NCBI RefSeq assembly: GCF_009756665.1
Contig: NZ_CP037953.1
Coordinates: forward strand, 3,906,001-3,970,000
Direction of reading: 5' to 3'
DNA length: 64,000 nt
Source of the DNA: Permianibacter aggregans
GTDB taxonomy: Bacteria > Pseudomonadota > Gammaproteobacteria > Enterobacterales > Permianibacteraceae
The translations under genes were made by a program, and so were the position numbers. Numbering within the stretch: the first letter of the stretch is position 1; each line of letters opens with the position of its first letter. Below, piece after piece: positions 1 to 64,000 of the stretch. The notes beneath the pieces are model-generated. The model ran no database searches, was not told where the DNA came from, and was given only the letters and a program-made list of their open reading frames with translations.

Positions 1-427
1 CCGCCTGTGAGCGTTTATTCACGCGTGCCGTGAACGACACTATCTCGTCGGCGCCAAGCCGGTCAAAACCAAATTGAAGGCAGGCGTTTGCCGCTTCAGT
101 AGCAAATCCCTGACCCCAGGCATCCGGCAGCAATCGCCAACCAATTTCCAAACAAGGCACGAAATGGGCGTCAAACCGCGGTGCGTTCAAACCGACAAAA
201 CCGATAAACTCACCGCAGTCTTTACGTTCGACGGCCCAAAAACCAAATCCGCGTTCACCGATCGCTGCCTGATGGCGTTGATAAAACGCCAGGATTTCCC
301 GTTCTTGTAATGGCGCCGGAAAAAACTCCATGACTTTTGCATCCGTGCAAAGCGCTCTCAAGCCCGACAAATCCGTGACTTGCCATTGACGCAGTCGCAA
401 GCGATGGGTTTCCAGATAGCTGCTCAT
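1..427 (-). CDS. GNAT-family N-acetyltransferase, RimJ/RimL type (3' end outside window)
   Basis: Translated from the ATG at 427 on the minus strand, the reading frame stays open to the window edge, so the C-terminus is missing (about 142 residues visible). The N-terminus contains LETHRLRLRQW, the usual opening of RimJ/RimL-like acetyltransferases. The acetyl-CoA-binding motif A is seen as EIGWRLLPDAWGQGFATEA, followed by the helix AANACLQFGFDRLGADEI. Family members transfer acetyl from acetyl-CoA to amino groups of proteins or small molecules; the substrate cannot be read from the sequence. It is divergent from the TonB receptor gene at 722, with 294 bp between them. Confidence 0.85.
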   Translation of the reverse strand, partial: MSSYLETHRLRLRQWQVTDLSGLRALCTDAKVMEFFPAPLQEREILAFYQRHQAAIGERGFGFWAVERKDCGEFIGFVGLNAPRFDAHFVPCLEIGWRLLPDAWGQGFATEAANACLQFGFDRLGADEIVSFTARVNKRSQA

Positions 428-528
428 GTTTTCAATACGGGCCGATTTAAGCTTGAGGCGGTATTGTCGCTGATCCGTCGATTATCAGTGTCGATAAATA
501 TGAGAACTTGAAATTCCCCCAGTCAGAT

Positions 529-543
529 TACTTTACGAAAGTA
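529..543. promoter_or_regulatory. Perfect palindrome in the divergent GNAT / TonB-receptor promoter region
   Basis: TACTTT-ACG-AAAGTA is a perfect 6-bp inverted repeat with a 3-bp centre. It overlaps a second inverted repeat, CTTTACG at 531-537 with CGTAAAG at 551-557. Both lie in the 294-bp divergent intergenic region, about 180 bp upstream of the TonB receptor start. This is an operator candidate only; the cognate regulator is unknown and it does not match the Fur consensus. Confidence 0.3.
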
Positions 544-721
544 GAAACAACGTAAAGCGCGACCTGAAATCGAACGATCAACTAATCCGACTTCTTGGCC
601 AAAGCGAGCCGAAGCTCAATCATTTATTGCATCAACGTCTGTCTCAGATTAGTTTTGTTACGGGCGAACAACATAAGAAGTGTTCGACCTATACAACCAT
701 TATTAAGAGGGAGTAAATAAA

Positions 722-3706
722 GTGAAAAAAACGAGTCAACTGTGGCGACAGTCACGCGTTGGAGCGGCTGTTGCCGTGGCATTGATGTTCACTGCGCCGA
801 GCTTTGCCGATAACGCCATGGGGTCCATTTATGGCCAGGCCAAAGCCGGAAGCAGCGTCAGCATTGTCAGTGTGGATACCGGATTGAAGCGGGATTTGAC
901 CGTTGCTGCCGATGGTCGCTTTAATTTCTCGCAGCTTCCTACCGGTCGCTACAAGGTCTCCAGTGGTGCAGAGTCCTATGAGATTCTGGTTACGATCGGT
1001 ACCGGCTCGCCGGTGTATTTCGGTCGAGAAGGAGCGGAATCCATCACCGTTACGGGAGGTCGTATTTCACCTATCGATACCTCGTCGGCAGAGTCAACAA
1101 CCGTTTTCACGCAGGAACAGATTCAGCGCTTACCGGTTTCGCGTGATATTACCAGCGTAGCGCTATTGGCTCCCGGCACGGTCAAGGGGGACACCGGTTT
1201 TGGCAACCTGGCGTCAATTGGTGGCTCTTCCGTGGCAGAGAACGGTTATTACATCAATGGTTTTGATGTCACCAATATTCGGGACTTTTTGTCGTACGCT
1301 GAACTGCCGTTTGATGCCATTGCCCAGCAGCAAATTAAAACCGGTGGTTATGGTGCGGAATATGGTCGCTCACTAGGCGGGGTGATCAACCTGGTGACAA
1401 AGCGCGGAACCAATGAATGGCAAGGCGGTGTCGCGGCGTATTGGTTGCCTGAAGCGTTGCGTGAACCAGGCAAGAATGTGTTGAGTCGTGATTCGACTCG
1501 TCCGGACGACCAACGATTCTACGTTTATCGTGCAGACAACACTTCCGAAACGATGAGTTATAACGTTCACGCGGGTGGTCCACTGATAGAAGACCGCTTG
1601 TTTGTATTTGCGCTAGTTGAGGGACGCAATAATGAATCGGATATCTATAATCGCATTGACAGTTACAGTACCAACAATACCAGTCCACAAGTGCTGTTGA
1701 AACTCGACTGGAACATCACCGACGATCACATCGTGGAGTTCACCGGTATCCACAACGAAGAAGAAGTGGATTACGTCACCTATGACAATCCGGATGGGAG
1801 TGGCGGCTCGCCATTGGCTTATACCGGCAATCATGGGTTGGAAAATTCCCGGTATACCATCGAAAGCGGAGGTCATGTGATGATCGGTCGTTATACCGGC
1901 CATCTCAGCGACAACTTCACGCTCTCTGCACTGTGGGGCAACCTTGAGCATACCAATAGCTATCGTACGCCGGAGTCGTTGCCAGGTGCAGAATGTCCGC
2001 GCGCATTTGACAGTCGTAACAATCCTGCAACGGTTACTTATATCGGCTGCTGGAACACCGCTCAGGTCACCATTCGTGATCCGGATTTCGGCCCCAATTA
2101 TGACGAAAGGACCGCCATGCGGCTTGATGCCGAATGGGTAATCGGCGATCACACGGTGCGTTTCGGTTATGACGATGAAGTATTCGAAAGTGGTAACGCC
2201 GGTGCGGTGTATACCGGCGGCATTTATTATCGCTACTTCACCTCCACCGGTACCGTCAATGGTGTCGCCGTGCCCGCTGGCACCCAGTACGTTCGCACTT
2301 GGGATTACAATACCGGTTCAGCAAGTTACGAAGTGCACAACAGCGCGATTTATCTCGAAGATAGCTGGCAGGTTACCGACAACCTGATGGTCTATGCCGG
2401 TCTGCGTCGCGAAACGTTTGATAACAAAAACGGTGACGGAGACAGCTTCGTCAAGGCCGAGGACTTGAATGCACCGCGGTTTGGATTCTCCTGGGATATG
2501 GCAGGGGACTCGAGCAAAAAATTGTTCGGTACCTTGGGTCGATACTTCATCCCTGTGGCATCCAATACCAATATCCGTGCATCAGGAGTCGAATACATCC
2601 AGATTGATTACTGGAACTTCACTGGCATTGATCCCGTTACTGGTGCACCGGTGACGCTTGGATCGCAAATTGGGCCAACCGGATTCAATGGCAGTCCGAC
2701 TCCACCCGATCCGGCCACTGTTGCAGCTACCAACTTGAATCCGATGTATCAGGATGAATTGATTCTGGGCTATCAGCAGCAATTGAGCAGTGACTGGACT
2801 GTTGGTGTGCGTTACATCGATCGAGAAGTCAAAGATGGCATGGAAGACTTTTGTTCTCACCAAGGCTTTATCGACTGGGCAGCCGATAATGGCTACAACA
2901 ACTTTGACTATCACTCGATGGCAACCTGCATCATTTTGAATCCAGGGCGTGATTTGGCATTGAACGTTGATGTCAATGACGATGGTAATCTGGTGCCAGT
3001 GGTGATTCCGAATGAGTATCTGGGCTTGCCGAAATATGAGCGGACATATCGTGCGCTGGAAGTGTTCTGGGAGCGTACACCGTCGGATGGTTGGTTCCTG
3101 CAAGGTTCCTACACCTACGGAAAGAGTGAAGGCAATGTTGAAGGCTATGTCAACTCGACATTGGAGCAGGACGACCCGGGTTTGACGCAGGACTTTGACC
3201 ATTACCTGTTTACCGATGGTGCCAAAGGTTATTTGCCTAACGATCGTCGCCATACGTTGAAGGTGTTTACCGCTTACGATCTCAATGATGAGTGGGCGGT
3301 TTCGGCCAATCTGTTGGTGCAATCCGGTCGACCAGTCAGTTGCAATGGTTATGTTCCGCTGGCGGGTCTTGGTGTTGATGCCAGCAGCTTGCAGGCTTAT
3401 TCGGCGTCCAGCTTTTATTGTGTCGACGAAAACGGCAACACTGTGCTGACACAGCGGGGACAATATGGCGAAACGCCATGGACCTATATGGTTGACGTTG
3501 GTGTTGCCTACGTCCCTGCATGGGCGGACGGCAAGCTGGTTTTGCGCGCAGATATTTTCAACCTGTTTGACTTCGATAAAGTCACGGAATATGAAGAAAC
3601 TGGCGAGTTTAATCGTGCCTCACCAACCCGAAACCCGGACTTCCTGAATGATGTCAATTATCAGAGTCCGCGTGCGGTACGGTTGACAGCGCGATACAGT
3701 TTTTAA
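722..3706 (+). CDS. Oar-like TonB-dependent outer membrane receptor
   Basis: 994 residues, starting at GTG 722, with AGAGGGAG about 9 bp upstream as ribosome-binding site. A signal peptide (about residues 1-29, ending FTAPSFA) is followed by a carboxypeptidase-regulatory-like beta-sandwich (about 33-90), a TonB plug domain (about 105-230, with GGVINLVTKRG at its end) and a long beta-barrel closing with the outer-membrane C-terminal signature LTARYSF. This order is that of the Oar/CarboxypepD-reg group of TonB receptors, often found near proteases or in bacteria feeding on polymers. The ligand is unknown. No TonB-ExbBD or partner lipoprotein lies next to it. A rho-independent terminator follows at 3731. 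Confidence 0.9.
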   Translation: MKKTSQLWRQSRVGAAVAVALMFTAPSFADNAMGSIYGQAKAGSSVSIVSVDTGLKRDLTVAADGRFNFSQLPTGRYKVSSGAESYEILVTIGTGSPVYFGREGAESITVTGGRISPIDTSSAESTTVFTQEQIQRLPVSRDITSVALLAPGTVKGDTGFGNLASIGGSSVAENGYYINGFDVTNIRDFLSYAELPFDAIAQQQIKTGGYGAEYGRSLGGVINLVTKRGTNEWQGGVAAYWLPEALREPGKNVLSRDSTRPDDQRFYVYRADNTSETMSYNVHAGGPLIEDRLFVFALVEGRNNESDIYNRIDSYSTNNTSPQVLLKLDWNITDDHIVEFTGIHNEEEVDYVTYDNPDGSGGSPLAYTGNHGLENSRYTIESGGHVMIGRYTGHLSDNFTLSALWGNLEHTNSYRTPESLPGAECPRAFDSRNNPATVTYIGCWNTAQVTIRDPDFGPNYDERTAMRLDAEWVIGDHTVRFGYDDEVFESGNAGAVYTGGIYYRYFTSTGTVNGVAVPAGTQYVRTWDYNTGSASYEVHNSAIYLEDSWQVTDNLMVYAGLRRETFDNKNGDGDSFVKAEDLNAPRFGFSWDMAGDSSKKLFGTLGRYFIPVASNTNIRASGVEYIQIDYWNFTGIDPVTGAPVTLGSQIGPTGFNGSPTPPDPATVAATNLNPMYQDELILGYQQQLSSDWTVGVRYIDREVKDGMEDFCSHQGFIDWAADNGYNNFDYHSMATCIILNPGRDLALNVDVNDDGNLVPVVIPNEYLGLPKYERTYRALEVFWERTPSDGWFLQGSYTYGKSEGNVEGYVNSTLEQDDPGLTQDFDHYLFTDGAKGYLPNDRRHTLKVFTAYDLNDEWAVSANLLVQSGRPVSCNGYVPLAGLGVDASSLQAYSASSFYCVDENGNTVLTQRGQYGETPWTYMVDVGVAYVPAWADGKLVLRADIFNLFDFDKVTEYEETGEFNRASPTRNPDFLNDVNYQSPRAVRLTARYSF

Positions 3707-3730
3707 TAGCGCTGTTTTTCTGGTTGATTG

Positions 3731-3757
3731 GGGAGGGGGTACACCCCTCCCATTTTT
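3731..3757 (+). terminator. Rho-independent terminator of the TonB receptor gene
   Basis: GGGAGGGG (3731-3738) pairs with CCCCTCCC (3744-3751) around the loop GTACA and is followed by ATTTTT. It lies 25 bp after the receptor stop codon and runs up to the stop codon of the convergent FAD monooxygenase gene. Confidence 0.8.
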
Positions 3758-4950
3758 CAGGAAACCATTTCTGGCGAAAATGCCCCTGCCTTCTCAGTGA
3801 CCTTTCCACCACATAACACCCGCAAATTGATGGTCTTTACCATCGGTAAATGACAACTCACCAGTGATGATAAATCGCGTAACCAGCCGACTGGCCAAGT
3901 TGACTGATAAAGCGGTGTCATCCACCGGCTGGCCGTTTGATAAAAATTCAGGGTACGGCGACGCTGACGCGAGTATTCGGCAAATGCTTGCCCGATATTG
4001 TCGGACCGCTGCATGACGGAACTCAGCACTTGTGCATCCTGCAATGCCAGATTGACGCCTTGACCGAGCTGCGGGCTCATCGCATGAGCAGCATCACCGA
4101 TGCACAATCGGTTTTGATCGTGCCAGCGCTTCATGACGATATCGGCGTAGCTTGCCCAGTAGACTTGATCGGCTTGCATGCGTTCAATCAGCGGTTTGGC
4201 TTCGGGCCAAAAGTCTTGCAACTGATCTTGCCACCGGTGAAACGGCTCTGAACGCCAGCGCATGTAGTCACTGCTCGGCAAACTCCAGAACAGCGAGTAA
4301 CAGGGGCGACCGGTAACCGGGTGCAGACCGGTTGGCAGTACGCCCATCATGTGGCGGGCGCCGCGATAACGCTGTAACAGCCGTTGCCGTTCCGGCCATT
4401 CCTCTGATTCGACGATGGCCCATAGTGCGCCCCATGGGTAAGGGGCTTTACGTTGCGGAATGCGTAGGGCGTTGCTGAGCAGCGAACGAGTGCCATTGGC
4501 GATGATCACCGCATCAAATGATTGGCGCTGGTGTTCATTGATTTCGAGTGTGCAATCGGACAATGTTGAAACCGTTGCGCCGTAACGAATGGTGGCGCCT
4601 GCGGCAACGGCAGCCGCTGCCAGTTCTCGCGCCAGGTGTGCGCGATGAATACCTATACCAAAAGCATCAGCAGCGGCGTCGCGATAACGCAAATGTAGAA
4701 CTGGAATCCGCCAGTGATTGACGCCGTGCAGAGCGTCGATGCGACTGCCTTGTTGTTGAATCGCATCGAGAGCACCTAAGTCCGCCAGCACGCGTTGTCC
4801 TGACGGTTGCAGCAACAAACCGGCGCCGACCGGGCCTTGACGTGGAATCTGGTCGAACACCGTGACGTCATGTTGCTGCTTGGCCAAATAGCTTGCGGTT
4901 GCAAGGCCGGCGGTTCCGGCACCAATGATGGCGATGCGTTGTGCGTGCAT
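3757..4950 (-). CDS. FAD-dependent aromatic-ring-type monooxygenase
   Basis: 397 residues. The N-terminal Rossmann motif is IAIIGAGTAGLATASYLAK (GxGxxG, FAD ADP-binding), followed by an acidic end of strand 2 (VTVFDQ). The second FAD motif, CIGDAAHAMSPQLGQGVNL, contacts the ribityl/pyrophosphate part. Length and motif order match the UbiH / salicylate-hydroxylase-like class A flavoprotein monooxygenases, which use NAD(P)H and oxygen to hydroxylate aromatic or polyprenyl substrates. The C-terminal Tyr/Arg-rich region is typical of the family. The gene stands alone between two terminators, so context does not identify the substrate. It is not obviously UbiF/UbiH/UbiI, which normally sit in ubi operons. 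Confidence 0.85.
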   Translation of the reverse strand: MHAQRIAIIGAGTAGLATASYLAKQQHDVTVFDQIPRQGPVGAGLLLQPSGQRVLADLGALDAIQQQGSRIDALHGVNHWRIPVLHLRYRDAAADAFGIGIHRAHLARELAAAAVAAGATIRYGATVSTLSDCTLEINEHQRQSFDAVIIANGTRSLLSNALRIPQRKAPYPWGALWAIVESEEWPERQRLLQRYRGARHMMGVLPTGLHPVTGRPCYSLFWSLPSSDYMRWRSEPFHRWQDQLQDFWPEAKPLIERMQADQVYWASYADIVMKRWHDQNRLCIGDAAHAMSPQLGQGVNLALQDAQVLSSVMQRSDNIGQAFAEYSRQRRRTLNFYQTASRWMTPLYQSTWPVGWLRDLSSLVSCHLPMVKTINLRVLCGGKVTEKAGAFSPEMVS

Positions 4951-4970
4951 GCGAGATTTCCGAGTCGGGT

Positions 4971-5005
4971 AAAAGAAAATCCCCGATAACCGGGGATTTT
5001 CTTTT
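4971..5005. terminator. Terminator between valS and the FAD monooxygenase gene
   Basis: A perfect 15-bp stem, AAAAGAAAATCCCCG (4971-4985) with CGGGGATTTTCTTTT (4991-5005), around the loop ATAAC. It has A and T tracts on both arms. On the minus strand it sits directly after the valS stop codon at 5010-5012, and it also lies upstream of the monooxygenase gene, insulating the two. Confidence 0.85.
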
Positions 5006-5009
5006 CTGA

Positions 5010-7832
5010 TTACGCGCCGAACTTGGCCAGTTGTTGTTGCAATTTCTGATGCGCTAATTCGACATCAGCCAGTCGATCGCGCTCTTTCTGTACGACCGCA
5101 GCCGGCGCCTTATCGACGAACGCGGCATTGCCGAGCTTGCCTTGAATGCGCTGAATTTCATCGCCGAGACGAGTCAATTCTTTTTGCAGACGGGCCTTTT
5201 CCGCTTCGACGTCGATCAATCCGGCCAGAGGTATGTGAATCTCAACGCCATCGAGAATACCTGCGGCCGAGGCGGGCAAGGTACCGGTCTGATGAATCGT
5301 AATCGATTCCAGTCGCGCTAATGCCCGCAGGAATGGCTCCAGTGCATTGACTCGACGTTCGGTTTCACTATTCACGTTGTTCAGCAGAACCGGCACCAGT
5401 TTGCCGCCGGATAAATTCACTTCGGCTTTGATATTGCGGACGCTGACGGTGAATTGTTGCAGCCAGGCGAGATCGGCTTCGGCGATTTCATTCCTTGGCC
5501 ATTCGCTGCCATTCGGCAATGTTTCCCGCATGATACTGGCGCCACTTTTGCCGAGCAGGCGCGAAACCTTTTGCCAAATTTCCTCAGTGATGTACGGCAT
5601 AACTGGATGCGCCAAACGCAGGAACGCTTCCAATACTTCCAACAGAGTACGACGTGTTGCGGCTTTCTGCGCATCATTGCCGTCGGCATTCAAAATTGGT
5701 TTGGTCAGCTCCAGGTACCAATCGCAGTATTCATTCCAGAAAAAGTCATAAAGCGTTTGCGATGCCAAATCGAAGCGATAGGCGTCGAGATGTTTGCCGA
5801 AATCTTCGGCGCAGGCGGCAAAGCGAGAGCGTATCCAGAAATCGACGATACTTTGATCGTTCAGATCGGTGCTCAGTGGCTGGGCTTCGACATTCATCAG
5901 CACAAAACGCGTGGCGTTCCAGAGCTTGTTGCAGAAGTTGCGGTAGCCTTCAACGCGACCCATATCGAATTTGATGTCGCGACCAGCCGAGGCCAGCGAA
6001 CAGAACGTGAAGCGCAGCGCATCGGTGCCGAAAGAGTTGATGCCTTCCGGAAATTCCTTGCGGGTGCGTGCTTCGATTTTCTGCGCCATCTGCGGTTGCA
6101 TCAAACCGGTTGTGCGCTTAGTCACCAGATCATCAAGACTGATGCCATCAATGATGTCGAGTGGGTCGAGCACGTTGCCTTTCGACTTCGACATTTTCTG
6201 GCCTTCAGAATCGCGAACCAAGCCATGCACATACACTTTCTTGAACGGTACCTGTGGTGTGCCGTCTTCATCTTTGATGAAGTGCATCGTCATCATGATC
6301 ATCCGGGCCACCCAGAAGAAAATGATGTCAAAGCCGGTGACCAACACACTGGTCGGGTGGAAGGTTTTCAGGAATTCGGTTTGTTCCGGCCAGCCCAGCG
6401 TTGAGAAGGTCCACAATGCCGAGCTGAACCAAGTGTCGAGTACATCCTCATCCTGACGCAAACTTATACTGCTATCGAGTTTGTGGTTGGCGCGCACTTC
6501 CGCTTCGTCGCGACCGACATAGACATTGCCGTTATTGTCGTACCAGGCCGGGATGCGGTGACCCCACCAGAGCTGGCGGGAGATGCACCAATCCTGAATA
6601 TCGCGCATCCAGGCGAAGTACATGTTTTCGTATTGCTTCGGCACAAATTCGATACGGCCATCTTCAACGGCGCGAATGGCCTCTTTTGCCAATTCGCCAG
6701 CACGTACATACCATTGATCAGTCAACCACGGTTCAATGACGACATTCGAGCGATCACCGCGTGGCACTTTCAAGGTATGCGGCTCGACTTTCTCGAGCAG
6801 ACCGAGCGCATCGAATTCGGCGACGATTTTCTTGCGCGCGTCGAAACGATCCATACCGGTATAGGTTGATGGCGCCGATTCGTTGCTCATATCAACGCTG
6901 GCGTCGTAACGGTAAATCTGGAAGCTCGCCAAGACCTTGGCGTCGCGATCGAAAATATTGATCAGCGGCAGATCATGGCGCTTGCCGACTTCGTAATCGT
7001 TGAAGTCGTGAGCCGGCGTGATCTTGACGCAACCGGTGCCGAACTCTTTGTCGACATAGCTGTCGGCAATGATCGGCACCAAACGACCGGTAATCGGCAA
7101 TTGGATTTGCTTGCCAATCAAGGATTGATAACGTTCGTCTTCCGGATGTACCGCAACCGCGGTGTCACCAAGCATGGTTTCCGGACGTGTGGTCGCGACC
7201 ACGAGATGACCAGAACCATCAGCCAGTGGATAACGGAAATGCCACAGCGAACCTTTTTCTTCTTCTGATTGCACTTCCAGATCAGAAATTGCTGTATGCA
7301 GTTTGCTGTCCCAGTTAACCAGGCGTTTACCGCGATAAATCAATCCGTCTTCATGCAATTTGACGAAGGCTTCTTTGACGGCATTCGACAAACCATCATC
7401 CATTGTGAATCGTTCACGGCTCCAATCGACTGAGCTGCCGAGCCGGCGCAATTGACGTGTGATGGTACCGCCGGATTCGGCTTTCCATTCCCAGACTTTT
7501 TCCAGAAACTTGTCTCGGCCCAAATCCAGTCGCGATTGATTTTGCGCGGCCAATTGCCGCTCGACGACCATCTGTGTCGCGATACCGGCGTGATCGGTGC
7601 CGACCTGCCACAGCGTGTTGTCGCCTTTCATCCGGTGAAAGCGCGTCAGCGTGTCCATGATCGTGTTGTTGAAACCGTGGCCCATATGCAGGCTGCCGGT
7701 GACATTTGGTGGCGGAATCATGATGCAGAACGGCTCGGCGTCTTTGTCCATCGACGGCTTGAAATAGCCTTGCTGTTCCCAAAAATCGTACCAACGACGT
7801 TCAATGTCGTGCGGGTTATAGGATTTGTCCAT
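5010..7832 (-). CDS. valS: Valyl-tRNA synthetase
   Basis: 940 residues, full length for a proteobacterial ValRS (class I). The enzyme charges tRNA-Val and edits mischarged threonine. The HIGH signature appears as [14 protein letters not shown] near residue 40 and the KMSKS loop as [20 protein letters not shown]. The CP1 editing domain lies between them ([19 protein letters not shown]). The C-terminal coiled-coil arm that grips tRNA is visible in the last 70 residues ([19 protein letters not shown]). It is the last gene of a pepA-holC-valS block, an order widespread in Gammaproteobacteria, 29 bp after holC. Confidence 0.98.
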
Positions 7833-7861
7833 ACTAAGATGTTCCGAAAAAGAAAAACGAA

Positions 7862-8302
7862 TCAGGTTTTGCGTGCCGCCAATTGGTGATAGTGTAATTG
7901 GTAGCCGCGTTGTTTGTAGTAACTGTATCGGCCGCGCGCTTTCAGTCGCGCTTCTTCGGCCGCCGGCACCAACTCCAATACGCGCTCAAAGCGCTCGAAG
8001 CGTGCCGGAATCTCCTCGCCAAGATTGATCAACACCGCGTGAAAGGTATCCGGCGCTGGTCCAACACCAATGGCGACCGATGTGTTCAGCACCGCTTTGC
8101 TTGGCAACACCTGATGCGGAATGAACGCATCTGGATGAAACGACCAGAGCAGCTCGTCGAGCTGCTCTGCTGTGCGCTGATCCGGCACCTGGCAATAAAC
8201 ATTTTCATGCGCGGCCAGGGCCTTTTGCACCAACTGACAACTCACCTGTAACGTCGCTTTCGGTGAGTCGTCTTCCAGCTGGTAGAAATCGACACGGGTC
8301 AT
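7862..8302 (-). CDS. holC: DNA polymerase III subunit chi
   Basis: 146 residues, the usual size for HolC. The N-terminus ([12 protein letters not shown]) and the motif [21 protein letters not shown] match the chi family, followed by FIPH and the conserved segment [10 protein letters not shown]. Chi links the clamp-loader complex to single-stranded-DNA-binding protein during replication. Its ATG overlaps the pepA stop codon by 4 bp (ATGA), showing translational coupling, and valS follows 29 bp later. Confidence 0.95.
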
Positions 8303-9804
8303 TTGCGTTTCTGTTTACCGGCGCGGTCAATCAGGAATTGCATCAGCAACGGTACGGGTCGACCCGTTGCCCCTTTGGCCTTGCCGGATTTCCAGGCGGT
8401 GCCGGCGACATCCAAATGCGCCCAGTGAAATTTTTTCGCAAACTTCGACAGGAACGCAGCGGCGGTAATGGTGCCGGCCGGACGACCACCTAAGTTGCTG
8501 AAATCGGCAAACGGACTTTCCAGTTGTTCGTGATATTCGTCGTACAGCGGTAGACGCCAGACCCGGTCGCCCGAGCTTTCACCGGCGTCGAACAACTCAT
8601 TGGCCAGCGGATTGTGGTTGCTGAGCATGCCACTGACCTGATGACCCAGAGCAATGATGCAGGCGCCGGTCAGCGTTGCGATATCGATGACGGTATCCGG
8701 ATCGAAACGCTCGACATAAGTCAGCGCATCGCAGAGCACCAGACGGCCTTCGGCATCGGTGTTCAAAATTTCCACGGTTTGGCCGGACAGCGTCGTGACG
8801 ATGTCGCCCGGGCGGGTGGCTTTTCCGCTCGGCATGTTTTCCGCAGCGGCCACGACACCGATGACATTGATCGGTAGGCCCAATTTGGCCAATGCGGTCA
8901 TCGTGCCGAACACGGAAGCCGCACCGCCCATGTCGTACTTCATTTCATCCATCGCTTCCGATGGTTTGATCGAAATACCGCCGGTGTCGAAGGTGATGCC
9001 TTTACCGACCAGCACGATCGGCGCTGTGCCGGATTTGCCGCCGTTATATTCCATGACGATCAGTTTGCCCGGTTGATCGGAACCCTGGGCAACGGCGACA
9101 AACGCGCCAGCGCCCATTTTTTTCAACTCGGCCTGGTCGATGATCGTGGTCTTGATCGATTTATTGGCTTTGGCGATTTCCTGCGCTTTTTGTGCCAGGT
9201 AAGTCGGGTGGCAGATGTTCGGCGGCAGGTTGGCCAGATCACGGGTCAGCTTGACGCCTTCAGCAATGCTCAAGGCTTCTTCAATGGCGCGCGCACTTTC
9301 GGTCAGTTCCTTGCGGGTGGTGACGTTGAACACCAGTTTGCGCAGCGGGCGACGTGCCGCATCTTTCTTGCTTTTCAGCTGATCAAAGTTGTACAGCGTT
9401 TCGCTGGCAGTTTCGACTGCTTGTTTGATTTTCCAGTGAGCGTCGCGTTTGCCGACCGAGAGCTCTGGCAGAAAGCAGACCGCTTCCATCGAGCCGGTGT
9501 CTTGCAACGTGCTGACCATCTTACCGATCACTTTGCGGTAGGTGCTGTCATTGAGATCGCGTTCCTTGCCGCAGCCAATCAGCAACACGCGATCGGCGAG
9601 AATATTCGGCACCGAATGCAGCAACAGGGTTTGACCGACTTTGCCTTCGATGTCACCACGACGCAGAATGCCGGCGAGATAACCACCGCTGACCTCGTCG
9701 ATATCGATGGCGGCGGCGCTCAGCTTCCGTGGTTCGAACACGGCGACGACGACGCAGGCGCTGCGCTGTTTGGCAGGGCTGCCACTTTTGACATCAAACT
9801 CCAT
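8299..9804 (-). CDS. pepA: Leucyl aminopeptidase (cytosol aminopeptidase PepA)
   Basis: 501 residues, full length for the M17 family. The dinuclear metal site is complete: [15 protein letters not shown] contains the Lys and Asp ligands, and the family signature [16 protein letters not shown] contains Asp and Glu ligands. The N-terminal macro-like domain spans roughly residues 1-165. The enzyme removes N-terminal residues from peptides; in Escherichia coli it also binds DNA in Xer recombination and carAB control, which need not hold here. SD-like GGAG lies about 10 bp before the ATG. It is first in the pepA-holC-valS operon and divergent from lptF. Confidence 0.97.
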
Positions 9805-9981
9805 TAGGTGAACTCCAAAGCTGGTGTATCATGGCGACCGCTTAGCGGCGATCTCGTTAGAAGTCATTGAAAAATAGCCGATCGGCGCTCGAATGGCTTC
9901 TGGAAAAAGTGGAAAAATACACCCTTTTTTCGGCAAAAGCGAGATTTCGCACCAAAACCACAAGTTTTCTGGAACCAAAGC

Positions 9982-11106
9982 GTGCCCGGCAAGATTCTGT
10001 TTAAGTACTTGAATCGCGAGATTTTGCGTAATTTTTACGCAATCCTGGCCATTCTTACGCTGATCTTTTTATCCCAACGTCTGGTCAATTATCTGCGCGA
10101 CGCCGCGTCCGGCGATTTGAGCGGTCTGGCCGTGTTCCAGTTGCTGGCGTTGTTCCTGCCGGTGTTGTTCTCGTTGATGTTGCCGCTGACACTGTTTCTG
10201 GCGATTCTGCTCGGTTTGGGACGTTCGTACGTTGAGCACGAAATGACCGTGATGCGGGCCTGCGGTGTTGGTGAGCAGGACGTACTGAAACACCTGATGC
10301 GGCCGGTTCTGGTGCTCAGTTTATTAACGGCGCTGATGACGCTGGTAATGATGCCCTGGGCGGTCGAGCAACAGCAGCAGGTCATGGATACCCAAGTCGC
10401 GGAAGCAGAATTGTCGCTGTTGTCACCGGGGCGCTTTCAACAGAGCCGCGACAAGCAAAGCGTGTTGTATGTGGAAGAGTTTGGCGCCGAGAAAGCGCTG
10501 TCCGGTGTGTTTTTCGCGACAGTGCCGGAGCTGACCGCGGAGCCGTTCAGCGTGCTGTCGGCGAAAAGTGGCTATCACTGGCAGGGCGAAGGCGACAAGG
10601 AACGTTACCTGGTGTTGAAGGATGGTTATCGCTATCAGTTCAAACCGGGCAGCAGTGAGTGGAACGTGGTCAAATATGAACGCTATTTCATGCGCGCCGG
10701 AGCGCCGGAAATTGCGGCGGCAATACGCAAAGCTAAAGCCGTAGCGACCTGGAATCTGATTGGCCCTGATGTGGAGGACTGGCAGCGAAAGGCTTACGCG
10801 GCAGAACTGCATTGGCGTCTTGCGGTGCCACTATCTATGCCGATTCTGACGCTGATCGCGATTCCGCTGTGCAGGGTCAAACCGCGTGATGGCCGCTTCG
10901 CGAAAATTCTGCCGGGCCTCGGGATTTACTTGCTGTACACGATGCTGCTGATCACCTCACGCAGCGCGATGGAAGACGGCAAACTGCCGCTCTGGCTCGG
11001 TATGTGGCCGGTGCATATCGGCGCTTTCCTGATTGGCATGTTCCTGATTCGTCGGCGCGAGATCCGCCGGGCACCGGCTGTCGCCAGTGCAGGAGCTGGC
11101 GCATGA
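9982..11106 (+). CDS. lptF: LPS export ABC transporter permease LptF
   Basis: 374 residues, starting at GTG 9982 with GGAA about 8 bp upstream. It shows the YjgP/YjgQ-family layout: an amphipathic N-terminus (LFKYLNREILRNF), three N-terminal membrane segments, a periplasmic beta-jellyroll domain of about 160 residues (about 130-265) and three C-terminal membrane segments. With LptG and two LptB subunits it forms the inner-membrane machine that extracts lipopolysaccharide and feeds it to LptC-LptA-LptDE. The stop codon overlaps the lptG start (ATGA). The divergent position next to pepA is common in Gammaproteobacteria. Confidence 0.96.
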   Translation: MPGKILFKYLNREILRNFYAILAILTLIFLSQRLVNYLRDAASGDLSGLAVFQLLALFLPVLFSLMLPLTLFLAILLGLGRSYVEHEMTVMRACGVGEQDVLKHLMRPVLVLSLLTALMTLVMMPWAVEQQQQVMDTQVAEAELSLLSPGRFQQSRDKQSVLYVEEFGAEKALSGVFFATVPELTAEPFSVLSAKSGYHWQGEGDKERYLVLKDGYRYQFKPGSSEWNVVKYERYFMRAGAPEIAAAIRKAKAVATWNLIGPDVEDWQRKAYAAELHWRLAVPLSMPILTLIAIPLCRVKPRDGRFAKILPGLGIYLLYTMLLITSRSAMEDGKLPLWLGMWPVHIGAFLIGMFLIRRREIRRAPAVASAGAGA

Positions 11107-12173
11107 AGATTTTCAATCGCTATATCATCCGCAGCGTGTTGACTCCGACGCTGTTTGTGCTGTTTTTGCTGGTGTCGTTGCGGGCATTGTTTGCCTTCAT
11201 TGATGTGCTAGATGACGTAGGCAAAGGCGAATTCACCGCGATGACCGGTCTGACCATTGTCGCGCTGTCATTACCGCTGTGGATTGTTGAATTGCTGCCG
11301 ATGGCGACATTGATCGGCACTGTGCTCGGACTTGGTGTGCTCAGTTCCAATAGCGAGCTGACGGCAATGCGCGCAGCATCGGTTTCGCCGATGCGCATCG
11401 GCATGGCGACTCTGCGTTCGGCCTTGGTCCTGGTGTTTGCCGGTGCGCTGATTTCCGAGTTCATTGTGCCGCGCACCAGCTCGATGGCAGAAGACGTGCG
11501 TCTGAATGCGATTGCACCGGACCAGTTGCTGCATATGCGCGGCACCGGCGTCTGGATGCGATCAACCCAGGATTATGTGTTCTTCCGACGGGTGTTGCCG
11601 GATGATACCGCCGAGCAGATTTACATCATGAACTTCTCAACACCGCTGCAATTGTCACGCGTGACGTTTGCGGAGTCGGCGCGATATGAAGGTGATGGCC
11701 AGTGGTTGCTGAGTCACGGCTCCCAATCGGATTACGATGGTGAGCAGGTACGCACCGAGAAATTTGAGCTCAAGACCTGGAACTCTGATCTGGCCCCGGA
11801 TCATTTGCAGTTGCTGCAAACCAAACCAGAAGAACTATCCGGCGCAGGCTTGTTCTCTTATCGCAATTACTTGCTGGCCAATGGTCTTGATGCCGGCAAA
11901 TACGACCTGGAATTCTGGCGCAAGGTATTCCAGCCACTGAACCTGATTGCGATGGTATTGGCCGGTATTGCTTCGGTATTCGGGCCGCTGCGCACCGTCA
12001 CCGTCAGCGCCCGAATTCTCGCCGGCGTCGCGGTTGGCCTGGCCTTTCACTATTCCAGCCAGATCTTCGGGCCAGTCAGTCTGGTCTATGACCTGCCGCC
12101 CATTTTTGGGGCCCTGATGCCGCCGCTGATTTTCATGATTGGCGCGGTTTTTCTGTTACGGCGAGCGCGTTAG
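11103..12173 (+). CDS. lptG: LPS export ABC transporter permease LptG
   Basis: 356 residues from ATG 11103 (MKIFNRYIIRSVLTPTLFV). The frame is open further upstream, but this ATG overlaps the lptF stop and gives the normal family N-terminus and length. Six membrane segments flank a periplasmic jellyroll domain, as in LptF. The last helix ends FLLRRAR. It is the partner of LptF in LPS extraction. The stop codon overlaps the convergent RDD gene by 4 bp. No terminator is visible between the two. Confidence 0.96.
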   Translation: MKIFNRYIIRSVLTPTLFVLFLLVSLRALFAFIDVLDDVGKGEFTAMTGLTIVALSLPLWIVELLPMATLIGTVLGLGVLSSNSELTAMRAASVSPMRIGMATLRSALVLVFAGALISEFIVPRTSSMAEDVRLNAIAPDQLLHMRGTGVWMRSTQDYVFFRRVLPDDTAEQIYIMNFSTPLQLSRVTFAESARYEGDGQWLLSHGSQSDYDGEQVRTEKFELKTWNSDLAPDHLQLLQTKPEELSGAGLFSYRNYLLANGLDAGKYDLEFWRKVFQPLNLIAMVLAGIASVFGPLRTVTVSARILAGVAVGLAFHYSSQIFGPVSLVYDLPPIFGALMPPLIFMIGAVFLLRRAR

Positions 12174-12646
12174 GCCTTGGTTTTCGCGTCCGGTTTTTTC
12201 GGAGCCTCTGTTTTTTTCGGAATATGGATGACCTCGGTGTTCGACACCAGATCCTGCAGCGAGTAGCGCTCGCGATGGAACGGTACTAATAGAAAACCGG
12301 CACCGAGCAGCGCACCAATAAAACGCTTCAGGCATTGCAGCCAGCTTACCGTGCCGCGCTGCCGGTCAATCACCCGGATATGCCAGGCTTTCATGCCGAC
12401 CGTTTGCCCGGACTTGCGCCAGCTGAACGCGTAATAACCAAACCAGCAGGCCAGCAACCAAAGCTGATGCAGTGGGTGGTGGCTCAGATAGTCTGGTTCC
12501 CGCTCCTGCAAGCCGGGCAGCAACAGATTGGCAACCAGCGTCGAAAGCGCGGCGGCAACCATCAACAGGGCAACCAGCAGCAGTGTGTCATAAACCAGGG
12601 CAGCCAGGCGACGCCATAGCGGGGCAGGGTGGGCAATAACCGACAT
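12170..12646 (-). CDS. RDD family membrane protein
   Basis: About 158 residues when started at ATG 12646 (MSVIAHPAPLWRRLAALVYD); a TTG two codons upstream would add ML and is less likely. The RDD family hallmark, Arg-Arg-x-x-Ala-x-x-x-Asp, is seen as WRRLAALVYDTLLL, followed by three predicted membrane helices and the conserved GMKAWHIRVIDRQRG. The C-terminus is a charged Lys/Pro tail (PKKTEAPKKPDAK). The family role is unclear; some members support ion antiport. It is convergent with lptG. Confidence 0.85.
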   Translation of the reverse strand: MSVIAHPAPLWRRLAALVYDTLLLVALLMVAAALSTLVANLLLPGLQEREPDYLSHHPLHQLWLLACWFGYYAFSWRKSGQTVGMKAWHIRVIDRQRGTVSWLQCLKRFIGALLGAGFLLVPFHRERYSLQDLVSNTEVIHIPKKTEAPKKPDAKTKA

Positions 12647-12805
12647 CAGCAAAGGTCCGGGTAAAAAAGCGGCGGTATTGTAGGCGAAAAGTTCAGGTTC
12701 GGCGCAAAAATGCCGGATGGGGCATGGATTAGCGATAGTGTCAGGTCCGCCAATGCTGCTAAGATCGCGGCCTCACAAGGACAGTCACATAGGAATCGTT
12801 CTGTT

Positions 12806-14092
12806 ATGGCGCATCAACGTCGTATCGCCGTTATCGGTCTTGGTTATGTCGGTTTACCGGTCGCGGTTGCCTTCGGACGCAAGGAAAGCGTAATCGGATT
12901 TGATATCAACAAGCAGCGCATCGCTGCCCTGCAAAAAGGCCATGACGCCACAGGCGAAGTGACCAGCCAGGAACTCGCTGAAACCACAATCCTTTATACC
13001 GACTCAATCGATGAGTTGCGTCAGGCGGATTTTTTCATTGTCGCGGTGCCGACGCCGGTTGATGAAGCCCGCATTCCGGATTTGACGCCGATGATCAAAG
13101 CCTCTATCACCGTCGGCAAGGCGCTGAAAAAAGGCGATATTGTCGTGTTCGAGTCGACCGTCTATCCGGGCGCCACCGAAGAAGATTGCGTGCCGCATCT
13201 GGAGCGCGAATCCGGTTTGAAATGCGGTGTCGATTTCACTGTCGGCTATTCACCGGAACGGATCAATCCGGGCGACAAGGAACACACGTTTACCAAGATC
13301 AAGAAAGTCGTTTCCGGTCAGGATGCCAAGACGCTAGATATCGTCGCTGCCGTTTATGAATCGGTGGTTACGGCCGGCGTCCATCGCGCCAGCTCCATTA
13401 AAGTTGCTGAAGCAGCAAAAGTCATTGAGAACACCCAGCGTGATTTGAACATTGCGCTGATGAATGAACTGGCGGTGATTTTTCATCGGATGGGTATCGA
13501 TACCGTTGATGTGCTGGAAGCGGCTGGCACCAAATGGAATTTCCTGCCGTTCCGTCCTGGTCTGGTCGGTGGTCATTGCATCGGTGTCGATCCGTACTAT
13601 CTGACCCATAAAGCACAAAAACTCGGCTACAACGCCGAAGTCATCCTGGCCGGTCGTCGCATCAATGACGACATGGGCAAGTTCGTTGCTCAGGAAGCGG
13701 TCAAACAGATTCTGCAGGCGGGTCTCGCGATCAAAGGCGCACGTGTCGCGGTACTCGGATTGACCTTCAAAGAGGACTGCCCGGATTTACGCAATTCGAA
13801 AGTCATCGACATCATCACCGAGCTGCGCAGCTTCGGTATTGAGCCACTGGTGCACGATGCCATTGCCGATCGCGATGAGGCGGTGCATGAGTATGGTGTC
13901 AAGCTGGTTGAGCAAAACGAATTGCATGATCTCGACCACATCATTCTCGCCGTTGCCCACAAAGCTTATAAGCAAATGAACGCCGAACAATATCGGGCAA
14001 TGCTGAAGCCGCAGGCGCGTATTTCCGATGTCAAATGCTGTTTACCACGTGCCGAGTTTGATAAGGCCGGTATCACGCTCTGGAGGCTGTAA
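12806..14092 (+). CDS. tviB: TviB/WbpA-type UDP-sugar 6-dehydrogenase
   Basis: 428 residues from ATG 12806, with AGGA about 12 bp upstream; an upstream in-frame extension lacks family similarity. The NAD-binding Rossmann motif is [18 protein letters not shown]. The catalytic Cys lies in [19 protein letters not shown], and the C-terminal substrate-binding domain has [17 protein letters not shown]. This is the UDP-glucose/GDP-mannose dehydrogenase superfamily, TviB/VipA branch, which oxidises the C6 of UDP-GlcNAc (or UDP-GalNAc) to the uronic acid using two NAD. The adjoining 4-epimerase begins 2 bp after the stop. The pair probably supplies a surface polysaccharide precursor, but no glycosyltransferase is nearby. 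Confidence 0.9.
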
Positions 14093-14094
14093 GC

Positions 14095-15111
14095 GTGACA
14101 CAAAAAACGTTTTTGGTGACGGGTGCGGCCGGCTTCATCGGTTATCACACCAGCGAGCGTCTGCTTGCTCGTGGTGACAAGGTAGTTGGTCTGGATAACC
14201 TGAATAGCTACTACGATGTGCGCTTGAAAGAGTCGCGCCTGGCGCGTTTGCAACAGCACGAGAATTTCCGTTTCATCAAATGTGATTTGGCTGACAAGGC
14301 CGGCATGGAGCAGGTGTTTCGTCAGCACCAGTTCGATGTCGTCATCAATCTGGCGGCGCAAGCCGGCGTTCGTTACAGCCTGACCAATCCGCATGCCTAT
14401 ACCGACAGCAACGTCACCGGTTTTCTCAATGTGCTCGAAGGCGTGCGCCACAGCGGTGTGCCGCATCTGGTGTTTGCCTCGACCAGCTCCATTTATGGCG
14501 CCAATACCAAGCAGCCATTTAGTGAAACGCAGAACGTTGACCATCCGTTGACGCTGTATGCGGCAACGAAAAAAGCCAATGAAGTAATGGCGCACAGTTA
14601 TGCGCACCTTTTTGATTTTGCGGTTACCGGTTTGCGCTTTTTTACCGTTTACGGGCCTTGGGGCCGGCCGGATATGGCGCTATTCCTGTTTACCAAAGGT
14701 ATTCTCGAAGGCAAGCCGATCGATGTGTTCAACCATGGTGACATGGTGCGCGATTTCACCTATGTCGATGACATTGTTACCGGTGTGGTTGCGGCGGCGG
14801 ATAACCCGCCTGAAGGCGATAAAAATTGGGATGGCGATGAGCCGAACCCAGCCACCAGCTATGCCAAGTATCGGGTTTTCAATATCGGCAATAACAAGCC
14901 AGTCAAGTTGATGGAATTTATCGAAGCCATCGAGGAATCTGTCGGTAAAAAAGCAATTAAGAATTTGATGCCAATTCAACCGGGTGATGTGCCGTCAACT
15001 TGTGCTGATGTCAGTGCGCTGGAGAAAGCGGTTGGCTTTAAACCGGACACTTCGGTCAAAGTCGGCGTCGAAAACTTCGTTCGTTGGTATCGCGAGTATT
15101 ATCGGGTTTGA
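14095..15111 (+). CDS. NAD-dependent nucleotide-sugar 4-epimerase (UDP-glucuronate 4-epimerase-like)
   Basis: 338 residues from GTG 14095, 2 bp after the dehydrogenase stop, so co-translated. It is an extended short-chain dehydrogenase: [17 protein letters not shown] binds NAD, the Ser of FASTSSIYG and the YAATK motif supply the Ser-Tyr-Lys catalytic set. The sequence [17 protein letters not shown] and the C-terminal [19 protein letters not shown] resemble UDP-glucuronate 4-epimerases (CapI/LpsL). Coupling to a TviB-type dehydrogenase leaves the true substrate (UDP-GlcA or UDP-GlcNAcA) open. A strong terminator follows at 15132. Confidence 0.9.
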
Positions 15112-15131
15112 TATAGCGTCTCCGATGAAAG

Positions 15132-15158
15132 AAGACCGGCCATTGCGCCGGTCTTTTT
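15132..15158 (+). terminator. Rho-independent terminator of the nucleotide-sugar operon
   Basis: AAGACCGGC (15132-15140) pairs with GCCGGTCTT (15147-15155) around CATTGC and is followed by TTT. It ends the dehydrogenase-epimerase operon. Confidence 0.85.
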
Positions 15159-15294
15159 GCTTTTGGGGTTTGGTCATCTCGCTTTATTGTTGCGCAGCAG
15201 TAAATTTTCATCGGAGGTTTTGACGGAGGTCTGACTTTGTTGCGCGCAATAAATGCGCTAGGCTTCGGTCTCTGCTGCCTGTCCGGAAAGCCTC

Positions 15295-18200
15295 ATGTAT
15301 AAACCTCTGATACGTAAACTTTTGTGGTGCTCGGTATTCGCGTCGGCAACGGCCTTCGCGGCCGATGCTGATTACTCGGGTCTGAAATTCCGCAATATCG
15401 GTGTTGCCGCCGTTTCCGGTCGGGTCAGCGATATCGCTGTCCATCCGGAAAAACATGCCACCTGGTATGTCGCCGCTGCCTCGGGTGGCATCTGGAAAAC
15501 CGAAAATGCCGGCACGACCTGGTCGCCCATTTTTGATGGTCAGGCTTCGTATTCCATTGGCGCGTTGGCCATTGACGAATCGCGCCCGAATGTCATTTGG
15601 GTGGGTACCGGTGAAAACAATTCCCAGCGTTCGGTATCGTACGGCGATGGCGTTTACAAATCGGAAGATAACGGGGCCAGCTGGCAGCATATGGGGCTGA
15701 AAGATTCCGAGCATATCGGCAAGATTCTGATCCATCCTGAAGACAGCAACACCATTTTTGTTGCCTCACAAGGCCCGCTGTGGCGAGACGGCGGTGAACG
15801 CGGTCTTTATCGCAGCCGCGATGCCGGCAAAACCTGGCAGCGAGTGCTGCATATTTCCGACAAAACCGGCGTCAATGAAGTGATCATGGACCCGCGTAAT
15901 CCGGACGTGCTTTATGCCAGCAGCTATCAGCGCCGGCGTCATGTCTGGACGCTGATTAACGGCGGTCCGGAATCCACGATTTATAAATCGGTTGATGGTG
16001 GCGATACCTGGAGCAAAGTGGAAAACGGTTTGCCGAAAGAAGACAAAGGCAAAATCGGTTTGGCACTGGCGCCAAGCGATCCGGATATCATTTATGCCAT
16101 CGTCGAATCGATCAACGATAAAGGCGGTTTCTACCGTTCGACCAATGGCGGACAGAGCTGGGAAAAACGCAGCGGCTACATGAGCCAGAGTCCGCAGTAT
16201 TACAACGAGATTTTTGTTGACCCGCATAATGCCGAACGCATCTATTCGATGGATACTTTTTTGCACGTCAGTGAGAACGGCGGCAAGAGTTTCGAGCGTC
16301 TTGGCTCCGGGGAAAAATGGAAGCACGTCGACAATCATGCGATGTGGATTGACCCGCACAATACCGATCACCTGGTCGTCGGTTGCGACGGCGGCATTTA
16401 CGTAACCTGGGATCGCGGCGAGACCTGGGATTTTGCCGAGAACCTGCCGCTGGCTCAGTTTTATCGCGGCAGCGTCGATTACGATTTACCGTTCTACAAC
16501 ATCTACGGCGGCACGCAGGACAATGCCAGTTTCGGTGTGCCGAGTCGCACTACGGACAAAGCCGGTATCACCAACGGTGACATGTGGATCACGCAGATGG
16601 GCGATGGTTTCAAAACCCAGGTCGATCCGACCGACGCTAATGTGGTGTATTCCCAAGCTCAACATGGCGCGCTGGTTCGTTACGATCGCGCCTCCGGCGA
16701 TGCGCTGGATATCCAGCCGCAGCCGGGCATCGGTGAATCATTACGCTTCAATTGGGATTCGCCGCTGATCATCAGCCCACACAATCACAAGCGTTTGTAT
16801 TTTGCCGCCCAGAAGCTGTTTCGTTCCGATGATCGTGGTCATTCCTGGGTCGCGGTCAGCGATGATCTGACCCGGCAGTTGGATCGCAACACGCTGAAAG
16901 TCATGGGCCGGATCTGGGCGCCGGAAACGGTGGCGAAAAATGCTTCGACCTCGTTCTACGGCAGTATTGTCAGCCTTAGTGAATCACCGCGGCGTGAAGG
17001 CCTGCTGTATATTGGTACCGATGATGGCCTGATCCAGGTTTCCGAAAATGGCGGCCAGAGCTGGCGCAAGATCGACGAATTCAAAGGCGTCGACAAACTG
17101 GCCTATGTCAGCGATATCGAAGCCTCACAGCATGATGAAAACACCGTCTATGCCAGCTTCGACAATCATAAAAATGGTGATTTCAAACCCTATGTTTTAG
17201 TCAGCCGTGATCGCGGCAAGAGCTGGAAACGCATCGACGAGAGTTTGCCGGCGCGGGGCACCGTTTATGCGCTGGCGCAGGATCATGTCAATGCCAAGCT
17301 GCTATTCGCTGGTACCGAATTTGGCGTCTATTTCAGCCAGAATGACGGTGAAAGCTGGCAGCAATTGAAAGGCGGTTTGCCGACCATCGCGATTCGCGAT
17401 ATTGACATCCAGCGTCGCGAAAACGATTTGGTGCTGGCCAGTTTCGGTCGCGGTTTCTACGTGCTTGATGACTACTCGGCACTGCGCAGTGCGCCGAAAG
17501 TGGCAACACTGTATCCGCCGCGTCGCACCTGGATGTATCCGGTGAAAGCGCGTTTGGCGCTGGCCGGCAAGAGTATGTCCGGTGATACCTATTACGCTGA
17601 TGACAATCCGCCACATGGTGCCGTGTTTACCTATTACTTGCCGGAAAGCTTGCAAAGCGAGAAAGACAAACGCCTTGAGCAACAGGGCAAGACAAAAGAG
17701 AAAGGTGGCGATACGCCGTATCCAAGCTGGCAGCAACTGGAAGCCGAGGACCGTGAGCAAGCGCCAACTGTGACGCTGACTGTCACCGATCAGGATGGCA
17801 ATGTCATTCGTCGCGTTAATGGTCCGGTGAAAAAAGGTTTCCATCGTGTCGAATGGGATTTGCGTTTGCCGAGCATGGTACCGGCCGCGCTGAAACCATT
17901 TGAACCGAGCAGTGCCTTTGATTCCGAGCCGCAAGGCCCGCTGGTGGTACCAGGTCGGTACACGGTAGCGATCGAACAACGGGTTAATGGCGTGACAACG
18001 GCGTTGTCCTCACCGCAGACTTTTGTTGTGGAACACACCAACATACTGAAACTGAAACCGGAAGATCGCGATGCGGTGTTGGCGTTCCAGCGTCAGGTTG
18101 CTGATTTGTTCCGGGCTGTGTTGTCAGCGGATCGGATCATCAAGGATACCGATGCCCGCATCAGCCATTTGCACAAAGCTTATGAGCGTACACCGGGTGC

Positions 18201-18534
18201 CAACGCTGCGCTGTTGAATGATTTGCGCGCGCTGGAACAACGCTTGCTGGATTTGCGTGAAGATTTTTATGGTGATGCGACCGTTGCGAAACGCAATGAA
18301 CCAACCGCACCCGGCATTCGCAGCCGGGTCAGCAGTATCGTTGGCGGTTCATTCGAATCGCATCAGTCACCGACGGCAACGCATCAGCAGCAGTTCGTGC
18401 TGGCCTCGGAATTGTTCAAAACCTTTCTGGGTAATCTGAAGACGCTGGTGCAAAGCGATTTGCAGAAACTGGAAGCGCGCTTTGAGCAACTCGATGCACC
18501 GCATACGCCGCAGCGTTTTCCAGAGTGGCCATGA
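15295..18534 (+). CDS. Secreted BNR/Asp-box beta-propeller protein (sortilin/VPS10-like glycosyl-hydrolase fold)
   Basis: 1079 residues. A signal peptide (about 1-22, ending TAFA) is followed by about 700 residues with at least eleven Asp-box-like turns (S/T-x-D/N-x-G-x-S/T-W), for example TENAGTTWSP, SRDAGKTWQR, SVDGGDTWSK and SENGGQSWRK, which indicates one or two large beta-propellers of the BNR/VPS10 type. The C-terminal part (about 780-900) contains a beta-sandwich-like segment (VTDQDGNVIRRVNGPVKKGF), then a helical region. Such proteins are annotated as glycosyl hydrolases, but Asp-boxes are structural and no catalytic residues can be assigned. It is periplasmic or extracellular. The gene stands alone and ends in the terminator at 18567. 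Confidence 0.85.
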   Translation: MYKPLIRKLLWCSVFASATAFAADADYSGLKFRNIGVAAVSGRVSDIAVHPEKHATWYVAAASGGIWKTENAGTTWSPIFDGQASYSIGALAIDESRPNVIWVGTGENNSQRSVSYGDGVYKSEDNGASWQHMGLKDSEHIGKILIHPEDSNTIFVASQGPLWRDGGERGLYRSRDAGKTWQRVLHISDKTGVNEVIMDPRNPDVLYASSYQRRRHVWTLINGGPESTIYKSVDGGDTWSKVENGLPKEDKGKIGLALAPSDPDIIYAIVESINDKGGFYRSTNGGQSWEKRSGYMSQSPQYYNEIFVDPHNAERIYSMDTFLHVSENGGKSFERLGSGEKWKHVDNHAMWIDPHNTDHLVVGCDGGIYVTWDRGETWDFAENLPLAQFYRGSVDYDLPFYNIYGGTQDNASFGVPSRTTDKAGITNGDMWITQMGDGFKTQVDPTDANVVYSQAQHGALVRYDRASGDALDIQPQPGIGESLRFNWDSPLIISPHNHKRLYFAAQKLFRSDDRGHSWVAVSDDLTRQLDRNTLKVMGRIWAPETVAKNASTSFYGSIVSLSESPRREGLLYIGTDDGLIQVSENGGQSWRKIDEFKGVDKLAYVSDIEASQHDENTVYASFDNHKNGDFKPYVLVSRDRGKSWKRIDESLPARGTVYALAQDHVNAKLLFAGTEFGVYFSQNDGESWQQLKGGLPTIAIRDIDIQRRENDLVLASFGRGFYVLDDYSALRSAPKVATLYPPRRTWMYPVKARLALAGKSMSGDTYYADDNPPHGAVFTYYLPESLQSEKDKRLEQQGKTKEKGGDTPYPSWQQLEAEDREQAPTVTLTVTDQDGNVIRRVNGPVKKGFHRVEWDLRLPSMVPAALKPFEPSSAFDSEPQGPLVVPGRYTVAIEQRVNGVTTALSSPQTFVVEHTNILKLKPEDRDAVLAFQRQVADLFRAVLSADRIIKDTDARISHLHKAYERTPGANAALLNDLRALEQRLLDLREDFYGDATVAKRNEPTAPGIRSRVSSIVGGSFESHQSPTATHQQQFVLASELFKTFLGNLKTLVQSDLQKLEARFEQLDAPHTPQRFPEWP

Positions 18535-18559
18535 AATCAGCGCCACAAAAAAATCGGCA

Positions 18560-18952
18560 TTAAAAAGGGATGACTTCGGTCATCCTTTTTTTTTGCCGCC
18601 ACATTTGCCGGAACAGCAAGCCGTAACCGAGGACATTAATCAGCAATAAAATGCCGACCAGCCAATACTGCAAGGCATCGAGATTTTCCGGATAGATAAT
18701 TGGCACGATATAGTGATCGATAAATCCGCCTTCGTAGCCTTGCTCACCACCGAGCTCGCGCAGCCGCTGTTCCCATGGTGTCAGCGGGCAAATCCATTGA
18801 TTGATTTCAACGAGAACGCCCCACGTCACCGTTGGAATATGCAGCCACAGCAGCCAGCGCCAGCGCAGCGCCAGGAAGGCACCGAACAGTACGAACACAA
18901 TGAAAAGCAGATGAATCAGCACTAGCGCATCTGCGGCTAGTCGATAAAGCAT
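18560..18952 (-). CDS. DUF2784 family membrane protein
   Basis: 130 residues with three or four hydrophobic helices. The family motifs are seen: ADALVLIHLLFIVFVLFGAF at the N-terminus, WLHIPTVTWGVLVE, and the conserved INQWICPLTPWEQRLRELG, then GFIDHYIVPIIYP. Function is unknown. The last seven codons (MTEVIPF) are written by the hairpin that terminates the convergent BNR gene, so that DNA is coding on one strand and a terminator on the other. Confidence 0.85.
   Translation of the reverse strand: MLYRLAADALVLIHLLFIVFVLFGAFLALRWRWLLWLHIPTVTWGVLVEINQWICPLTPWEQRLRELGGEQGYEGGFIDHYIVPIIYPENLDALQYWLVGILLLINVLGYGLLFRQMWRQKKRMTEVIPF
18567..18594 (+). terminator. Terminator of the BNR gene, embedded in the 3' end of the DUF2784 gene
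   Basis: GGATGAC (18568-18574) and GTCATCC (18579-18585) pair around a TTCG tetraloop, extended by a G-T pair and A/T pairs, followed by a run of nine T. On the minus strand the same bases encode the C-terminus of the DUF2784 protein. Confidence 0.85.
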
Positions 18953-18989
18953 GGCGATTTATTGATGGTGAGGGAGTGTCACCAGTGTA

Positions 18990-19032
18990 GAAAAGAAAAC
19001 CGCCGATGTGGACAAAACGACCACATCGGCGG
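18990..19032 (-). terminator. Rho-independent terminator of the DUF47-pit operon
   Basis: A perfect 12-bp stem, CCGCCGATGTGG (19000-19011) with CCACATCGGCGG (19021-19032), and a 9-nt loop. On the minus strand it is followed by TTTTCTTTTC. It lies 9 bp after the pit stop codon. Confidence 0.85.
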
Positions 19033-19041
19033 AAATGTGGT

Positions 19042-20310
19042 TTAAACGAACAGGTATTTCAGAATAAAGAAGAACAGAATCGACAGCGCGGCACCGGCAG
19101 GAACCGTGATAATCCAGCTGGTGAAAATGGTGCGCACCACACCCAGATTCAACGCGCCAATACCACGCGCCAGGCCAACACCAACGACCGCACCGACCAG
19201 CGTGTGTGTCGTAGAAATCGGCATGCCGATACCGGACGCAACAACCACGGCCGAGGCGGTAGCAAATTCCGCTGAGAAACCGCGGGTTGGCGTCAGGTGG
19301 GTGATCTGATGGCCTATGGTTTCAATGACGCGGTAGCCATAGGTGGCAAGACCGATAACGATACCAACGCCACCGAGCAATAAAATCCAGGTGGGTAATG
19401 CCGCTTTGCTGGCGACCAAACCACCAGAACTCAGCACGCTGTGAATCGCGGCCAATGGTCCGATGGCGTTGGCGACATCGTTGGATCCGTGAGCGAACGC
19501 CATGGCGCAAGCCGAGAACACCATCAGAATGGCGAACACGCGCTCGACGTTGGTGAAATGAAATTCGCGATCAGCAGCAGGATCCAATTTGATTCGACGT
19601 AACAGCACCATGCCGATACTCATGACGACAACGCCAACGCCAAGCGAATACCAGAACGATTGCATCGTCGTCAGCGGCAAACCCAAATGCTTCAGGCCTT
19701 TGGTCAGCGTCACAAATGCCATGATGAAACCGACCGCCAGCATGTAATACGGCACGTATTTTTTCGCCAGACCGAACGGACCTTCCTTATCGAGAATCAG
19801 GTACTGCACCGAGCGGAAAATCCAGAATGCGATGAACGCGCTCAGTAAAGGCGAGGTGATCCAGCTGATGACGATGGTGCCGAATTTGCTCCATTGCACC
19901 GCGTCCATGCCGACGCCGACGGCGGCAAAACCGGCAATGGCGCCGACGATCGAATGGGTAGTGGAAACCGGCCAGCCGTAAAACGTCGCGATAGCGAGCC
20001 AAGTGCCTGCGGCCAGCAGCGAGGCAATCATGCCGAACACCAGCAGATCCGGTTTATCGTTGAACACGGTCGGGTCGACAATGCCGCTGCGTATCGTCGA
20101 GGTGACTTCGCCACCTGCCAGGAACGCGCCGGCAAATTCAAAAACCGCCGCAATCAAAATGGCCTGTTTAATCGTGATGGCTTTCGAACCGACCGAGGTG
20201 CCCATGGCGTTGGATACGTCATTGGCGCCAATGCCCCAGGCCATGAAGAAACCGACCACGCAGGCAAGGATGAGCAGAATGCTGCCATAGTTTTCGATAA
20301 TGACATTCAT
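19042..20310 (-). CDS. pit: PiT-family inorganic phosphate transporter
   Basis: 422 residues. The two duplicated PiT signature regions are present: GIGANDVSNAMGTSVGSKA near the N-terminus and AHGSNDVANAIGPLAAIHS in the second half, each with a GxNDVxNA core. About ten to eleven membrane helices are predicted. These carriers import phosphate, often as a metal-phosphate complex, with protons or sodium. The gene follows the DUF47/PhoU-like gene by 30 bp, the standard pairing in which the DUF47 protein modulates the transporter. A PhoB-like box upstream of the pair suggests phosphate control. Confidence 0.93.
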   Translation of the reverse strand: MNVIIENYGSILLILACVVGFFMAWGIGANDVSNAMGTSVGSKAITIKQAILIAAVFEFAGAFLAGGEVTSTIRSGIVDPTVFNDKPDLLVFGMIASLLAAGTWLAIATFYGWPVSTTHSIVGAIAGFAAVGVGMDAVQWSKFGTIVISWITSPLLSAFIAFWIFRSVQYLILDKEGPFGLAKKYVPYYMLAVGFIMAFVTLTKGLKHLGLPLTTMQSFWYSLGVGVVVMSIGMVLLRRIKLDPAADREFHFTNVERVFAILMVFSACAMAFAHGSNDVANAIGPLAAIHSVLSSGGLVASKAALPTWILLLGGVGIVIGLATYGYRVIETIGHQITHLTPTRGFSAEFATASAVVVASGIGMPISTTHTLVGAVVGVGLARGIGALNLGVVRTIFTSWIITVPAGAALSILFFFILKYLFV

Positions 20311-20340
20311 CGGAAAATCTCTAGAAAATTATTGTTGTGC

Positions 20341-21021
20341 TTAGCGCGCGGCCAGCAATTCGAGTCGGGTGCCTACCGACAACGAGCGGTCGGCCAAATC
20401 ACCGGTCCAATCGATGATGCGGTACATGAACATCGCATCGATCGGGTTCAGTTTTTTCTCTACGGCGAACAATTGCGCTCGCACTTTCACTTGCAGATCG
20501 TCGGTGTCCTGTTCGATGCGGCTCAACTCATCAACCAGTTTTTCCACGACTTTCAATTCGCGGCCGCGGAAGCCGGTTTCGACCAGTTCATCCAGTTCGT
20601 TGATCGCTGTCAGCGCTTGCAGCGTGGCATCGATACAACGGGTCAGGAAGATGCGGTAATCGGCCTCCATTTCTTTCGGCAGTGCCATCTGGCGGCCAAG
20701 AATCAAGCCGGCGATATCCTTGGCGCGGCTCGCAACGCGGTCTTGCATCGACAGCAGTTCGAGCAAGTCGGAGCGATCCATCGGCAGGAACAGGCTATTG
20801 GGCAGGTGCACGCGGATATTGCGTTTGAGTTTGCCGGCATCATCTTCAAGTTTGGCAATCTCGTTGCGCACGGCGGCGGCTTGTGTCCAGTCCTGAGCGA
20901 ACACGGCATCGAAAAACGGGTCGAGCATCGCGACGCATTGGTTGATTTTCGCCATGTGCTCTTGCATCGGCTTGACTGGCGAACGGCCAAATATGTCGAA
21001 TAACGGGTTGGATCCGGGCAT
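20341..21021 (-). CDS. DUF47 (TIGR00153) PhoU-like phosphate transport regulator
   Basis: 226 residues from ATG 21021 (MPGSNPLFDIFGRSPVKPMQ). An in-frame TTG at 21036 would add five residues, but it overlaps the GGGGA ribosome-binding site that serves the ATG. The family N-terminus FGRSPVKPMQEHM is present. The rest is all-helical with charged heptads, as in PhoU-like four-helix proteins (EQDTDDLQVKVRAQLFAVE near the C-terminus). Such proteins accompany PiT transporters and tune phosphate uptake. It is first in the operon with pit. Confidence 0.9.
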   Translation of the reverse strand: MPGSNPLFDIFGRSPVKPMQEHMAKINQCVAMLDPFFDAVFAQDWTQAAAVRNEIAKLEDDAGKLKRNIRVHLPNSLFLPMDRSDLLELLSMQDRVASRAKDIAGLILGRQMALPKEMEADYRIFLTRCIDATLQALTAINELDELVETGFRGRELKVVEKLVDELSRIEQDTDDLQVKVRAQLFAVEKKLNPIDAMFMYRIIDWTGDLADRSLSVGTRLELLAAR

Positions 21022-21087
21022 GGAAAAAGTCCCCAAGGCTTAAGACCGGCGTAGTTTATGTGAAGGACGTCGCAGGACAAAGCCGAA

Positions 21088-21116
21088 ATGACGGTTTGAT
21101 GACGGAAAGATGACAA
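21088..21116 (-). promoter_or_regulatory. Candidate PhoB box, three 11-bp repeats
   Basis: Reading the minus strand: TTGTCAT, CTTT, CCGTCAT, CAAA, CCGTCAT. These are three 7-bp direct repeats at exact 11-bp spacing, separated by 4-bp spacers, two of them AT-rich. This is the architecture of PhoB-binding pho boxes (CTGTCAT repeats). It sits about 67 bp upstream of the DUF47 start. A weak -10-like CATAAA is seen further down, at about 21055-21060 on the minus strand, which is farther from the box than in classic pho promoters. Confidence 0.65.
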
Positions 21117-21122
21117 TGCCGC

Positions 21123-21413
21123 TCAAAGGCTGTTCGGCGTTTTGCCCTTCAAATAATAGGCAAAGGCGATAATGCGGGCGATGGCCAGGTACAGCTCGCG
21201 CGGGATTTCCTGGTTCAGCCGCATCTGCATCAGCGTGTTGGTCAATGCCGCATCTTCATGCAGGTGCACGCCATGGGCTTCGGCAATCGCGATAATCTGC
21301 TCGGCCAGTTCGCCCTGGCCTTTGGCGACCAGCTTCGGGGCGTTTTCCCGGTCGTAGTGCAGTGCGGCAGCCTTGCGGGCCGAATGCTCCTGGCTTGAAC
21401 GATCGTCAGACAT
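21123..21413 (-). CDS. Orphan FlhB C-terminal domain protein (export-switch-like)
   Basis: 96 residues matching only the cytoplasmic tail of FlhB/YscU: KAAALHYDRENAPKLVAKGQ, then AEQIIAIAEAHGV, ALTNTLMQMRLNQEIPRELY and a final IARIIAFAYYLKG. The autocleavage motif NPTH of true FlhB is absent (the equivalent place reads EHSARKA) and there are no membrane helices. The start overlaps the end of the FliK-like gene by 8 bp. Such FlhB-tail homologues are common beside a FliK-like gene next to ccm operons. Whether it works in flagellar export is unknown, and no flagellar structural gene is in the window. Confidence 0.85.
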   Translation of the reverse strand: MSDDRSSQEHSARKAAALHYDRENAPKLVAKGQGELAEQIIAIAEAHGVHLHEDAALTNTLMQMRLNQEIPRELYLAIARIIAFAYYLKGKTPNSL

Positions 21414-22998
21414 GGAGATGGAATCCCTCCGCCAGCACCGGCGCCAGACTCGGTATGTGCCCGACCCGATGGGTGCCGATTTGATTCAGCCTTATCGACT
21501 CGCCGGTCAGTGAATGTTCCAACACCGTCAAATGTTCATTGAATAGCTGCTCAGTGCTTTCCCGTTCGCTGTAAAACTGCAACGACAACTCCTCGCCGCG
21601 CAGATCGAGCAGGAACTGCATGACTCCGAGCTCAGGAAAATCGAAACGCAGGCGCACGACATGATGGGCTTTGCCCTGTTCGTCAGTCTGCTCACTCGGT
21701 TCTTCACGTACGACCAGCTCAATCAGATCCAGGCTTTTGCCTTGCTGCACCGGCAATTCAGCATAAAGACCGGTGGTCGCGACATCGGCTCGGGTGTTAT
21801 GGGCCCAGCTCAGTTGCTGGCGACCGAGTAACTGCGCCAGATCATCGGCCAACTCCCGGACCAGTTCCGGTGTTGGTAAGGCACGGGTCAGCTCTGGCCG
21901 AGCGGCGTCGGTTTCAACCGTTTGTGGAGCCGGCCGAGCGGTTGCGCTACTGGTCTGGGCTTGCGTTTGGGCGGGCAACAGGGCTTCCAGGGTCAAACTG
22001 CTGCCGGGACTTGTAGTTGTCGGGGCGTTCAATAGCAGCCGAATCACGGTAGTCAGCAATTCGGTGTAGCTGCCGGGGCGCGTCTGCGCACTGGCAGTAG
22101 GCGTATTGGTCGCTGGTGAGGCGGGGCGCTCGACCGACGCCAACAAATGATGGCGTAGCCAGCGCATGGCCCGATCGTTGTCGGCAAGCTGTTCTGGTTT
22201 GGGCATTTGCGCCAGCAGCCGGTTGATCGGATGATTGGCCAGCACTTGTTCGTGGTCGGTTTCGACCGGAGCAGGTGAGCCGGTTGGCCTTGACAGAAGC
22301 GGCAGCAACTGTTGTAGCTGATTCAGCAACGGCGATCGTGACGGCGGCGGGGTTAGTAGCGAAGGCGCCAGCGACGACAAGGCCTGCACCGCCGGCCGGA
22401 TCGGCAGGGGCAGTTCGGTCAGCAGCGGTCGTGGCAAACCGGCCGGCAGATTCAATGGCAATGTGCTTCGAGCGATGGCGGGTTTGCTGGCCAGACTCTG
22501 TTGCACCGCTTCAGTCACCGCCGGACGCTGGGCCAGGGCTTGCGGCAATAGCGCATCGGCCAATTTGGTAGCGGCGGACACCAATGATGATGGCGTTGGT
22601 GTGGCGGGCGCTTGACTCGGTGTTGATGCCGGTGAGGTTACCGGCGCTGGAGTCGTTGCTGGCGGTTTGCTGGCGACCGTTGCCGCCAGCAGCGGCGCCA
22701 GGCGCAACTTCAACGCCGGCTGCAATTGCTCGACGGTCAGTTTCAGCGCTTCACCGTTGGCAAATGGCAGCGGTTTGGCTATGGGTAGCTTGAGTGTCCC
22801 TTCCGGCGTTTTCAGCCATACATGTTCTGCTGACTGTCGGTTGACGCTCACCTGCAGCACAGTGCCGACCTGCCAGGCTTGGGTCACGGCCTGGGTCAGG
22901 CGCGGGTTCAGCGCGCTCCAGTCGGAAACGGTCAAGGAAACAGGCGGGGTATTCGGCAGCAAAGCTTGATCCAATTCAAGGCCCGAAGGCGGTGGCAC
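21406..22998 (-). CDS. FliK-like protein with Flg_hook C-terminal domain
   Basis: About 530 residues if started at GTG 22998. The frame is open to 23157, but that would run into the divergent mog gene and adds residues unlike the rest, so the start is uncertain. The first 350 residues are low-complexity, rich in Pro, Ala, Thr, Leu and Ser (a stretch of alternating Pro-Ala-Thr around 120-160). The C-terminal 110 residues resemble the hook-length-control domain (RLRFDFPELGVMQFLLDLRG, then LSLQFYSERESTEQLFNEHL). In FliK this domain switches export specificity through FlhB, which fits the FlhB-tail gene that follows in an 8-bp overlap. Confidence 0.75.
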   Translation of the reverse strand: MPPPSGLELDQALLPNTPPVSLTVSDWSALNPRLTQAVTQAWQVGTVLQVSVNRQSAEHVWLKTPEGTLKLPIAKPLPFANGEALKLTVEQLQPALKLRLAPLLAATVASKPPATTPAPVTSPASTPSQAPATPTPSSLVSAATKLADALLPQALAQRPAVTEAVQQSLASKPAIARSTLPLNLPAGLPRPLLTELPLPIRPAVQALSSLAPSLLTPPPSRSPLLNQLQQLLPLLSRPTGSPAPVETDHEQVLANHPINRLLAQMPKPEQLADNDRAMRWLRHHLLASVERPASPATNTPTASAQTRPGSYTELLTTVIRLLLNAPTTTSPGSSLTLEALLPAQTQAQTSSATARPAPQTVETDAARPELTRALPTPELVRELADDLAQLLGRQQLSWAHNTRADVATTGLYAELPVQQGKSLDLIELVVREEPSEQTDEQGKAHHVVRLRFDFPELGVMQFLLDLRGEELSLQFYSERESTEQLFNEHLTVLEHSLTGESIRLNQIGTHRVGHIPSLAPVLAEGFHLHV

Positions 22999-23047
22999 AC
23001 TGGTATAGTATGGCCCGTTTTCTGACCCCCAGTTTTCAGGAGCCGCA

Positions 23048-23575
23048 ATGACCCTACGCATCGGTGTTGTCACCGTATCCGACCGCGCCAGCCGTGGCGA
23101 ATACGAGGACAAGGGCGGTCCAGCCATCGTTGCCGAACTGCAGCGGATGCTGAGCACGCCACATCAGGCCGAGTGCCGGGTCATTCCTGACGAGCAACCG
23201 TTAATCGAAGCGACTTTACGCGAATTGCGTGATGCCGGTTGCCATTTGATCGTCACCACCGGCGGTACCGGGCCGGCGCCGCGCGATGTCACGCCGGAAG
23301 CCACGGCAGCCGTTTGCGATCGGATTCTTGATGGCTTTGGCGAACAGATGCGAGCGGTGTCATTGAAGGTGGTGCCGACCGCGATTCTGTCCCGACAAAT
23401 CGCCGGAACCAGTGGCAAGAGTTTGATCATCAATTTGCCCGGTAAGCCGAGCGCTATTCGGGATTGCCTGGAGGCAGTCATGCCTGCGATCCCATACTGC
23501 ATCGATTTGATCGGCGGCTATTACCTGGAAACCCATGACCATGTGGTCAAGGCGTTTCGGCCGAAATCTGCCTGA
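23048..23575 (+). CDS. mog: Molybdopterin adenylyltransferase
   Basis: 175 residues from ATG 23048 with CAGGAG 8 bp upstream. Start and end are close to Escherichia coli Mog: RIGVVTVSDRASRGEYEDKG at the N-terminus, IVTTGGTGPAPRDVTPEAT as the MPT-binding signature, LINLPGKPSAIRDCLEAVMP and the C-terminal AFRPKSA. Mog adenylylates molybdopterin before molybdenum insertion. The GTGGTG-containing signature and its Asp (RDVTPEAT) argue for Mog rather than MoaB. ccmA follows after 16 bp, so they may be co-transcribed, although the functions differ. Confidence 0.93.
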   Translation: MTLRIGVVTVSDRASRGEYEDKGGPAIVAELQRMLSTPHQAECRVIPDEQPLIEATLRELRDAGCHLIVTTGGTGPAPRDVTPEATAAVCDRILDGFGEQMRAVSLKVVPTAILSRQIAGTSGKSLIINLPGKPSAIRDCLEAVMPAIPYCIDLIGGYYLETHDHVVKAFRPKSA

Positions 23576-23591
23576 GTAAAGCTCGAACCCG

Positions 23592-24188
23592 ATGAACCCG
23601 ATTCTGCTCTCTGCTGAAGCCTTGTCCGTGCAGCGCGGTGACCGGCTGCTGATCGAAGGCCTTGGTTTTACCTTAAGTGCCGGCGAAGGCATGCACCTGA
23701 CCGGCACCAACGGCGCCGGCAAGACCAGCCTGCTCAGGGTTCTGGCAGGGCTTGGTCATGCACTCGAGGGCTTGGTCAATGTGCGTGCCGGTGCCCGGCT
23801 GATTTATCTTGGTCATGCGCTTGGTTTGAAACCGGAACTGACCGTCACGGAGAATCTGAGATTTCTTCTGCAAGTGACTGATTTAAAAGAAAAAACAACC
23901 GTAGATGAAGCACTTTCTGAAGTTGGCCTGGCACGCTATTTCGATATCCCGGTCGCCAATCTGTCGGCCGGTCAGAAAAAGCGGGTAGGGCTGGCCCGGC
24001 TTTTATTGGAGCCCGCCGATCTATGGCTGCTTGACGAGCCGTTTTCGGCGCTCGATGCCCGGTCCTGTCAGTGGCTCTGTGATCGCATCGACCTGTTTTT
24101 GGCCGAAGGCGGCGCCGTGCTGCTGACCAGCCATCAACAGGTACCGGTTCGCCATCCGCTGCGTCGGCTTGAGCTGGGAGCGCGTTGA
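23592..24188 (+). CDS. ccmA: Heme exporter ATP-binding protein CcmA
   Basis: 198 residues, the usual size for CcmA. Walker A is GTNGAGKTSL, the ABC signature is NLSAGQKKRVGLARL, and Walker B is DLWLLDEPFSALD. CcmA powers the CcmABCD complex, which releases holo-CcmE from CcmC in System I cytochrome c maturation. It is the first gene of a full ccm operon and directly abuts ccmB (ATG next to the stop codon). Confidence 0.95.
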   Translation: MNPILLSAEALSVQRGDRLLIEGLGFTLSAGEGMHLTGTNGAGKTSLLRVLAGLGHALEGLVNVRAGARLIYLGHALGLKPELTVTENLRFLLQVTDLKEKTTVDEALSEVGLARYFDIPVANLSAGQKKRVGLARLLLEPADLWLLDEPFSALDARSCQWLCDRIDLFLAEGGAVLLTSHQQVPVRHPLRRLELGAR

Positions 24189-24851
24189 ATGTTCAAAACC
24201 CTGCTGCAACGGGAATTGAAACTGGCGCTGCGCCGGCCGGCTGAGCTCGTCAATCCGCTGGTGTTTTTTCTGCTGGTCATTTCCCTTTTCCCGTTCGCGG
24301 TGTCACCAGAAAAAGCCGATCTGGCAAAAGTGGCGCCGGGCGTGCTCTGGGTCGCGGCCTTGTTCGCCAGCATGCTGACGCTGGAACTTTTTTACCGCGG
24401 CGATTACGAAGACGGCAGCCTGGAGCAGCTGCTGTTGGTGACTCGTGCGCCGTATCTGGTGGCACTGGCCAAGGCCAGTGCGCAATGGCTGCTGTCGGGT
24501 TTGCCGCTGGTGCTGATTTCACCGCTGCTGGCCGGCATGATGTATTTGCCGGACGATGGTCTTTTGCCGCTGTTTCTCGGTCTGTTGCTCGGCTCGCCGG
24601 TGTTTTGCCTGATTGGTGGCGTCGGCATGAGTTTGACCGTCGGTTTGCGGCGCGGCGCGGTGTTGCTCGGCTTGCTGATTATGCCGTTGTTAATCCCGGT
24701 ATTGATTTACGGTGCTGGTGCCGTCACAGCGGCACTACAGGGTTTGCCGTACAATGGCCAGCTGGCGCTACTCGGCGCCTTATTGTTGTTTTCACTGGTG
24801 CTGACGCCGTGGGCGTCCGGTGCCGCCTTGAAAGTGTCGGTGAGTAGTTAA
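24189..24851 (+). CDS. ccmB: Heme exporter protein CcmB
   Basis: 220 residues, identical in length to Escherichia coli CcmB. The N-terminus (LQRELKLALRRPAELVNPLVFFLLVISLFP) is the family hallmark; six membrane helices are predicted. It is the membrane partner of CcmA. The stop codon TAA spans 24849-24851: its first two bases are the TA flanking a 240-bp inverted-repeat element and its third base is the first base of that element, so the insertion may have set the present stop. Confidence 0.95.
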   Translation: MFKTLLQRELKLALRRPAELVNPLVFFLLVISLFPFAVSPEKADLAKVAPGVLWVAALFASMLTLELFYRGDYEDGSLEQLLLVTRAPYLVALAKASAQWLLSGLPLVLISPLLAGMMYLPDDGLLPLFLGLLLGSPVFCLIGGVGMSLTVGLRRGAVLLGLLIMPLLIPVLIYGAGAVTAALQGLPYNGQLALLGALLLFSLVLTPWASGAALKVSVSS

Positions 24852-25090
24852 ACCTAAAAGCCACAGTTAGCCGCTTCAGATGAATAGGTAAAGCAACGTA
24901 AATGATGAGAGATTGGCTCGGTTCAAGATTCAGCCATCGGGCGAAGCGCTCCGCAGCGCATAGCGCACCCCGACTCGGCGAGACGGCGTTGGACATCCTC
25001 GCGAGGAGAATAACCCTCGCTCCGGTATTCGCCTTGTCTCGCTCTCGCCGGCGCGCACTTTGCGCTGCGTCCAACTGTGGGTTTTAGGTT
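24851..25090. mobile_element. Probable MITE (240 bp, 18-bp terminal inverted repeats, TA flanks)
   Basis: The left end AACCTAAAAGCCACAGTT (24851-24868) and the right end AACTGTGGGTTTTAGGTT (25073-25090) are inverted repeats matching at 17 of 18 positions. Both are flanked outside by TA, the target duplicated by IS630/Tc1-mariner elements. The interior has no plausible gene and is rich in palindromes, such as TCCTCGCGAGGA (24996-25007) and GCGCACTTTGCGC. It separates ccmB and ccmC, which are normally adjacent. No second copy is visible in the window and no transposase is present, so the class assignment is an inference. Confidence 0.6.
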
Positions 25091-25091
25091 T

Positions 25092-25829
25092 ATGGCAACG
25101 TGGACGTGGTTTCATCGGTGGTCGTCGCCGAAATGGTTTTATGAAAAATCTGGGCGCTGGCTGCCCTGGTTGTTCACGATCGCTGGTGTGTTGTTGGCCT
25201 ATGGTCTGGTGCACGGCCTGTATTTTTCGCCGCCGGATTATCAGCAAGGCCATTCGGTGCGCATCATGTATCTGCATGTGCCGTCGGCATTTCTGTCGAT
25301 GTCGATTTACGTGATCATGGCGGTCTGTGCTGCAGTCGGTTACATCTGGCGCATCAAGCTCGCTCATGCGGCGGCGGCCGCCGCCGCGCCGATAGGCGCA
25401 GCATTCACGTTTCTGGCGCTGTTTACCGGCTCGGTCTGGGGTAAGCCCACCTGGAATACTTACTGGGTCTGGGATGCGCGCATCACCACCGAATTGATTC
25501 TTTTTTTTCTCTACGTCGGCTTTATCGCGCTGCGCCACGCTTTTGATGATCAGCAAACCGGTGATCGCGCTGCCGGTATTCTGGCGATGGTCGGCGTCAT
25601 CAACGTGCCAATCATTCATTTCTCGGTGTACTGGTGGCACACATTGCATCAGGGCGCGACCATTTCCCGGTTCGGTAAACCGAAAATGGACCCGAACATG
25701 CTGGAAGCATTGTTGGTCATGATCGCCGCTTATTACGTATTGTTTATCGCGATATTTTTCCTGCGTTTGCGCAATGAATTGTTGTGGCGCGAACGGCAGG
25801 CGTCCTGGGTCAGAGAGTTGGCGAAATGA
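25092..25829 (+). CDS. ccmC: Heme transporter CcmC
   Basis: 245 residues from ATG 25092 (MATWTWFHRW). A GTG at 25077 inside the repeat element would add five residues. Six membrane helices are predicted. The tryptophan-rich heme-handling motif is WGKPTWNTYWVWDARITTEL, and the periplasmic histidines lie in YLHVPSAFLSM and HFSVYWWHTLHQGA. CcmC loads heme onto CcmE. The A of the start codon is part of the right TA flank of the element, and the only SD-like bases (AGG) lie inside the terminal repeat only 3 bp from the ATG, an unusually poor arrangement. Confidence 0.95.
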   Translation: MATWTWFHRWSSPKWFYEKSGRWLPWLFTIAGVLLAYGLVHGLYFSPPDYQQGHSVRIMYLHVPSAFLSMSIYVIMAVCAAVGYIWRIKLAHAAAAAAAPIGAAFTFLALFTGSVWGKPTWNTYWVWDARITTELILFFLYVGFIALRHAFDDQQTGDRAAGILAMVGVINVPIIHFSVYWWHTLHQGATISRFGKPKMDPNMLEALLVMIAAYYVLFIAIFFLRLRNELLWRERQASWVRELAK

Positions 25830-26017
25830 GTTTTAGCGAATTTCTCAATATGGGCGGCCATGGCTTCTATGTCTGGCTCAGCTACGGTGTCGGTCTGGTC
25901 GTGACGGTGGCCTTGTTGTGCGAACCCCGCTGGCGCCGGCAGCGGGTAATCGATCGGCTGAAAGCGTTTTATCGGCGCGAACAATTGGACCAAGCGGAGA
26001 AACACGATGCATCCTGA
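25826..26017 (+). CDS. ccmD: Heme exporter subunit CcmD
   Basis: 63 residues from ATG 25826, overlapping the ccmC stop by 4 bp (ATGA). The sequence FLNMGGHGFYVWLSYGVGLV is the CcmD signature: one membrane helix followed by a positively charged cytoplasmic tail (EPRWRRQRVIDRLKAFYRRE). CcmD bridges CcmABC and CcmE. The open frame extends upstream to 25784 inside ccmC, but the family start is the ATG chosen. ccmE begins before its end. Confidence 0.93.
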   Translation: MSFSEFLNMGGHGFYVWLSYGVGLVVTVALLCEPRWRRQRVIDRLKAFYRREQLDQAEKHDAS

Positions 26018-26471
26018 ACGCAAACGTCGCCTGTGGATTGTTGTCGGCAGCATTGTCGCGTTGAGTCTCGGCATCACGCTGGTGCTGTATGCGATGCGCC
26101 AGAACATCAATTATTTTTATACGCCGACGCAAATCTGGAGTGGCGAAGCGCCGAAAGAGCGCACGGTCAACACCGGCGGCATGGTCGTCAATGGCAGCGT
26201 CAAGCGCGACCCGGAAAGCTTGAAAGTGCAGTTCGTGCTGACCGATACCGACAAGGACGTAACTGTTTTTTACGAAGGCATCTTGCCGGATCTGTTCCGC
26301 GAAGGGCAGGGCATTATCGCGATTGGCAAAATCACGCCGGACAACACCGTGCAGGCGACGCAAATTCTTGCCAAGCACGATGAGAACTACATGGCGCCCG
26401 AAGTGAAAGATGCAATAGAGCAGGCGGAAAAGCGGGCCCGTGAGAAAAACGCGGCAGGAGCAGGCGGATGA
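26007..26471 (+). CDS. ccmE: Cytochrome c maturation heme chaperone CcmE
   Basis: 154 residues. A short cytoplasmic basic tail (MHPERKRRLW) and one membrane helix (about 10-29) precede a periplasmic OB-fold domain. The covalent heme-binding histidine is His124 in the motif LAKHDENYMAPEV, with the conserved Tyr128. CcmE receives heme from CcmC and delivers it to CcmF. It overlaps ccmD by 11 bp and ccmF by 4 bp. The Glu/Lys/Ala-rich C-terminus is normal for the family. Confidence 0.97.
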   Translation: MHPERKRRLWIVVGSIVALSLGITLVLYAMRQNINYFYTPTQIWSGEAPKERTVNTGGMVVNGSVKRDPESLKVQFVLTDTDKDVTVFYEGILPDLFREGQGIIAIGKITPDNTVQATQILAKHDENYMAPEVKDAIEQAEKRAREKNAAGAGG

Positions 26472-28444
26472 TTATCGAGTTCGGTCATTTTGCGCTGATT
26501 CTGGCGCTGCTGGTCGCGCTGGTGCTGGCTGTCGTGCCGATGGCCGGCTCCTACACCGGTCAGCGGCAATGGATGGCGATGGCAAAACCAGCATCCAGTG
26601 TGTTGTTCTATCTGGTGCTGATCAGTTTTTGTTGTTTGACCTGGGCCTTCATTCAGAACGATTTCACCGTCGCTTATGTTGCCCAGAACTCCAATTCCCG
26701 TTTGCCGATTTACTATCGGATTTCTGCGGTGTGGGGCGCGCATGAAGGTTCACTGCTGCTCTGGGTATTGATCCTGACTTTCTGGAGTTATCTGGTCGCC
26801 TGTCGCAGTCGACATCTGCCGTTGCTGCTCAGCTCCCGGGTGTTGTCGATTCTTGGCTTGATTTCCATTGGCTTTCTGGCATTCACGCTGTTCACCTCGA
26901 ATCCGTTTGAGCGCACCTTGCCGATGTTCCCGGTCGATGGTCGCGACTTGAATCCGCTTTTGCAGGATTTCGGTTTGATCGTGCATCCGCCGATGCTGTA
27001 CATGGGCTATGTCGGTTTTTCTGTCGCGTTTGCCTTTGCCATTGCCGCGTTGCTAGAAGGCAAACTCGATAGCGCCTGGGCACGTTGGGCACGACCCTGG
27101 ACATTGGCGGCCTGGGTCTTTTTAACCGCCGGTATTGCACTTGGGTCCTGGTGGGCGTATTACGAACTCGGCTGGGGCGGCTGGTGGTTCTGGGATCCGG
27201 TTGAAAATGCGTCGTTCATGCCATGGTTGGTTGGCACCGCGCTGCTGCATTCGCTGGCGGTTTCCGACAAGCGTGGCAACTTCAAAGCCTGGACTGTGTT
27301 GTTGTCGATCAGTGCTTTCAGTTTGAGTTTGCTGGGTACTTTCCTGGTGCGTTCTGGCGTGTTGACGTCGGTGCACGCTTTCGCCACCGACCCGGAACGC
27401 GGCCTGTTCATTCTGATCTTCTTGCTGATCGTCATCGGCGGCAGCTTGAGTTTGTTTGCGGCGAAATCCAGCCGGCTGACCCAGCGTGCCGACGCCGACT
27501 GGTATTCAAAAGATACGGCGCTGCTATTGAACAATGTGCTGTTATCCGTCACGGCGCTGGTCGTCTTGATTGGCACGCTGCAACCGCTGGTCAACGATGC
27601 ATTGAACCTCGGCAAAATCTCGGTCGGCCCGCCATATTTCGATTTGATGTTCAGCGTATTCATGCTGCCTTTGTTGGTATTGGTCGGCATTGGTCCGATG
27701 TTGCGTTGGCGCAAGGATGATTGGCAACAACACCGCAACGTGATCGCGGCGCAATTTATCATCGCTCTCGGTTTAACCGCGTTGATTCTGCTGTTGCTGA
27801 ACAAAGTTCAAACCTCGGTGGTTGTCGGTTTGTTCCTGGCGCTGTGGTTACTGGGCGGCTTGGTTCGTGATTGGGCGCAACGCCTGAAAAATCGGCCATC
27901 GCTGGTTACCGGTATCGCGCAATTGCCGCGTGCTTTCGTTGGCATGTCGCTGGCGCATTTGGGCCTTGCCGTATCGCTACTTGGCATCGTCGTGACCAAC
28001 GCATTCAGCGTCGAACGCGATATCCGGATGGCGCCGGGACAAACGGTTGAAGTCGGTGATTATCAGTTCAAGCTGCAGCGTCTGCGTGAACTGGAAGGGC
28101 CGAACTACCATTCGACCCGGGCGATTATCGAAGTGCGCGATCAAGGTCATGTGGTGACGATGTTACGGCCGGAAAAGCGCACTTACATGGCGTCACGTTC
28201 GACAATGACCGAAGCCTCGATCAACCCGGGCCTGACCCGTGACTTATACGTCGCGCTTGGTGAGCCACTCGATGGCGATGCCTGGGCCGTGCGAGTCTAT
28301 TACAAGCCCTTCGTCCGTTGGATTTGGTTTGGTGCGGTGTTCATGGTGATTGGCGGCATTCTGGCCGGTACCGATCGCCGTTATCGCGCCCAAGTCGCCG
28401 AGCAAAAAGCGAAAGCGCTCAGTGGTCAGGAGCTCGGCGCATGA
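26468..28444 (+). CDS. ccmF: Cytochrome c heme lyase subunit CcmF
   Basis: 658 residues, full length. About fourteen membrane helices are predicted. The WWD heme-binding motif is GWGGWWFWDPVENASFMPWL, and the histidines of PPMLYMGYVG-flanking loops (VHPPML) and ALLHSLAVS are as in family members. CcmF ligates heme from CcmE to the CxxCH of apocytochrome c together with CcmH and CcmI. The start overlaps the ccmE stop (ATGA) and the end overlaps ccmG by 4 bp. Confidence 0.97.
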   Translation: MIIEFGHFALILALLVALVLAVVPMAGSYTGQRQWMAMAKPASSVLFYLVLISFCCLTWAFIQNDFTVAYVAQNSNSRLPIYYRISAVWGAHEGSLLLWVLILTFWSYLVACRSRHLPLLLSSRVLSILGLISIGFLAFTLFTSNPFERTLPMFPVDGRDLNPLLQDFGLIVHPPMLYMGYVGFSVAFAFAIAALLEGKLDSAWARWARPWTLAAWVFLTAGIALGSWWAYYELGWGGWWFWDPVENASFMPWLVGTALLHSLAVSDKRGNFKAWTVLLSISAFSLSLLGTFLVRSGVLTSVHAFATDPERGLFILIFLLIVIGGSLSLFAAKSSRLTQRADADWYSKDTALLLNNVLLSVTALVVLIGTLQPLVNDALNLGKISVGPPYFDLMFSVFMLPLLVLVGIGPMLRWRKDDWQQHRNVIAAQFIIALGLTALILLLLNKVQTSVVVGLFLALWLLGGLVRDWAQRLKNRPSLVTGIAQLPRAFVGMSLAHLGLAVSLLGIVVTNAFSVERDIRMAPGQTVEVGDYQFKLQRLRELEGPNYHSTRAIIEVRDQGHVVTMLRPEKRTYMASRSTMTEASINPGLTRDLYVALGEPLDGDAWAVRVYYKPFVRWIWFGAVFMVIGGILAGTDRRYRAQVAEQKAKALSGQELGA

Positions 28445-28989
28445 GCAAGAAAGGCATTCCGTGGATCAGCGCCATTCCGCTGGCATTGTTTTTGATTCTG
28501 GCCTTGTTCCTGTTGCGTGGTCTGTACATGGACCCGCGCGAATTGCCGTCGGCGCTGGAAGACAAACCCTTACCGGAATTCGCGCTACCGGTTCTGCAGC
28601 AGCCGGACCGCATCGTCAGCAAACAGGATTTGCTCGGCAAACCGTTTCTGATCAATATCTGGGCAACCTGGTGTCCGACTTGCTATGTTGAGCATCCTTA
28701 CCTGCACACGCTAGCGAAAGAAAAAGGCGTGCGTATCATCGGCTTGAATTACAAGGATGAGCGCGAAAAGGCGCTCAATTATCTCGACAAACTTGGTGAC
28801 CCTTATGAGCTGGTGCTGGTCGATCAAAAAGGTCGGCTCGGTATCGATCTCGGTGTTTACGGTGCGCCGGAAACCTTTCTGGTTTCTGCCGATGGCGTGA
28901 TTTTGCATCGTCATGCCGGCGACATGAATGAGCGGGTCTGGCAAAAAGAATTTCTGCCACGACTGCAGCCGCAAGGAGCCACTCCATGA
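28441..28989 (+). CDS. ccmG: Periplasmic thiol:disulfide oxidoreductase CcmG/DsbE
   Basis: 182 residues from ATG 28441, chosen because it overlaps the ccmF stop and gives the family start (MSKKGIPWISAIPLALF); the frame is open further upstream inside ccmF. An N-terminal membrane anchor (about 8-28) is followed by a thioredoxin fold with the active site WATWCPTCYVEHP, the WCPTC form typical of CcmG, and the cis-Pro region YGAPETFLVS. It keeps apocytochrome and CcmH cysteines reduced for heme attachment. Confidence 0.95.
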   Translation: MSKKGIPWISAIPLALFLILALFLLRGLYMDPRELPSALEDKPLPEFALPVLQQPDRIVSKQDLLGKPFLINIWATWCPTCYVEHPYLHTLAKEKGVRIIGLNYKDEREKALNYLDKLGDPYELVLVDQKGRLGIDLGVYGAPETFLVSADGVILHRHAGDMNERVWQKEFLPRLQPQGATP

Positions 28990-29456
28990 TTCTGCGTTGG
29001 TTTTTGATGCTTGCCTTGCTGCTTGGTGGTGGCAGTGCGCTCGCTGATATCGACGTCTATCCATTTGAGGACCCGAAACAGGAAGAGCGTTTCCGCCGTT
29101 TGATTGAAGAGTTTCGTTGTCCGAAGTGCCAGAACCAAACCTTGTCCGATTCCAACGCGCCTTTGGCCAAGGATTTGCGCGAGCTGATTTACGAACAAAT
29201 CCAGGCCGGTAAAACCGATGCTGAAATTGCTGCCTTTCTGCAGCAGCGCTACGGCGATTTCGTACTCTATAACCCGCCGCTGAAAGCCAATACGGCCTTG
29301 TTGTGGTTCGGGCCGTTTATCGCGTTGCTGCTGGTGTTGGTTTTCTTGATTCGACGCAAAATGGCGCGGGCAAAAGAATCGCCATCGGTGTTGACGCCGG
29401 AAGAACAGGCGCGTCTGCAAACCTTGCTGAACGAACAGAATAAGGACAAGGCATGA
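28986..29456 (+). CDS. ccmH: Cytochrome c maturation protein CcmH (N-terminal domain type)
   Basis: 156 residues. A signal peptide (about 1-20, ending GSALA) is followed by a three-helix periplasmic domain with the redox motif FRCPKCQNQTLSDSNAPLA (the LRCxxCQ signature) and a C-terminal membrane helix (about 97-118). It resembles the short CcmH of pseudomonads, with the TPR half encoded separately as ccmI, rather than the fused Escherichia coli form. It overlaps ccmG and ccmI by 4 bp each. Confidence 0.95.
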   Translation: MILRWFLMLALLLGGGSALADIDVYPFEDPKQEERFRRLIEEFRCPKCQNQTLSDSNAPLAKDLRELIYEQIQAGKTDAEIAAFLQQRYGDFVLYNPPLKANTALLWFGPFIALLLVLVFLIRRKMARAKESPSVLTPEEQARLQTLLNEQNKDKA

Positions 29457-30676
29457 ATACGTTTTTGCTGGCGGCGGCGCTGTTATTGCTGCTGGTATTG
29501 TTGCGCTTGTGGTGGACACTGTGGCGTCAGCCTCCAGCCGAACGGCAGGTGGAAATTGATGCCAACAAGGCCTTGTATCAGGAGCGTGCCGCCGAAATCG
29601 AACGGCAATTCAAAGCCGGTGAAATTGCGGCCGATGACAAAGCCATTCTTGATGCCGAGAACGCCCGTCGTTTATTAGCCGAAGCCGATCAAAGCCATGC
29701 GGCGGCGAACACGCACAGCAAGCGCAATACGATTTTGGTGCTGGCCATGGCCTTGTTGCTGCCGTTGCTAGCAGGTGTCCTGTACAGCCAGATTGGTGCC
29801 TATCGCGAAGTGCAGCATTGGCAAAATCTGAATGCTGCCGATATGCAGCACGGCGAAAGCAATATGCGTGACGCGTTGTTGCTGTTACGCACTCGCCTGC
29901 ATCAGGACCCGGACGATGTCGAAGGATGGTACATGCTTGGTCGTTCCTACATGAGCCTGAACCGGCCACAGGAAGCGATGCAGGCGTTTGCCAATGCCTA
30001 TCGCATCGATCGACAGGAACCGGACTACGTGGTCGCTTATGCGCAATCCATGCGTATGGCTGATCCGGAAGGCAGCCTTGAACAAGTGGATCGCTTGTTG
30101 GCGGAAGCCTTGCACCTGCAGCCGGAACACGAAGGCGCGAGAATTTTGTCAGCCTACCGAGCGTTGGAGCGTGGCGAGTATCAGCAAGCGATCAATTCGT
30201 TTCGTTGGTTACGTGAACGTCATCAACAGGACAGCAGTGCCACCCAGGCTATCGATCAGTTGATTGCGGAAGCGGAACAAAAACTCAAGGCTGAAACCGC
30301 TCCGGCAAATACCAGCGAACCAGCCGCTACGGCCAACGCCATTGAAGTGCGTGTGGAGTTGGCACCTGAACTGCAGGAAAAGTTGCCGCGCGCTGGTCGG
30401 GTATTTGTTTATGCCAAAGCCGAGCAGGGGCCACCGATGCCGTTAGCGGTCGCGGTGGTGGAACCGTCATCGTTGCCGACCACAGTGACGTTATCGGATC
30501 AGAACGCGATGAACCCGGCGTTCAAACTTTCTGATCATCAGCGCGTGCAATTGATTGCCAGGGTTTCGGCCAGCGGTAAAGTTGAACCCGCGGCTGGAGA
30601 TCTGCAAGGCGATTCGCAAGCGTTTGACTGGCGCCAGGCACCGAAACAAACCTTGGTGATCAACCGCTCGCTATAA
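29453..30676 (+). CDS. ccmI: Cytochrome c maturation TPR protein CcmI
   Basis: 407 residues. Two N-terminal membrane helices (about 3-22 and 93-113) flank a cytoplasmic segment. They are followed by a periplasmic TPR domain (GWYMLGRSYMSLNRPQEAMQ and the next two repeats to about residue 260), and a C-terminal beta-rich domain with VFVYAKAEQGPPMPLAV and the closing DWRQAPKQTLVINRSL, as in Pseudomonas CcmI. It binds the C-terminus of apocytochrome c and presents it to CcmFH. It is the last gene of the operon; a hairpin with a weak T tract follows at 30707. Confidence 0.95.
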   Translation: MNTFLLAAALLLLLVLLRLWWTLWRQPPAERQVEIDANKALYQERAAEIERQFKAGEIAADDKAILDAENARRLLAEADQSHAAANTHSKRNTILVLAMALLLPLLAGVLYSQIGAYREVQHWQNLNAADMQHGESNMRDALLLLRTRLHQDPDDVEGWYMLGRSYMSLNRPQEAMQAFANAYRIDRQEPDYVVAYAQSMRMADPEGSLEQVDRLLAEALHLQPEHEGARILSAYRALERGEYQQAINSFRWLRERHQQDSSATQAIDQLIAEAEQKLKAETAPANTSEPAATANAIEVRVELAPELQEKLPRAGRVFVYAKAEQGPPMPLAVAVVEPSSLPTTVTLSDQNAMNPAFKLSDHQRVQLIARVSASGKVEPAAGDLQGDSQAFDWRQAPKQTLVINRSL

Positions 30677-30706
30677 CCGCCGCTTCTTTGCCATCGTTTT
30701 GTCATA

Positions 30707-30734
30707 CACAGCGGATCGATACTGGTCCGCTGTG
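30707..30734 (+). terminator. Hairpin after ccmI, possible weak terminator
   Basis: CACAGCGGA (30707-30715) pairs with TCCGCTGTG (30726-30734) around a 10-nt loop. It is followed by CAAATCTTTCC, so the T tract is poor. It is the only terminator-like structure between ccmI and the next gene. Confidence 0.5.
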
Positions 30735-30786
30735 CAAATCTTTCCTGTCATTCCTCCCGTATCAAGTCTCGACGGCAGCTCAAACG

Positions 30787-30805
30787 TGAAAATGTCACAT
30801 TTTCA
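30787..30805. promoter_or_regulatory. Perfect 19-bp palindrome, operator candidate for the bufferin operon
   Basis: TGAAAATGT-C-ACATTTTCA is a perfect 9-bp inverted repeat around one base, 274 bp before the precursor start. Its symmetry and AT-rich arms suit a dimeric repressor or activator. It does not match the Fur, PhoB or LexA consensus. The bound protein is unknown. Confidence 0.5.
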
Positions 30806-30929
30806 GGCTGAACTCTGCAGCAATTAACGCTGAACGCCGGGCATATCATCGCTTGGCGTGCTCCATTGGTCGTATCGGTGGCACGCTTCGGCTGAATCCC
30901 GTAACCGTTTCCTGCTATGGTGTAACAGT

Positions 30930-30963
30930 TGCCGTCGGCCACACTCTAATGTGGCGAACGGCA
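30930..30963 (+). promoter_or_regulatory. Interrupted 12-bp hairpin in the bufferin leader
   Basis: TGCCGT (30930-30935) pairs with ACGGCA (30958-30963), and GCCACA (30938-30943) with TGTGGC (30950-30955), leaving a 2x2 internal loop and a CTCTAA apical loop. No T tract follows, so it is not a standard terminator. It could be a leader structure or an inverted-repeat binding site. Confidence 0.4.
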
Positions 30964-31078
30964 TACTTGTACGCACTGTCGTATGGCAGTGAGGCAACCC
31001 AAACGGCCTCTGCACGTTTCGGGCTCTCGTTGTACCCGTGGCCGGATTCACTTAATCAATCTTTCAGGAGATGAAGCA

Positions 31079-31501
31079 ATGAACAAGACCCGCAAACTGA
31101 CAACGCTTATTGGCGCTTCGGTCGTCGCCTCACTGGCTGCTGCTCAAGTCAGCGCTGATAGCACGCTGTTTGGTTACAACGATCTGAGCAGTGGCTACAA
31201 CCTCGCGTTGCTCGAAGGTGAAAAAGAAAAAGGCAAAGAAGGCAAATGCGGCGAAGGTAAATGTGGCGAAGACAAGGACAAAAAAGGCAAGGAAGGCAAA
31301 TGCGGCGAAGGTAAATGTGGTGAAGGAAAAGACAAGAAAGGCAAGGAAGGCAAGTGCGGCGAAGGTAAGTGTGGTGAAGGAAAAGACAAGAAAGGCAAGG
31401 AAGGCAAGTGCGGTGAAGGCAAGTGCGGCGAAGGCAAAGACAAGAAAGAAAAAGGTAAAGAAGGCAAGTGCGGCGAAGGCAAATGCGGTGGCCTGAGCTA
31501 A
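31079..31501 (+). CDS. hvfA: Bufferin/HvfA-type RiPP precursor with ten EGKCG motifs
   Basis: 140 residues from ATG 31079, with CAGGAG 8 bp upstream; the frame is open upstream but only this ATG gives a signal peptide (about 1-26, ending AAAQVSA). A short segment, STLFGYNDLSSGYNLALLEG, resembles the leader/recognition part of bufferin precursors. From residue 51 the protein is five 18-residue repeats of the type KGKEGKCGEGKCGEGKDK, giving ten EGKCG motifs and ten Cys (57, 62, 75, 80, 93, 98, 111, 116, 131, 136). EGKCG cysteines in HvfA-type precursors are modified by the DUF692 enzyme encoded next door and the product is reported to bind copper. The extended repeat number is unusual. Confidence 0.88.
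   Translation: MNKTRKLTTLIGASVVASLAAAQVSADSTLFGYNDLSSGYNLALLEGEKEKGKEGKCGEGKCGEDKDKKGKEGKCGEGKCGEGKDKKGKEGKCGEGKCGEGKDKKGKEGKCGEGKCGEGKDKKEKGKEGKCGEGKCGGLS
31229..31498 (+). repeat. Five tandem 54-bp repeats inside the bufferin precursor gene
   Basis: Units start at 31229, 31283, 31337, 31391 and 31445. Each encodes two EGKCG motifs. The middle units are nearly identical in DNA, differing mainly at third positions such as AAA/AAG and GGC/GGT; the first has GAC for GGA (Asp in place of Gly) and the last is altered at both ends. The pattern suggests recent in-frame duplication. Confidence 0.95.
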
Positions 31502-31542
31502 GGCTCGCTGATTTACCTTTCACTGTTTGTTAAGGAACCGCC

Positions 31543-32394
31543 ATGCGTTATCCGGTTGAAGGCGTCGGCTTAGGATTGCGCCGCGAGCTGATGCAGCCGC
31601 TGCGTGATGAACCCATTCCGGAAATCAGCTTTCTGGAAGTTGCGCCGGAAAACTGGATGCGCATGGGCGGGGCACTCGGTAAACGTTTTCGGGCGTTTAC
31701 CGAGCGTTACCCGTTTGTCTGTCATGGCCTGTCATTGTCGATAGGTAGTCCGGCACCGCTGGACGAAGCGTTTGTGCTGGAAGTGCGCACGTTTTTGCGC
31801 AGTCACAATATCCGCAAATATTCCGAACACTTGAGTTATTGCTCGGATCATGGTCATCTCTATGATCTGATGCCGATTCCGTTTACCGAAGAAGCCGTTG
31901 ATTATGTGGCGGCTCGTATTCGCCGGGTGCAGGATTTGCTCGGTCAGCGCATCGCGATCGAAAACGTCTCGTATTACGCTGCGCCAGGACAGGAAATGCC
32001 CGAGCTGGAATTTTTGTTGGCGGTGCTGAAAGCGGCTGATTGCGAGTTGCTGCTCGACGTCAACAATATCTACGTCAATAGCGTCAATCATCGCTATGAT
32101 GCGTTGGAATTTTTGCGCGGCTTGCAAGGCGCGCCGGTCAGCTATGTGCATATTGCCGGTCATTACGACGAGGCGCCCGATCTGCTGGTGGATACCCATG
32201 GCACCCAAGTCAAGCCATCGGTCTGGGCTTTGCTCGAAGAAGCCTATCGCCTCTTTGGTGTCATGCCGACCTTGCTGGAACGCGATTTCAATATTCCGTC
32301 ATTACCGGAGCTTCAGCACGAGTTGCAGCAGATTGAGCAGCTACAGGAGCAGGCGCGTGAGTTTTCGCTACGCCAAACAGCAAGCGCAGGATGA
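31543..32394 (+). CDS. hvfB: DUF692 multinuclear non-heme iron oxygenase (MbnB/HvfB-like)
   Basis: 283 residues, 41 bp after the precursor, with AAGGA upstream. A TIM barrel with the family metal-ligand motifs in order: [12 protein letters not shown] (His), YSEHLSYC (Glu-His), IAIENVSYY (Glu-Asn), [11 protein letters not shown] (Asp-Asn), [10 protein letters not shown] (His-His), LVDTHGTQV (Asp-His) and LLERDFNIP (Glu). DUF692 enzymes use two or three irons and oxygen to modify Cys residues of ribosomal peptides, for example to oxazolone/thioamide in methanobactin or HvfA. With HvfC it is expected to modify the EGKCG cysteines of the preceding gene product. Confidence 0.93.
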
Positions 32395-33139
32395 GTCGCT
32401 GCCGCGCTTTCAGCGGCATCAATACGCGTTCACGGCCCATATGCGCGCGCCGGAGCTGGCGCCGGCACCGAGCGGTATCGAAGACCGTCGCTTGGCGGTC
32501 TACCGCGAGCTGCTGTTCAACAACGTCAAAAACTTTCTCGACAATTGCTTTCCGGTATTCAGCGAGTTGCTGGGTGAGCTCACGTGGCTGAATTTGTGCC
32601 GGCATTATTTTGCCGAGCACGCCGCGCAAAGTCCGCTGTTCAATGAAATCAATGCCGAGTTTGTCGAATACCTGGCCGAAAGCGATATCATCGAGCGCCT
32701 GTCGTTACCGCCATTCAGCAAAGAGTTGGCGCATTACGAGTGGATGGAGCTGGTGGCGTTGATCGTGCCGGAAAGTGTGCCGGACCTGACCGATACGACG
32801 CTGACCGAAACCTCACGACTTAGCGTGTCACCTGTGGCCTTTCCACTGGCTTATCAGTTTGATGTGCAACGCATCGGTGAAAGTTATCAGCCGGCACACG
32901 CTCCGGCTCAGCCGACGTTTCTGGTCGTTTACCGCAAAGCCGATGATGAGGTGCATTTTCTGCAGCTCAATGCCTTGAGTTTTCAGTTGCTGAATTGGCT
33001 GCAGGAACATCCACAGTCGGATCTCGCCGCCATTATTGCGCATTTGCAGAACTTGACGGGGCAGTCAGCGAAAACCCTGGAACAGGCGTTGACGCCGGTG
33101 CTGAATGACTGGCTGCAACGACATATCGTCCTCGCGTAG
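32357..33139 (+). CDS. hvfC: DUF2063 partner protein (HvfC/BufC-like)
   Basis: 260 residues when started at GTG 32357, with AGGAG 7 bp upstream; the frame is open to 32096 inside hvfB, but the earlier part has no family similarity. The N-terminal DUF2063 helical domain shows [15 protein letters not shown] and [28 protein letters not shown]. The C-terminal domain (about 150-260) is a winged-helix-like module that in related proteins recognises the precursor leader. It is the usual partner of DUF692 enzymes. It overlaps hvfB by 38 bp. No DoxX-type membrane gene, often fourth in these operons, follows. Confidence 0.85.
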
Positions 33140-33175
33140 AATAGCGACCCTTTCGTAACAAGGATTTTGTCGATC

Positions 33176-33901
33176 ATGGTTTTGGCGCGTTTGGCCATTG
33201 TGCTGTCGTTGCTGGTTTTGGCTGGTTGTGCGACGACCGGCACACACAAGGACGATCCTTACGAGGATTTCAACCGTTCGATGTATACCTTCAACAAAGG
33301 GCTCGACACGTATTTTCTCAAGCCGGTCGCCAAGGGCTATGACACGGTGACGCCAACGGTAGTCAGCGATCGAATTTCCGGTGTCTTTGACAATATCGAC
33401 GAAGTGCCGACATTGGCCAACAGCCTGCTGCAATGGAAATGGGGTTCGGTCGGCGTCACCTTTTCCCGCTTTGTCATCAATTCCACATTGGGATTGGGCG
33501 GTATGTTCGATCCGGCCTCCGCGATGGGGCTTGACCGTCGTGACGAAGATTTCGGTCAGACGCTGGCTGCCTGGGGCGCGCCACAGGGTGCATACCTGAT
33601 GCTGCCGTTTCTCGGGCCATCGACGATGCGTGATGTCTGGGGTAAACCGGTCGATGGTTACCTGTCGCCGATGCAGGAAATTGATCATGTGCGCACCCGC
33701 AATGCGGTCCGCGGTATGGACCTGATCGACACCCGCAAACGTTTGCTGGAACTGGACCCTTTGCTGGAAGAGGCGCTCGATGAATACGTATTTGTGCGTG
33801 ATGCCTATTTGCAGCGGAGAAACTACCTGATCCACGACGGTAATCCGCCGTTGCCGGAGCTGGAAGACGATTGCGATCCAATCGATGACGACTGCTACTA
33901 G
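33176..33901 (+). CDS. mlaA: MlaA (VacJ) family outer-membrane lipoprotein
   Basis: 241 residues from ATG 33176 with AGGA 11 bp upstream; a TTG at 33167 would add three residues. The lipobox LVLAGCATTG places the acylated Cys near residue 17. Family motifs follow: DPYEDFNRSMYTFNKGLD, NSLLQWKWGSVGVTFSRFVINSTLGLGGMFD (read in parts) and LPFLGPSTMRDVWG. MlaA sits in the outer membrane and removes surface phospholipids to the MlaC shuttle, keeping lipid asymmetry. The C-terminus is acidic (ELEDDCDPIDDDCY). Other mla genes are not in the window. Confidence 0.95.
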   Translation: MVLARLAIVLSLLVLAGCATTGTHKDDPYEDFNRSMYTFNKGLDTYFLKPVAKGYDTVTPTVVSDRISGVFDNIDEVPTLANSLLQWKWGSVGVTFSRFVINSTLGLGGMFDPASAMGLDRRDEDFGQTLAAWGAPQGAYLMLPFLGPSTMRDVWGKPVDGYLSPMQEIDHVRTRNAVRGMDLIDTRKRLLELDPLLEEALDEYVFVRDAYLQRRNYLIHDGNPPLPELEDDCDPIDDDCY

Positions 33902-33997
33902 CAGCCATGGCCACACAGGTCGAAGTTGAAAGGCGGATTCGAATCTTTTCGGGGACAAATTCCCTGCGGCTTTTACGCTAGGTAATAGCCGTTAGAA

Positions 33998-34021
33998 AAA
34001 ACGCGCCGGACGGCTCGTTTT
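33998..34021 (-). terminator. Terminator of the PilZ gene, possibly shared with mlaA
   Basis: AAAACG, one mismatch, GCC, loop GGAC, GGC, one mismatch, CGTTTT (plus-strand 33998-34021). On the minus strand it follows the PilZ stop by a few bases and continues into a T run; A and T arms could serve both directions. Confidence 0.65.
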
Positions 34022-34026
34022 CTGGT

Positions 34027-34332
34027 TCAGCTGACGTTACTCAGCTCACCGGCGATTTCATACATGCCGTCATCCTTCTTGATCACCCGCACGACCTTGA
34101 ACGAGGCGACCAGCGGCGGCATCCGCGATTGCATCGAAGCGACCGTTACGCGCAGCTCGGCATCAAGGGCTGGCTCGAAGTTTGCTTCGAACATCAAGCC
34201 TTTACCACTTAGGTTTTTTGCTTCTCCGTGGTACTCCGCGCCGGAGTCCAAGTCCACGATGCTGACTTTGGCATCGACAAACATGCGGATAAAGTCGCGC
34301 TTTTCCGCATAATCGCGCGCAAGATTCATCAT
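34027..34332 (-). CDS. PilZ-domain protein
   Basis: 101 residues, almost entirely one PilZ domain. It begins RDYAEKRDFIRMFVDAKVSI, where the Arg-rich stretch (EKRDFIRM) corresponds to the RxxxR c-di-GMP loop, and continues with GEAKNLSGKGLMFEA, the position of the (D/N)xSxxG motif (NLSGKG). PilZ proteins usually bind cyclic di-GMP and control motility, pili or polysaccharide. In pseudomonads a small PilZ gene lies at the same place between mlaA and rssB. It is divergent from rssB. Confidence 0.88.
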   Translation of the reverse strand: MMNLARDYAEKRDFIRMFVDAKVSIVDLDSGAEYHGEAKNLSGKGLMFEANFEPALDAELRVTVASMQSRMPPLVASFKVVRVIKKDDGMYEIAGELSNVS

Positions 34333-34535
34333 GTGTTTTCTCCTGATGGGGCGCTGGTTGCGCCACTACGGATAGTAGTGAGTGAGCAAAAAAGCGTCAA
34401 TATCTGGTAAAAATAAAGAATGGCACCGAAGTGCCGTCTGAATTTGTCGAATTTGTTCCGTATCGGGCAGAGCTTTGAGAGGCTCTGTGCTATAACTTTT
34501 GCAGTCTTGTGTTTCATGCTGTTGATGACAAGTGA

Positions 34536-35726
34536 ATGAGTGATCCGGCCGAACTAATGCATACCCGCATCGTGGTCATTGATGATGATGATTTGGTGCG
34601 CGACAGCATGTGCGTTTTTCTTGAGGACTGCGGCTATAACGTGGTGTCGGCCGCGCGCGCGCGCGACGGCCTGAAAATCTGCAAGGAAGATCCGCCGGCC
34701 GTGGTGCTTTGCGATTTGCGCATGCCGGATATGGACGGTCTGCAGGTGCTGGAAGTGCTGACCCGAGAGCAACCTGGATTACCGGTTATCGTGGTTTCCG
34801 GTGCCGGCGTCATGACCGATGTGGTCGAAGCCCTGCGCCTTGGTGCCAGCGATTACCTGGTCAAACCGATCGCCGATTTGGAAGTGCTGGCGCACGCGAT
34901 TCGCTCGGTCATTCACAAGGTCAGTCTGGAAAAAGAAAACCGCCAATACCGTGATGAGCTGGAAGCGGCCAATATCGAATTGGAAGAAAACCTGGACTTG
35001 TTGCGTCGCGATCACGAGGCCGGCCGTCAGGCACAATTGCAATTGCTGCCAGAACCGTTGGCGCGATTCGGTGACTGGGAATTCAGCCATGCGGTGCTGC
35101 CGTCGCTGTATCTGAGCGGCGATTTTCTCGATTATTTTGAAATCGATGCCGATCATGTCGGTTTCTATCTGGCCGATGTCTCCGGCCATGGCGCTGCTTC
35201 GGCGTTCGTCACGATGATGCTGAAAAGCCTGATCAACCATCCGCTGCGCCGCTTCCGCAGTTTTGGCGAAACGGTGATTCTCGACCCGGCGGCTTTGCTC
35301 AGTTACTTGAATAGCGAAGTGCTGCAGGCCAATCTCGGCAAATACCTGACGCTGTTCTATGGCGTGCTGAATATCCGCACCGGTCATTTGAAATTTGCCA
35401 ATGGTGGTCATTATCCTCGGCCGTTACTGACCAATGGAAGCAAGCAGCAGTTCCTGGGCGGCAACAGTTTCCCGGTCGGTTTGTTCGATTGGGCCAGTTA
35501 TGAGAACGAAGAGCGCCGTCTCGAAGCCAAAGCCTCGCTGTTGCTGTGCTCTGATGGTGTGCTGGAAATCCCGAACGGGTCGGCATTGGCAAAGGATGAA
35601 ACTTTGATATTATCCCTGACAGATTCAGGGGTACCTGGCGTCAATGCCTTGCTGGAACGGGCCACACGCTTGGTACAAGGTGCACCGATAGACGATATCG
35701 CCTTGTTTTTGATCCGACATTTATGA
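34536..35726 (+). CDS. rssB: RssB-type response regulator with PP2C/SpoIIE phosphatase domain
   Basis: 396 residues. The receiver domain (about 10-130) has the acidic pair DDDD and the phospho-acceptor Asp60 in VVLCDLRMPDMDG, Ser/Thr in VVSGAGVM and Lys in YLVKPI. A coiled linker (about 130-165) leads to a PP2C-type domain (about 180-396) with intact metal motifs DVSGHGAASAFV, LLCSDGVLEIPNG and IDDIALFLI. The layout and the following STAS gene match pseudomonad RssB-RssC, rather than enteric RssB whose phosphatase domain is degenerate. It probably dephosphorylates RssC in a partner-switch that affects RpoS. No strong SD precedes the ATG. Confidence 0.88.
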   Translation: MSDPAELMHTRIVVIDDDDLVRDSMCVFLEDCGYNVVSAARARDGLKICKEDPPAVVLCDLRMPDMDGLQVLEVLTREQPGLPVIVVSGAGVMTDVVEALRLGASDYLVKPIADLEVLAHAIRSVIHKVSLEKENRQYRDELEAANIELEENLDLLRRDHEAGRQAQLQLLPEPLARFGDWEFSHAVLPSLYLSGDFLDYFEIDADHVGFYLADVSGHGAASAFVTMMLKSLINHPLRRFRSFGETVILDPAALLSYLNSEVLQANLGKYLTLFYGVLNIRTGHLKFANGGHYPRPLLTNGSKQQFLGGNSFPVGLFDWASYENEERRLEAKASLLLCSDGVLEIPNGSALAKDETLILSLTDSGVPGVNALLERATRLVQGAPIDDIALFLIRHL

Positions 35727-36223
35727 GAACAACGACAACCGGACAGGTTTCCTACGCCCTTCACAACGGTGTCTATGTATTGAAGTTTCGTGGCGATATC
35801 CGGTTTCAGATCTGCGCTGCCGTTGATCGCTTCATTCAGAAAATTTTCCAGGAGCAGGAGCAGGCGTCGGTGATCATCGATTTGCTTGATGCCACGGCCG
35901 TCGACAGCACGGCCTTAGGCGTGCTCGCCCAGGTCGCTATCCACACACGCCGCGCCCAGGACAAACGCCCGACGATACTGGTCAATCAACCCGAGATGCT
36001 GGCGGTTTTGAAAGCGGTCAGTTTCGACAAGGTATTTCATCTGTTGCCGGATGCCGGCAGTGAGCCGGAAGCCTACGAAGAACTGGCGGAATTGGCCGAA
36101 GACGAAAAAGATTACACCCGCCATGTGCTCAACGCCCATCGCAATTTGATGGCGCTATCGCATGAAAATCGTCAATTGTTTCGTGATGTAACCCAGGCGC
36201 TGGAGGCGGCCGCACTCCAATAA
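35723..36223 (+). CDS. rssC: STAS-domain anti-sigma factor antagonist (RssC-like)
   Basis: 166 residues, overlapping rssB by 4 bp (ATGA). The STAS domain covers about residues 5-105, with VIIDLLDATAVDSTALGVLA; the Ser of DSTALG is the expected phosphorylation site in SpoIIAA-like proteins. A helical C-terminal extension of about 55 residues (EELAELAEDEKDYTRHVL and on) is longer than simple antagonists. Coupling to a PP2C-domain regulator implies that its phosphorylation state is the output; the matching serine kinase is not in the window. Confidence 0.88.
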   Translation: MRTTTTGQVSYALHNGVYVLKFRGDIRFQICAAVDRFIQKIFQEQEQASVIIDLLDATAVDSTALGVLAQVAIHTRRAQDKRPTILVNQPEMLAVLKAVSFDKVFHLLPDAGSEPEAYEELAELAEDEKDYTRHVLNAHRNLMALSHENRQLFRDVTQALEAAALQ

Positions 36224-36260
36224 TTCGGCACGCCTCAATGCTGCCAGTAGTGCAGAGCGC

Positions 36261-37013
36261 TTACCATTTTTTCTTGATTTGGAACGTCGGGTCGAAATCG
36301 TCGTCCGCCCCGGTATCGGCAGCCTGTTCGCCTTCTTCCGTTTTTGGTTCCAGCAAACGCACTTCCTTCATCGCTTCTTCCAGCACCGAAAGTTGTTCCT
36401 GGACATAGCTGTCGCTGATGTTTTCTTTGACCAAACGCTCATAGGCGTATTTGTAGTACTGGCGGGCGAGCGGTACTTTTTGCTGCAGCATCGCGAGCTG
36501 GCCGAGTTTGATATGGCCCTCGACATCACAACGCAGGCGCAAACGGGCCAAGTACTTGAATGCTTGCAAAACCTTGGGGCCATCAAGACGTGGTTCCCGG
36601 CGCAGTTTGGCGACGTATTCGGTCAACCGATGCAATTGAGAACGCAGTGCCGTCAGCTCTTCCGATTGCGCAGGCAGCTTCAAGGCCGAATCGCCGCTGG
36701 CATGCTGCGGTTGGCGACGGGTTTCTTCGGCCCATTGCATCGTGGCGGCGATATCGACCCTCGGGTCAATTTGCTTCATCGCCTGCAAGTGCAAACTGAT
36801 GTAGTCGAGCAGTACATCACGGACATTGATATCCAAGGGCAGCAAGTTGCCCAAGTCGAGCATTTCCTGGGCTTCGCGCACCGCTCCCCGATGCATGGCA
36901 ACGCGGTGCCGGCGTTCGGCTTCGGCCCGCTCGCGAGCGGCCACCCAGTTGGCGACCGCGAGACCGCCGATGGCGAGGACAATGATCAGAATGACAATAA
37001 TCGTGGTATTCAT
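36261..37013 (-). CDS. Membrane-anchored helical protein of unknown function
   Basis: 250 residues; I do not recognise a named family. Residues about 4-25 form a hydrophobic anchor (IIVILIIVLAIGGLAVANWV), followed by a charged cytoplasmic region predicted to be almost all helix. A central Gln/Ala/Pro-rich linker (about 95-115) divides it, and a helical repeat-like segment (HIKLGQLAMLQQKVPLARQY) recalls one or two TPR-like helices. The C-terminus is acidic then basic (DTGADDDFDPTFQIKKKW). It is convergent with rssC and lies 66 bp after the histidine kinase gene on the same strand, so it may belong to that signalling operon. Confidence 0.75.
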   Translation of the reverse strand: MNTTIIVILIIVLAIGGLAVANWVAARERAEAERRHRVAMHRGAVREAQEMLDLGNLLPLDINVRDVLLDYISLHLQAMKQIDPRVDIAATMQWAEETRRQPQHASGDSALKLPAQSEELTALRSQLHRLTEYVAKLRREPRLDGPKVLQAFKYLARLRLRCDVEGHIKLGQLAMLQQKVPLARQYYKYAYERLVKENISDSYVQEQLSVLEEAMKEVRLLEPKTEEGEQAADTGADDDFDPTFQIKKKW

Positions 37014-37079
37014 GCGCGCACTCGCGGTCTGGTTGTTTTATTGCTATTCATGGCGAAACACGCAGAGAAGGGCGCTTGG

Positions 37080-37772
37080 CTATGGCAGAACCATGCGAAA
37101 CGCGCCACCGCTCATTGGTTGGCCATTGGCCAACACTATATGCCCCTGCCGACCGTCCTTGCTGTGAAGTCGGGCAATTTGCCCGGAGAAATACAAACCG
37201 AGCCCGGTACTGCCTGAACTCTGGTTTATACCCAACAAATAGTCCTGCTGCTTTTCAATCATCGCTTTTGGGTAGCCGGGGCCGTCATCGGCGACGATCA
37301 GTTGCAAGGCATTATCTTGAATGAAGGCATGAAGTTCAATTGCACTTTTACTGTAGCGGATGGTGTTGGTGATGATGTTGCCGAGTGCCGACGCCAGCAA
37401 ATCGGCATCGAAATACCAGAACAAGCCCTCATCGGCGTGTACGCTCAGTTCAATATGACGGTATTGCAACAATTCACCATAGAGCAGACCCTGTTCTTCG
37501 AGAAACTCCGTGACATCGTGATAACCAATGTTCAACGGCAACTGGTCCTGCTCGATTTTGTACAACGCGAGTAGTTGCACCAAATCATGGTTGACCCGTT
37601 CCGATTCGTATTTGATGACAGCCAGTTCGCGCAAGTCATCGCGTACCGCTTCCGGAATTCGCTCGATAATGGCGTCCAAGGCCTGCAATAGCATGCCGAG
37701 CGAATTTTTCATGTCGTGTACGGTGGAGGCGAGTACGGTAGGAAAGGCAATGCCCACACGTTGACCGCTCAT
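37080..37772 (-). CDS. Soluble histidine kinase without sensor domain
   Basis: 230 residues, no membrane helix and no input domain. The H-box is VLASTVHDMKNSLGMLLQAL; the ATPase domain has the N-box NIITNTIRYS, the G1 box VADDGPGYP and the G2 box GSTGLGLYFSGQIARLH. The HDMKNSLG form of the H-box resembles kinases of the HDMKNxxG/KinB-like soluble class. It overlaps the receiver-TPR gene upstream by 4 bp, so the two are translated together and probably form a cognate pair. Its stimulus must come through a partner protein. Confidence 0.88.
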   Translation of the reverse strand: MSGQRVGIAFPTVLASTVHDMKNSLGMLLQALDAIIERIPEAVRDDLRELAVIKYESERVNHDLVQLLALYKIEQDQLPLNIGYHDVTEFLEEQGLLYGELLQYRHIELSVHADEGLFWYFDADLLASALGNIITNTIRYSKSAIELHAFIQDNALQLIVADDGPGYPKAMIEKQQDYLLGINQSSGSTGLGLYFSGQIARLHSKDGRQGHIVLANGQPMSGGAFRMVLP

Positions 37773-39400
37773 GCGCCATGCTCCGCTTTCAATTGCTGGG
37801 TTTGTCGCAACAATGCCTGGAAGCGGGCATAGCGTTTATCTTCCGGCGAAATGTGTCGGATACGTTCCAGGCAGCGCAGGCATTCGTTCAGCAAGTCTTT
37901 TTCGGCCGGATTGGCCTGAAAGATATCCAATAGTGTCTGCGCCATGTTGAGCACGATACTGATGTTCTGTGGCGCCAGTTCAATCGCTTTGCGGAAATTG
38001 CGCAAGGCGTTCTCGTGATCGCCTTTTTCAAAGAACTTGGCGCCGGCGTTATTGAGTTCAACAGCGCGATCGTTGGCTTCGTCGGCTTTGACTGCCTTGC
38101 CGAGAATTTCCTGCCGTTGTTTTTTCAGGTTTTCATCATCACCATGCAGCAATGCACAGGCATCCAGCACTTGCTTGGCGGAATCGGCATCCCCAAGCGC
38201 GACAAACTTTTCGGCAACATCGATCGCCGTATCTGGCGGCAGCGCCCGATCCAGCCCCGCCAATAATTTCGCCGCGCCTTTGGCGGCCGACGCGGCATCG
38301 TCTGGGCGGTTTTGGGTTTTGTGCAGCTCGGCCTGCGCCAGTAGCGAACGCATCGCGATTTCCTGGTCACCTTTGTAATCGGTTTCCAGTTCATTCAACA
38401 CTCGATGAAATTCATCGCTGGTGCGTTTGTCCTCAACCGGGCTGCCGCCAAGGCTGCGGGTCAGGCAGTGGGCGAGTTTCAGGTAGGGATCGGATTGTTT
38501 GAACACCGAGTGCCGGCCCTGAGAAACCGTTTGTTTGAAAGCTCGGGTAGCGACTGGGTAGTCTTCGTTTTTCAATGCAACTTCACCCAGTTTGCGTTGA
38601 CGCAGCACTGCTTTGGGTGAGCGCTTGACGGCTTCTTGCAGCACATTCTGCGCGTTTTGACTGTCGCCCAACTGCAACATCGCATCCGCCAGCAAATCTT
38701 GCGCATCGAGAAAAGTCGGTAGTTCTTTGGTGGCCGACTCCAGCAGATCTCGCGCGGCGCGTGGATTGCCCTGCTTGATCAAAATGCGAGCAGCACCCGC
38801 GATGGCCCAAGAAAGCGGCCGTTCTTTGCACAGCGTCGAATAAAGTGTGTAGGCGGCCGTCAGTTCGCCGCGCTCTTCGAGCAATTCGGCTTTGATGCGC
38901 AGGGCCGACAGCGCGTAACGCGAATTGGCCGCGACTTCCTGATCGCAAAGTTTCAGTACCAATGAATGCTTGCCGGCTTCCAGGGCGTTATTGATCGCCT
39001 GCATCGCCTGTTTCTTTTCCATCAGTTTATCGAGACGGGTTTTCAGGGCGACCTTGTTGAACGGTTTCGTTAAATAGGCATCCGGCTGGTATTCGAGTGC
39101 GCCCATGACCATCGCCGTCGAGTTTTCGGCGGTGACCATGACGAAAATGGCGCTCGGTTTCAGCAGCCGACGGTGAATCAGTTCTTCGAGAATTTGCTGG
39201 CCGTCTTTACCATCGCCGAGGTTGTAGTCTGACAGGATGATGTCGTATTTCTTGTTCAGGCATTGGTTGACCGCTTCCTGGCCAGTCGCAGCTTGGTCGA
39301 TATCGACGGCGCCCAATTGCTGGCACATGGTTTTCACCGACCGGCGGAATTCGCCGAAGTCATCAATGATCAGGAAACTTTTATCACTATAGGTATACAC
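37769..39400 (-). CDS. Response regulator receiver with TPR-repeat output
   Basis: 543 residues if started at GTG 39400 (MYTYSDKSFLIIDDFGEFR); an open frame continues to 39508 but that part does not resemble the family. The receiver (about 6-125) has the pair DDF, phospho-acceptor Asp58 in IILSDYNLGDGKDG, Thr in MVTAEN and Lys in YLTKPF. The remainder is about nine TPR-like helical repeats, for example EQGNPRAARDLLESATKE-like and GDHENALRNFRKAIELAPQN segments. There is no DNA-binding domain, so output is probably by protein contact. It is the first gene of a regulator-kinase pair. Confidence 0.82.
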   Translation of the reverse strand: MYTYSDKSFLIIDDFGEFRRSVKTMCQQLGAVDIDQAATGQEAVNQCLNKKYDIILSDYNLGDGKDGQQILEELIHRRLLKPSAIFVMVTAENSTAMVMGALEYQPDAYLTKPFNKVALKTRLDKLMEKKQAMQAINNALEAGKHSLVLKLCDQEVAANSRYALSALRIKAELLEERGELTAAYTLYSTLCKERPLSWAIAGAARILIKQGNPRAARDLLESATKELPTFLDAQDLLADAMLQLGDSQNAQNVLQEAVKRSPKAVLRQRKLGEVALKNEDYPVATRAFKQTVSQGRHSVFKQSDPYLKLAHCLTRSLGGSPVEDKRTSDEFHRVLNELETDYKGDQEIAMRSLLAQAELHKTQNRPDDAASAAKGAAKLLAGLDRALPPDTAIDVAEKFVALGDADSAKQVLDACALLHGDDENLKKQRQEILGKAVKADEANDRAVELNNAGAKFFEKGDHENALRNFRKAIELAPQNISIVLNMAQTLLDIFQANPAEKDLLNECLRCLERIRHISPEDKRYARFQALLRQTQQLKAEHGA

Positions 39401-39594
39401 GATCGTGCCACAAGGTTGATCAGTCCAGATTAAGCCTAAGTATAGATAGTCATGGAATTTCTGCTGCGTACGTGCCAAATGCCCAGGAAGGGCACCGGAA
39501 ATCCACACGTTTACCCACAGCTTGTTGCCTAGCCAAAGCCGGTCAGGGCTGATACTCTCCGCCGCTTACGGAAAAACTGGCGAAAAAAACGACA

Positions 39595-39984
39595 ATGTTG
39601 GCGCCTCGAATACTGGTCCTTGATGATGAACCGATTATCCGGATGAGCCTGGCCGCTTATTTGGAGGATGAGGGGTATCAGGTGCTGGAAGCGGCGACGG
39701 CCGAACATGCGCTGCAATTGCTGGATCAGCATGACATCGCGCTGGCGATCGTTGATATCCGGTTGCCCGGCATTGATGGCGCCGAGTTCATTCGCTATGC
39801 CTGCAACAAGGATGCGGCACTGAAATTCATTATCCATACCGGGTCAATGGAGTTCCGTCTAGACGAGTCGCTGCGGCGGCTCGGTCTGCGTACCAGCGAT
39901 ATTTTCTGCAAACCGGTCAAAGACCTTTCAGGTCTTGCCGCCTCGATAGGTCAGCGCTTGGTTTATAACGTCCAATTTGCCTGA
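39595..39984 (+). CDS. Stand-alone response regulator receiver protein
   Basis: 129 residues, receiver domain only. Acidic residues Asp10, Asp11 and Glu12, phospho-acceptor Asp54 in AIVDIRLPGIDG, Thr in IIHTGSME and Lys in IFCKPVK are all present. With no output domain it should act by binding another protein, as CheY-like regulators do. It is divergent from the receiver-TPR gene (194 bp apart) and may belong to the same signalling set. A weak hairpin follows at 40016. Confidence 0.88.
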   Translation: MLAPRILVLDDEPIIRMSLAAYLEDEGYQVLEAATAEHALQLLDQHDIALAIVDIRLPGIDGAEFIRYACNKDAALKFIIHTGSMEFRLDESLRRLGLRTSDIFCKPVKDLSGLAASIGQRLVYNVQFA

Positions 39985-40015
39985 TTTTTCGCCAATTTCT
40001 GTTCTGAATTGCCGC

Positions 40016-40038
40016 ATGGGGGCGCCTACTGCGCCCAT
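40016..40038 (+). terminator. GC-rich hairpin after the receiver gene
   Basis: ATGGGGGCGC (40016-40025) pairs with GCGCCCAT (40031-40038) around CTACT with a two-base bulge, followed by AGGTTTTG. It is a plausible but weak terminator between the receiver gene and recA. Confidence 0.4.
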
Positions 40039-40161
40039 AGGTTTTGTGAAATAATGCGGCGTCGCTTTCGTATATGAACGATAGCCAAGGTCCGTAACCC
40101 GCCCCGACACACGCGGCGACGCAAGGCGGTGAATACGGCGAATTTTCCGTGGGAGAAAGTG

Positions 40162-41199
40162 ATGGATGAGAATCGTAAGAAAGCGCTGAGTGCAGCGCTG
40201 GCTCAGATTGACCGGCAGTTTGGTAAAGGCACGGTCATGCGTCTGGGCGATCAGCAAACCCCGAAAGATATCCAGGTCATTTCGACCGGGTCGCTGGGTT
40301 TGGATATTGCGCTCGGTATTGGTGGTTTGCCGCGTGGCCGTATCGTTGAAATTTATGGTCCGGAATCGTCCGGTAAAACGACATTGACCTTGCAGGCCAT
40401 TGCCAGCTGTCAGAAAGCTGGTGGCACGGCGGCCTTCGTCGATGCCGAACACGCACTCGACCCGATTTATGCCGAAAAGCTCGGCGTCAATCTTGATGAT
40501 CTGTTGGTATCGCAACCGGATACCGGCGAGCAGGCGCTGGAAATTGTCGACATGCTGGTGCGCTCCGGCGCGGTCGATCTGGTCGTCGTCGACTCGGTTG
40601 CGGCGTTGACGCCGAAAGCGGAAATCGAAGGTGAAATGGGTGACTCGCACGTTGGTCTGCAAGCACGTTTGATGTCGCAGGCATTGCGTAAGCTGACAGC
40701 CAATATCAAACGCTCGAACTGCCTGGTTATTTTCATCAACCAGATTCGTATGAAAATCGGCGTCATGTTCGGCAACCCGGAAACCACCACCGGTGGTAAC
40801 GCGCTGAAATTCTATTCCTCGGTTCGTCTCGATATCCGTCGTATTGGTGCGGTCAAACAAGGCGAGGAGATCATCGGTAACGAAACCCGCGTCAAGGTCG
40901 TCAAGAACAAAGTCGCTCCGCCATTCAAAACGGTTGAGTTTGAAATTCTTTACGGTCAGGGCGTATCGGTCGAAGGGGAAATTCTCGATCTCGGCGTCAA
41001 GCAGGGTATCGTCGAAAAATCCGGCGCTTGGTACAGCTACGGCGGCAACCGCATCGGTCAGGGCAAGCAGAACTGCGTACAGTTCCTGCGTGAGAATCCG
41101 GAAACGCGTGCGGAAATCGAAAAGCAAATCCGCGCGGCGAACATCGACTTGTCCAGCACACCGGATGATGAGTCGGTTTCCGAAGAGGTTGAGGCCTGA
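40162..41199 (+). CDS. recA: Recombinase RecA
   Basis: 345 residues from ATG 40162, with GGGAGAAAG just upstream; an in-frame frame extends to 40129 but lacks family similarity. The start [20 protein letters not shown], the Walker [10 protein letters not shown], Walker [14 protein letters not shown]-binding loops L1 and L2 ([37 protein letters not shown]) and an acidic C-terminal tail are all present. RecA drives homologous recombination and the SOS response. No canonical CTG-N10-CAG LexA box was found in the 177 bp upstream. recX follows. Confidence 0.98.
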
Positions 41200-41216
41200 A
41201 ATCCAGCGATTCGGCA

Positions 41217-41642
41217 TTGTCGGTAGCCATGCGCCTGTTGGCGCGCCGCGAACACGCTGAGCGTGAATTGCGGCGCAAGCTGACAGCGCGTGGCTTCGAT
41301 GCGTCTGAAATCGATGAAACGCTGCGCCAGTTACAACAACGTGATTGGCAAAGCGATGAGCGTTACGCGCAAAGCCTGATTAATACCCGCAAGCAGCGAG
41401 GGCAGGGGCCAAGACGTATCGCGATGGCCTTGCAACAGCAAGGCGTTTCCGGTGATGCCGTAGCGGAAGCCGACGTCGATTGGCAGGCGTTGGCGGAATC
41501 GGCAATCGAAAAATATTTACGCAATAAAGATACAGCGGATCACGCTGTGCGCATGAAGGCATTGCGCCATCTTGTGCAAAAAGGGTTTACGCCAGCAACC
41601 GCCAAGACGGCGCTGGCCAATTATCAACATCGCAACAGGTAA
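41217..41642 (+). CDS. recX: RecA regulator RecX
   Basis: 141 residues if started at TTG 41217. The frame continues upstream to a CTG at 41196 that overlaps the recA stop and would give a more typical N-terminal length, so the true start is unsure. Family motifs: MRLLARREHAERELRRKL, DWQSDERYAQSLINTRKQRGQGPRRIAMALQQQGV (read in parts), and the final LVQKGFTPATAKTAL. RecX binds RecA filaments and limits their activity. It is directly downstream of recA, the usual position, and 9 bp before alaS. Confidence 0.93.
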   Translation: MSVAMRLLARREHAERELRRKLTARGFDASEIDETLRQLQQRDWQSDERYAQSLINTRKQRGQGPRRIAMALQQQGVSGDAVAEADVDWQALAESAIEKYLRNKDTADHAVRMKALRHLVQKGFTPATAKTALANYQHRNR

Positions 41643-41651
41643 GGTGGGAAA

Positions 41652-44279
41652 GTGGGTCGTTCCAGCAATGACATTCGGGAAATGTTTCTGAAATTTTTTG
41701 AGAGCAAAGGCCATACCCGTGTCGCCTCCAGCTCGTTGATTCCATTGGACGATCCGACTCTGTTGTTCACCAACGCCGGCATGAACCAGTTCAAGGACTG
41801 TTTCCTTGGTGTTGAAAAGCGTGCTTATACCCGTGCCGTGTCTTCGCAAAAATGTGTGCGCGCCGGCGGCAAGCACAATGATTTGGAGAACGTCGGTTAC
41901 ACCGCTCGTCACCATACCTTTTTCGAAATGCTCGGCAATTTCAGCTTCGGCGATTATTTCAAGAAAGACGCGATCATTTACGCTTGGGAGTTTCTGACTT
42001 CGCCGCTCTGGCTCGGCTTGCCGAAAGAGCGTTTGTGGGTGACCGTTTATGCCACCGATGACGAAGCGTATGAGCTCTGGAACAAGGAAATCGGTATTCC
42101 GGCTGAGCGTCTGGTGCGCATTGGTGACAACAAGGGCGCTCCGTATGCGTCCGACAATTTCTGGGCAATGGGTGATACCGGTCCTTGCGGACCTTGTACC
42201 GAAATTTTCTACGATCACGGCGAAGGCATAGCTGGTGGTCCTCCAGGTTCACCGGACGAGGATGGTGACCGCTATATCGAGATCTGGAACAACGTGTTCA
42301 TGCAGTTCAATCGCACCGCTGATGGCGAATTGCATCCCCTGCCGGCGCCATCGGTCGATACCGGTATGGGCCTTGAGCGCATCAGCGCCGTCATGCAGCA
42401 TGTGCATTCAAACTACGAAATCGATTTATTCCAGCACCTGATCGATGCCGCCGCTCAAGTAACCGGCTGCGCTGACAAAGAGAACAAGTCGCTGCGCGTG
42501 ATAGCTGATCACATTCGTAGCTGCTCATTTCTGATTGCTGATGGCGCCACGCCATCAAACGAAGGCCGTGGTTATGTCTTGCGCCGAATCATCCGCCGCG
42601 CGATTCGTCACGGTTACATGCTCGGTTGCAAGGACGTATTTTTCCATAAGCTGGTGCCAGCACTGGTGAAAGAAATGGGCGCGGCTTATCCGGAACTGGT
42701 TAGCGGCCAGGCTCGCATTGAACGTGCTCTGAAACTGGAAGAAGAGCAATTTGCCCGCACGCTGGAGCAAGGCATGAAGTTGCTCGACAACGCCATTGCT
42801 GAGTTAAAAGATAAAACGCTGCCGGGCGATGTCGTGTTCAAGCTCTACGACACTTATGGTTTTCCGGTCGATTTGACCAATGACATTGCTCGCGAACGCG
42901 GCCTGACGCTGGACATGAAAGGCTATGAAGCCTGCATGAAAGAACAGCGTGAGCGCTCGCAAAGTGCTTCGCAGTTTGGTGTCGATTACACCAAGGCGCT
43001 GAAGGTCGATGCCGAAACCCATTTCCATGGTTACGACACGCTTCAGCATCGTGGGCATGTGATGTCCTTGTTGAAGGAAGGCAAAGAAGTCGAACAGGCC
43101 AGTGACGAAGAAGAACTGCTGGTCGTGCTCGATCACACGCCGTTCTATGCCGAGTCCGGTGGTCAGGTCGGCGATCATGGTGTGCTGCGTTCTGCGACAG
43201 CGGAGCTTCAAGTGGTCGACACCATCAAGATTGGCAACGCCATTGCCCACAGAGCGAAGCTGAAAGGCTCGGTAAAAAAAGGTGAGGTGTTGGATGCCGA
43301 AGTCGACCAGCTGCGTCGCCAACGCACCGTGTTGAATCACTCGGCAACCCACTTGATGCATGCGGCGTTACGCGAAGTGCTTGGCAGCCACGTTACGCAA
43401 AAAGGCTCGCTGGTTGATCCGGACCGTTTGCGTTTCGATTTTTCCCACAACGAACCGGTCAAGCCGGAAGAACTGCTGCGCATTGAACAAATCGTCAACG
43501 AACAGATCCGTGCCAACAATGCTGTCGCGGTCGACTTGATGGCACCGGAGCAGGCGATCAAGGCTGGCGCGATGGCGCTGTTCGGTGAGAAATATGGCGA
43601 CACTGTACGAGTGTTGTCGATGGGCGAATTTTCCAAAGAATTATGCGGCGGCACTCACGTCAAGCGCACCGGTGATATCGGTCTGTTCAAGATCATCAGT
43701 GAAGGCGGTATTGCCGCCGGCATTCGCCGTATTGAAGCCGTCACCGGTGAAGGCGCGCTGGCCTGGTTGCATGAGCGTGAATCGCAATTGAATCAATTGG
43801 CCTCTTCGCTAAAAAGCGATGTCAGCAATCTGCCCAATCGTGTGCAGCAAATGGCTGATCGCAACAAGCAATTGGAAAGAGAAATCGAGAAGTTGAAAGC
43901 CGCTGCGGCGGCAGGCAAAGCCGAGCAGCTGATCAATCAGGCGAAAAAACTTGGCGGCGTTAACGTCATTGTTGCTGAGCTCGATGGTCTTGATGGCAAA
44001 GCCTTGCGCGAAGCGGCCGAACGTTTGCGTGACAAGCTGGGCGAAGCGCTGGTGTTGTTGCTTAGCAGTGATGGCGAAAAACTGTCTTATATCGCGGCAG
44101 CCAGCAAATCCGTCAGTGGTCGCATTGGCGCTGGTGAAGTGGTCAGCCATATCGCGCAATTGCTCGGTGGTCGCGGTGGCGGCAAACCGGAAATGGCTCA
44201 GGGCGGCGCCGCGGCCGGTAGCGATGTTGCTGCAGCGCTGACGCAAACCGAAAACTTTATCGCCAACAAACTGAGCTGA
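41652..44279 (+). CDS. alaS: Alanyl-tRNA synthetase
   Basis: 875 residues, full length, starting at GTG 41652 (AAGGTGGGAAA upstream). The class II catalytic core begins [20 protein letters not shown], with [14 protein letters not shown] and [17 protein letters not shown]. The editing domain has the zinc ligands [11 protein letters not shown] and [15 protein letters not shown]. The C-terminal coiled coil and C-Ala domain close with [13 protein letters not shown]. It charges tRNA-Ala and clears mischarged Ser and Gly. It lies in the conserved recX-alaS-lysC-csrA order. Confidence 0.98.
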
Positions 44280-44292
44280 TAAACGGACCATC

Positions 44293-45519
44293 ATGGCGCT
44301 TATCGTGCAGAAATTCGGTGGCACATCGGTCGCCGATTTAGAGCGCATTCGACATGCTGCCGACAAAGCGATCGCCGCGCGTGATGCCGGCCATCAAGTT
44401 GTCGTGGTGCTGTCGGCGATGTCTGGTGAAACCAATCGTTTGCTGGCAATGGGCCAGCAAATGGCCGCGCAGCCGGACAGCCGCGAAATGGATCAGCTTG
44501 CCGCTACTGGCGAACAAGTCACCATAGCGCTGATGGCAATTCATTTAAATGGCCGGGGTTACCCGGCCGTTTCCTTACAAGGCTGGCAAGTACCGATTGC
44601 CACCAATGCCGTTCATGGCAAAGCACGCATTGAACAGATCGATAGCGAGCATTTGCACCGACTGCTCAACGACGGCAGGATTGTCGTGGTGGCCGGCTTT
44701 CAGGGCGTAAGTTCCGAGGGTAATATCACGACGCTGGGGCGTGGTGGTTCTGATACCACCGCGGTCGCTTTGGCGGCAGCGCTGAACGCCGATGAATGCC
44801 AGATCTTTACCGACGTTGACGGCGTTTACACCACTGACCCTCGAATGGTGCCGGAAGCCCATCGGCTCGACAGCATCACATTCAAGGAAATGCTGGAGCT
44901 GGCCAGTCAAGGCTCGAAAGTGCTGCAAACTCGCAGTGTTGAGTTCGCTGGTAAATACCGGGTACCGCTGCGGGTGCTTTCCACTTTCGTCGATGGTCCC
45001 GGCACGCTGATTTCGGTCGAGCAGGGGATGGAGGCACCGCTGGTTTCTGGCGTCGCCTGTTCGCGTCAGGAGGCCTGGATTACCGTTGCGCATATGCCCG
45101 ATACGCCGTTCTCGGCATCACGAGTATTTGGCACCTTGGCGCGCGCTCATATTGAAGTCGACATGATTACTCAGACGCCGAATGCGCATCAGCGTACCGA
45201 CTTCTCGTTTTCAGTATCGCGTACTGACGTCACCCAAGCGATCAGCGTACTGGCCGGGGCGCTGCCGGAGTTGCCGGCTGAAGCGATTAGTGTCAACAAT
45301 GACGTCGCCAAGGTGTCGGTGATTGGCGTTGCGCTTCGCAGCCATCCGGAGCTGGTCATGAAGCTGTTCGATGCGCTGGCGGCTGAGCAGATTCGGTTGC
45401 TGGCGATCACCACATCCGAGTCACGTATTTCCGTGCTGGTGCCCGATACCGAAACGGAACGCTCGGTCCGAACCTTGCACCGAGCGTTTGGTCTGTCGGT
45501 AGCGGTAAAGGCAGAGTGA
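44293..45519 (+). CDS. lysC: Aspartate kinase
   Basis: 408 residues, 13 bp after alaS. The kinase domain starts ALIVQKFGGTSVADLERI, with the ATP/aspartate motifs GFQGVSSEGNITTLGRGGSDTT (read in parts) and FTDVDGVYTTDPRMV. Two ACT domains occupy the C-terminal 140 residues (VAHMPDTPFSASRVFGTLA; VSVIGVALRSHPELVMKLF), as in lysine/threonine-inhibited enzymes. It makes aspartyl phosphate for Lys, Met, Thr and diaminopimelate. No lysine riboswitch fits the short gap. Confidence 0.97.
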   Translation: MALIVQKFGGTSVADLERIRHAADKAIAARDAGHQVVVVLSAMSGETNRLLAMGQQMAAQPDSREMDQLAATGEQVTIALMAIHLNGRGYPAVSLQGWQVPIATNAVHGKARIEQIDSEHLHRLLNDGRIVVVAGFQGVSSEGNITTLGRGGSDTTAVALAAALNADECQIFTDVDGVYTTDPRMVPEAHRLDSITFKEMLELASQGSKVLQTRSVEFAGKYRVPLRVLSTFVDGPGTLISVEQGMEAPLVSGVACSRQEAWITVAHMPDTPFSASRVFGTLARAHIEVDMITQTPNAHQRTDFSFSVSRTDVTQAISVLAGALPELPAEAISVNNDVAKVSVIGVALRSHPELVMKLFDALAAEQIRLLAITTSESRISVLVPDTETERSVRTLHRAFGLSVAVKAE

Positions 45520-45768
45520 GCAATAGCGAATTGCCCGCCGTAAAAAATGGCTGGTGCTGCTATTGAGCTATGGCAAAGCTCAACTACACTACATTCGTAC
45601 CGGTAAATTTTTTGACAATTTATCGGTCTGGGACAAGGGTCAGAGGTTTCCAAACGGCCAATGACGGCCCATAATGTGCGGCCTTGTCGTACGAGGCCCG
45701 ACAGTCCATTACAACAGCTTCGTAGCTCCAATACGGGGCGGCCCGAATTTCATGAAGGAGAGTTCACA

Positions 45769-45972
45769 GTGTTAATTTTGACGCGCCGCGTTGGTGAAAC
45801 ATTAATGATTGGTGACGAGGTCACGGTGACGGTGCTTGGCGTCAAAGGTAACCAAGTCCGTATCGGTGTCAACGCACCGAAGGAAGTGTCGGTGCACCGT
45901 GAGGAAATTTACTTGCGGATTCAGCGGGAAAAAAACCAGGGCTTTTCGTCGCACGACGATGATCAAATGTAA
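45769..45972 (+). CDS. csrA: Carbon storage regulator CsrA (RsmA)
   Basis: 67 residues from GTG 45769 with AAGGAGA 7 bp upstream; the longer open frame upstream is not coding. The sequence [37 protein letters not shown] and [11 protein letters not shown] is that of CsrA, including the RNA-contacting Arg44-equivalent in VHREEI. CsrA binds GGA motifs in mRNA leaders and controls carbon flux, biofilm and motility. The position between lysC and tRNA-Ser is standard in Gammaproteobacteria. Confidence 0.98.
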
Positions 45973-46068
45973 GCACGTAGTGCGGCATTGAATTGTCGGT
46001 TCTTTGCGCAATACCGTCTTTGACGACGCTAGCGTTTTTTGATTTCCAAGCTTTCTAGTAATTCTGTC

Positions 46069-46096
46069 TTGCAATTTCGCAGCGATTCTGTAGCAT
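46069..46096 (+). promoter_or_regulatory. Candidate promoter of tRNA-Ser
   Basis: TTGCAA (46069-46074) and TAGCAT (46091-46096) are separated by 16 bp. The tRNA gene begins 17 bp after the -10 element and the sequence between is GC-rich, as in stable-RNA promoters. Confidence 0.4.
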
Positions 46097-46112
46097 ATGC
46101 CGCCGCTGCGAA

Positions 46113-46203
46113 GGAGAGGTGCCCGAGAGGCCGAAGGGGCTCCCCTGCTAAGGGAGTATATGCCAAAAGCGTATCGAGGGTTCGAATCCCTCCCTCTCCG
46201 CCA
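46113..46203 (+). tRNA. tRNA-Ser (GCT anticodon)
   Basis: 91 nt including an encoded CCA. The acceptor stem GGAGAGG pairs with CCTCTCC; the anticodon loop CTGCTAA sits in CTCCC/GGGAG; a long variable arm (TATATGCCAAAAGCGTATC region) marks a class II tRNA; the T arm is GAGGGTTCGAATCCCTC. The anticodon GCT reads AGC and AGU serine codons. Confidence 0.97.
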
Positions 46204-46227
46204 GCATAATTTAACGAGTTAAAAAAA

Positions 46228-46255
46228 TTGACACGTTAAAAAATGTTGGCATAAT
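46228..46255 (+). promoter_or_regulatory. Promoter of tRNA-Arg
   Basis: TTGACA (46228-46233) and CATAAT (46250-46255) with a 16-bp spacer, followed by a GC-rich discriminator (AGCGGCCC) and the tRNA 11 bp later. It is preceded by the palindrome TTAACGAGTTAA (46211-46222). Confidence 0.7.
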
Positions 46256-46266
46256 AGCGGCCCTTC

Positions 46267-46343
46267 GCGCCCGTAGCTCAGTTGGATAGAGTACCTGGCT
46301 ACGAACCAGGCGGTCGGGCGTTCGAATCGCTCCGGGCGCGCCA
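46267..46343 (+). tRNA. tRNA-Arg (ACG anticodon)
   Basis: 77 nt with encoded CCA. The acceptor stem GCGCCCG pairs with CGGGCGC; the anticodon stem CCTGG/CCAGG carries the loop CTACGAA; the T arm loop is TTCGAAT. The anticodon ACG (wobble A normally becomes inosine) reads CGU, CGC and CGA. Confidence 0.97.
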
Positions 46344-46350
46344 AACGAAG

Positions 46351-46378
46351 AAAACCCGCTGAAAAGCGGGTTTTTTTT
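46351..46378 (+). terminator. Terminator after tRNA-Arg
   Basis: AAAACCCGCT (46351-46360) pairs with AGCGGGTTTT (46365-46374) around a GAAA tetraloop, followed by further T. It lies 8 bp after the tRNA CCA. Confidence 0.92.
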
Positions 46379-46454
46379 GTCCGCAATTTCTGTACTTGCT
46401 CACATTTGCTGACACGGCCCATGCCAATTTTCTGTCGTCAGAAAAAAACGGACT

Positions 46455-47888
46455 ATGCTTAACAAACGCTTGATTAAGCATGCTGCAAAACACGCAAGTG
46501 GGGGAATGATGAGTGCCCGCCTGAAACAGTGGTTAAAAGACGCCTCAGCCGAATTTGCTTCGATAGCCTGCCCTGAACATTCCGACCCAGCCTCGATCGC
46601 CAGCCACTTGAATATTCCGCCATCAGCCTTGGCGCGCGTCGTGCCGCTACGAGATAACAATGGTCGTATCGCGGCGATTATTCCCGCTGACCACATGTTG
46701 GATTTCAACGCCATCAAACAGCATTGTCTGCGCGATTTGGATGTCATGTCTGCCAGCGACGCCGACAAGTACTTTTCTGGTTGCGTGCCTTCATGTCGGC
46801 CGGCATTTGCCATGGCTTACGGATGGCCGTGTATTGCAGATGTGCAGTTACTCGACAACGATGACATTTATATCGAAGCGGGCAATGGCCGGGAGATTCT
46901 ACGCTTCAGCAAAGCCGAATTCGGGCGTTTGCTGGGTGATGCCTTGCAAAGCACCATTTCAGTCAGTCCGCAAACCTTGACTGGTGTCGCCACGCCGAGT
47001 CAGGACAATGAAGTAATTTCCCATTTCCTGCCGATGCGCTTTAAAAACCGCGTGCAGGAAACTTTCGATTTGCCGCCGATGCCGGAAATCGCCCAGGAAA
47101 TTATGATGTTGCGGGCCGACCCGAATGCCAGTGCCCGGGATTTGGCGACGGTGGTCAGTAAAGATCCGAGCCTGGCTGCGCAAATCATGAGCTGGGCCAA
47201 TTCACCGTATTACGGTTACGCCGGTCGTATTCCCTCGTTGGAAATGGCGATCATGCGGGTGCTTGGTTTTGAGATGGTACTGAACTTGTCGCTCGGCATC
47301 GCGGTCGGTCGTTCCTTGAATGTGCCGCGCGAAGGGCCGTTGGGTTTAAAGGCGTTTTGGACCCAAGCTGTGTTATGCGCTGTGCTGGCCGAACGTCTTT
47401 GTCAGCGTATGCCGAGCAAAATCCGACCGCAGCGCGGCATGGTGTATTTGTCGGGTTTATTGCATAACTTTGGCCATCTGCTGCTTGGTCATGTTTTCCC
47501 GCCGCAGTTTTATTTGGTCAATCGTTACGTCGAGGCCAACCCCTCTATTGCCGTCGATGTCATCGAAAAATATGTGCTCGGTGTCAGCCATGAAGAGATC
47601 GGCGCTTGGCTGATGCAGGCTTGGCAGATGCCAGAAGAATTGGTCACGGCAGTACGCTGGCATCACCAAGAGGAATTCACCAGCCCGTTTGCGATTTATT
47701 CCAATATTGTGCTGATTGCCAATCGATTGCTGAAGCGCATAGGGGTCGGTGACGAGGGCAATGGTGCACTACCGGCCGCAGTACTGGCCAGTCTGAAAAT
47801 TGAAGCGGCGGATGCTGAGGCCGAATTACAGATGCTGCAGGAAAATCAGCACGACCTGACCATGATTTCACAGAAGCTGGTGGCTTGA
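46455..47888 (+). CDS. YbaK-like deacylase domain fused to HDOD signalling domain
   Basis: 477 residues. Residues about 20-165 resemble the YbaK/aminoacyl-tRNA-deacylase fold: VPLRDNNGRIAAIIPADHML, DVMSASDADKYFSGCVPSCRPA and the late IYIEAGNGREILRFSKAEF. Residues about 195-400 are an HDOD domain: FDLPPMPEIAQEIMMLRADP, VSKDPSLAAQIMSWANSPYYG and the helical LSGLLHNFGHLLLGHVFP. The HD catalytic pair is absent in HDOD proteins, which act in signalling rather than hydrolysis. A tail of about 70 residues follows. Internal ATG codons at 46506 and 46509 follow a GGGGGA and could be alternative starts. It is directly downstream of two tRNA genes but has its own position after a terminator. Confidence 0.83.
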   Translation: MLNKRLIKHAAKHASGGMMSARLKQWLKDASAEFASIACPEHSDPASIASHLNIPPSALARVVPLRDNNGRIAAIIPADHMLDFNAIKQHCLRDLDVMSASDADKYFSGCVPSCRPAFAMAYGWPCIADVQLLDNDDIYIEAGNGREILRFSKAEFGRLLGDALQSTISVSPQTLTGVATPSQDNEVISHFLPMRFKNRVQETFDLPPMPEIAQEIMMLRADPNASARDLATVVSKDPSLAAQIMSWANSPYYGYAGRIPSLEMAIMRVLGFEMVLNLSLGIAVGRSLNVPREGPLGLKAFWTQAVLCAVLAERLCQRMPSKIRPQRGMVYLSGLLHNFGHLLLGHVFPPQFYLVNRYVEANPSIAVDVIEKYVLGVSHEEIGAWLMQAWQMPEELVTAVRWHHQEEFTSPFAIYSNIVLIANRLLKRIGVGDEGNGALPAAVLASLKIEAADAEAELQMLQENQHDLTMISQKLVA

Positions 47889-47969
47889 GCCACACGTTCC
47901 GATATTCAGTCCCAATTCATCTGGACATCGGCACAATGGCCCTGTCGAATCATGACAGGAGCGAAAATC

Positions 47970-48479
47970 ATGAAACGCCTGATGTTAATTGGCACCGTAC
48001 TTCTCAGTAGCGCAGCGATTGCCGATCATGAGCGTTCGTACGAATACGCCAAGGTGCTCAGTGCCGAGCCGATTACCCGCACAGTGACCCGCAGCAACCC
48101 ACGCGAAGTCTGCGAAGACGTGCCGGTTGAAATTCATCGTGAGCGTTCCTCGCGCGGCGGTAAATTGATTGGCGCGCTGATTGGTGGTGCCATTGGTCAT
48201 GCTGTCGGCCATCGCCATGATCATCCGACTGCCGGCACGGTCGTTGGCGCCATCGCCGGGGCACATGTCGGTGCCGCCGCCTCGGATTCACGCACGGTTG
48301 TCGAGCGGCGCACCGAGCTGCGTTGCCGGACCACTTACGACAGTTGGCAGGAAACCATCGTCGATGGCTACGACGTTCGCTACAAGTACCAAGGCAAGGT
48401 TTACCACACGGTGTCGCCATACGACCCGGGTAAACGGATACGCGTCAGTGTCAGCGTGCAGCCCGAGTGGGAAGATTGA
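47970..48479 (+). CDS. Glycine-zipper 2TM envelope protein
   Basis: 169 residues from ATG 47970, with ACAGGA 9 bp upstream; a GTG/ATG six codons earlier is possible but would disrupt the signal peptide. The signal peptide MKRLMLIGTVLLSSAAIA is followed by a Gly-zipper segment, GGKLIGALIGGAIGHAVGHR then GTVVGAIAGAHVGAAAS, characteristic of SlyB/Rick_17kDa-like proteins. The rest has paired Cys (REVCEDV, ELRCRTTY) and a C-terminal DPGKRIRVSVSVQP. It is probably periplasmic or outer-membrane associated; its role is unknown. Confidence 0.85.
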   Translation: MKRLMLIGTVLLSSAAIADHERSYEYAKVLSAEPITRTVTRSNPREVCEDVPVEIHRERSSRGGKLIGALIGGAIGHAVGHRHDHPTAGTVVGAIAGAHVGAAASDSRTVVERRTELRCRTTYDSWQETIVDGYDVRYKYQGKVYHTVSPYDPGKRIRVSVSVQPEWED

Positions 48480-48544
48480 TCCGGAACATTCGTTCTTGGC
48501 TCAGTCATCCTGGTTCATTACACTTGCACGAATGACGAAACGAA

Positions 48545-48829
48545 ATGGTTGTATACATGCGTAGCGTGTTGCTGACATGGTTGTTGCTGTGCGGTGGCCC
48601 TGCCTACAGTTGGTCGGCGCCCGAGCCGCTTCATGCGGCCCAACAACGGACCATTACTGAGAGCCAGGCGGCGTCGGCAGCGCTGCGTGCCGTGCCTGGC
48701 AAGGTATTGGGTGTGCAGAAAATCCAGAACGGTGAGCGCGTTCTGTACAAAGTAAAAATACTGACCGACGACGGCCGCGTGCGCATTGTCACGGTTGATG
48801 GCAGCACTGGCAATGTGCTGAGTCGCTGA
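48545..48829 (+). CDS. PepSY-domain protein
   Basis: 94 residues; an ATG four codons later (48557) is an alternative start. A signal peptide (ending GGPAYSWSA) precedes one PepSY repeat: ITESQAASAALRAVPGKVLGVQ, then YKVKILTDDGRVRIVTVDGSTGNVL. PepSY proteins act as periplasmic inhibitors or sensors. It lies 11 bp before the response regulator gene, a context often seen for PhoPQ-like systems where the PepSY protein is an accessory or target. Confidence 0.88.
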   Translation: MVVYMRSVLLTWLLLCGGPAYSWSAPEPLHAAQQRTITESQAASAALRAVPGKVLGVQKIQNGERVLYKVKILTDDGRVRIVTVDGSTGNVLSR

Positions 48830-48840
48830 ACAGGAAAATC

Positions 48841-49530
48841 ATGAGAGCGTTGATCGTTGAAGATGAGCCGGCGTTGCAAGGCCAGTTGGCCGATGCCCTG
48901 AAAGCTCGCGGTTATGCCATTGACTGCGCCTCCGACGGTGAAGAGGGTTGGTACTTCGCCAACGAATACGATTACGACGTCGCCATCATGGATCTGGGCC
49001 TGCCGAAAATGGATGGCATGACACTGATCAAAAAAGTGCGCGATGCCGGCAAGCGCTACCCGATTCTGATTTTGACCGCACGCGATCATTGGCAGGAAAA
49101 AGTCGCAGGCCTGAGCGCCGGTGCTGATGATTATCTGACCAAACCTTTTCACATCGAAGAAATGGTTGCACGCCTGAATGCCTTACAGCGACGTGCAGCC
49201 GGATTTGCCAATCCGACGTTACGTTTCCCGCCGATCGAAATCGATACCGTCGCGCAATCGGTCAAGGTAAATGAGCGGTTGCTGGATCTGACCGCTTACG
49301 AATATCGTTTGCTGGTTTATCTCGCCCATCATCCGGGTAAAGTGGTGTCGAAAACCGAACTGACCGAACACCTTTACGATCAGGACGAAGATCGCGACTC
49401 GAATGTGCTGGAAGTGTTTATCGGTCGTCTGCGCAAGAAGATCGATCCAGACAATCAGTTGCAACCCATCGAAACCTTGCGTGGGCGCGGTTATCGGCTG
49501 GTATTATCGCCGGAAGATTCCGGCGCATAG
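48841..49530 (+). CDS. OmpR/PhoP-family response regulator
   Basis: 229 residues. The receiver has Glu7, Asp8, phospho-acceptor Asp51 in AIMDLGLPKMDG, Thr in ILTARD and Lys in YLTKPF. The C-terminal winged helix (about 130-222) has VFIGRLRKKIDPDNQLQPI and the final TLRGRGYRLVL. It is closest in pattern to PhoP/QseB regulators. It is preceded by a PepSY gene and followed by its sensor kinase, whose TTG start lies 11 bp after the stop, so the three form an operon. Confidence 0.92.
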   Translation: MRALIVEDEPALQGQLADALKARGYAIDCASDGEEGWYFANEYDYDVAIMDLGLPKMDGMTLIKKVRDAGKRYPILILTARDHWQEKVAGLSAGADDYLTKPFHIEEMVARLNALQRRAAGFANPTLRFPPIEIDTVAQSVKVNERLLDLTAYEYRLLVYLAHHPGKVVSKTELTEHLYDQDEDRDSNVLEVFIGRLRKKIDPDNQLQPIETLRGRGYRLVLSPEDSGA

Positions 49531-49540
49531 GCATCAGGCC

Positions 49541-50947
49541 TTGAGTTCTTCCCGTTTTGCCCGCTGGCAAGCCAGTATTCGCCAATTGCCGCAATCACTG
49601 CGTGGCCGTTTGTTGATGGCGGCCACGATGTTTCTGGTGTTGTTCAGTCTACTGACGGCGCTGATTCTGGAAGCGGCATTTGCTTCGGCACTGCGCTCAC
49701 AAATCGAGCTGCGCTTGCAATCTCATATCTACACGCTGTTGTCAGTCGCTGAAGAGGCGCAGCCCGGTGAGTTGTATCTGCCAGCCTATTTACGCGATGA
49801 ACGTTTCAACCAACTCGACAGCGGCTTTTATGCCATGGTCTTGAACAGCGAAGGTGAACGGATTTGGCGTTCGAATTCGGTCATGCCTCGCCAGTTTCCC
49901 GCGATCGCGCCGGGCAAAGTCGGTGAGATTGAAATTCAGGAAATTGACAACGAAGGTGAATCGTTTATTGCCGCCAGTTTTCCGGTGATATGGGAAGGCA
50001 TCGGCGGCAGCGAGTACCGTTACCAGTTTGTCGCCATTGAATCCGAATCAAACTACGCCGGACCGAAGACGGTCTTTCAACAGACTCTGTGGATCGGCAT
50101 GTCGGTATTGGTGGTGGTATTGGTGTTCGTGCTGACCACCATCATGCGTTGGGGATTGAAGCCGCTGAAAGCCATTGCCAGAGCGATGAACAGCGTCGAG
50201 AAAGGCGAGGCCTCGCAATTGGTTGGTGATTTTCCAGCCGAACTGCAACCGATGATCGATAACATCAATTTATTTATTCGCAGTGAGCATGCGCAGAAAA
50301 AACGCTACGCCGATACCATGGCCAATCTGGCGCACAGTCTGAAAACGCCGCTGGCCGTGTTGCGCGGCGCTACCGAATCCGATGCCGATATCGACAAGCT
50401 GCGCCGGCAGGTGCATGAGCAAGTCAGTCGTATGCACGATATTGTTCGTTACCAGTTGCACAAAGCCGTGACCAAAGGCCGCCGGCCTTTCGCCAGCATT
50501 GTTCGTGTCGACACCGTGACGGTGCCGCTGGTGGACGCACTACGCAAGGTGTATCGAGACAAGCATCTCGAGATAAACGCCCAGGTCGCCAGCGCGTGCC
50601 GATTTGCCGGCGAAGAAGGCGATCTGACCGAGATACTCGGCAATCTGATGGACAACGCCTGCAAATGGTCGAAATCGCGCGTAGAACTGCAAGCTAAGCC
50701 GCTGCCGGATACGGACGCCTGGACCGAGTTTGTCATTAGCGATGATGGTCCAGGTATTGCCGAAGAAAAGCGCTTGGAAGTGTTGGAGCGCGGCAAACGG
50801 CTGGACACTCAGGTTGAAGGGCAGGGGATTGGTCTGTCGGTCATCGTCGAGCTTGTGCATGCCTATGACGGTGAAATGCATATCGGCACCTCGACCTGGG
50901 GTGGTGCGGAGGTGAAAGTGGTGTTGCCGGCCCGCAACCTCTATTGA
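49541..50947 (+). CDS. PhoQ-like membrane sensor histidine kinase
   Basis: 468 residues if started at TTG 49541 (LSSSRFARWQASIRQLPQSL); the open frame extends upstream through the regulator gene but that part is not coding. Two membrane helices (about 27-49 and 183-205) enclose a periplasmic sensor of about 130 residues. HAMP-like linker and kinase core follow: H-box MANLAHSLKTPLAVLRGA, N-box LMDNACKWSKSRVEL, G1 ISDDGPGIAEEKR and G2 EGQGIGLSVIVELVHAYDG. The periplasmic domain is similar in size to PhoQ, whose ligands include magnesium and antimicrobial peptides, but the ligand here is unknown. Confidence 0.9.
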   Translation: MSSSRFARWQASIRQLPQSLRGRLLMAATMFLVLFSLLTALILEAAFASALRSQIELRLQSHIYTLLSVAEEAQPGELYLPAYLRDERFNQLDSGFYAMVLNSEGERIWRSNSVMPRQFPAIAPGKVGEIEIQEIDNEGESFIAASFPVIWEGIGGSEYRYQFVAIESESNYAGPKTVFQQTLWIGMSVLVVVLVFVLTTIMRWGLKPLKAIARAMNSVEKGEASQLVGDFPAELQPMIDNINLFIRSEHAQKKRYADTMANLAHSLKTPLAVLRGATESDADIDKLRRQVHEQVSRMHDIVRYQLHKAVTKGRRPFASIVRVDTVTVPLVDALRKVYRDKHLEINAQVASACRFAGEEGDLTEILGNLMDNACKWSKSRVELQAKPLPDTDAWTEFVISDDGPGIAEEKRLEVLERGKRLDTQVEGQGIGLSVIVELVHAYDGEMHIGTSTWGGAEVKVVLPARNLY

Positions 50948-50987
50948 AGACCTGACGGCCAGTCCGAGAAAAAATCTGTTGTTTGTT

Positions 50988-51016
50988 TTGACAGTGGCTA
51001 TCTTGCTCAGTAGAAT
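50988..51016 (+). promoter_or_regulatory. Promoter of tRNA-Glu
   Basis: TTGACA (50988-50993) and TAGAAT (51011-51016) with exact 17-bp spacing and a GC-rich discriminator (GCGCCGG) typical of stable-RNA promoters. The tRNA starts about 104 bp downstream, leaving a leader with a strong hairpin at 51080-51104. Confidence 0.75.
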
Positions 51017-51079
51017 GCGCCGGCCTTCAGACGTTGCGTCGCTCATACGATGCTAACCAACTGAAAATACTGAATTTTT

Positions 51080-51104
51080 CATGACGCTTCGGCGAAGCGG
51101 CATG
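51080..51104 (+). other. Hairpin in the tRNA-Glu leader
   Basis: CATG, two mismatches, GCTTC, loop GGC, GAAGC, two mismatches, CATG. It lies 16 bp before the tRNA 5' end and is likely removed with the leader during processing. Confidence 0.4.
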
Positions 51105-51120
51105 AACTTGAAACGGTTCA

Positions 51121-51196
51121 GTCCCCATCGTCTAGAGGCCTAGGACATCGCCCTTTCACGGCGGTAACCGGGGTTCGAATCCCCGTGGGGACGCCA
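51121..51196 (+). tRNA. tRNA-Glu (TTC anticodon)
   Basis: 76 nt with encoded CCA. The acceptor stem GTCCCCA pairs with TGGGGAC; the anticodon loop CTTTCAC sits in TCGCC/GGCGG; the T arm is GGGGTTCGAATCCCC. The anticodon TTC reads GAA and GAG. Its last 19 bases and the following terminator are duplicated about 175 bp downstream. Confidence 0.97.
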
Positions 51197-51197
51197 A

Positions 51198-51241
51198 AAA
51201 AACGAAAAAGGCCACTCGCAAGAGTGGCCTTTTTCGTTTTT
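51198..51241 (+). terminator. Terminator of tRNA-Glu
   Basis: A perfect 20-bp stem (51198-51217 with 51222-51241) around a GCAA tetraloop; the downstream arm GGCCTTTTTCGTTTTT provides the T tract. It lies 2 bp after the CCA. Confidence 0.92.
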
Positions 51242-51352
51242 CGCTTCGCAAGAAGTTTGAGCCCCGGAGGGGTTCGACAAAAATGCCGGGAGCATTTTTG
51301 AGCCGTCGCGAGAGCGACGGTCCGTAGGACGCACTACATGGACGTGGTGCGC

Positions 51353-51371
51353 AATCCCCGTGGGGACGCCA
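51353..51371 (+). repeat. Duplicated 3' end of tRNA-Glu (tRNA remnant)
   Basis: AATCCCCGTGGGGACGCCA repeats exactly the last 19 bases of tRNA-Glu (51178-51196), 175 bp downstream. The similarity continues through the terminator and about 40 bp beyond, to around 51447, with scattered changes. Upstream of 51353 there is no similarity to the rest of the tRNA, so it cannot be a functional tRNA. Confidence 0.9.
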
Positions 51372-51378
51372 AAAAAAC

Positions 51379-51410
51379 AAAAGAGGCCGCTCGCAAGAGT
51401 GGCCTCTTTT
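51379..51410 (+). terminator. Second, duplicated terminator after the tRNA-Glu remnant
   Basis: AAAAGAGGCC (51379-51388) with GGCCTCTTTT (51401-51410), extended by one G-T pair and CTC/GAG around GCAA. It is a diverged copy of the terminator at 51198, with compensating changes that keep the stem. Confidence 0.85.
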
Positions 51411-51726
51411 GCTTTTCGCTTCGCAAGAGGTTCGAGAGTCGGAGGGGGATTAAAACGGCGAGAAGTCGTTTTAGGTACGGCGAACGACAATGTCGCACTT
51501 GTTCCCTACAGGTTGCGACACTTCCCACATCGCTGTGGATCAGATATCGCCGTACAGCAGACTCGGTGGTGAACAACATCGCGCCGATAAAAAATTTCAA
51601 CACCTTGCCATCCAATGCAGAAATTCCGGTCTTTAATAGCGGCTAAGGACAAAGGACTGCGCCGCAGCGCATCTGCTAGGATCTACTATCGATCAAATTC
51701 ACCAAGTTCTGTTGCAAGGAGTTCGC

Positions 51727-52287
51727 ATGTCCGAAGTACTGAATTTTTTAATTCATCGTCATTCCTACCCCAAATTGATGGGACCAGCGCCGAGTCACGA
51801 ACAATTGGATGCGATGTTTTCGGCAGCCATCGCCGCCCCAGATCATGGTCAGTTGCAACCGTATCGCTTTCGGGTTTTTGATATTGATCATTTGAGTGAG
51901 CTGGGTGAGCATTTTGAGAACGCGTTGCGGGCGGAGTCTGGCCATGAACAGAAAGCGCTCGATAAAGCGCGTAATTTGCCGACGCGGGCGCCAATGGTTA
52001 TTGTCGCCATTTGTCACCAAACGCCTGATCACCCGAAAGCACCAGCTCAGGAGCAATTGATAACTGCCGCGCTGGCGACATTCCAAGTTATCAATGCGGC
52101 TGAAGCTCTCGGTTTTGGTGCTTACTGGCGCACTGGCGATCTCGCCTACAAAGCATCGTTGGCCAAGCAATTGAAGCTGAAAGAGAATGAGTCCATTATC
52201 GGATTTATTTACGTTGGTACTCCTGACGGCGAGCCAAAATCATCAAAGAAATCGTTAACCAGCGCGGATATATGGCGGCTGGGTTAA
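51727..52287 (+). CDS. Nitroreductase family protein (YdjA-like)
   Basis: 186 residues from ATG 51727, with AAGGAG about 6 bp upstream; an in-frame start at 51712 is less likely. The N-terminal HRHSYPKLMGPAPSHEQLDAM and the FMN-binding FSAAIAAPDHGQLQPYRF match the short nitroreductases of the YdjA group, which bind FMN as a dimer and use NAD(P)H. The middle segment AEALGFGAYWRTGDLAY and the FIYVGTPDG near the end complete the family pattern. The substrate is unknown. It ends in the terminator shared with the convergent zinc-ribbon gene. Confidence 0.9.
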   Translation: MSEVLNFLIHRHSYPKLMGPAPSHEQLDAMFSAAIAAPDHGQLQPYRFRVFDIDHLSELGEHFENALRAESGHEQKALDKARNLPTRAPMVIVAICHQTPDHPKAPAQEQLITAALATFQVINAAEALGFGAYWRTGDLAYKASLAKQLKLKENESIIGFIYVGTPDGEPKSSKKSLTSADIWRLG

Positions 52288-52296
52288 TTTCCAGAC

Positions 52297-52330
52297 AAAA
52301 AAAATCCCCGATAACGGGGATTTTTATTTT
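52297..52330. terminator. Bidirectional terminator, nitroreductase / zinc-ribbon gene
   Basis: AAAATCCCCG (52301-52310) pairs with CGGGGATTTT (52315-52324) around ATAA, with A and T runs outside both arms. It lies between two convergent genes and closely resembles the valS terminator at 4971. Confidence 0.88.
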
Positions 52331-52338
52331 ACGGCAAC

Positions 52339-52719
52339 TTATCGGGTTTTCAGTTTCGCGGCAAAAGCCTTGAATACATCCAGCAGATCATGCTGTTTGA
52401 AATCGGTGAATTCGCCGGCATCAAAGAACGAGCCTTCGCAGTTCGGGCAGCTGTCCACTTCGATATGCGGTTGGTCTGGATCTTTGCGGCGATGCAGTTC
52501 AACACTATTGCAGCGCGGGCAGAAAATCGGTTCCTGGTTGTTGAATGCCTTACCGATACCGGCAACGCCCAAATCAATCATTTCCGCGTTCTTGATGGTT
52601 TTCATGATCTCCGCCTCGCTGGCGTCGAACCACAAACCTTTACAACCACTGCAGCGTTCGATGTCTACCCCTTCAAAATTCAGGGTGTCCATCGGGGCTT
52701 TGCATTTCGGGCATTTCAT
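52339..52719 (-). CDS. Zinc-ribbon (zf-TFIIB) protein
   Basis: 126 residues. Two zinc ribbons are visible: MKCPKCKAPMDTLNFEGVDI with ERCSGCKGLWFD, and IFCPRCNSVELHRRKD with VDSCPNCEGSFFDAGEF. The first is the canonical zf-TFIIB pattern CPxC-(x)n-CxxCxGxWxD; the second is a variant. The C-terminal tail is Lys-rich. Function is unknown; these small proteins may bind nucleic acids or zinc. It is in the same orientation as the 63-residue gene and asnS, about 100 bp downstream. Confidence 0.88.
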   Translation of the reverse strand: MKCPKCKAPMDTLNFEGVDIERCSGCKGLWFDASEAEIMKTIKNAEMIDLGVAGIGKAFNNQEPIFCPRCNSVELHRRKDPDQPHIEVDSCPNCEGSFFDAGEFTDFKQHDLLDVFKAFAAKLKTR

Positions 52720-52823
52720 CGTTATCTCCTCGCTCCGTTTTTTACTGCGTCGGGTGCTTGTCGTTGCAGTGTAGCGGTCTGACGCTGTTCATGGAAGGCA
52801 ATAGTAACGCCATTCATTTGGCG

Positions 52824-53015
52824 TTAGAAACCACTCCAGATCTTGCTTTCTTTTTCGGCCGCTTGTTCCTTGTCACGCAACCGGTTGACGCGGGCGTACT
52901 TGGCTTCCTCGGCGGCGCGGGCCGGCGAGCGGTTGTTCTGCTCGTCGGCTTCCAGTTCGCGCAGGAAATCGGTGGCTTCGCTGCGGTAATTGGTGCGTTG
53001 AATTTTCTGACTCAT
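52824..53015 (-). CDS. Small (63-residue) conserved-looking protein downstream of asnS
   Basis: 63 residues from ATG 53015 (MSQKIQRTNYRSEATDFLRE), with GGAG 7 bp upstream; an ATG at 53027 that overlaps the asnS stop would add four residues. It is charged and helical, with the C-terminal pattern VNRLRDKEQAAEKESKIWSGF. It recalls the small CBU_0585-type proteins (Ile-Trp-x-Gly/Lys-Phe ending), but I am not certain. It is probably translated with asnS. Confidence 0.7.
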   Translation of the reverse strand: MSQKIQRTNYRSEATDFLRELEADEQNNRSPARAAEEAKYARVNRLRDKEQAAEKESKIWSGF

Positions 53016-53026
53016 CAAGGGCTCCA

Positions 53027-54424
53027 TTAAAACTCGGCACTTTTCGGGGTGCGCGGAAAGGGAATCACGTCGCGGACGTTCTGCATACCGGTGACATAGG
53101 CCACACAGCGCTCGAGTCCAAGACCAAAACCGGAATGTGGCACGGTGCCGTAGCGGCGCAAGTCGCGATACCACCAGTAGTTTTCTACTGGTAGTTGCAT
53201 TTCTTTCAGGCGCCGATCAAACAATTCCAGGCGTTCTTCACGTTGGCTGCCGCCGATGATCTCACCGATGCCGGGGGCCAGCACGTCCATCGCCGCCACG
53301 GTTTTGCCGTCGTCGTTCAGGCGCATGTAAAACGCTTTGATGTCTTTCGGGTAGTTCATCATGACCACCGGCCGGCCGACGTGTTTTTCGGCAATGTAGC
53401 GTTCGTGCTCGGACTGCAGATCCATACCCCATTCAACCGGGAACTGGAATGATTGGCCCGAAGCCTGCAGGATTTTCACCGCCTCGGTGTAGTCCATACG
53501 CTCGAAGTTGGAGTCGATAATCGTTTGCAAGCGGCTGATTGCGGTTGGCTCGATTCGCTGGGCGAAGAACTCCATGTCGTCCAGTCGCTCTTCCAGCACC
53601 GCTTTGAACACGTACTTCAGCATCGCTTCGGCATGGTCGGCGTTGCCGGCCAGATCGGCGAAGGCAATTTCCGGCTCAACCATCCAGAACTCGGCCAAAT
53701 GCCGGCTGGTGTTGGAGTTTTCGGCGCGGAAAGTAGGGCCAAAGGTGTAGACCTTCGACATCGCCATCGCATAGGTTTCGGCGTTCAACTGACCGGAAAC
53801 GGTCAGGAATGCTTCGCGGCCGAAAAAGTCCTGGCTGTAGTCCGGTTTGCCATCGGCACCGCGCGGGCAGTTGACCATATCCAAGGTCGACACCCGGAAC
53901 ATTTCGCCGGCGCCTTCGCAGTCACTGGCCGTGATGATCGGGCTGGCAATCCAGACGAAACCCTGTTCGTGGTGGAAGCGATGAATCGCCTGGGCGATGC
54001 AGTTGCGCACCCGGGTAACGGCGCCGATGACGTTGGTGCGGGCGCGCAGGTGGCCTTGCTCGCGCAAGAATTCGAGGCTATGCGGTTTCGGGCTGATCGG
54101 ATAGGTCTCCGGATTTTCAACCCAACCCAGCACCTTGACCTCGATGGCTTTGATTTCGACTGACTGGCCTTTGCCCGGCGATGGCACCACTTCACCGGTG
54201 ATATCGACCGAGCAACCGGTAGTCAGCTTGGTGATCTCATTCTGAAAATTGTTCAACTTGTCTTCGGCGACCACTTGGATCGGGTGAAATCCCGAACCAT
54301 CGTGCACATTAATAAAGGCAAACGTCGGTTTCACCTGGGCGGTACGAACCCAGCCCTGAATACGGACGGTGCTGCCTATGGCGGCTTTGCCCTTCAACAC
54401 ATCGGCAATGGCCAGACGGGTCAT
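53027..54424 (-). CDS. asnS: Asparaginyl-tRNA synthetase
   Basis: 465 residues, full length. An OB-fold anticodon-binding domain (about 1-120, [23 protein letters not shown] in part) precedes a class II catalytic domain with [21 protein letters not shown], motif 2 [20 protein letters not shown] and motif 3 [16 protein letters not shown]. It charges tRNA-Asn directly. It is followed by a small protein gene that overlaps its stop and preceded by a DUF1289 gene 42 bp away. Confidence 0.97.
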
Positions 54425-54466
54425 TTCTTGCTTCCTTAACGGCTGAACGATTGGGGTAGAGGAGGT

Positions 54467-54667
54467 TTACGCGTCAGCACCGGCCTTTTCGGCTTTCAGG
54501 CGTTGGTTGATGGCGCGCTTTTGCTCATCACTGTATTGATGCCAGTTCAGTACCTCATCAAAAGTGCGACCACAACCGCGGCAGATCTCATCACCGAGCA
54601 CCGTACTGCAAATGCCGATGCATGGGGAGGCGGTGTCACTGCGCTGGCCGGAGGTGGTGATACTCAC
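54467..54667 (-). CDS. DUF1289 Cys-rich protein
   Basis: 66 residues if started at GTG 54667; the open frame continues upstream to 54988, but that part lies across the divergent GGDEF-EAL start and is not family-like. The DUF1289 core SPCIGICSTVLGDEICRGCG with RTFDEVLNWHQYSDEQKRAI is clear, with four conserved Cys that probably bind metal. Function is unknown. GGAG lies 11 bp before the GTG. It is in the same direction as asnS. Confidence 0.82.
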   Translation of the reverse strand: MSITTSGQRSDTASPCIGICSTVLGDEICRGCGRTFDEVLNWHQYSDEQKRAINQRLKAEKAGADA

Positions 54668-54833
54668 GGATTCGGATACTCCAGGGGGACGGCATAACTG
54701 GGGCGTTATGTTAGCGGTTCGTTGATTGCCATGCCAGCAATCCGCCGCCAAGGTTTGGCCGATTTGGCGATTGCTGGCTATGCTTCGACCAGGAAGTCCG
54801 AAATTGGGCAGGGAAGGCAAATGCCGACTAAGC

Positions 54834-56498
54834 ATGAACGACAACACGCTTGAGATATTGGCGGCTGCGATCACCGCCATCGATGAACCGGTGATCATCA
54901 TTTCAGCACGAGGCCAGGTGCGCTTCGTCAATGCCGCTGCGCGACGGTTGTTGGGCTTTGTCGACATCGAGCTACCTTCCGATATCAATGAATTGCTGCC
55001 GGTCGTCGATGAGAATCAGCGCGAGGCCATCCGCATTTCTCCGCGCAAGTTGAGTGATGCCGAGTTTCTGCAGCGGATCAACGAGCAGGCGGTGATTCTG
55101 CGCCACAACGGCAGTGAGTTTCCATTTGAAATGCGGGTGACGCCATTGCAGGTAGCGGATGGCGAAGCATTCATGCTGTGCGTGCACGACCTTTATCACA
55201 CCCGTTCCTTGGCTGATACCCTGCATTTTCATCGCTCTCACGATCAGCTGACCGGGCTCTGTAATCGCGCTGAGTTTGAGCGTCAGGTGCAAGAAGCGTT
55301 GAACCAAGCGATGCAGACGCATCAATCCCATTTATTGGTTTATATCGACATCGATCAATTCAAGCTGATCAACGACAGCTGCGGGCACGTTGCCGGTGAT
55401 GAATTGTTGCGCCAACTAGCTGAGTTATTGCGGGCGGGGCTCACCGGTGAACATGATGTGTTGGCTCGGTTAGGTGGCGATGAATTTGGCATTCTGCTTT
55501 GGCAGCAGACCTTGACCGATGCGGAGCCTTGGTTAAAGCAACTGATCACTGATGTGCACGATTTTGAATTCTCCTGGGCCGATCGGGCATTTCCGATCAG
55601 CATCAGTGCCGGTGTGTCTGAACTCAAAGATGACGAAATCAGTTGGGCGCAAGCATTGGGGCAGGCTGATGCGGCGTGTTACCAAGCCAAAGAAAACGGG
55701 GGCAATCGTTATGTTGTGTTCAGCGGTAGTGATGAGCAATTGGCGCAGCGACAAACGGAAATGCAGTGGGTTTCGCGCATTGTTCAGGCCTTGCAGCAAG
55801 ATCGCTTCCAATTATGGGCGCAGCGAATTCAACCGATTCACCATGCAGTTGAACAAGAGCATATGGAAATTCTGGTGCGCATGCTCGATACTGATGGCAG
55901 CACCATTCCACCGGGATTATTTCTACCGGCGGCGGAACGCTTCAATCTGGTATTGATGCTGGATAAATGGGTGATCTCGCGCACCTTCGACTGGTTGAAT
56001 CGCCGGCAACAACAACAGCTATCGCCTCCTCATTGCAGCATCAATCTTTCCGGCACCAGTATCAACCAACCACAGTTTCATGAGTTTGTCGCCAATGAGT
56101 TAAAGCGCTCCGGCATTAACCCCCGAAACATTTGTTTTGAGGTGACGGAAACGGCCGCCATTGAGAATCTGCAAAAAGCACGCTTGTTCATTCAACAAAT
56201 GCAACAGCTGGGTTGCACGTTTGCGCTCGATGATTTCGGTTCCGGCATGTCGTCGTTTGCTTACTTGCGCACGCTGCCGGTCAATTACCTGAAAATTGAT
56301 GGCGTGTTCATCAAGGAGTTGCCGGACAATCCGATTGATTTGGCCATGGTCAAGGCGATCAACGAGGTCGGCAAGGTGATGGGCATGAAAACGGTCGCCG
56401 AGTTCGTTGAAAACGATCGAATCCTGACCTGTTTGAAATCGATTGGAGTTGACTATGCGCAGGGGTACGGCATCGAAAAGCCGAAACCCCTGCAATAA
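54834..56498 (+). CDS. PAS-GGDEF-EAL cyclic-di-GMP signalling protein
   Basis: 554 residues from ATG 54834. A PAS domain (about 8-115, VRFVNAAARRLLGFVD), a GGDEF domain (about 120-280) with intact LARLGGDEFGILL, and an EAL domain (about 300-550). The inhibitory site five residues before GGDEF reads GEHD instead of RxxD, so product inhibition is probably absent. In the EAL domain the motif reads EILVR, and the ligands SINLSG, FEVTETAA, LDDFGSGMSSFAYL, LKIDGVF and DYAQGYGI are all present, so phosphodiesterase activity is likely. Hybrid proteins often favour one activity. No membrane segment. A 10-codon open frame (54821) overlaps its start region. Confidence 0.92.
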   Translation: MNDNTLEILAAAITAIDEPVIIISARGQVRFVNAAARRLLGFVDIELPSDINELLPVVDENQREAIRISPRKLSDAEFLQRINEQAVILRHNGSEFPFEMRVTPLQVADGEAFMLCVHDLYHTRSLADTLHFHRSHDQLTGLCNRAEFERQVQEALNQAMQTHQSHLLVYIDIDQFKLINDSCGHVAGDELLRQLAELLRAGLTGEHDVLARLGGDEFGILLWQQTLTDAEPWLKQLITDVHDFEFSWADRAFPISISAGVSELKDDEISWAQALGQADAACYQAKENGGNRYVVFSGSDEQLAQRQTEMQWVSRIVQALQQDRFQLWAQRIQPIHHAVEQEHMEILVRMLDTDGSTIPPGLFLPAAERFNLVLMLDKWVISRTFDWLNRRQQQQLSPPHCSINLSGTSINQPQFHEFVANELKRSGINPRNICFEVTETAAIENLQKARLFIQQMQQLGCTFALDDFGSGMSSFAYLRTLPVNYLKIDGVFIKELPDNPIDLAMVKAINEVGKVMGMKTVAEFVENDRILTCLKSIGVDYAQGYGIEKPKPLQ

Positions 56499-56519
56499 AA
56501 TTGCTTACATGAGTGTGCG

Positions 56520-59500
56520 TTATTTAATCACAGGGTTGTAACGACCGGTCGCCCGGAATTTCGCTTCTTTCCAGACTCTGGCCTGCCAGATGCGCAGATT
56601 ATCAAGTGCCGTATAAATGGTCGGCAGCACCAGCAATGTGATAAACGTCGAGAACAACAAACCACCAACGACTGCGCGCGCCATCGGATAGTAGGGCGGT
56701 GAATCGGAGTCACCGCCAATGGTGGTTTCACCGAAACACAATGGTAACAAGCCAAGCACCGTTGTGGCAGTTGTCATCAGAATCGGTCGCAATCGTTCTC
56801 GACCGGCCTGCATGATGGCGTTAGCTCGATCAATACCACTCTGTCGCAGCTGGTTGATATGATCAATGAGTACAATACCGTTGTTAACGACCACCCCCAT
56901 CAGCACCAGAATGCCGATATTCGCCATGATCGTCATCGTCGTGCCGGTGGCCATGAAGAACCAGAATACGCCGACAATCGCGTAGAAAATCGAGAAGATC
57001 ACGGCGGTCGGGAAAATCAACGATTCAAACATTGCCGCCATGACGATGTAAATCATCATCAATGCCAATAGCATGTTTTGCGCGAATACTTTGTTGGCTT
57101 CGCTTTCCCGATCAAACCCGCCGCCAAATCCGGCGCTGTAGCCGGGTGGCAAATCGAGCAGCTTCAACACTGGCTCGATTTTCTTGCGCATTTCTTCACC
57201 GCTCATGCCTTCGGCAACGGCCGTGACACCAATGGTGGTCTGGCGGTTTTCGCGACGAATGCGTTCGAAGCTGCGTTGCATTTCAATCGAGGCGACGGTC
57301 GACAACGGCACATGTGTGCCGTCCGGCATGAACAGCGGCAGATTCTCCAGGTCGGAAAGGGATTTACGATCTTCCTTGTTGAAAATCAATTGCACTTTGG
57401 TTTCGCCAAGGCGTGTGCGCATCGTGCGCAGCGGTTGACCGCGCATGGCGATACCGATCGAGCGCGCCACAGTATCCGGCGACAAACCGAGCGCCTGGGC
57501 TTTGTCGCGATCGACTCGGACCTGTACTTCCATTTCGCCCGAGCCGGCTTCGGAACGTACTTCATTAAAGCCTTCGATATTGCGCATCAAGTAAGCGAGC
57601 TCGTAAGACAGCTCCACCAGTTTTTCAGTGGAATCGCCAGTCAGCAGCACGCGCATATCTTCACCACCACCGAATCGGTCGCGACCGAACACCGCTTTAC
57701 CGAGCGCGAACTGCGGCATTTCCTTTTGGATCAGATCGCGCAGCTCAAGCATACCCATTTCGGTACGCCGTGGTTTGTTCAGCAGTATAGTGGTACCGGC
57801 TTCATCGGTGACGAAGTAGCTATAAACGCTATCGATATCGAAGCGTTCTTTGTTCTCCAGCAACCATTGTTCGATAGGAGTGACCGCTGCTTCGACCCGC
57901 TCAACCGTATATCGACCATTGACTTCGTAGTTGATACGAATCCGGTCTTGTGCCGTTTCCTCGAACATTTCTGTTTTGACGAATTGCATCGGTAGTGCCA
58001 CCGAAGCCAGCAGGCCAATGCCGATGACAAATGTCCAGACCGGATGGCGAATCGTCCAGCCCAGCAAACGGCTGTAGCGCTCGGACAGATTTTCCACCCA
58101 GGCAACATTTTGATTTTTGACTTTGATCGGCAGCTTGTACAGCAGCAGAGGAATAATCGTCAATGAGATAAACAGTGAGGCGCACAGCGAAACGGTAATG
58201 GTTTTCGCCACGTGTGAAAGAAACACGGTGATATTGATTTTTTCGCCGATGATGTTTGGCAGAAAAACGATAATGGTGGTCAGTGTACCGGTCACCACCG
58301 CAAGACCAACATGTTTGGCGCCAGCAATAATGGCGTCACGCCGCCGGTTCGGATTGCGTACTTCCTCGCGGAAAATGCTTTCACTGACGACAACGGCATT
58401 ATCAACCAGCATGCCGATCGCCAGCATCAAGCCCATCATCGAAAGAATGTTTAGGGTAACGCCAGTCAGGTACATATAGGCCAGCGTCATCAGAATGGCG
58501 AATGGCACCGCGGTCGAAACGATCAGCGTTACCCACCAATTGCGCAGGAACAGGTACAGCACCAGAATCGAGAAAAGGAATCCAATGGCACCGGAAAGGC
58601 CAATATCCTGCAAACTGGTCACAACCCCTTCGGCCTGATTATCCATGACATACATTTGGATGCCTTGGAAATCGCTGCTCTTACCAACTTCCTGAATCCG
58701 CTTCATGACGGCATCAGTGGTTTCAACCAAATTAGCGCCACTTTCTCGCGACACCGACATGGCAATGGCGTCTTTCAAATCCAGATGGCGGCCAACCTCG
58801 CGGATTGGGTGACTGATGGTGACGGTGGCGATATCGGAAAGCGTCAAACCGCGATCATTGACCGGAATCGAGCGGATTTCTTCCAGCGATTGCCATTCAC
58901 CAATCGGTTTGACCCGAAAGCGTTGCTGACCATCAGTGATTTGCCCCGCTGATACAGCGAAATTCTGACGCGCTAATTTGCCAGCCAATTCCTCGATACG
59001 GATACCATGGGCGGCAATTCGATCGGCATTGAGTTGAATTTCCACCTGTAATGGGTCGACGCCACCCAGTTGCACTTTCGATACACCGGGTACGGCTTCT
59101 ATCGCTCGTTTCAACTTGCGATCAAGCAACTCATAGGCACGCGATAAGTCCACCGCATCAGAGGACAAACGGATTTCCAGCATCGGCTGATCGGTCGTTC
59201 GGCCGGTAAACACAAAAAGGCGCTGAAGATCAGAGGGCAGTTGATGGCGAATTGCGTCAATCTTCTCTCGCGCTTCAATGCCCTTGATTGCAGGATTCTG
59301 GTCCCAGCCGAAGAACAGCATGATCTGGGCGCCATCACCGTTGGTGTCGGAGCGAAAACGTTTGATGCCGGACAGCGTGCTGAGCACTTCTTCCACTGGG
59401 CGGGTAACCAGTCGTTCCACTTCTTCCGCACTGGCGCCTTGATAGGGAATCTGAATGAAAATGCCAGGAAACTGTACCTCTGGAAAATATTCCAGCGGCA

Positions 59501-59594
59501 GCAAGCGTGTGGCAACACCTCCGAGCGCCACAAAGCAAAGGAAGAACATGATCGTCGTCACCGGACGACGCAGCGATAACTCAGTGATGCGCAT
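56520..59594 (-). CDS. RND efflux pump permease 2
   Basis: 1024 residues from ATG 59594, with AGGAGAAG just upstream; the frame opens at 59615 but the TTG there overlaps the RBS. It is an HAE-1/AcrB-superfamily trimer subunit with two halves of six membrane helices and large periplasmic loops. The TM4 region reads LAIGMLVDNAVVVSESI, with a single Asp where AcrB has Asp-Asp. The TM10 region reads LVLMGVVVNNGIVLIDHINQ. It overlaps the preceding pump gene by 14 bp. The C-terminus is basic. Substrate is unknown. Confidence 0.9.
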   Translation of the reverse strand: MRITELSLRRPVTTIMFFLCFVALGGVATRLLPLEYFPEVQFPGIFIQIPYQGASAEEVERLVTRPVEEVLSTLSGIKRFRSDTNGDGAQIMLFFGWDQNPAIKGIEAREKIDAIRHQLPSDLQRLFVFTGRTTDQPMLEIRLSSDAVDLSRAYELLDRKLKRAIEAVPGVSKVQLGGVDPLQVEIQLNADRIAAHGIRIEELAGKLARQNFAVSAGQITDGQQRFRVKPIGEWQSLEEIRSIPVNDRGLTLSDIATVTISHPIREVGRHLDLKDAIAMSVSRESGANLVETTDAVMKRIQEVGKSSDFQGIQMYVMDNQAEGVVTSLQDIGLSGAIGFLFSILVLYLFLRNWWVTLIVSTAVPFAILMTLAYMYLTGVTLNILSMMGLMLAIGMLVDNAVVVSESIFREEVRNPNRRRDAIIAGAKHVGLAVVTGTLTTIIVFLPNIIGEKINITVFLSHVAKTITVSLCASLFISLTIIPLLLYKLPIKVKNQNVAWVENLSERYSRLLGWTIRHPVWTFVIGIGLLASVALPMQFVKTEMFEETAQDRIRINYEVNGRYTVERVEAAVTPIEQWLLENKERFDIDSVYSYFVTDEAGTTILLNKPRRTEMGMLELRDLIQKEMPQFALGKAVFGRDRFGGGEDMRVLLTGDSTEKLVELSYELAYLMRNIEGFNEVRSEAGSGEMEVQVRVDRDKAQALGLSPDTVARSIGIAMRGQPLRTMRTRLGETKVQLIFNKEDRKSLSDLENLPLFMPDGTHVPLSTVASIEMQRSFERIRRENRQTTIGVTAVAEGMSGEEMRKKIEPVLKLLDLPPGYSAGFGGGFDRESEANKVFAQNMLLALMMIYIVMAAMFESLIFPTAVIFSIFYAIVGVFWFFMATGTTMTIMANIGILVLMGVVVNNGIVLIDHINQLRQSGIDRANAIMQAGRERLRPILMTTATTVLGLLPLCFGETTIGGDSDSPPYYPMARAVVGGLLFSTFITLLVLPTIYTALDNLRIWQARVWKEAKFRATGRYNPVIK

Positions 59595-62500
59595 CGGCTT
59601 CTCCTGCTTTATCAAGCGGAAGCTGTTCTACAGGCATTTCCCGAAAATCGATAAGCGAGTACAGCACCGGTATAACGATCAGTGTCAGCAACGTTGAGAC
59701 CGTCAGGCCTCCGATAACGGTGATAGCCATCGGTGAACGAATTTCCGCACCTTCACCAATGCCAAGCGCCAACGGCAGCATGCCGAGTACCGTGGTCAGC
59801 GTGGTCATCAGAATCGGACGCAAGCGATTCTCGCCGGCCTGAATAATGGCCGTTTGCTTGTCTACGCCTTCGCGTCGCAGTTGGTTGATGCGGTCGATCA
59901 GCACGATGGCGTTGTTGACGACAATACCGGCCAGCAGAATCATGCCGAGAAAGACGACAACACTGATGGTATTGCCAGTGATAAATAGCGCGAGGACGGC
60001 ACCAATCGATGCCAACGGTACGCTGAACATGATAATGAATGGGTGCAGCAGTGATTCGAACTGCGAGGCCATGACCAGATAGACCAGGAAGATCGCCAAC
60101 GCCAAAGCAAACATCAGCGAGCGGAACGAGTTCTGCATTTCTTCGCTTTGGCCGCCGATGTCGATGGTGATGCCCGGCGGTGTTTGCGTTTGGTCAATCA
60201 GCGCTTGTAAGGCTTTGGCACCTTCGCCCAGGTCACCGTAACGTAGATTGGTGGAGATCACCGCGACACGTTCCTGGCCAATACGATGAATCTCACTTGG
60301 GCCAATGGTTTGACGAATATCGGCGACGGCGCTCAGCGGTATGATGCGTTGGGCGGTGCCGCCAATAATCAGAGAACGCACTTCTTCAATCGAGTCACGA
60401 TTCTGCTCGTCGACGCGCACAACGACATCGATTTTGCGGTCACGGAAGGCGTACTTGGTCGCGATATCGCCGCGTAACTTCTTGACCACGGTTTGTGCAA
60501 TTTCCGGAACGGCCAGATTCAGGCTGGCAGCTTTTTCATGATCAAAAATAATCTGCAGTTCCGGGTGACCTTGCTCGATCGTTGACTGGATATCGCTAAA
60601 GCGGTCATTGGCCTTCATCCGCGTGACCAGCTGGTTCGATATCGATTTCAAGGTATCGAGGTCGTATCCGTAAATTTCAATTTCCAATGGGGTTTTGAAA
60701 CTGAACAGCGCTCGCCGTTCGATTTGTACCTGGACACCAGGCAAGTTGCGCAAGTCATCGCGCAGCCGTTGCATGACGGCGGCTTCGGTTTCCTTGTTGA
60801 CCGGTTTTTTCAGTACGACATTCAACTCGCCAAAGTTTTCACCGCCTCGATCCGGTGAGGCATCAAGTCGGTTGCCGGTACCGGTTACAGTGAAAGTGCG
60901 ATCCACTTCGGAATAGTTGCTGGCGATTTGGTGGGCTTGCAGCATGATGGCATCAGTGCGTTGCAAGGGGGTGCCCGGTTCGGCCCGTAAATAGGCAACG
61001 AACTCGCCTTGCGCTAACTGTGGAATCAATTCAACACCGATTCGTGGCACCAATGCCAAGGTGAACACAAACAGCATCACCGCGACGGACAGCACCGTAG
61101 CGCGCTTTCTCAAGGCCCAATGAATGCTGCGGTCATAGGCGCTAGCCAATGCCCGATAGGCTTTATCGAAACCGAAAAGTATCGGCTTCCAAAAGTAATG
61201 TAAGCCTTTCGCCACTGCGCCAAACACCCACATGACCCAGGACAATACCGGCGCGTAAACATTGATTCGACGTTTGCGATAAAGCTCTTGGTCGCTTTCG
61301 ATTAATGTCGGGCGTGTGCCCGATGCGCTCATCATTGGCACCAACGACACGGCGATCACCAGTGATACCAATAGAGAGAACGTGACCGTCAATGCTTGAT
61401 CGCGGAATAACTGTCCGGCCACGCCTTCGACAAATACCAGAGGCAAGAATACGGCAACCGAGGTCAGCGTCGATGCGGTAACCGCGCCTGCCACTTCTTT
61501 GGTGCCATTGATGGCTGCATCCCAAACCGATTGGCCTTGCTGTCGGTAGCGATCAATGTTTTCCAGCACGACAATGGCGTTATCGATCAACATGCCGATG
61601 GCCAACGCCAATCCACCCAGCGACATGATGTTCAGGCTAACATTGGCTGCGTACATCAAGTTGAATGAAATGATCACCGCAATGGGAATCGAAGCGGCGA
61701 CAATCATTGTTGCGCGCAGATTACGCAGGAACAGAAACAACACGATGGTAGCGAGTACACCGCCCTGAATACCGTTCAGCATCACTTCGTCGATAGCGGC
61801 TTTGATGAATGTCGATTGGTCGAATATGACATCAAGTTTTAGCTCTTCACCAAGTGATTTACGGAGAAATTCCAGCCGCTGGTTGACTCGTTCCGCGACG
61901 GTGACGGTGTTGGCATCGCCTTCCTTGTAAATGGCGATTTCAATCGACTCTTCGCCATTAATGCGGGTAATCGCTTCGCGCTCTTTGTAGCGCATGGCGA
62001 CATCGGCGATATCACGCAAATAGACCGGCTTACCTTGAACCCGGGCGACAATGGTATTGGCCATTTCCTCAACAGAACGGTACTGGTTAATCGTGCGTAC
62101 CAGCATCCGTTGCGCGCCTTCTTCCAGCCGGCCACCGCTTAGGTTGACGTTTTCGGCTTTCAGGTGTTGGGCAATTTGCTCGATGCTCAGATTCAGTTGC
62201 GACAGCTTTTCCTGGTCAATGCTGATTTGCACTTCGTCCTCAAAACCGCCGCTGATTTTCACGGCGGCGACGCCTTCAACCGCCTCCAGTTGCTTTTTCA
62301 CCTGCTCATCGGCAACGCGACGCAGCCAGGTTAACTGTTGCTCCCGCATTTTTGCGCTGGCATCAGTCGATACCGTTTGCGACAGCGACAGTCGCTGAAT
62401 CGGGTCTAGCGATGGATTGAAGCGAAGCAGGCTAGGGCGTTCGATATCCAATGGCAGTTGCACGATATCGAGTTTTTCACGTACATCGATACCCGCCAGG

Positions 62501-62805
62501 CCCATATCGGTGCCCCAGGCAAATTCCAGCAGTACATCCGATTGGCCGGCGCGGGAAATCGATTTGACGGTATGCACGTTTTTGATCACGCCAACGGCTT
62601 CTTCGATCGGTTTCGAAATCAGGTTTTCCACTTCAGCCGGTGCTGAACCAGGATAGTTGGTGCGGATCGTGAGGGTTGGATAGGACAAATCGGGCAGCAG
62701 CGTCAGGCCGAGACGATTCAGCAGCACCATGCCAAACACCAGCAAGGCCACGGTTGCCATCGAGACCGTAACCGGTCGGCGCATCGAGAGTTCGATTAAA
62801 TTCAT
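59581..62805 (-). CDS. RND efflux pump permease 1
   Basis: 1074 residues. The N-terminus MNLIELSMRRPVTVSMATVA is typical of HAE-1 RND pumps, with PALSYPTLTIRTNYPGS-like entry into the porter domain. TM4 reads LAIGMLIDNAIVVLENI and TM10 LLAGIVVNNAIVLIDRINQ, each with the single conserved Asp. A longer cytoplasmic loop after TM6 (ELYRKRRINVYAPVLSWV) accounts for the greater size than pump 2. It lies between the adaptor gene and pump 2. The C-terminus ends ADAHH. Confidence 0.9.
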   Translation of the reverse strand: MNLIELSMRRPVTVSMATVALLVFGMVLLNRLGLTLLPDLSYPTLTIRTNYPGSAPAEVENLISKPIEEAVGVIKNVHTVKSISRAGQSDVLLEFAWGTDMGLAGIDVREKLDIVQLPLDIERPSLLRFNPSLDPIQRLSLSQTVSTDASAKMREQQLTWLRRVADEQVKKQLEAVEGVAAVKISGGFEDEVQISIDQEKLSQLNLSIEQIAQHLKAENVNLSGGRLEEGAQRMLVRTINQYRSVEEMANTIVARVQGKPVYLRDIADVAMRYKEREAITRINGEESIEIAIYKEGDANTVTVAERVNQRLEFLRKSLGEELKLDVIFDQSTFIKAAIDEVMLNGIQGGVLATIVLFLFLRNLRATMIVAASIPIAVIISFNLMYAANVSLNIMSLGGLALAIGMLIDNAIVVLENIDRYRQQGQSVWDAAINGTKEVAGAVTASTLTSVAVFLPLVFVEGVAGQLFRDQALTVTFSLLVSLVIAVSLVPMMSASGTRPTLIESDQELYRKRRINVYAPVLSWVMWVFGAVAKGLHYFWKPILFGFDKAYRALASAYDRSIHWALRKRATVLSVAVMLFVFTLALVPRIGVELIPQLAQGEFVAYLRAEPGTPLQRTDAIMLQAHQIASNYSEVDRTFTVTGTGNRLDASPDRGGENFGELNVVLKKPVNKETEAAVMQRLRDDLRNLPGVQVQIERRALFSFKTPLEIEIYGYDLDTLKSISNQLVTRMKANDRFSDIQSTIEQGHPELQIIFDHEKAASLNLAVPEIAQTVVKKLRGDIATKYAFRDRKIDVVVRVDEQNRDSIEEVRSLIIGGTAQRIIPLSAVADIRQTIGPSEIHRIGQERVAVISTNLRYGDLGEGAKALQALIDQTQTPPGITIDIGGQSEEMQNSFRSLMFALALAIFLVYLVMASQFESLLHPFIIMFSVPLASIGAVLALFITGNTISVVVFLGMILLAGIVVNNAIVLIDRINQLRREGVDKQTAIIQAGENRLRPILMTTLTTVLGMLPLALGIGEGAEIRSPMAITVIGGLTVSTLLTLIVIPVLYSLIDFREMPVEQLPLDKAGEADAHH

Positions 62806-62893
62806 GTTCTTGTCTTCGTCTCGCAGATAGAAAATGCCTGCGCCCGAGTTTTCATCGTCTGAAAAAGTTCGGGCGTTCCGTTATCGCTGCTTA

Positions 62894-63955
62894 CTAGGGA
62901 TTGGTGATGGCGACTTTGGCCTCGTGCTTGAGGCTATTTTGTCCGGTGGTCACGATGAGTTGTTGCTGATCGACACCGGCTAGAATCTCGGCGTGCTTGT
63001 CATCGACAAAACCCACTTCAACCGGTGTTCGGTAGGCGGTGTTGTCCTTGATGACAAACAGGCTGGTGCGGCCATCTTCATTGAGCACGGCTTCCTTGGC
63101 GACCAATATGGCATCCTGATGTTGTGCGTACGTAATGGCAACTCGGCCGAACATGCCGGGCTTCAGCAAATTCTCTTTATCGTTCACGGCCAGTGTGACT
63201 TTGAAGGTACCGGTTGCGGCATCGACGACCGGGCTGATGCGCAGGATGTTGGCCAGAAATACCTTGCCAGGGCGAGCATCGACGGCAACCATTGCCGGCA
63301 ATTGCAGTTTCAGTTTGGCAATATCGCGCTCTGGCACATGGACGACCGCGAGCAGCGGATCAAAGTCGGTGATTTCGTAAACGGGCTGATGCAACGCAAC
63401 CATGTTGCCGACTTTGACCATACGTTTGGAAATAACGCCGCCAATCGGTGCTCGCACGGTGGCGTTGGTCAGATCCAGTTTGACCAATTCATAAGCAGCC
63501 TTTTGCGCTTCATAATCAAACTTCAGCTTGTCGTAGACATCGGAGGAAATCAGGCTTTTCGCGAACAACTGACGGGTGCGCTCCAAGTCGGATTCCAGCT
63601 TTTTCAGGTTGATTTCCGCGCGCTCTTTTTCCAGCTGCAATTTTTCGGTGTCAAGCTGCACCAGCGGATCGCCGGCTTTGACTTTCTGGCCTTCTTCGGC
63701 GAAAAGCTGCATCGCGACACCGCTGACTTTGGCGACGACTACCGCATGCTCTTCGGCTTCCAGTGTGCTGGTACTGGTCAACGTGGCGGCGATATCGCCA
63801 CGCAAAGCGGGCTTGACTTCAACCGGCAGCGACACCACCTCTTTTTTCTCTTCTTCTTTCTTGGGTTCGTCGGAGTTGGCGTCATTGGTGCAAGCTGAAA
63901 CAACCAGCAGGGCGCTGGCCATCAACAGGAGAATACTGGCGCGATTAGGCATCAT
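62894..63955 (-). CDS. RND efflux periplasmic adaptor (membrane fusion lipoprotein)
   Basis: 353 residues from ATG 63955, with AGGAA upstream (an ATG at 63952 is equally possible). The lipobox LLVVSACTND gives an acylated Cys near residue 24, followed by an acidic-basic linker (NSDEPKKEEEKKEVVSLP). The lipoyl half-motifs AEEHAVVVAKVSGVAMQL and VRAPIGGVISKRMVKVGNM flank an alpha-hairpin (LEKERAEINLKKLESDLERT). The beta-barrel and membrane-proximal domains follow. It links the RND pumps to an outer-membrane channel; no TolC-like gene is in the window. It is first in the operon; 88 bp separate it from pump 1. Confidence 0.92.
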   Translation of the reverse strand: MMPNRASILLLMASALLVVSACTNDANSDEPKKEEEKKEVVSLPVEVKPALRGDIAATLTSTSTLEAEEHAVVVAKVSGVAMQLFAEEGQKVKAGDPLVQLDTEKLQLEKERAEINLKKLESDLERTRQLFAKSLISSDVYDKLKFDYEAQKAAYELVKLDLTNATVRAPIGGVISKRMVKVGNMVALHQPVYEITDFDPLLAVVHVPERDIAKLKLQLPAMVAVDARPGKVFLANILRISPVVDAATGTFKVTLAVNDKENLLKPGMFGRVAITYAQHQDAILVAKEAVLNEDGRTSLFVIKDNTAYRTPVEVGFVDDKHAEILAGVDQQQLIVTTGQNSLKHEAKVAITNP

Positions 63956-64000
63956 CGGGTTCCTGGGACGTGCGGATTTAAGTTTAGTATGACGGTGCAA

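Follow-up and report, generated by a model that had tools for sequence, protein, structure and literature searches.

RiPP precursors with EGKCG repeats, each accompanied by an MNIO enzyme and a DUF2063 partner, have been described as fontiphorin FonABC (PMC12668002) and bulbicupramide MmrABC (PMC12538549). On co-expression, FonBC installs seven 5-thiooxazoles (PMC12668002) and MmrBC modifies all six Cys residues (PMC12538549), with a loss of 4 H per site in each case. Oxazolin (HvfABC of Haemophilus influenzae) carries six modified sites; in vitro, HvfBC modified on average about five of the six HvfA sites and favored the full-length precursor over a version free of the signal sequence (PMC13419390). 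The product group, once described as oxazolone/thioamide, is now assigned as 5-thiooxazole (PMC13419390, PMC13097082, PMC12668002), and the oxazolone/thioamide-type chemistry of the original prediction for the locus reported here is therefore out of date.

Precursors of the Buf_EGKCG/oxazolin class contain a variable number of two-EGKCG repeats, with up to 58 Cys residues (PMC12452194); a DoxX gene is frequent in this class but not obligatory. Whether or not copper was added, the Microbulbifer mmr proteins went undetected in proteomes, and that study hesitates to propose a copper-protective role (PMC12538549). A stochastic mode of copper binding, with aggregation, has been suggested for EGKCG peptides (PMC12668002). 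Copper buffering is the best-supported role for the class, though it is not established for all members.

We examined a 64,000-nucleotide stretch of the Permianibacter aggregans genome (C1:3906001-3970000), referred to below as the window, in which three genes very probably form a minimal captophorin/oxazolin (Buf_EGKCG) operon whose HvfBC proteins are predicted to make 5-thiooxazoles at ten sites on an exported periplasmic Cu(I) chelator. The operon is an unremarkable addition to a RiPP class already in the literature.

Organization of the operon

The genes are arranged in the order precursor, MNIO and DUF2063/HvfC (PME1) partner (Table 1). The expectation of an HvfA-type RiPP operon was borne out by scores above the cutoffs of NF050137, NF003818 and NF050145 for the three products, and the DUF692 enzyme and DUF2063 partner were confirmed together with their coordinates and the 38-bp overlap of the partner gene with the MNIO gene. 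Ribosome-binding sites resembling AGGA or GGAG were read by eye ahead of all three starts. A scan of positions 30600 to 33400 detected no sigma-70 promoter, against a mean of 1.8 in shuffled sequence, and a lone terminator-like site, which sits within the MNIO gene.

Table 1. Features of the RiPP operon, in window positions
Feature	Length	Coordinates	Strand	Evidence
HvfA/oxazolin-type (Buf_EGKCG) RiPP precursor	140 aa	31079..31501	+	NF050137, ORF reading, motif counts
Five EGKCGEGKCG pairs (ten predicted modification sites)		31238..31489	+	Motif reading, Tandem Repeats Finder
HvfB-family MNIO (PF05114, formerly DUF692) peptide-cysteine oxidase	283 aa	31543..32394	+	NF003818, PF05114, 3bww
HvfC-family partner (DUF2063 + NGO1945_C), GTG start		32357..33139	+	NF050145, PF09836, PF22106, 3dee

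The N terminus of the precursor, signal-peptide-like as judged by eye, resembles that of Buf_EGKCG/oxazolin type 1 systems (PMC12452194) and of the Lys-Cys EGKCG group of captophorins (PMC12668002, PMC13097082), with which the window also shares the presence of two EGKCG motifs per repeat and the order precursor-MNIO-DUF2063. The H. influenzae system has paired EGKCG cassettes like those of the window, where the HvfB and HvfC families were both over their cutoffs, but HvfA has six sites rather than ten (PMC13419390), and the window precursor scored 68.3 bits with the narrower HvfA equivalog model NF050188, under its cutoff of 95. FonABC has seven sites and MmrABC six, all reported to be modified on co-expression (PMC12668002, PMC12538549). 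Buf1 bufferins (DUF2282, with the founding member in Caulobacter; PMC12452194) are alike in the MNIO-DUF2063 system and the copper role but have a different precursor family. The window precursor had no match in Pfam, and the MNIO scored 261.1 bits with the model of the bufferin maturase BufB (NF050167), under the cutoff of 310, so the term bufferin does not apply in its strict Buf1/Buf2 sense.

A search for DoxX that covered PF07681 gave four matches in the genome, none of them inside the window. In this respect the window differs from the Buf_EGKCG class, which often has DoxX, and from the H. influenzae hvf operon, which has a DoxX-like gene (PMC13419390). Searches of the genome at an E value of 0.001 or better found a single EGKCG precursor gene and a single MNIO, with no second copy of either. 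A tblastn search of plasmids with the MNIO matched 353 of 72,556 records, all at less than 60% identity. Two entries in the mechanical ORF list, an out-of-frame ORF across the repeats (31191-31496) and an extension of the partner frame back to 32096 within the MNIO gene, both appear to be by-products of the genuine genes.

Precursor and its repeats

The precursor matched NF050137, the NCBIfam model of the HvfA-family repeat, in five stretches with a score of 108.6 bits (cutoff, 19.5). Every one of its 10 Cys residues lies within an EGKCG motif (10 motifs). EGKCGEGKCG pairs begin at residues 54, 72, 90, 108 and 128, giving spacings of 18, 18, 18 and 20; the units are near-identical and 18 residues long, except that the fourth carries two inserted residues and the last pair is followed by only a short tail. 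The count of ten Cys in EGKCG was thus upheld, while the description of five strict 18-residue repeats was not. The stated repeat length of Buf_EGKCG type 1 precursors is 17 residues (PMC12452194), in contrast to these spacings.

At the DNA level, Tandem Repeats Finder reported a period of 54 bp with 4.1 copies, 92% matches and a score of 335. Units 2 and 4 differ by eight synonymous codon changes and one nonsynonymous change, and the units in general differ mainly synonymously, which indicates that the repeats are selected coding sequence. A chance or DNA-level repeat was rejected on the basis of these synonymous differences.

The N terminus, judged by eye, has the basic start, hydrophobic stretch and A-x-A-like end of a signal peptide. 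AlphaFold2 modeling with the precursor and 14 homologues (15 rows) gave a mostly unstructured model with a mean pLDDT of 42.8. This low-confidence model contained a helix at residues 4 to 24 and no secondary structure in the repeats, and it did not reproduce the beta-helix described for a homologue of intermediate size.

MNIO enzyme and partner protein

The MNIO scored 430.4 bits with NF003818 (HvfB family, NCBIfam; cutoff, 360) and 341.5 bits with PF05114 (cutoff, 25). The partner scored 269.9 bits with NF050145 (HvfC family, NCBIfam; cutoff, 142) and was over the Pfam cutoffs for both PF09836 and PF22106. The best solved-structure matches by sequence were 3bww for the MNIO (6.3e-73) and 3dee for the partner (3.9e-16).

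An alignment of 83 MNIOs, consisting of the window enzyme and 82 relatives, contained invariant residues at H61, H96, E140, D172, N174, N175, H203, D217, H219 and E246. We take these ten residues, which were chosen from the conserved columns on the basis of known motifs, to be likely metal ligands. Replacement of N175, D242 or H244 in HvfB abolishes activity (PMC13419390); these positions may match the conserved N174/N175, D217 and H219 (the last two in the DTHG motif) of the window enzyme.

Number and spacing of EGKCG motifs in the family

Motif numbers were examined in two sets of loci, neither of which contained the window precursor. Set A comprised 80 loci from one contig search with the MNIO, the best 80 of at least 577 confirmed relatives. 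A precursor was called wherever an ORF contained two or more [ED][GA]KCG motifs, as was the case in 61 of the 80. Three of these were cut or mis-started (L038, L051 and L084), another, with 13 motifs, was an ORF ~2.4 kb upstream of the MNIO (L064), and where a locus had two such ORFs (L059), the one richer in exact EGKCG was counted. Among the 19 loci without such an ORF, 5 had the MNIO within 350 bases of a contig end and 3 (L073, L078 and L085) showed variant EGxCG-type precursors, while a crude look at ~1.3 kb upstream revealed no convincing precursor in the other 11. Set B was drawn from the 30 top-scoring matches of a search within the taxonomic order of the window (54 of 197 genomes matched), 28 of which were new loci; being picked by repeat-model score, it was biased upward, toward regular repeats.

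At least 10 EGKCG motifs were present in 8 of the 61 precursors of set A, from the best 80 of at least 577 relatives (median, 6; range, 2 to 14), and in 7 of 57 when L038, L051, L084 and L064 were excluded, with the same median and range. The proportion was 18 of 28 in the score-selected set B, from the taxonomic order of the window (median, 10; range, 4 to 16). A family comparison showing ten or more motifs to be usual had been named as grounds for refuting the original prediction, and the counts bear this out in part: ten is not the commonest count in the MNIO-selected sample, yet it is no rarity among those loci, and in the score-selected set B it is the median count. Ten EGKCG motifs is a high-normal number, within the usual range of the Buf_EGKCG family. 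In the 89 precursors, 16 residues was the most frequent distance between successive pairs (68 of the 188 spacings not exceeding 30 residues), and a distance of 18 occurred in 24 of the 188; a unit of 18 residues is therefore nothing unusual.

The number of motifs also differed between close relatives. A congener (G001, L016) with the same neighborhood has a precursor with 10 Cys residues and 5 exact EGKCG motifs, and a member of the same taxonomic family (G002, L017), also with this neighborhood, has 6 Cys residues and 6 motifs. These results indicated that the EGKCG number drifts at a common neighborhood.

Gene neighborhood

Upstream of the precursor lie ccmF (PF16327), a gene for a CcmG-like redoxin (PF08534), ccmH (PF03918) and ccmI (TIGR03142), and downstream of the operon lies mlaA (PF04333). 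The order ccmFGHI-hvfABC-mlaA (window 26468-33901) was common to the congener and two Kangiella-labelled loci (L060 and L089); in G002, the ccm part was present and the MlaA match was absent. Of the 80 MNIO loci (the best 80 of at least 577, including loci near contig ends), 15 had an MlaA relative in the retrieved flanking sequence. The ORF between the operon and MlaA was scanned in five of these 15; it was a porin-family gene in four (L054, L066, L071 and, on the opposite strand, L023) and DoxX in L083. The ccm/mlaA linkage is a conserved neighborhood in related lineages and by itself no proof of function.

Proposed mechanism and alternatives

By analogy with the described systems, the HvfC-like protein would bind the precursor by its leader before export and hand it to the HvfB-like diiron MNIO, which would convert the ten EGKCG Cys residues into 5-thiooxazoles with a loss of 4 H per Cys. 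Once exported by Sec, the modified peptide would act as a periplasmic Cu(I) chelator that buffers or sequesters the metal. Modification before Sec export is the natural reading, since HvfBC prefers the signal-bearing precursor. The suggestion of up to ten modified Cys residues is plausible, as relatives with six and seven sites were fully modified (PMC12538549, PMC12668002); given the in vitro average for HvfBC, ten out of ten is not to be assumed. A set number of metal ions per chain is unsupported and not readable from the motif count, because EGKCG peptides may take up copper in a stochastic, aggregating manner (PMC12668002).

The original prediction regarded the precursor as expanded. Ten sites do exceed the median of 6 in the MNIO-selected loci (61 precursors), and they outnumber both the five to eight found in Microbulbifer (PMC12538549) and the six on H. 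influenzae HvfA (PMC13419390), but the frequency of precursors with at least ten motifs in both sets, the 16 motifs reached in set B, the published maximum of 58 Cys residues (PMC12452194) and the drift between G001 and G002 make an unusual expansion with a qualitatively higher metal capacity highly improbable. An equation of ten motifs with expansion was rejected, as it is contradicted by the family counts. The mature product could consist of short, secreted, chalkophore-like peptides cut from the repeats instead of one long periplasmic chain. The Lys-rich units between the pairs look as though they might be cleavable, and the choice between a single chain and a digested EGKCG product is called unclear in PMC13097082; however, NCBIfam and Pfam identified no protease among the three operon genes, none is reported near mmr (PMC12538549), and we consider such processing unlikely.

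The position behind the ccm genes raised a further alternative, a role of the operon in stress of cytochrome c or of heme handling and not in bulk copper buffering. All four ccm genes are directly upstream in the window, and relatives of all four are upstream in G001, G002 and the two Kangiella-labelled loci. Such a neighborhood was nevertheless present in only 2 of the 80 named MNIO loci (the best 80 of at least 577, including loci near contig ends), a pattern suggestive of synteny within a single lineage, and ccmI and the precursor are 402 bp apart. A role of this kind is very unlikely. Equally doubtful is the proposal that ccmFGHI-hvfABC is a functional unit in the window lineage and Kangiella, in which the peptide would keep copper away from apocytochrome thiols or from heme handling in the periplasm. 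The preferred reading, a minimal three-gene Buf_EGKCG operon, gives a large RiPP class of recent characterization a further gammaproteobacterial-type example, of value chiefly for comparison: close relatives differ in site number at a common neighborhood, and a test of copper capacity versus repeat number is possible.

Leader motif and orphan precursors

The leader motif of the window precursor, FGYNDLSSGY, is a candidate recognition element. The pattern F-x3/4-[LMF]-x2/3-G-[YF] was present ahead of the first repeat in 58 of 61 precursors in set A and 24 of 28 in set B, after being relaxed upon inspection of the misses of a stricter version (66 of 89). A truncated FonA substrate, however, tolerated single alanine substitutions preceding the core (PMC13097082).

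Relatives of the MNIO and of HvfC were both matched in 82 of 84 loci, the exceptions being two loci with orphan EGKCG precursors (L015:5568-6005 in G001 and L018:6010-6366 in G002), which carry a similar leader motif. Neither 12-kb locus contained a match to the window MNIO or HvfC; G001 and G002 have three MNIO genes each, none of them within L015 or L018. Four loci from the same taxonomic order, in genomes of ~1.8 to 2.3 Mb (L099, L102, L103 and L121), encode EGKCG precursors with a signal-peptide-like start and without the F..DL..GY motif. In its place, these precursors have a Cys-containing stretch ahead of the repeats, possibly reflecting a different recognition mode.
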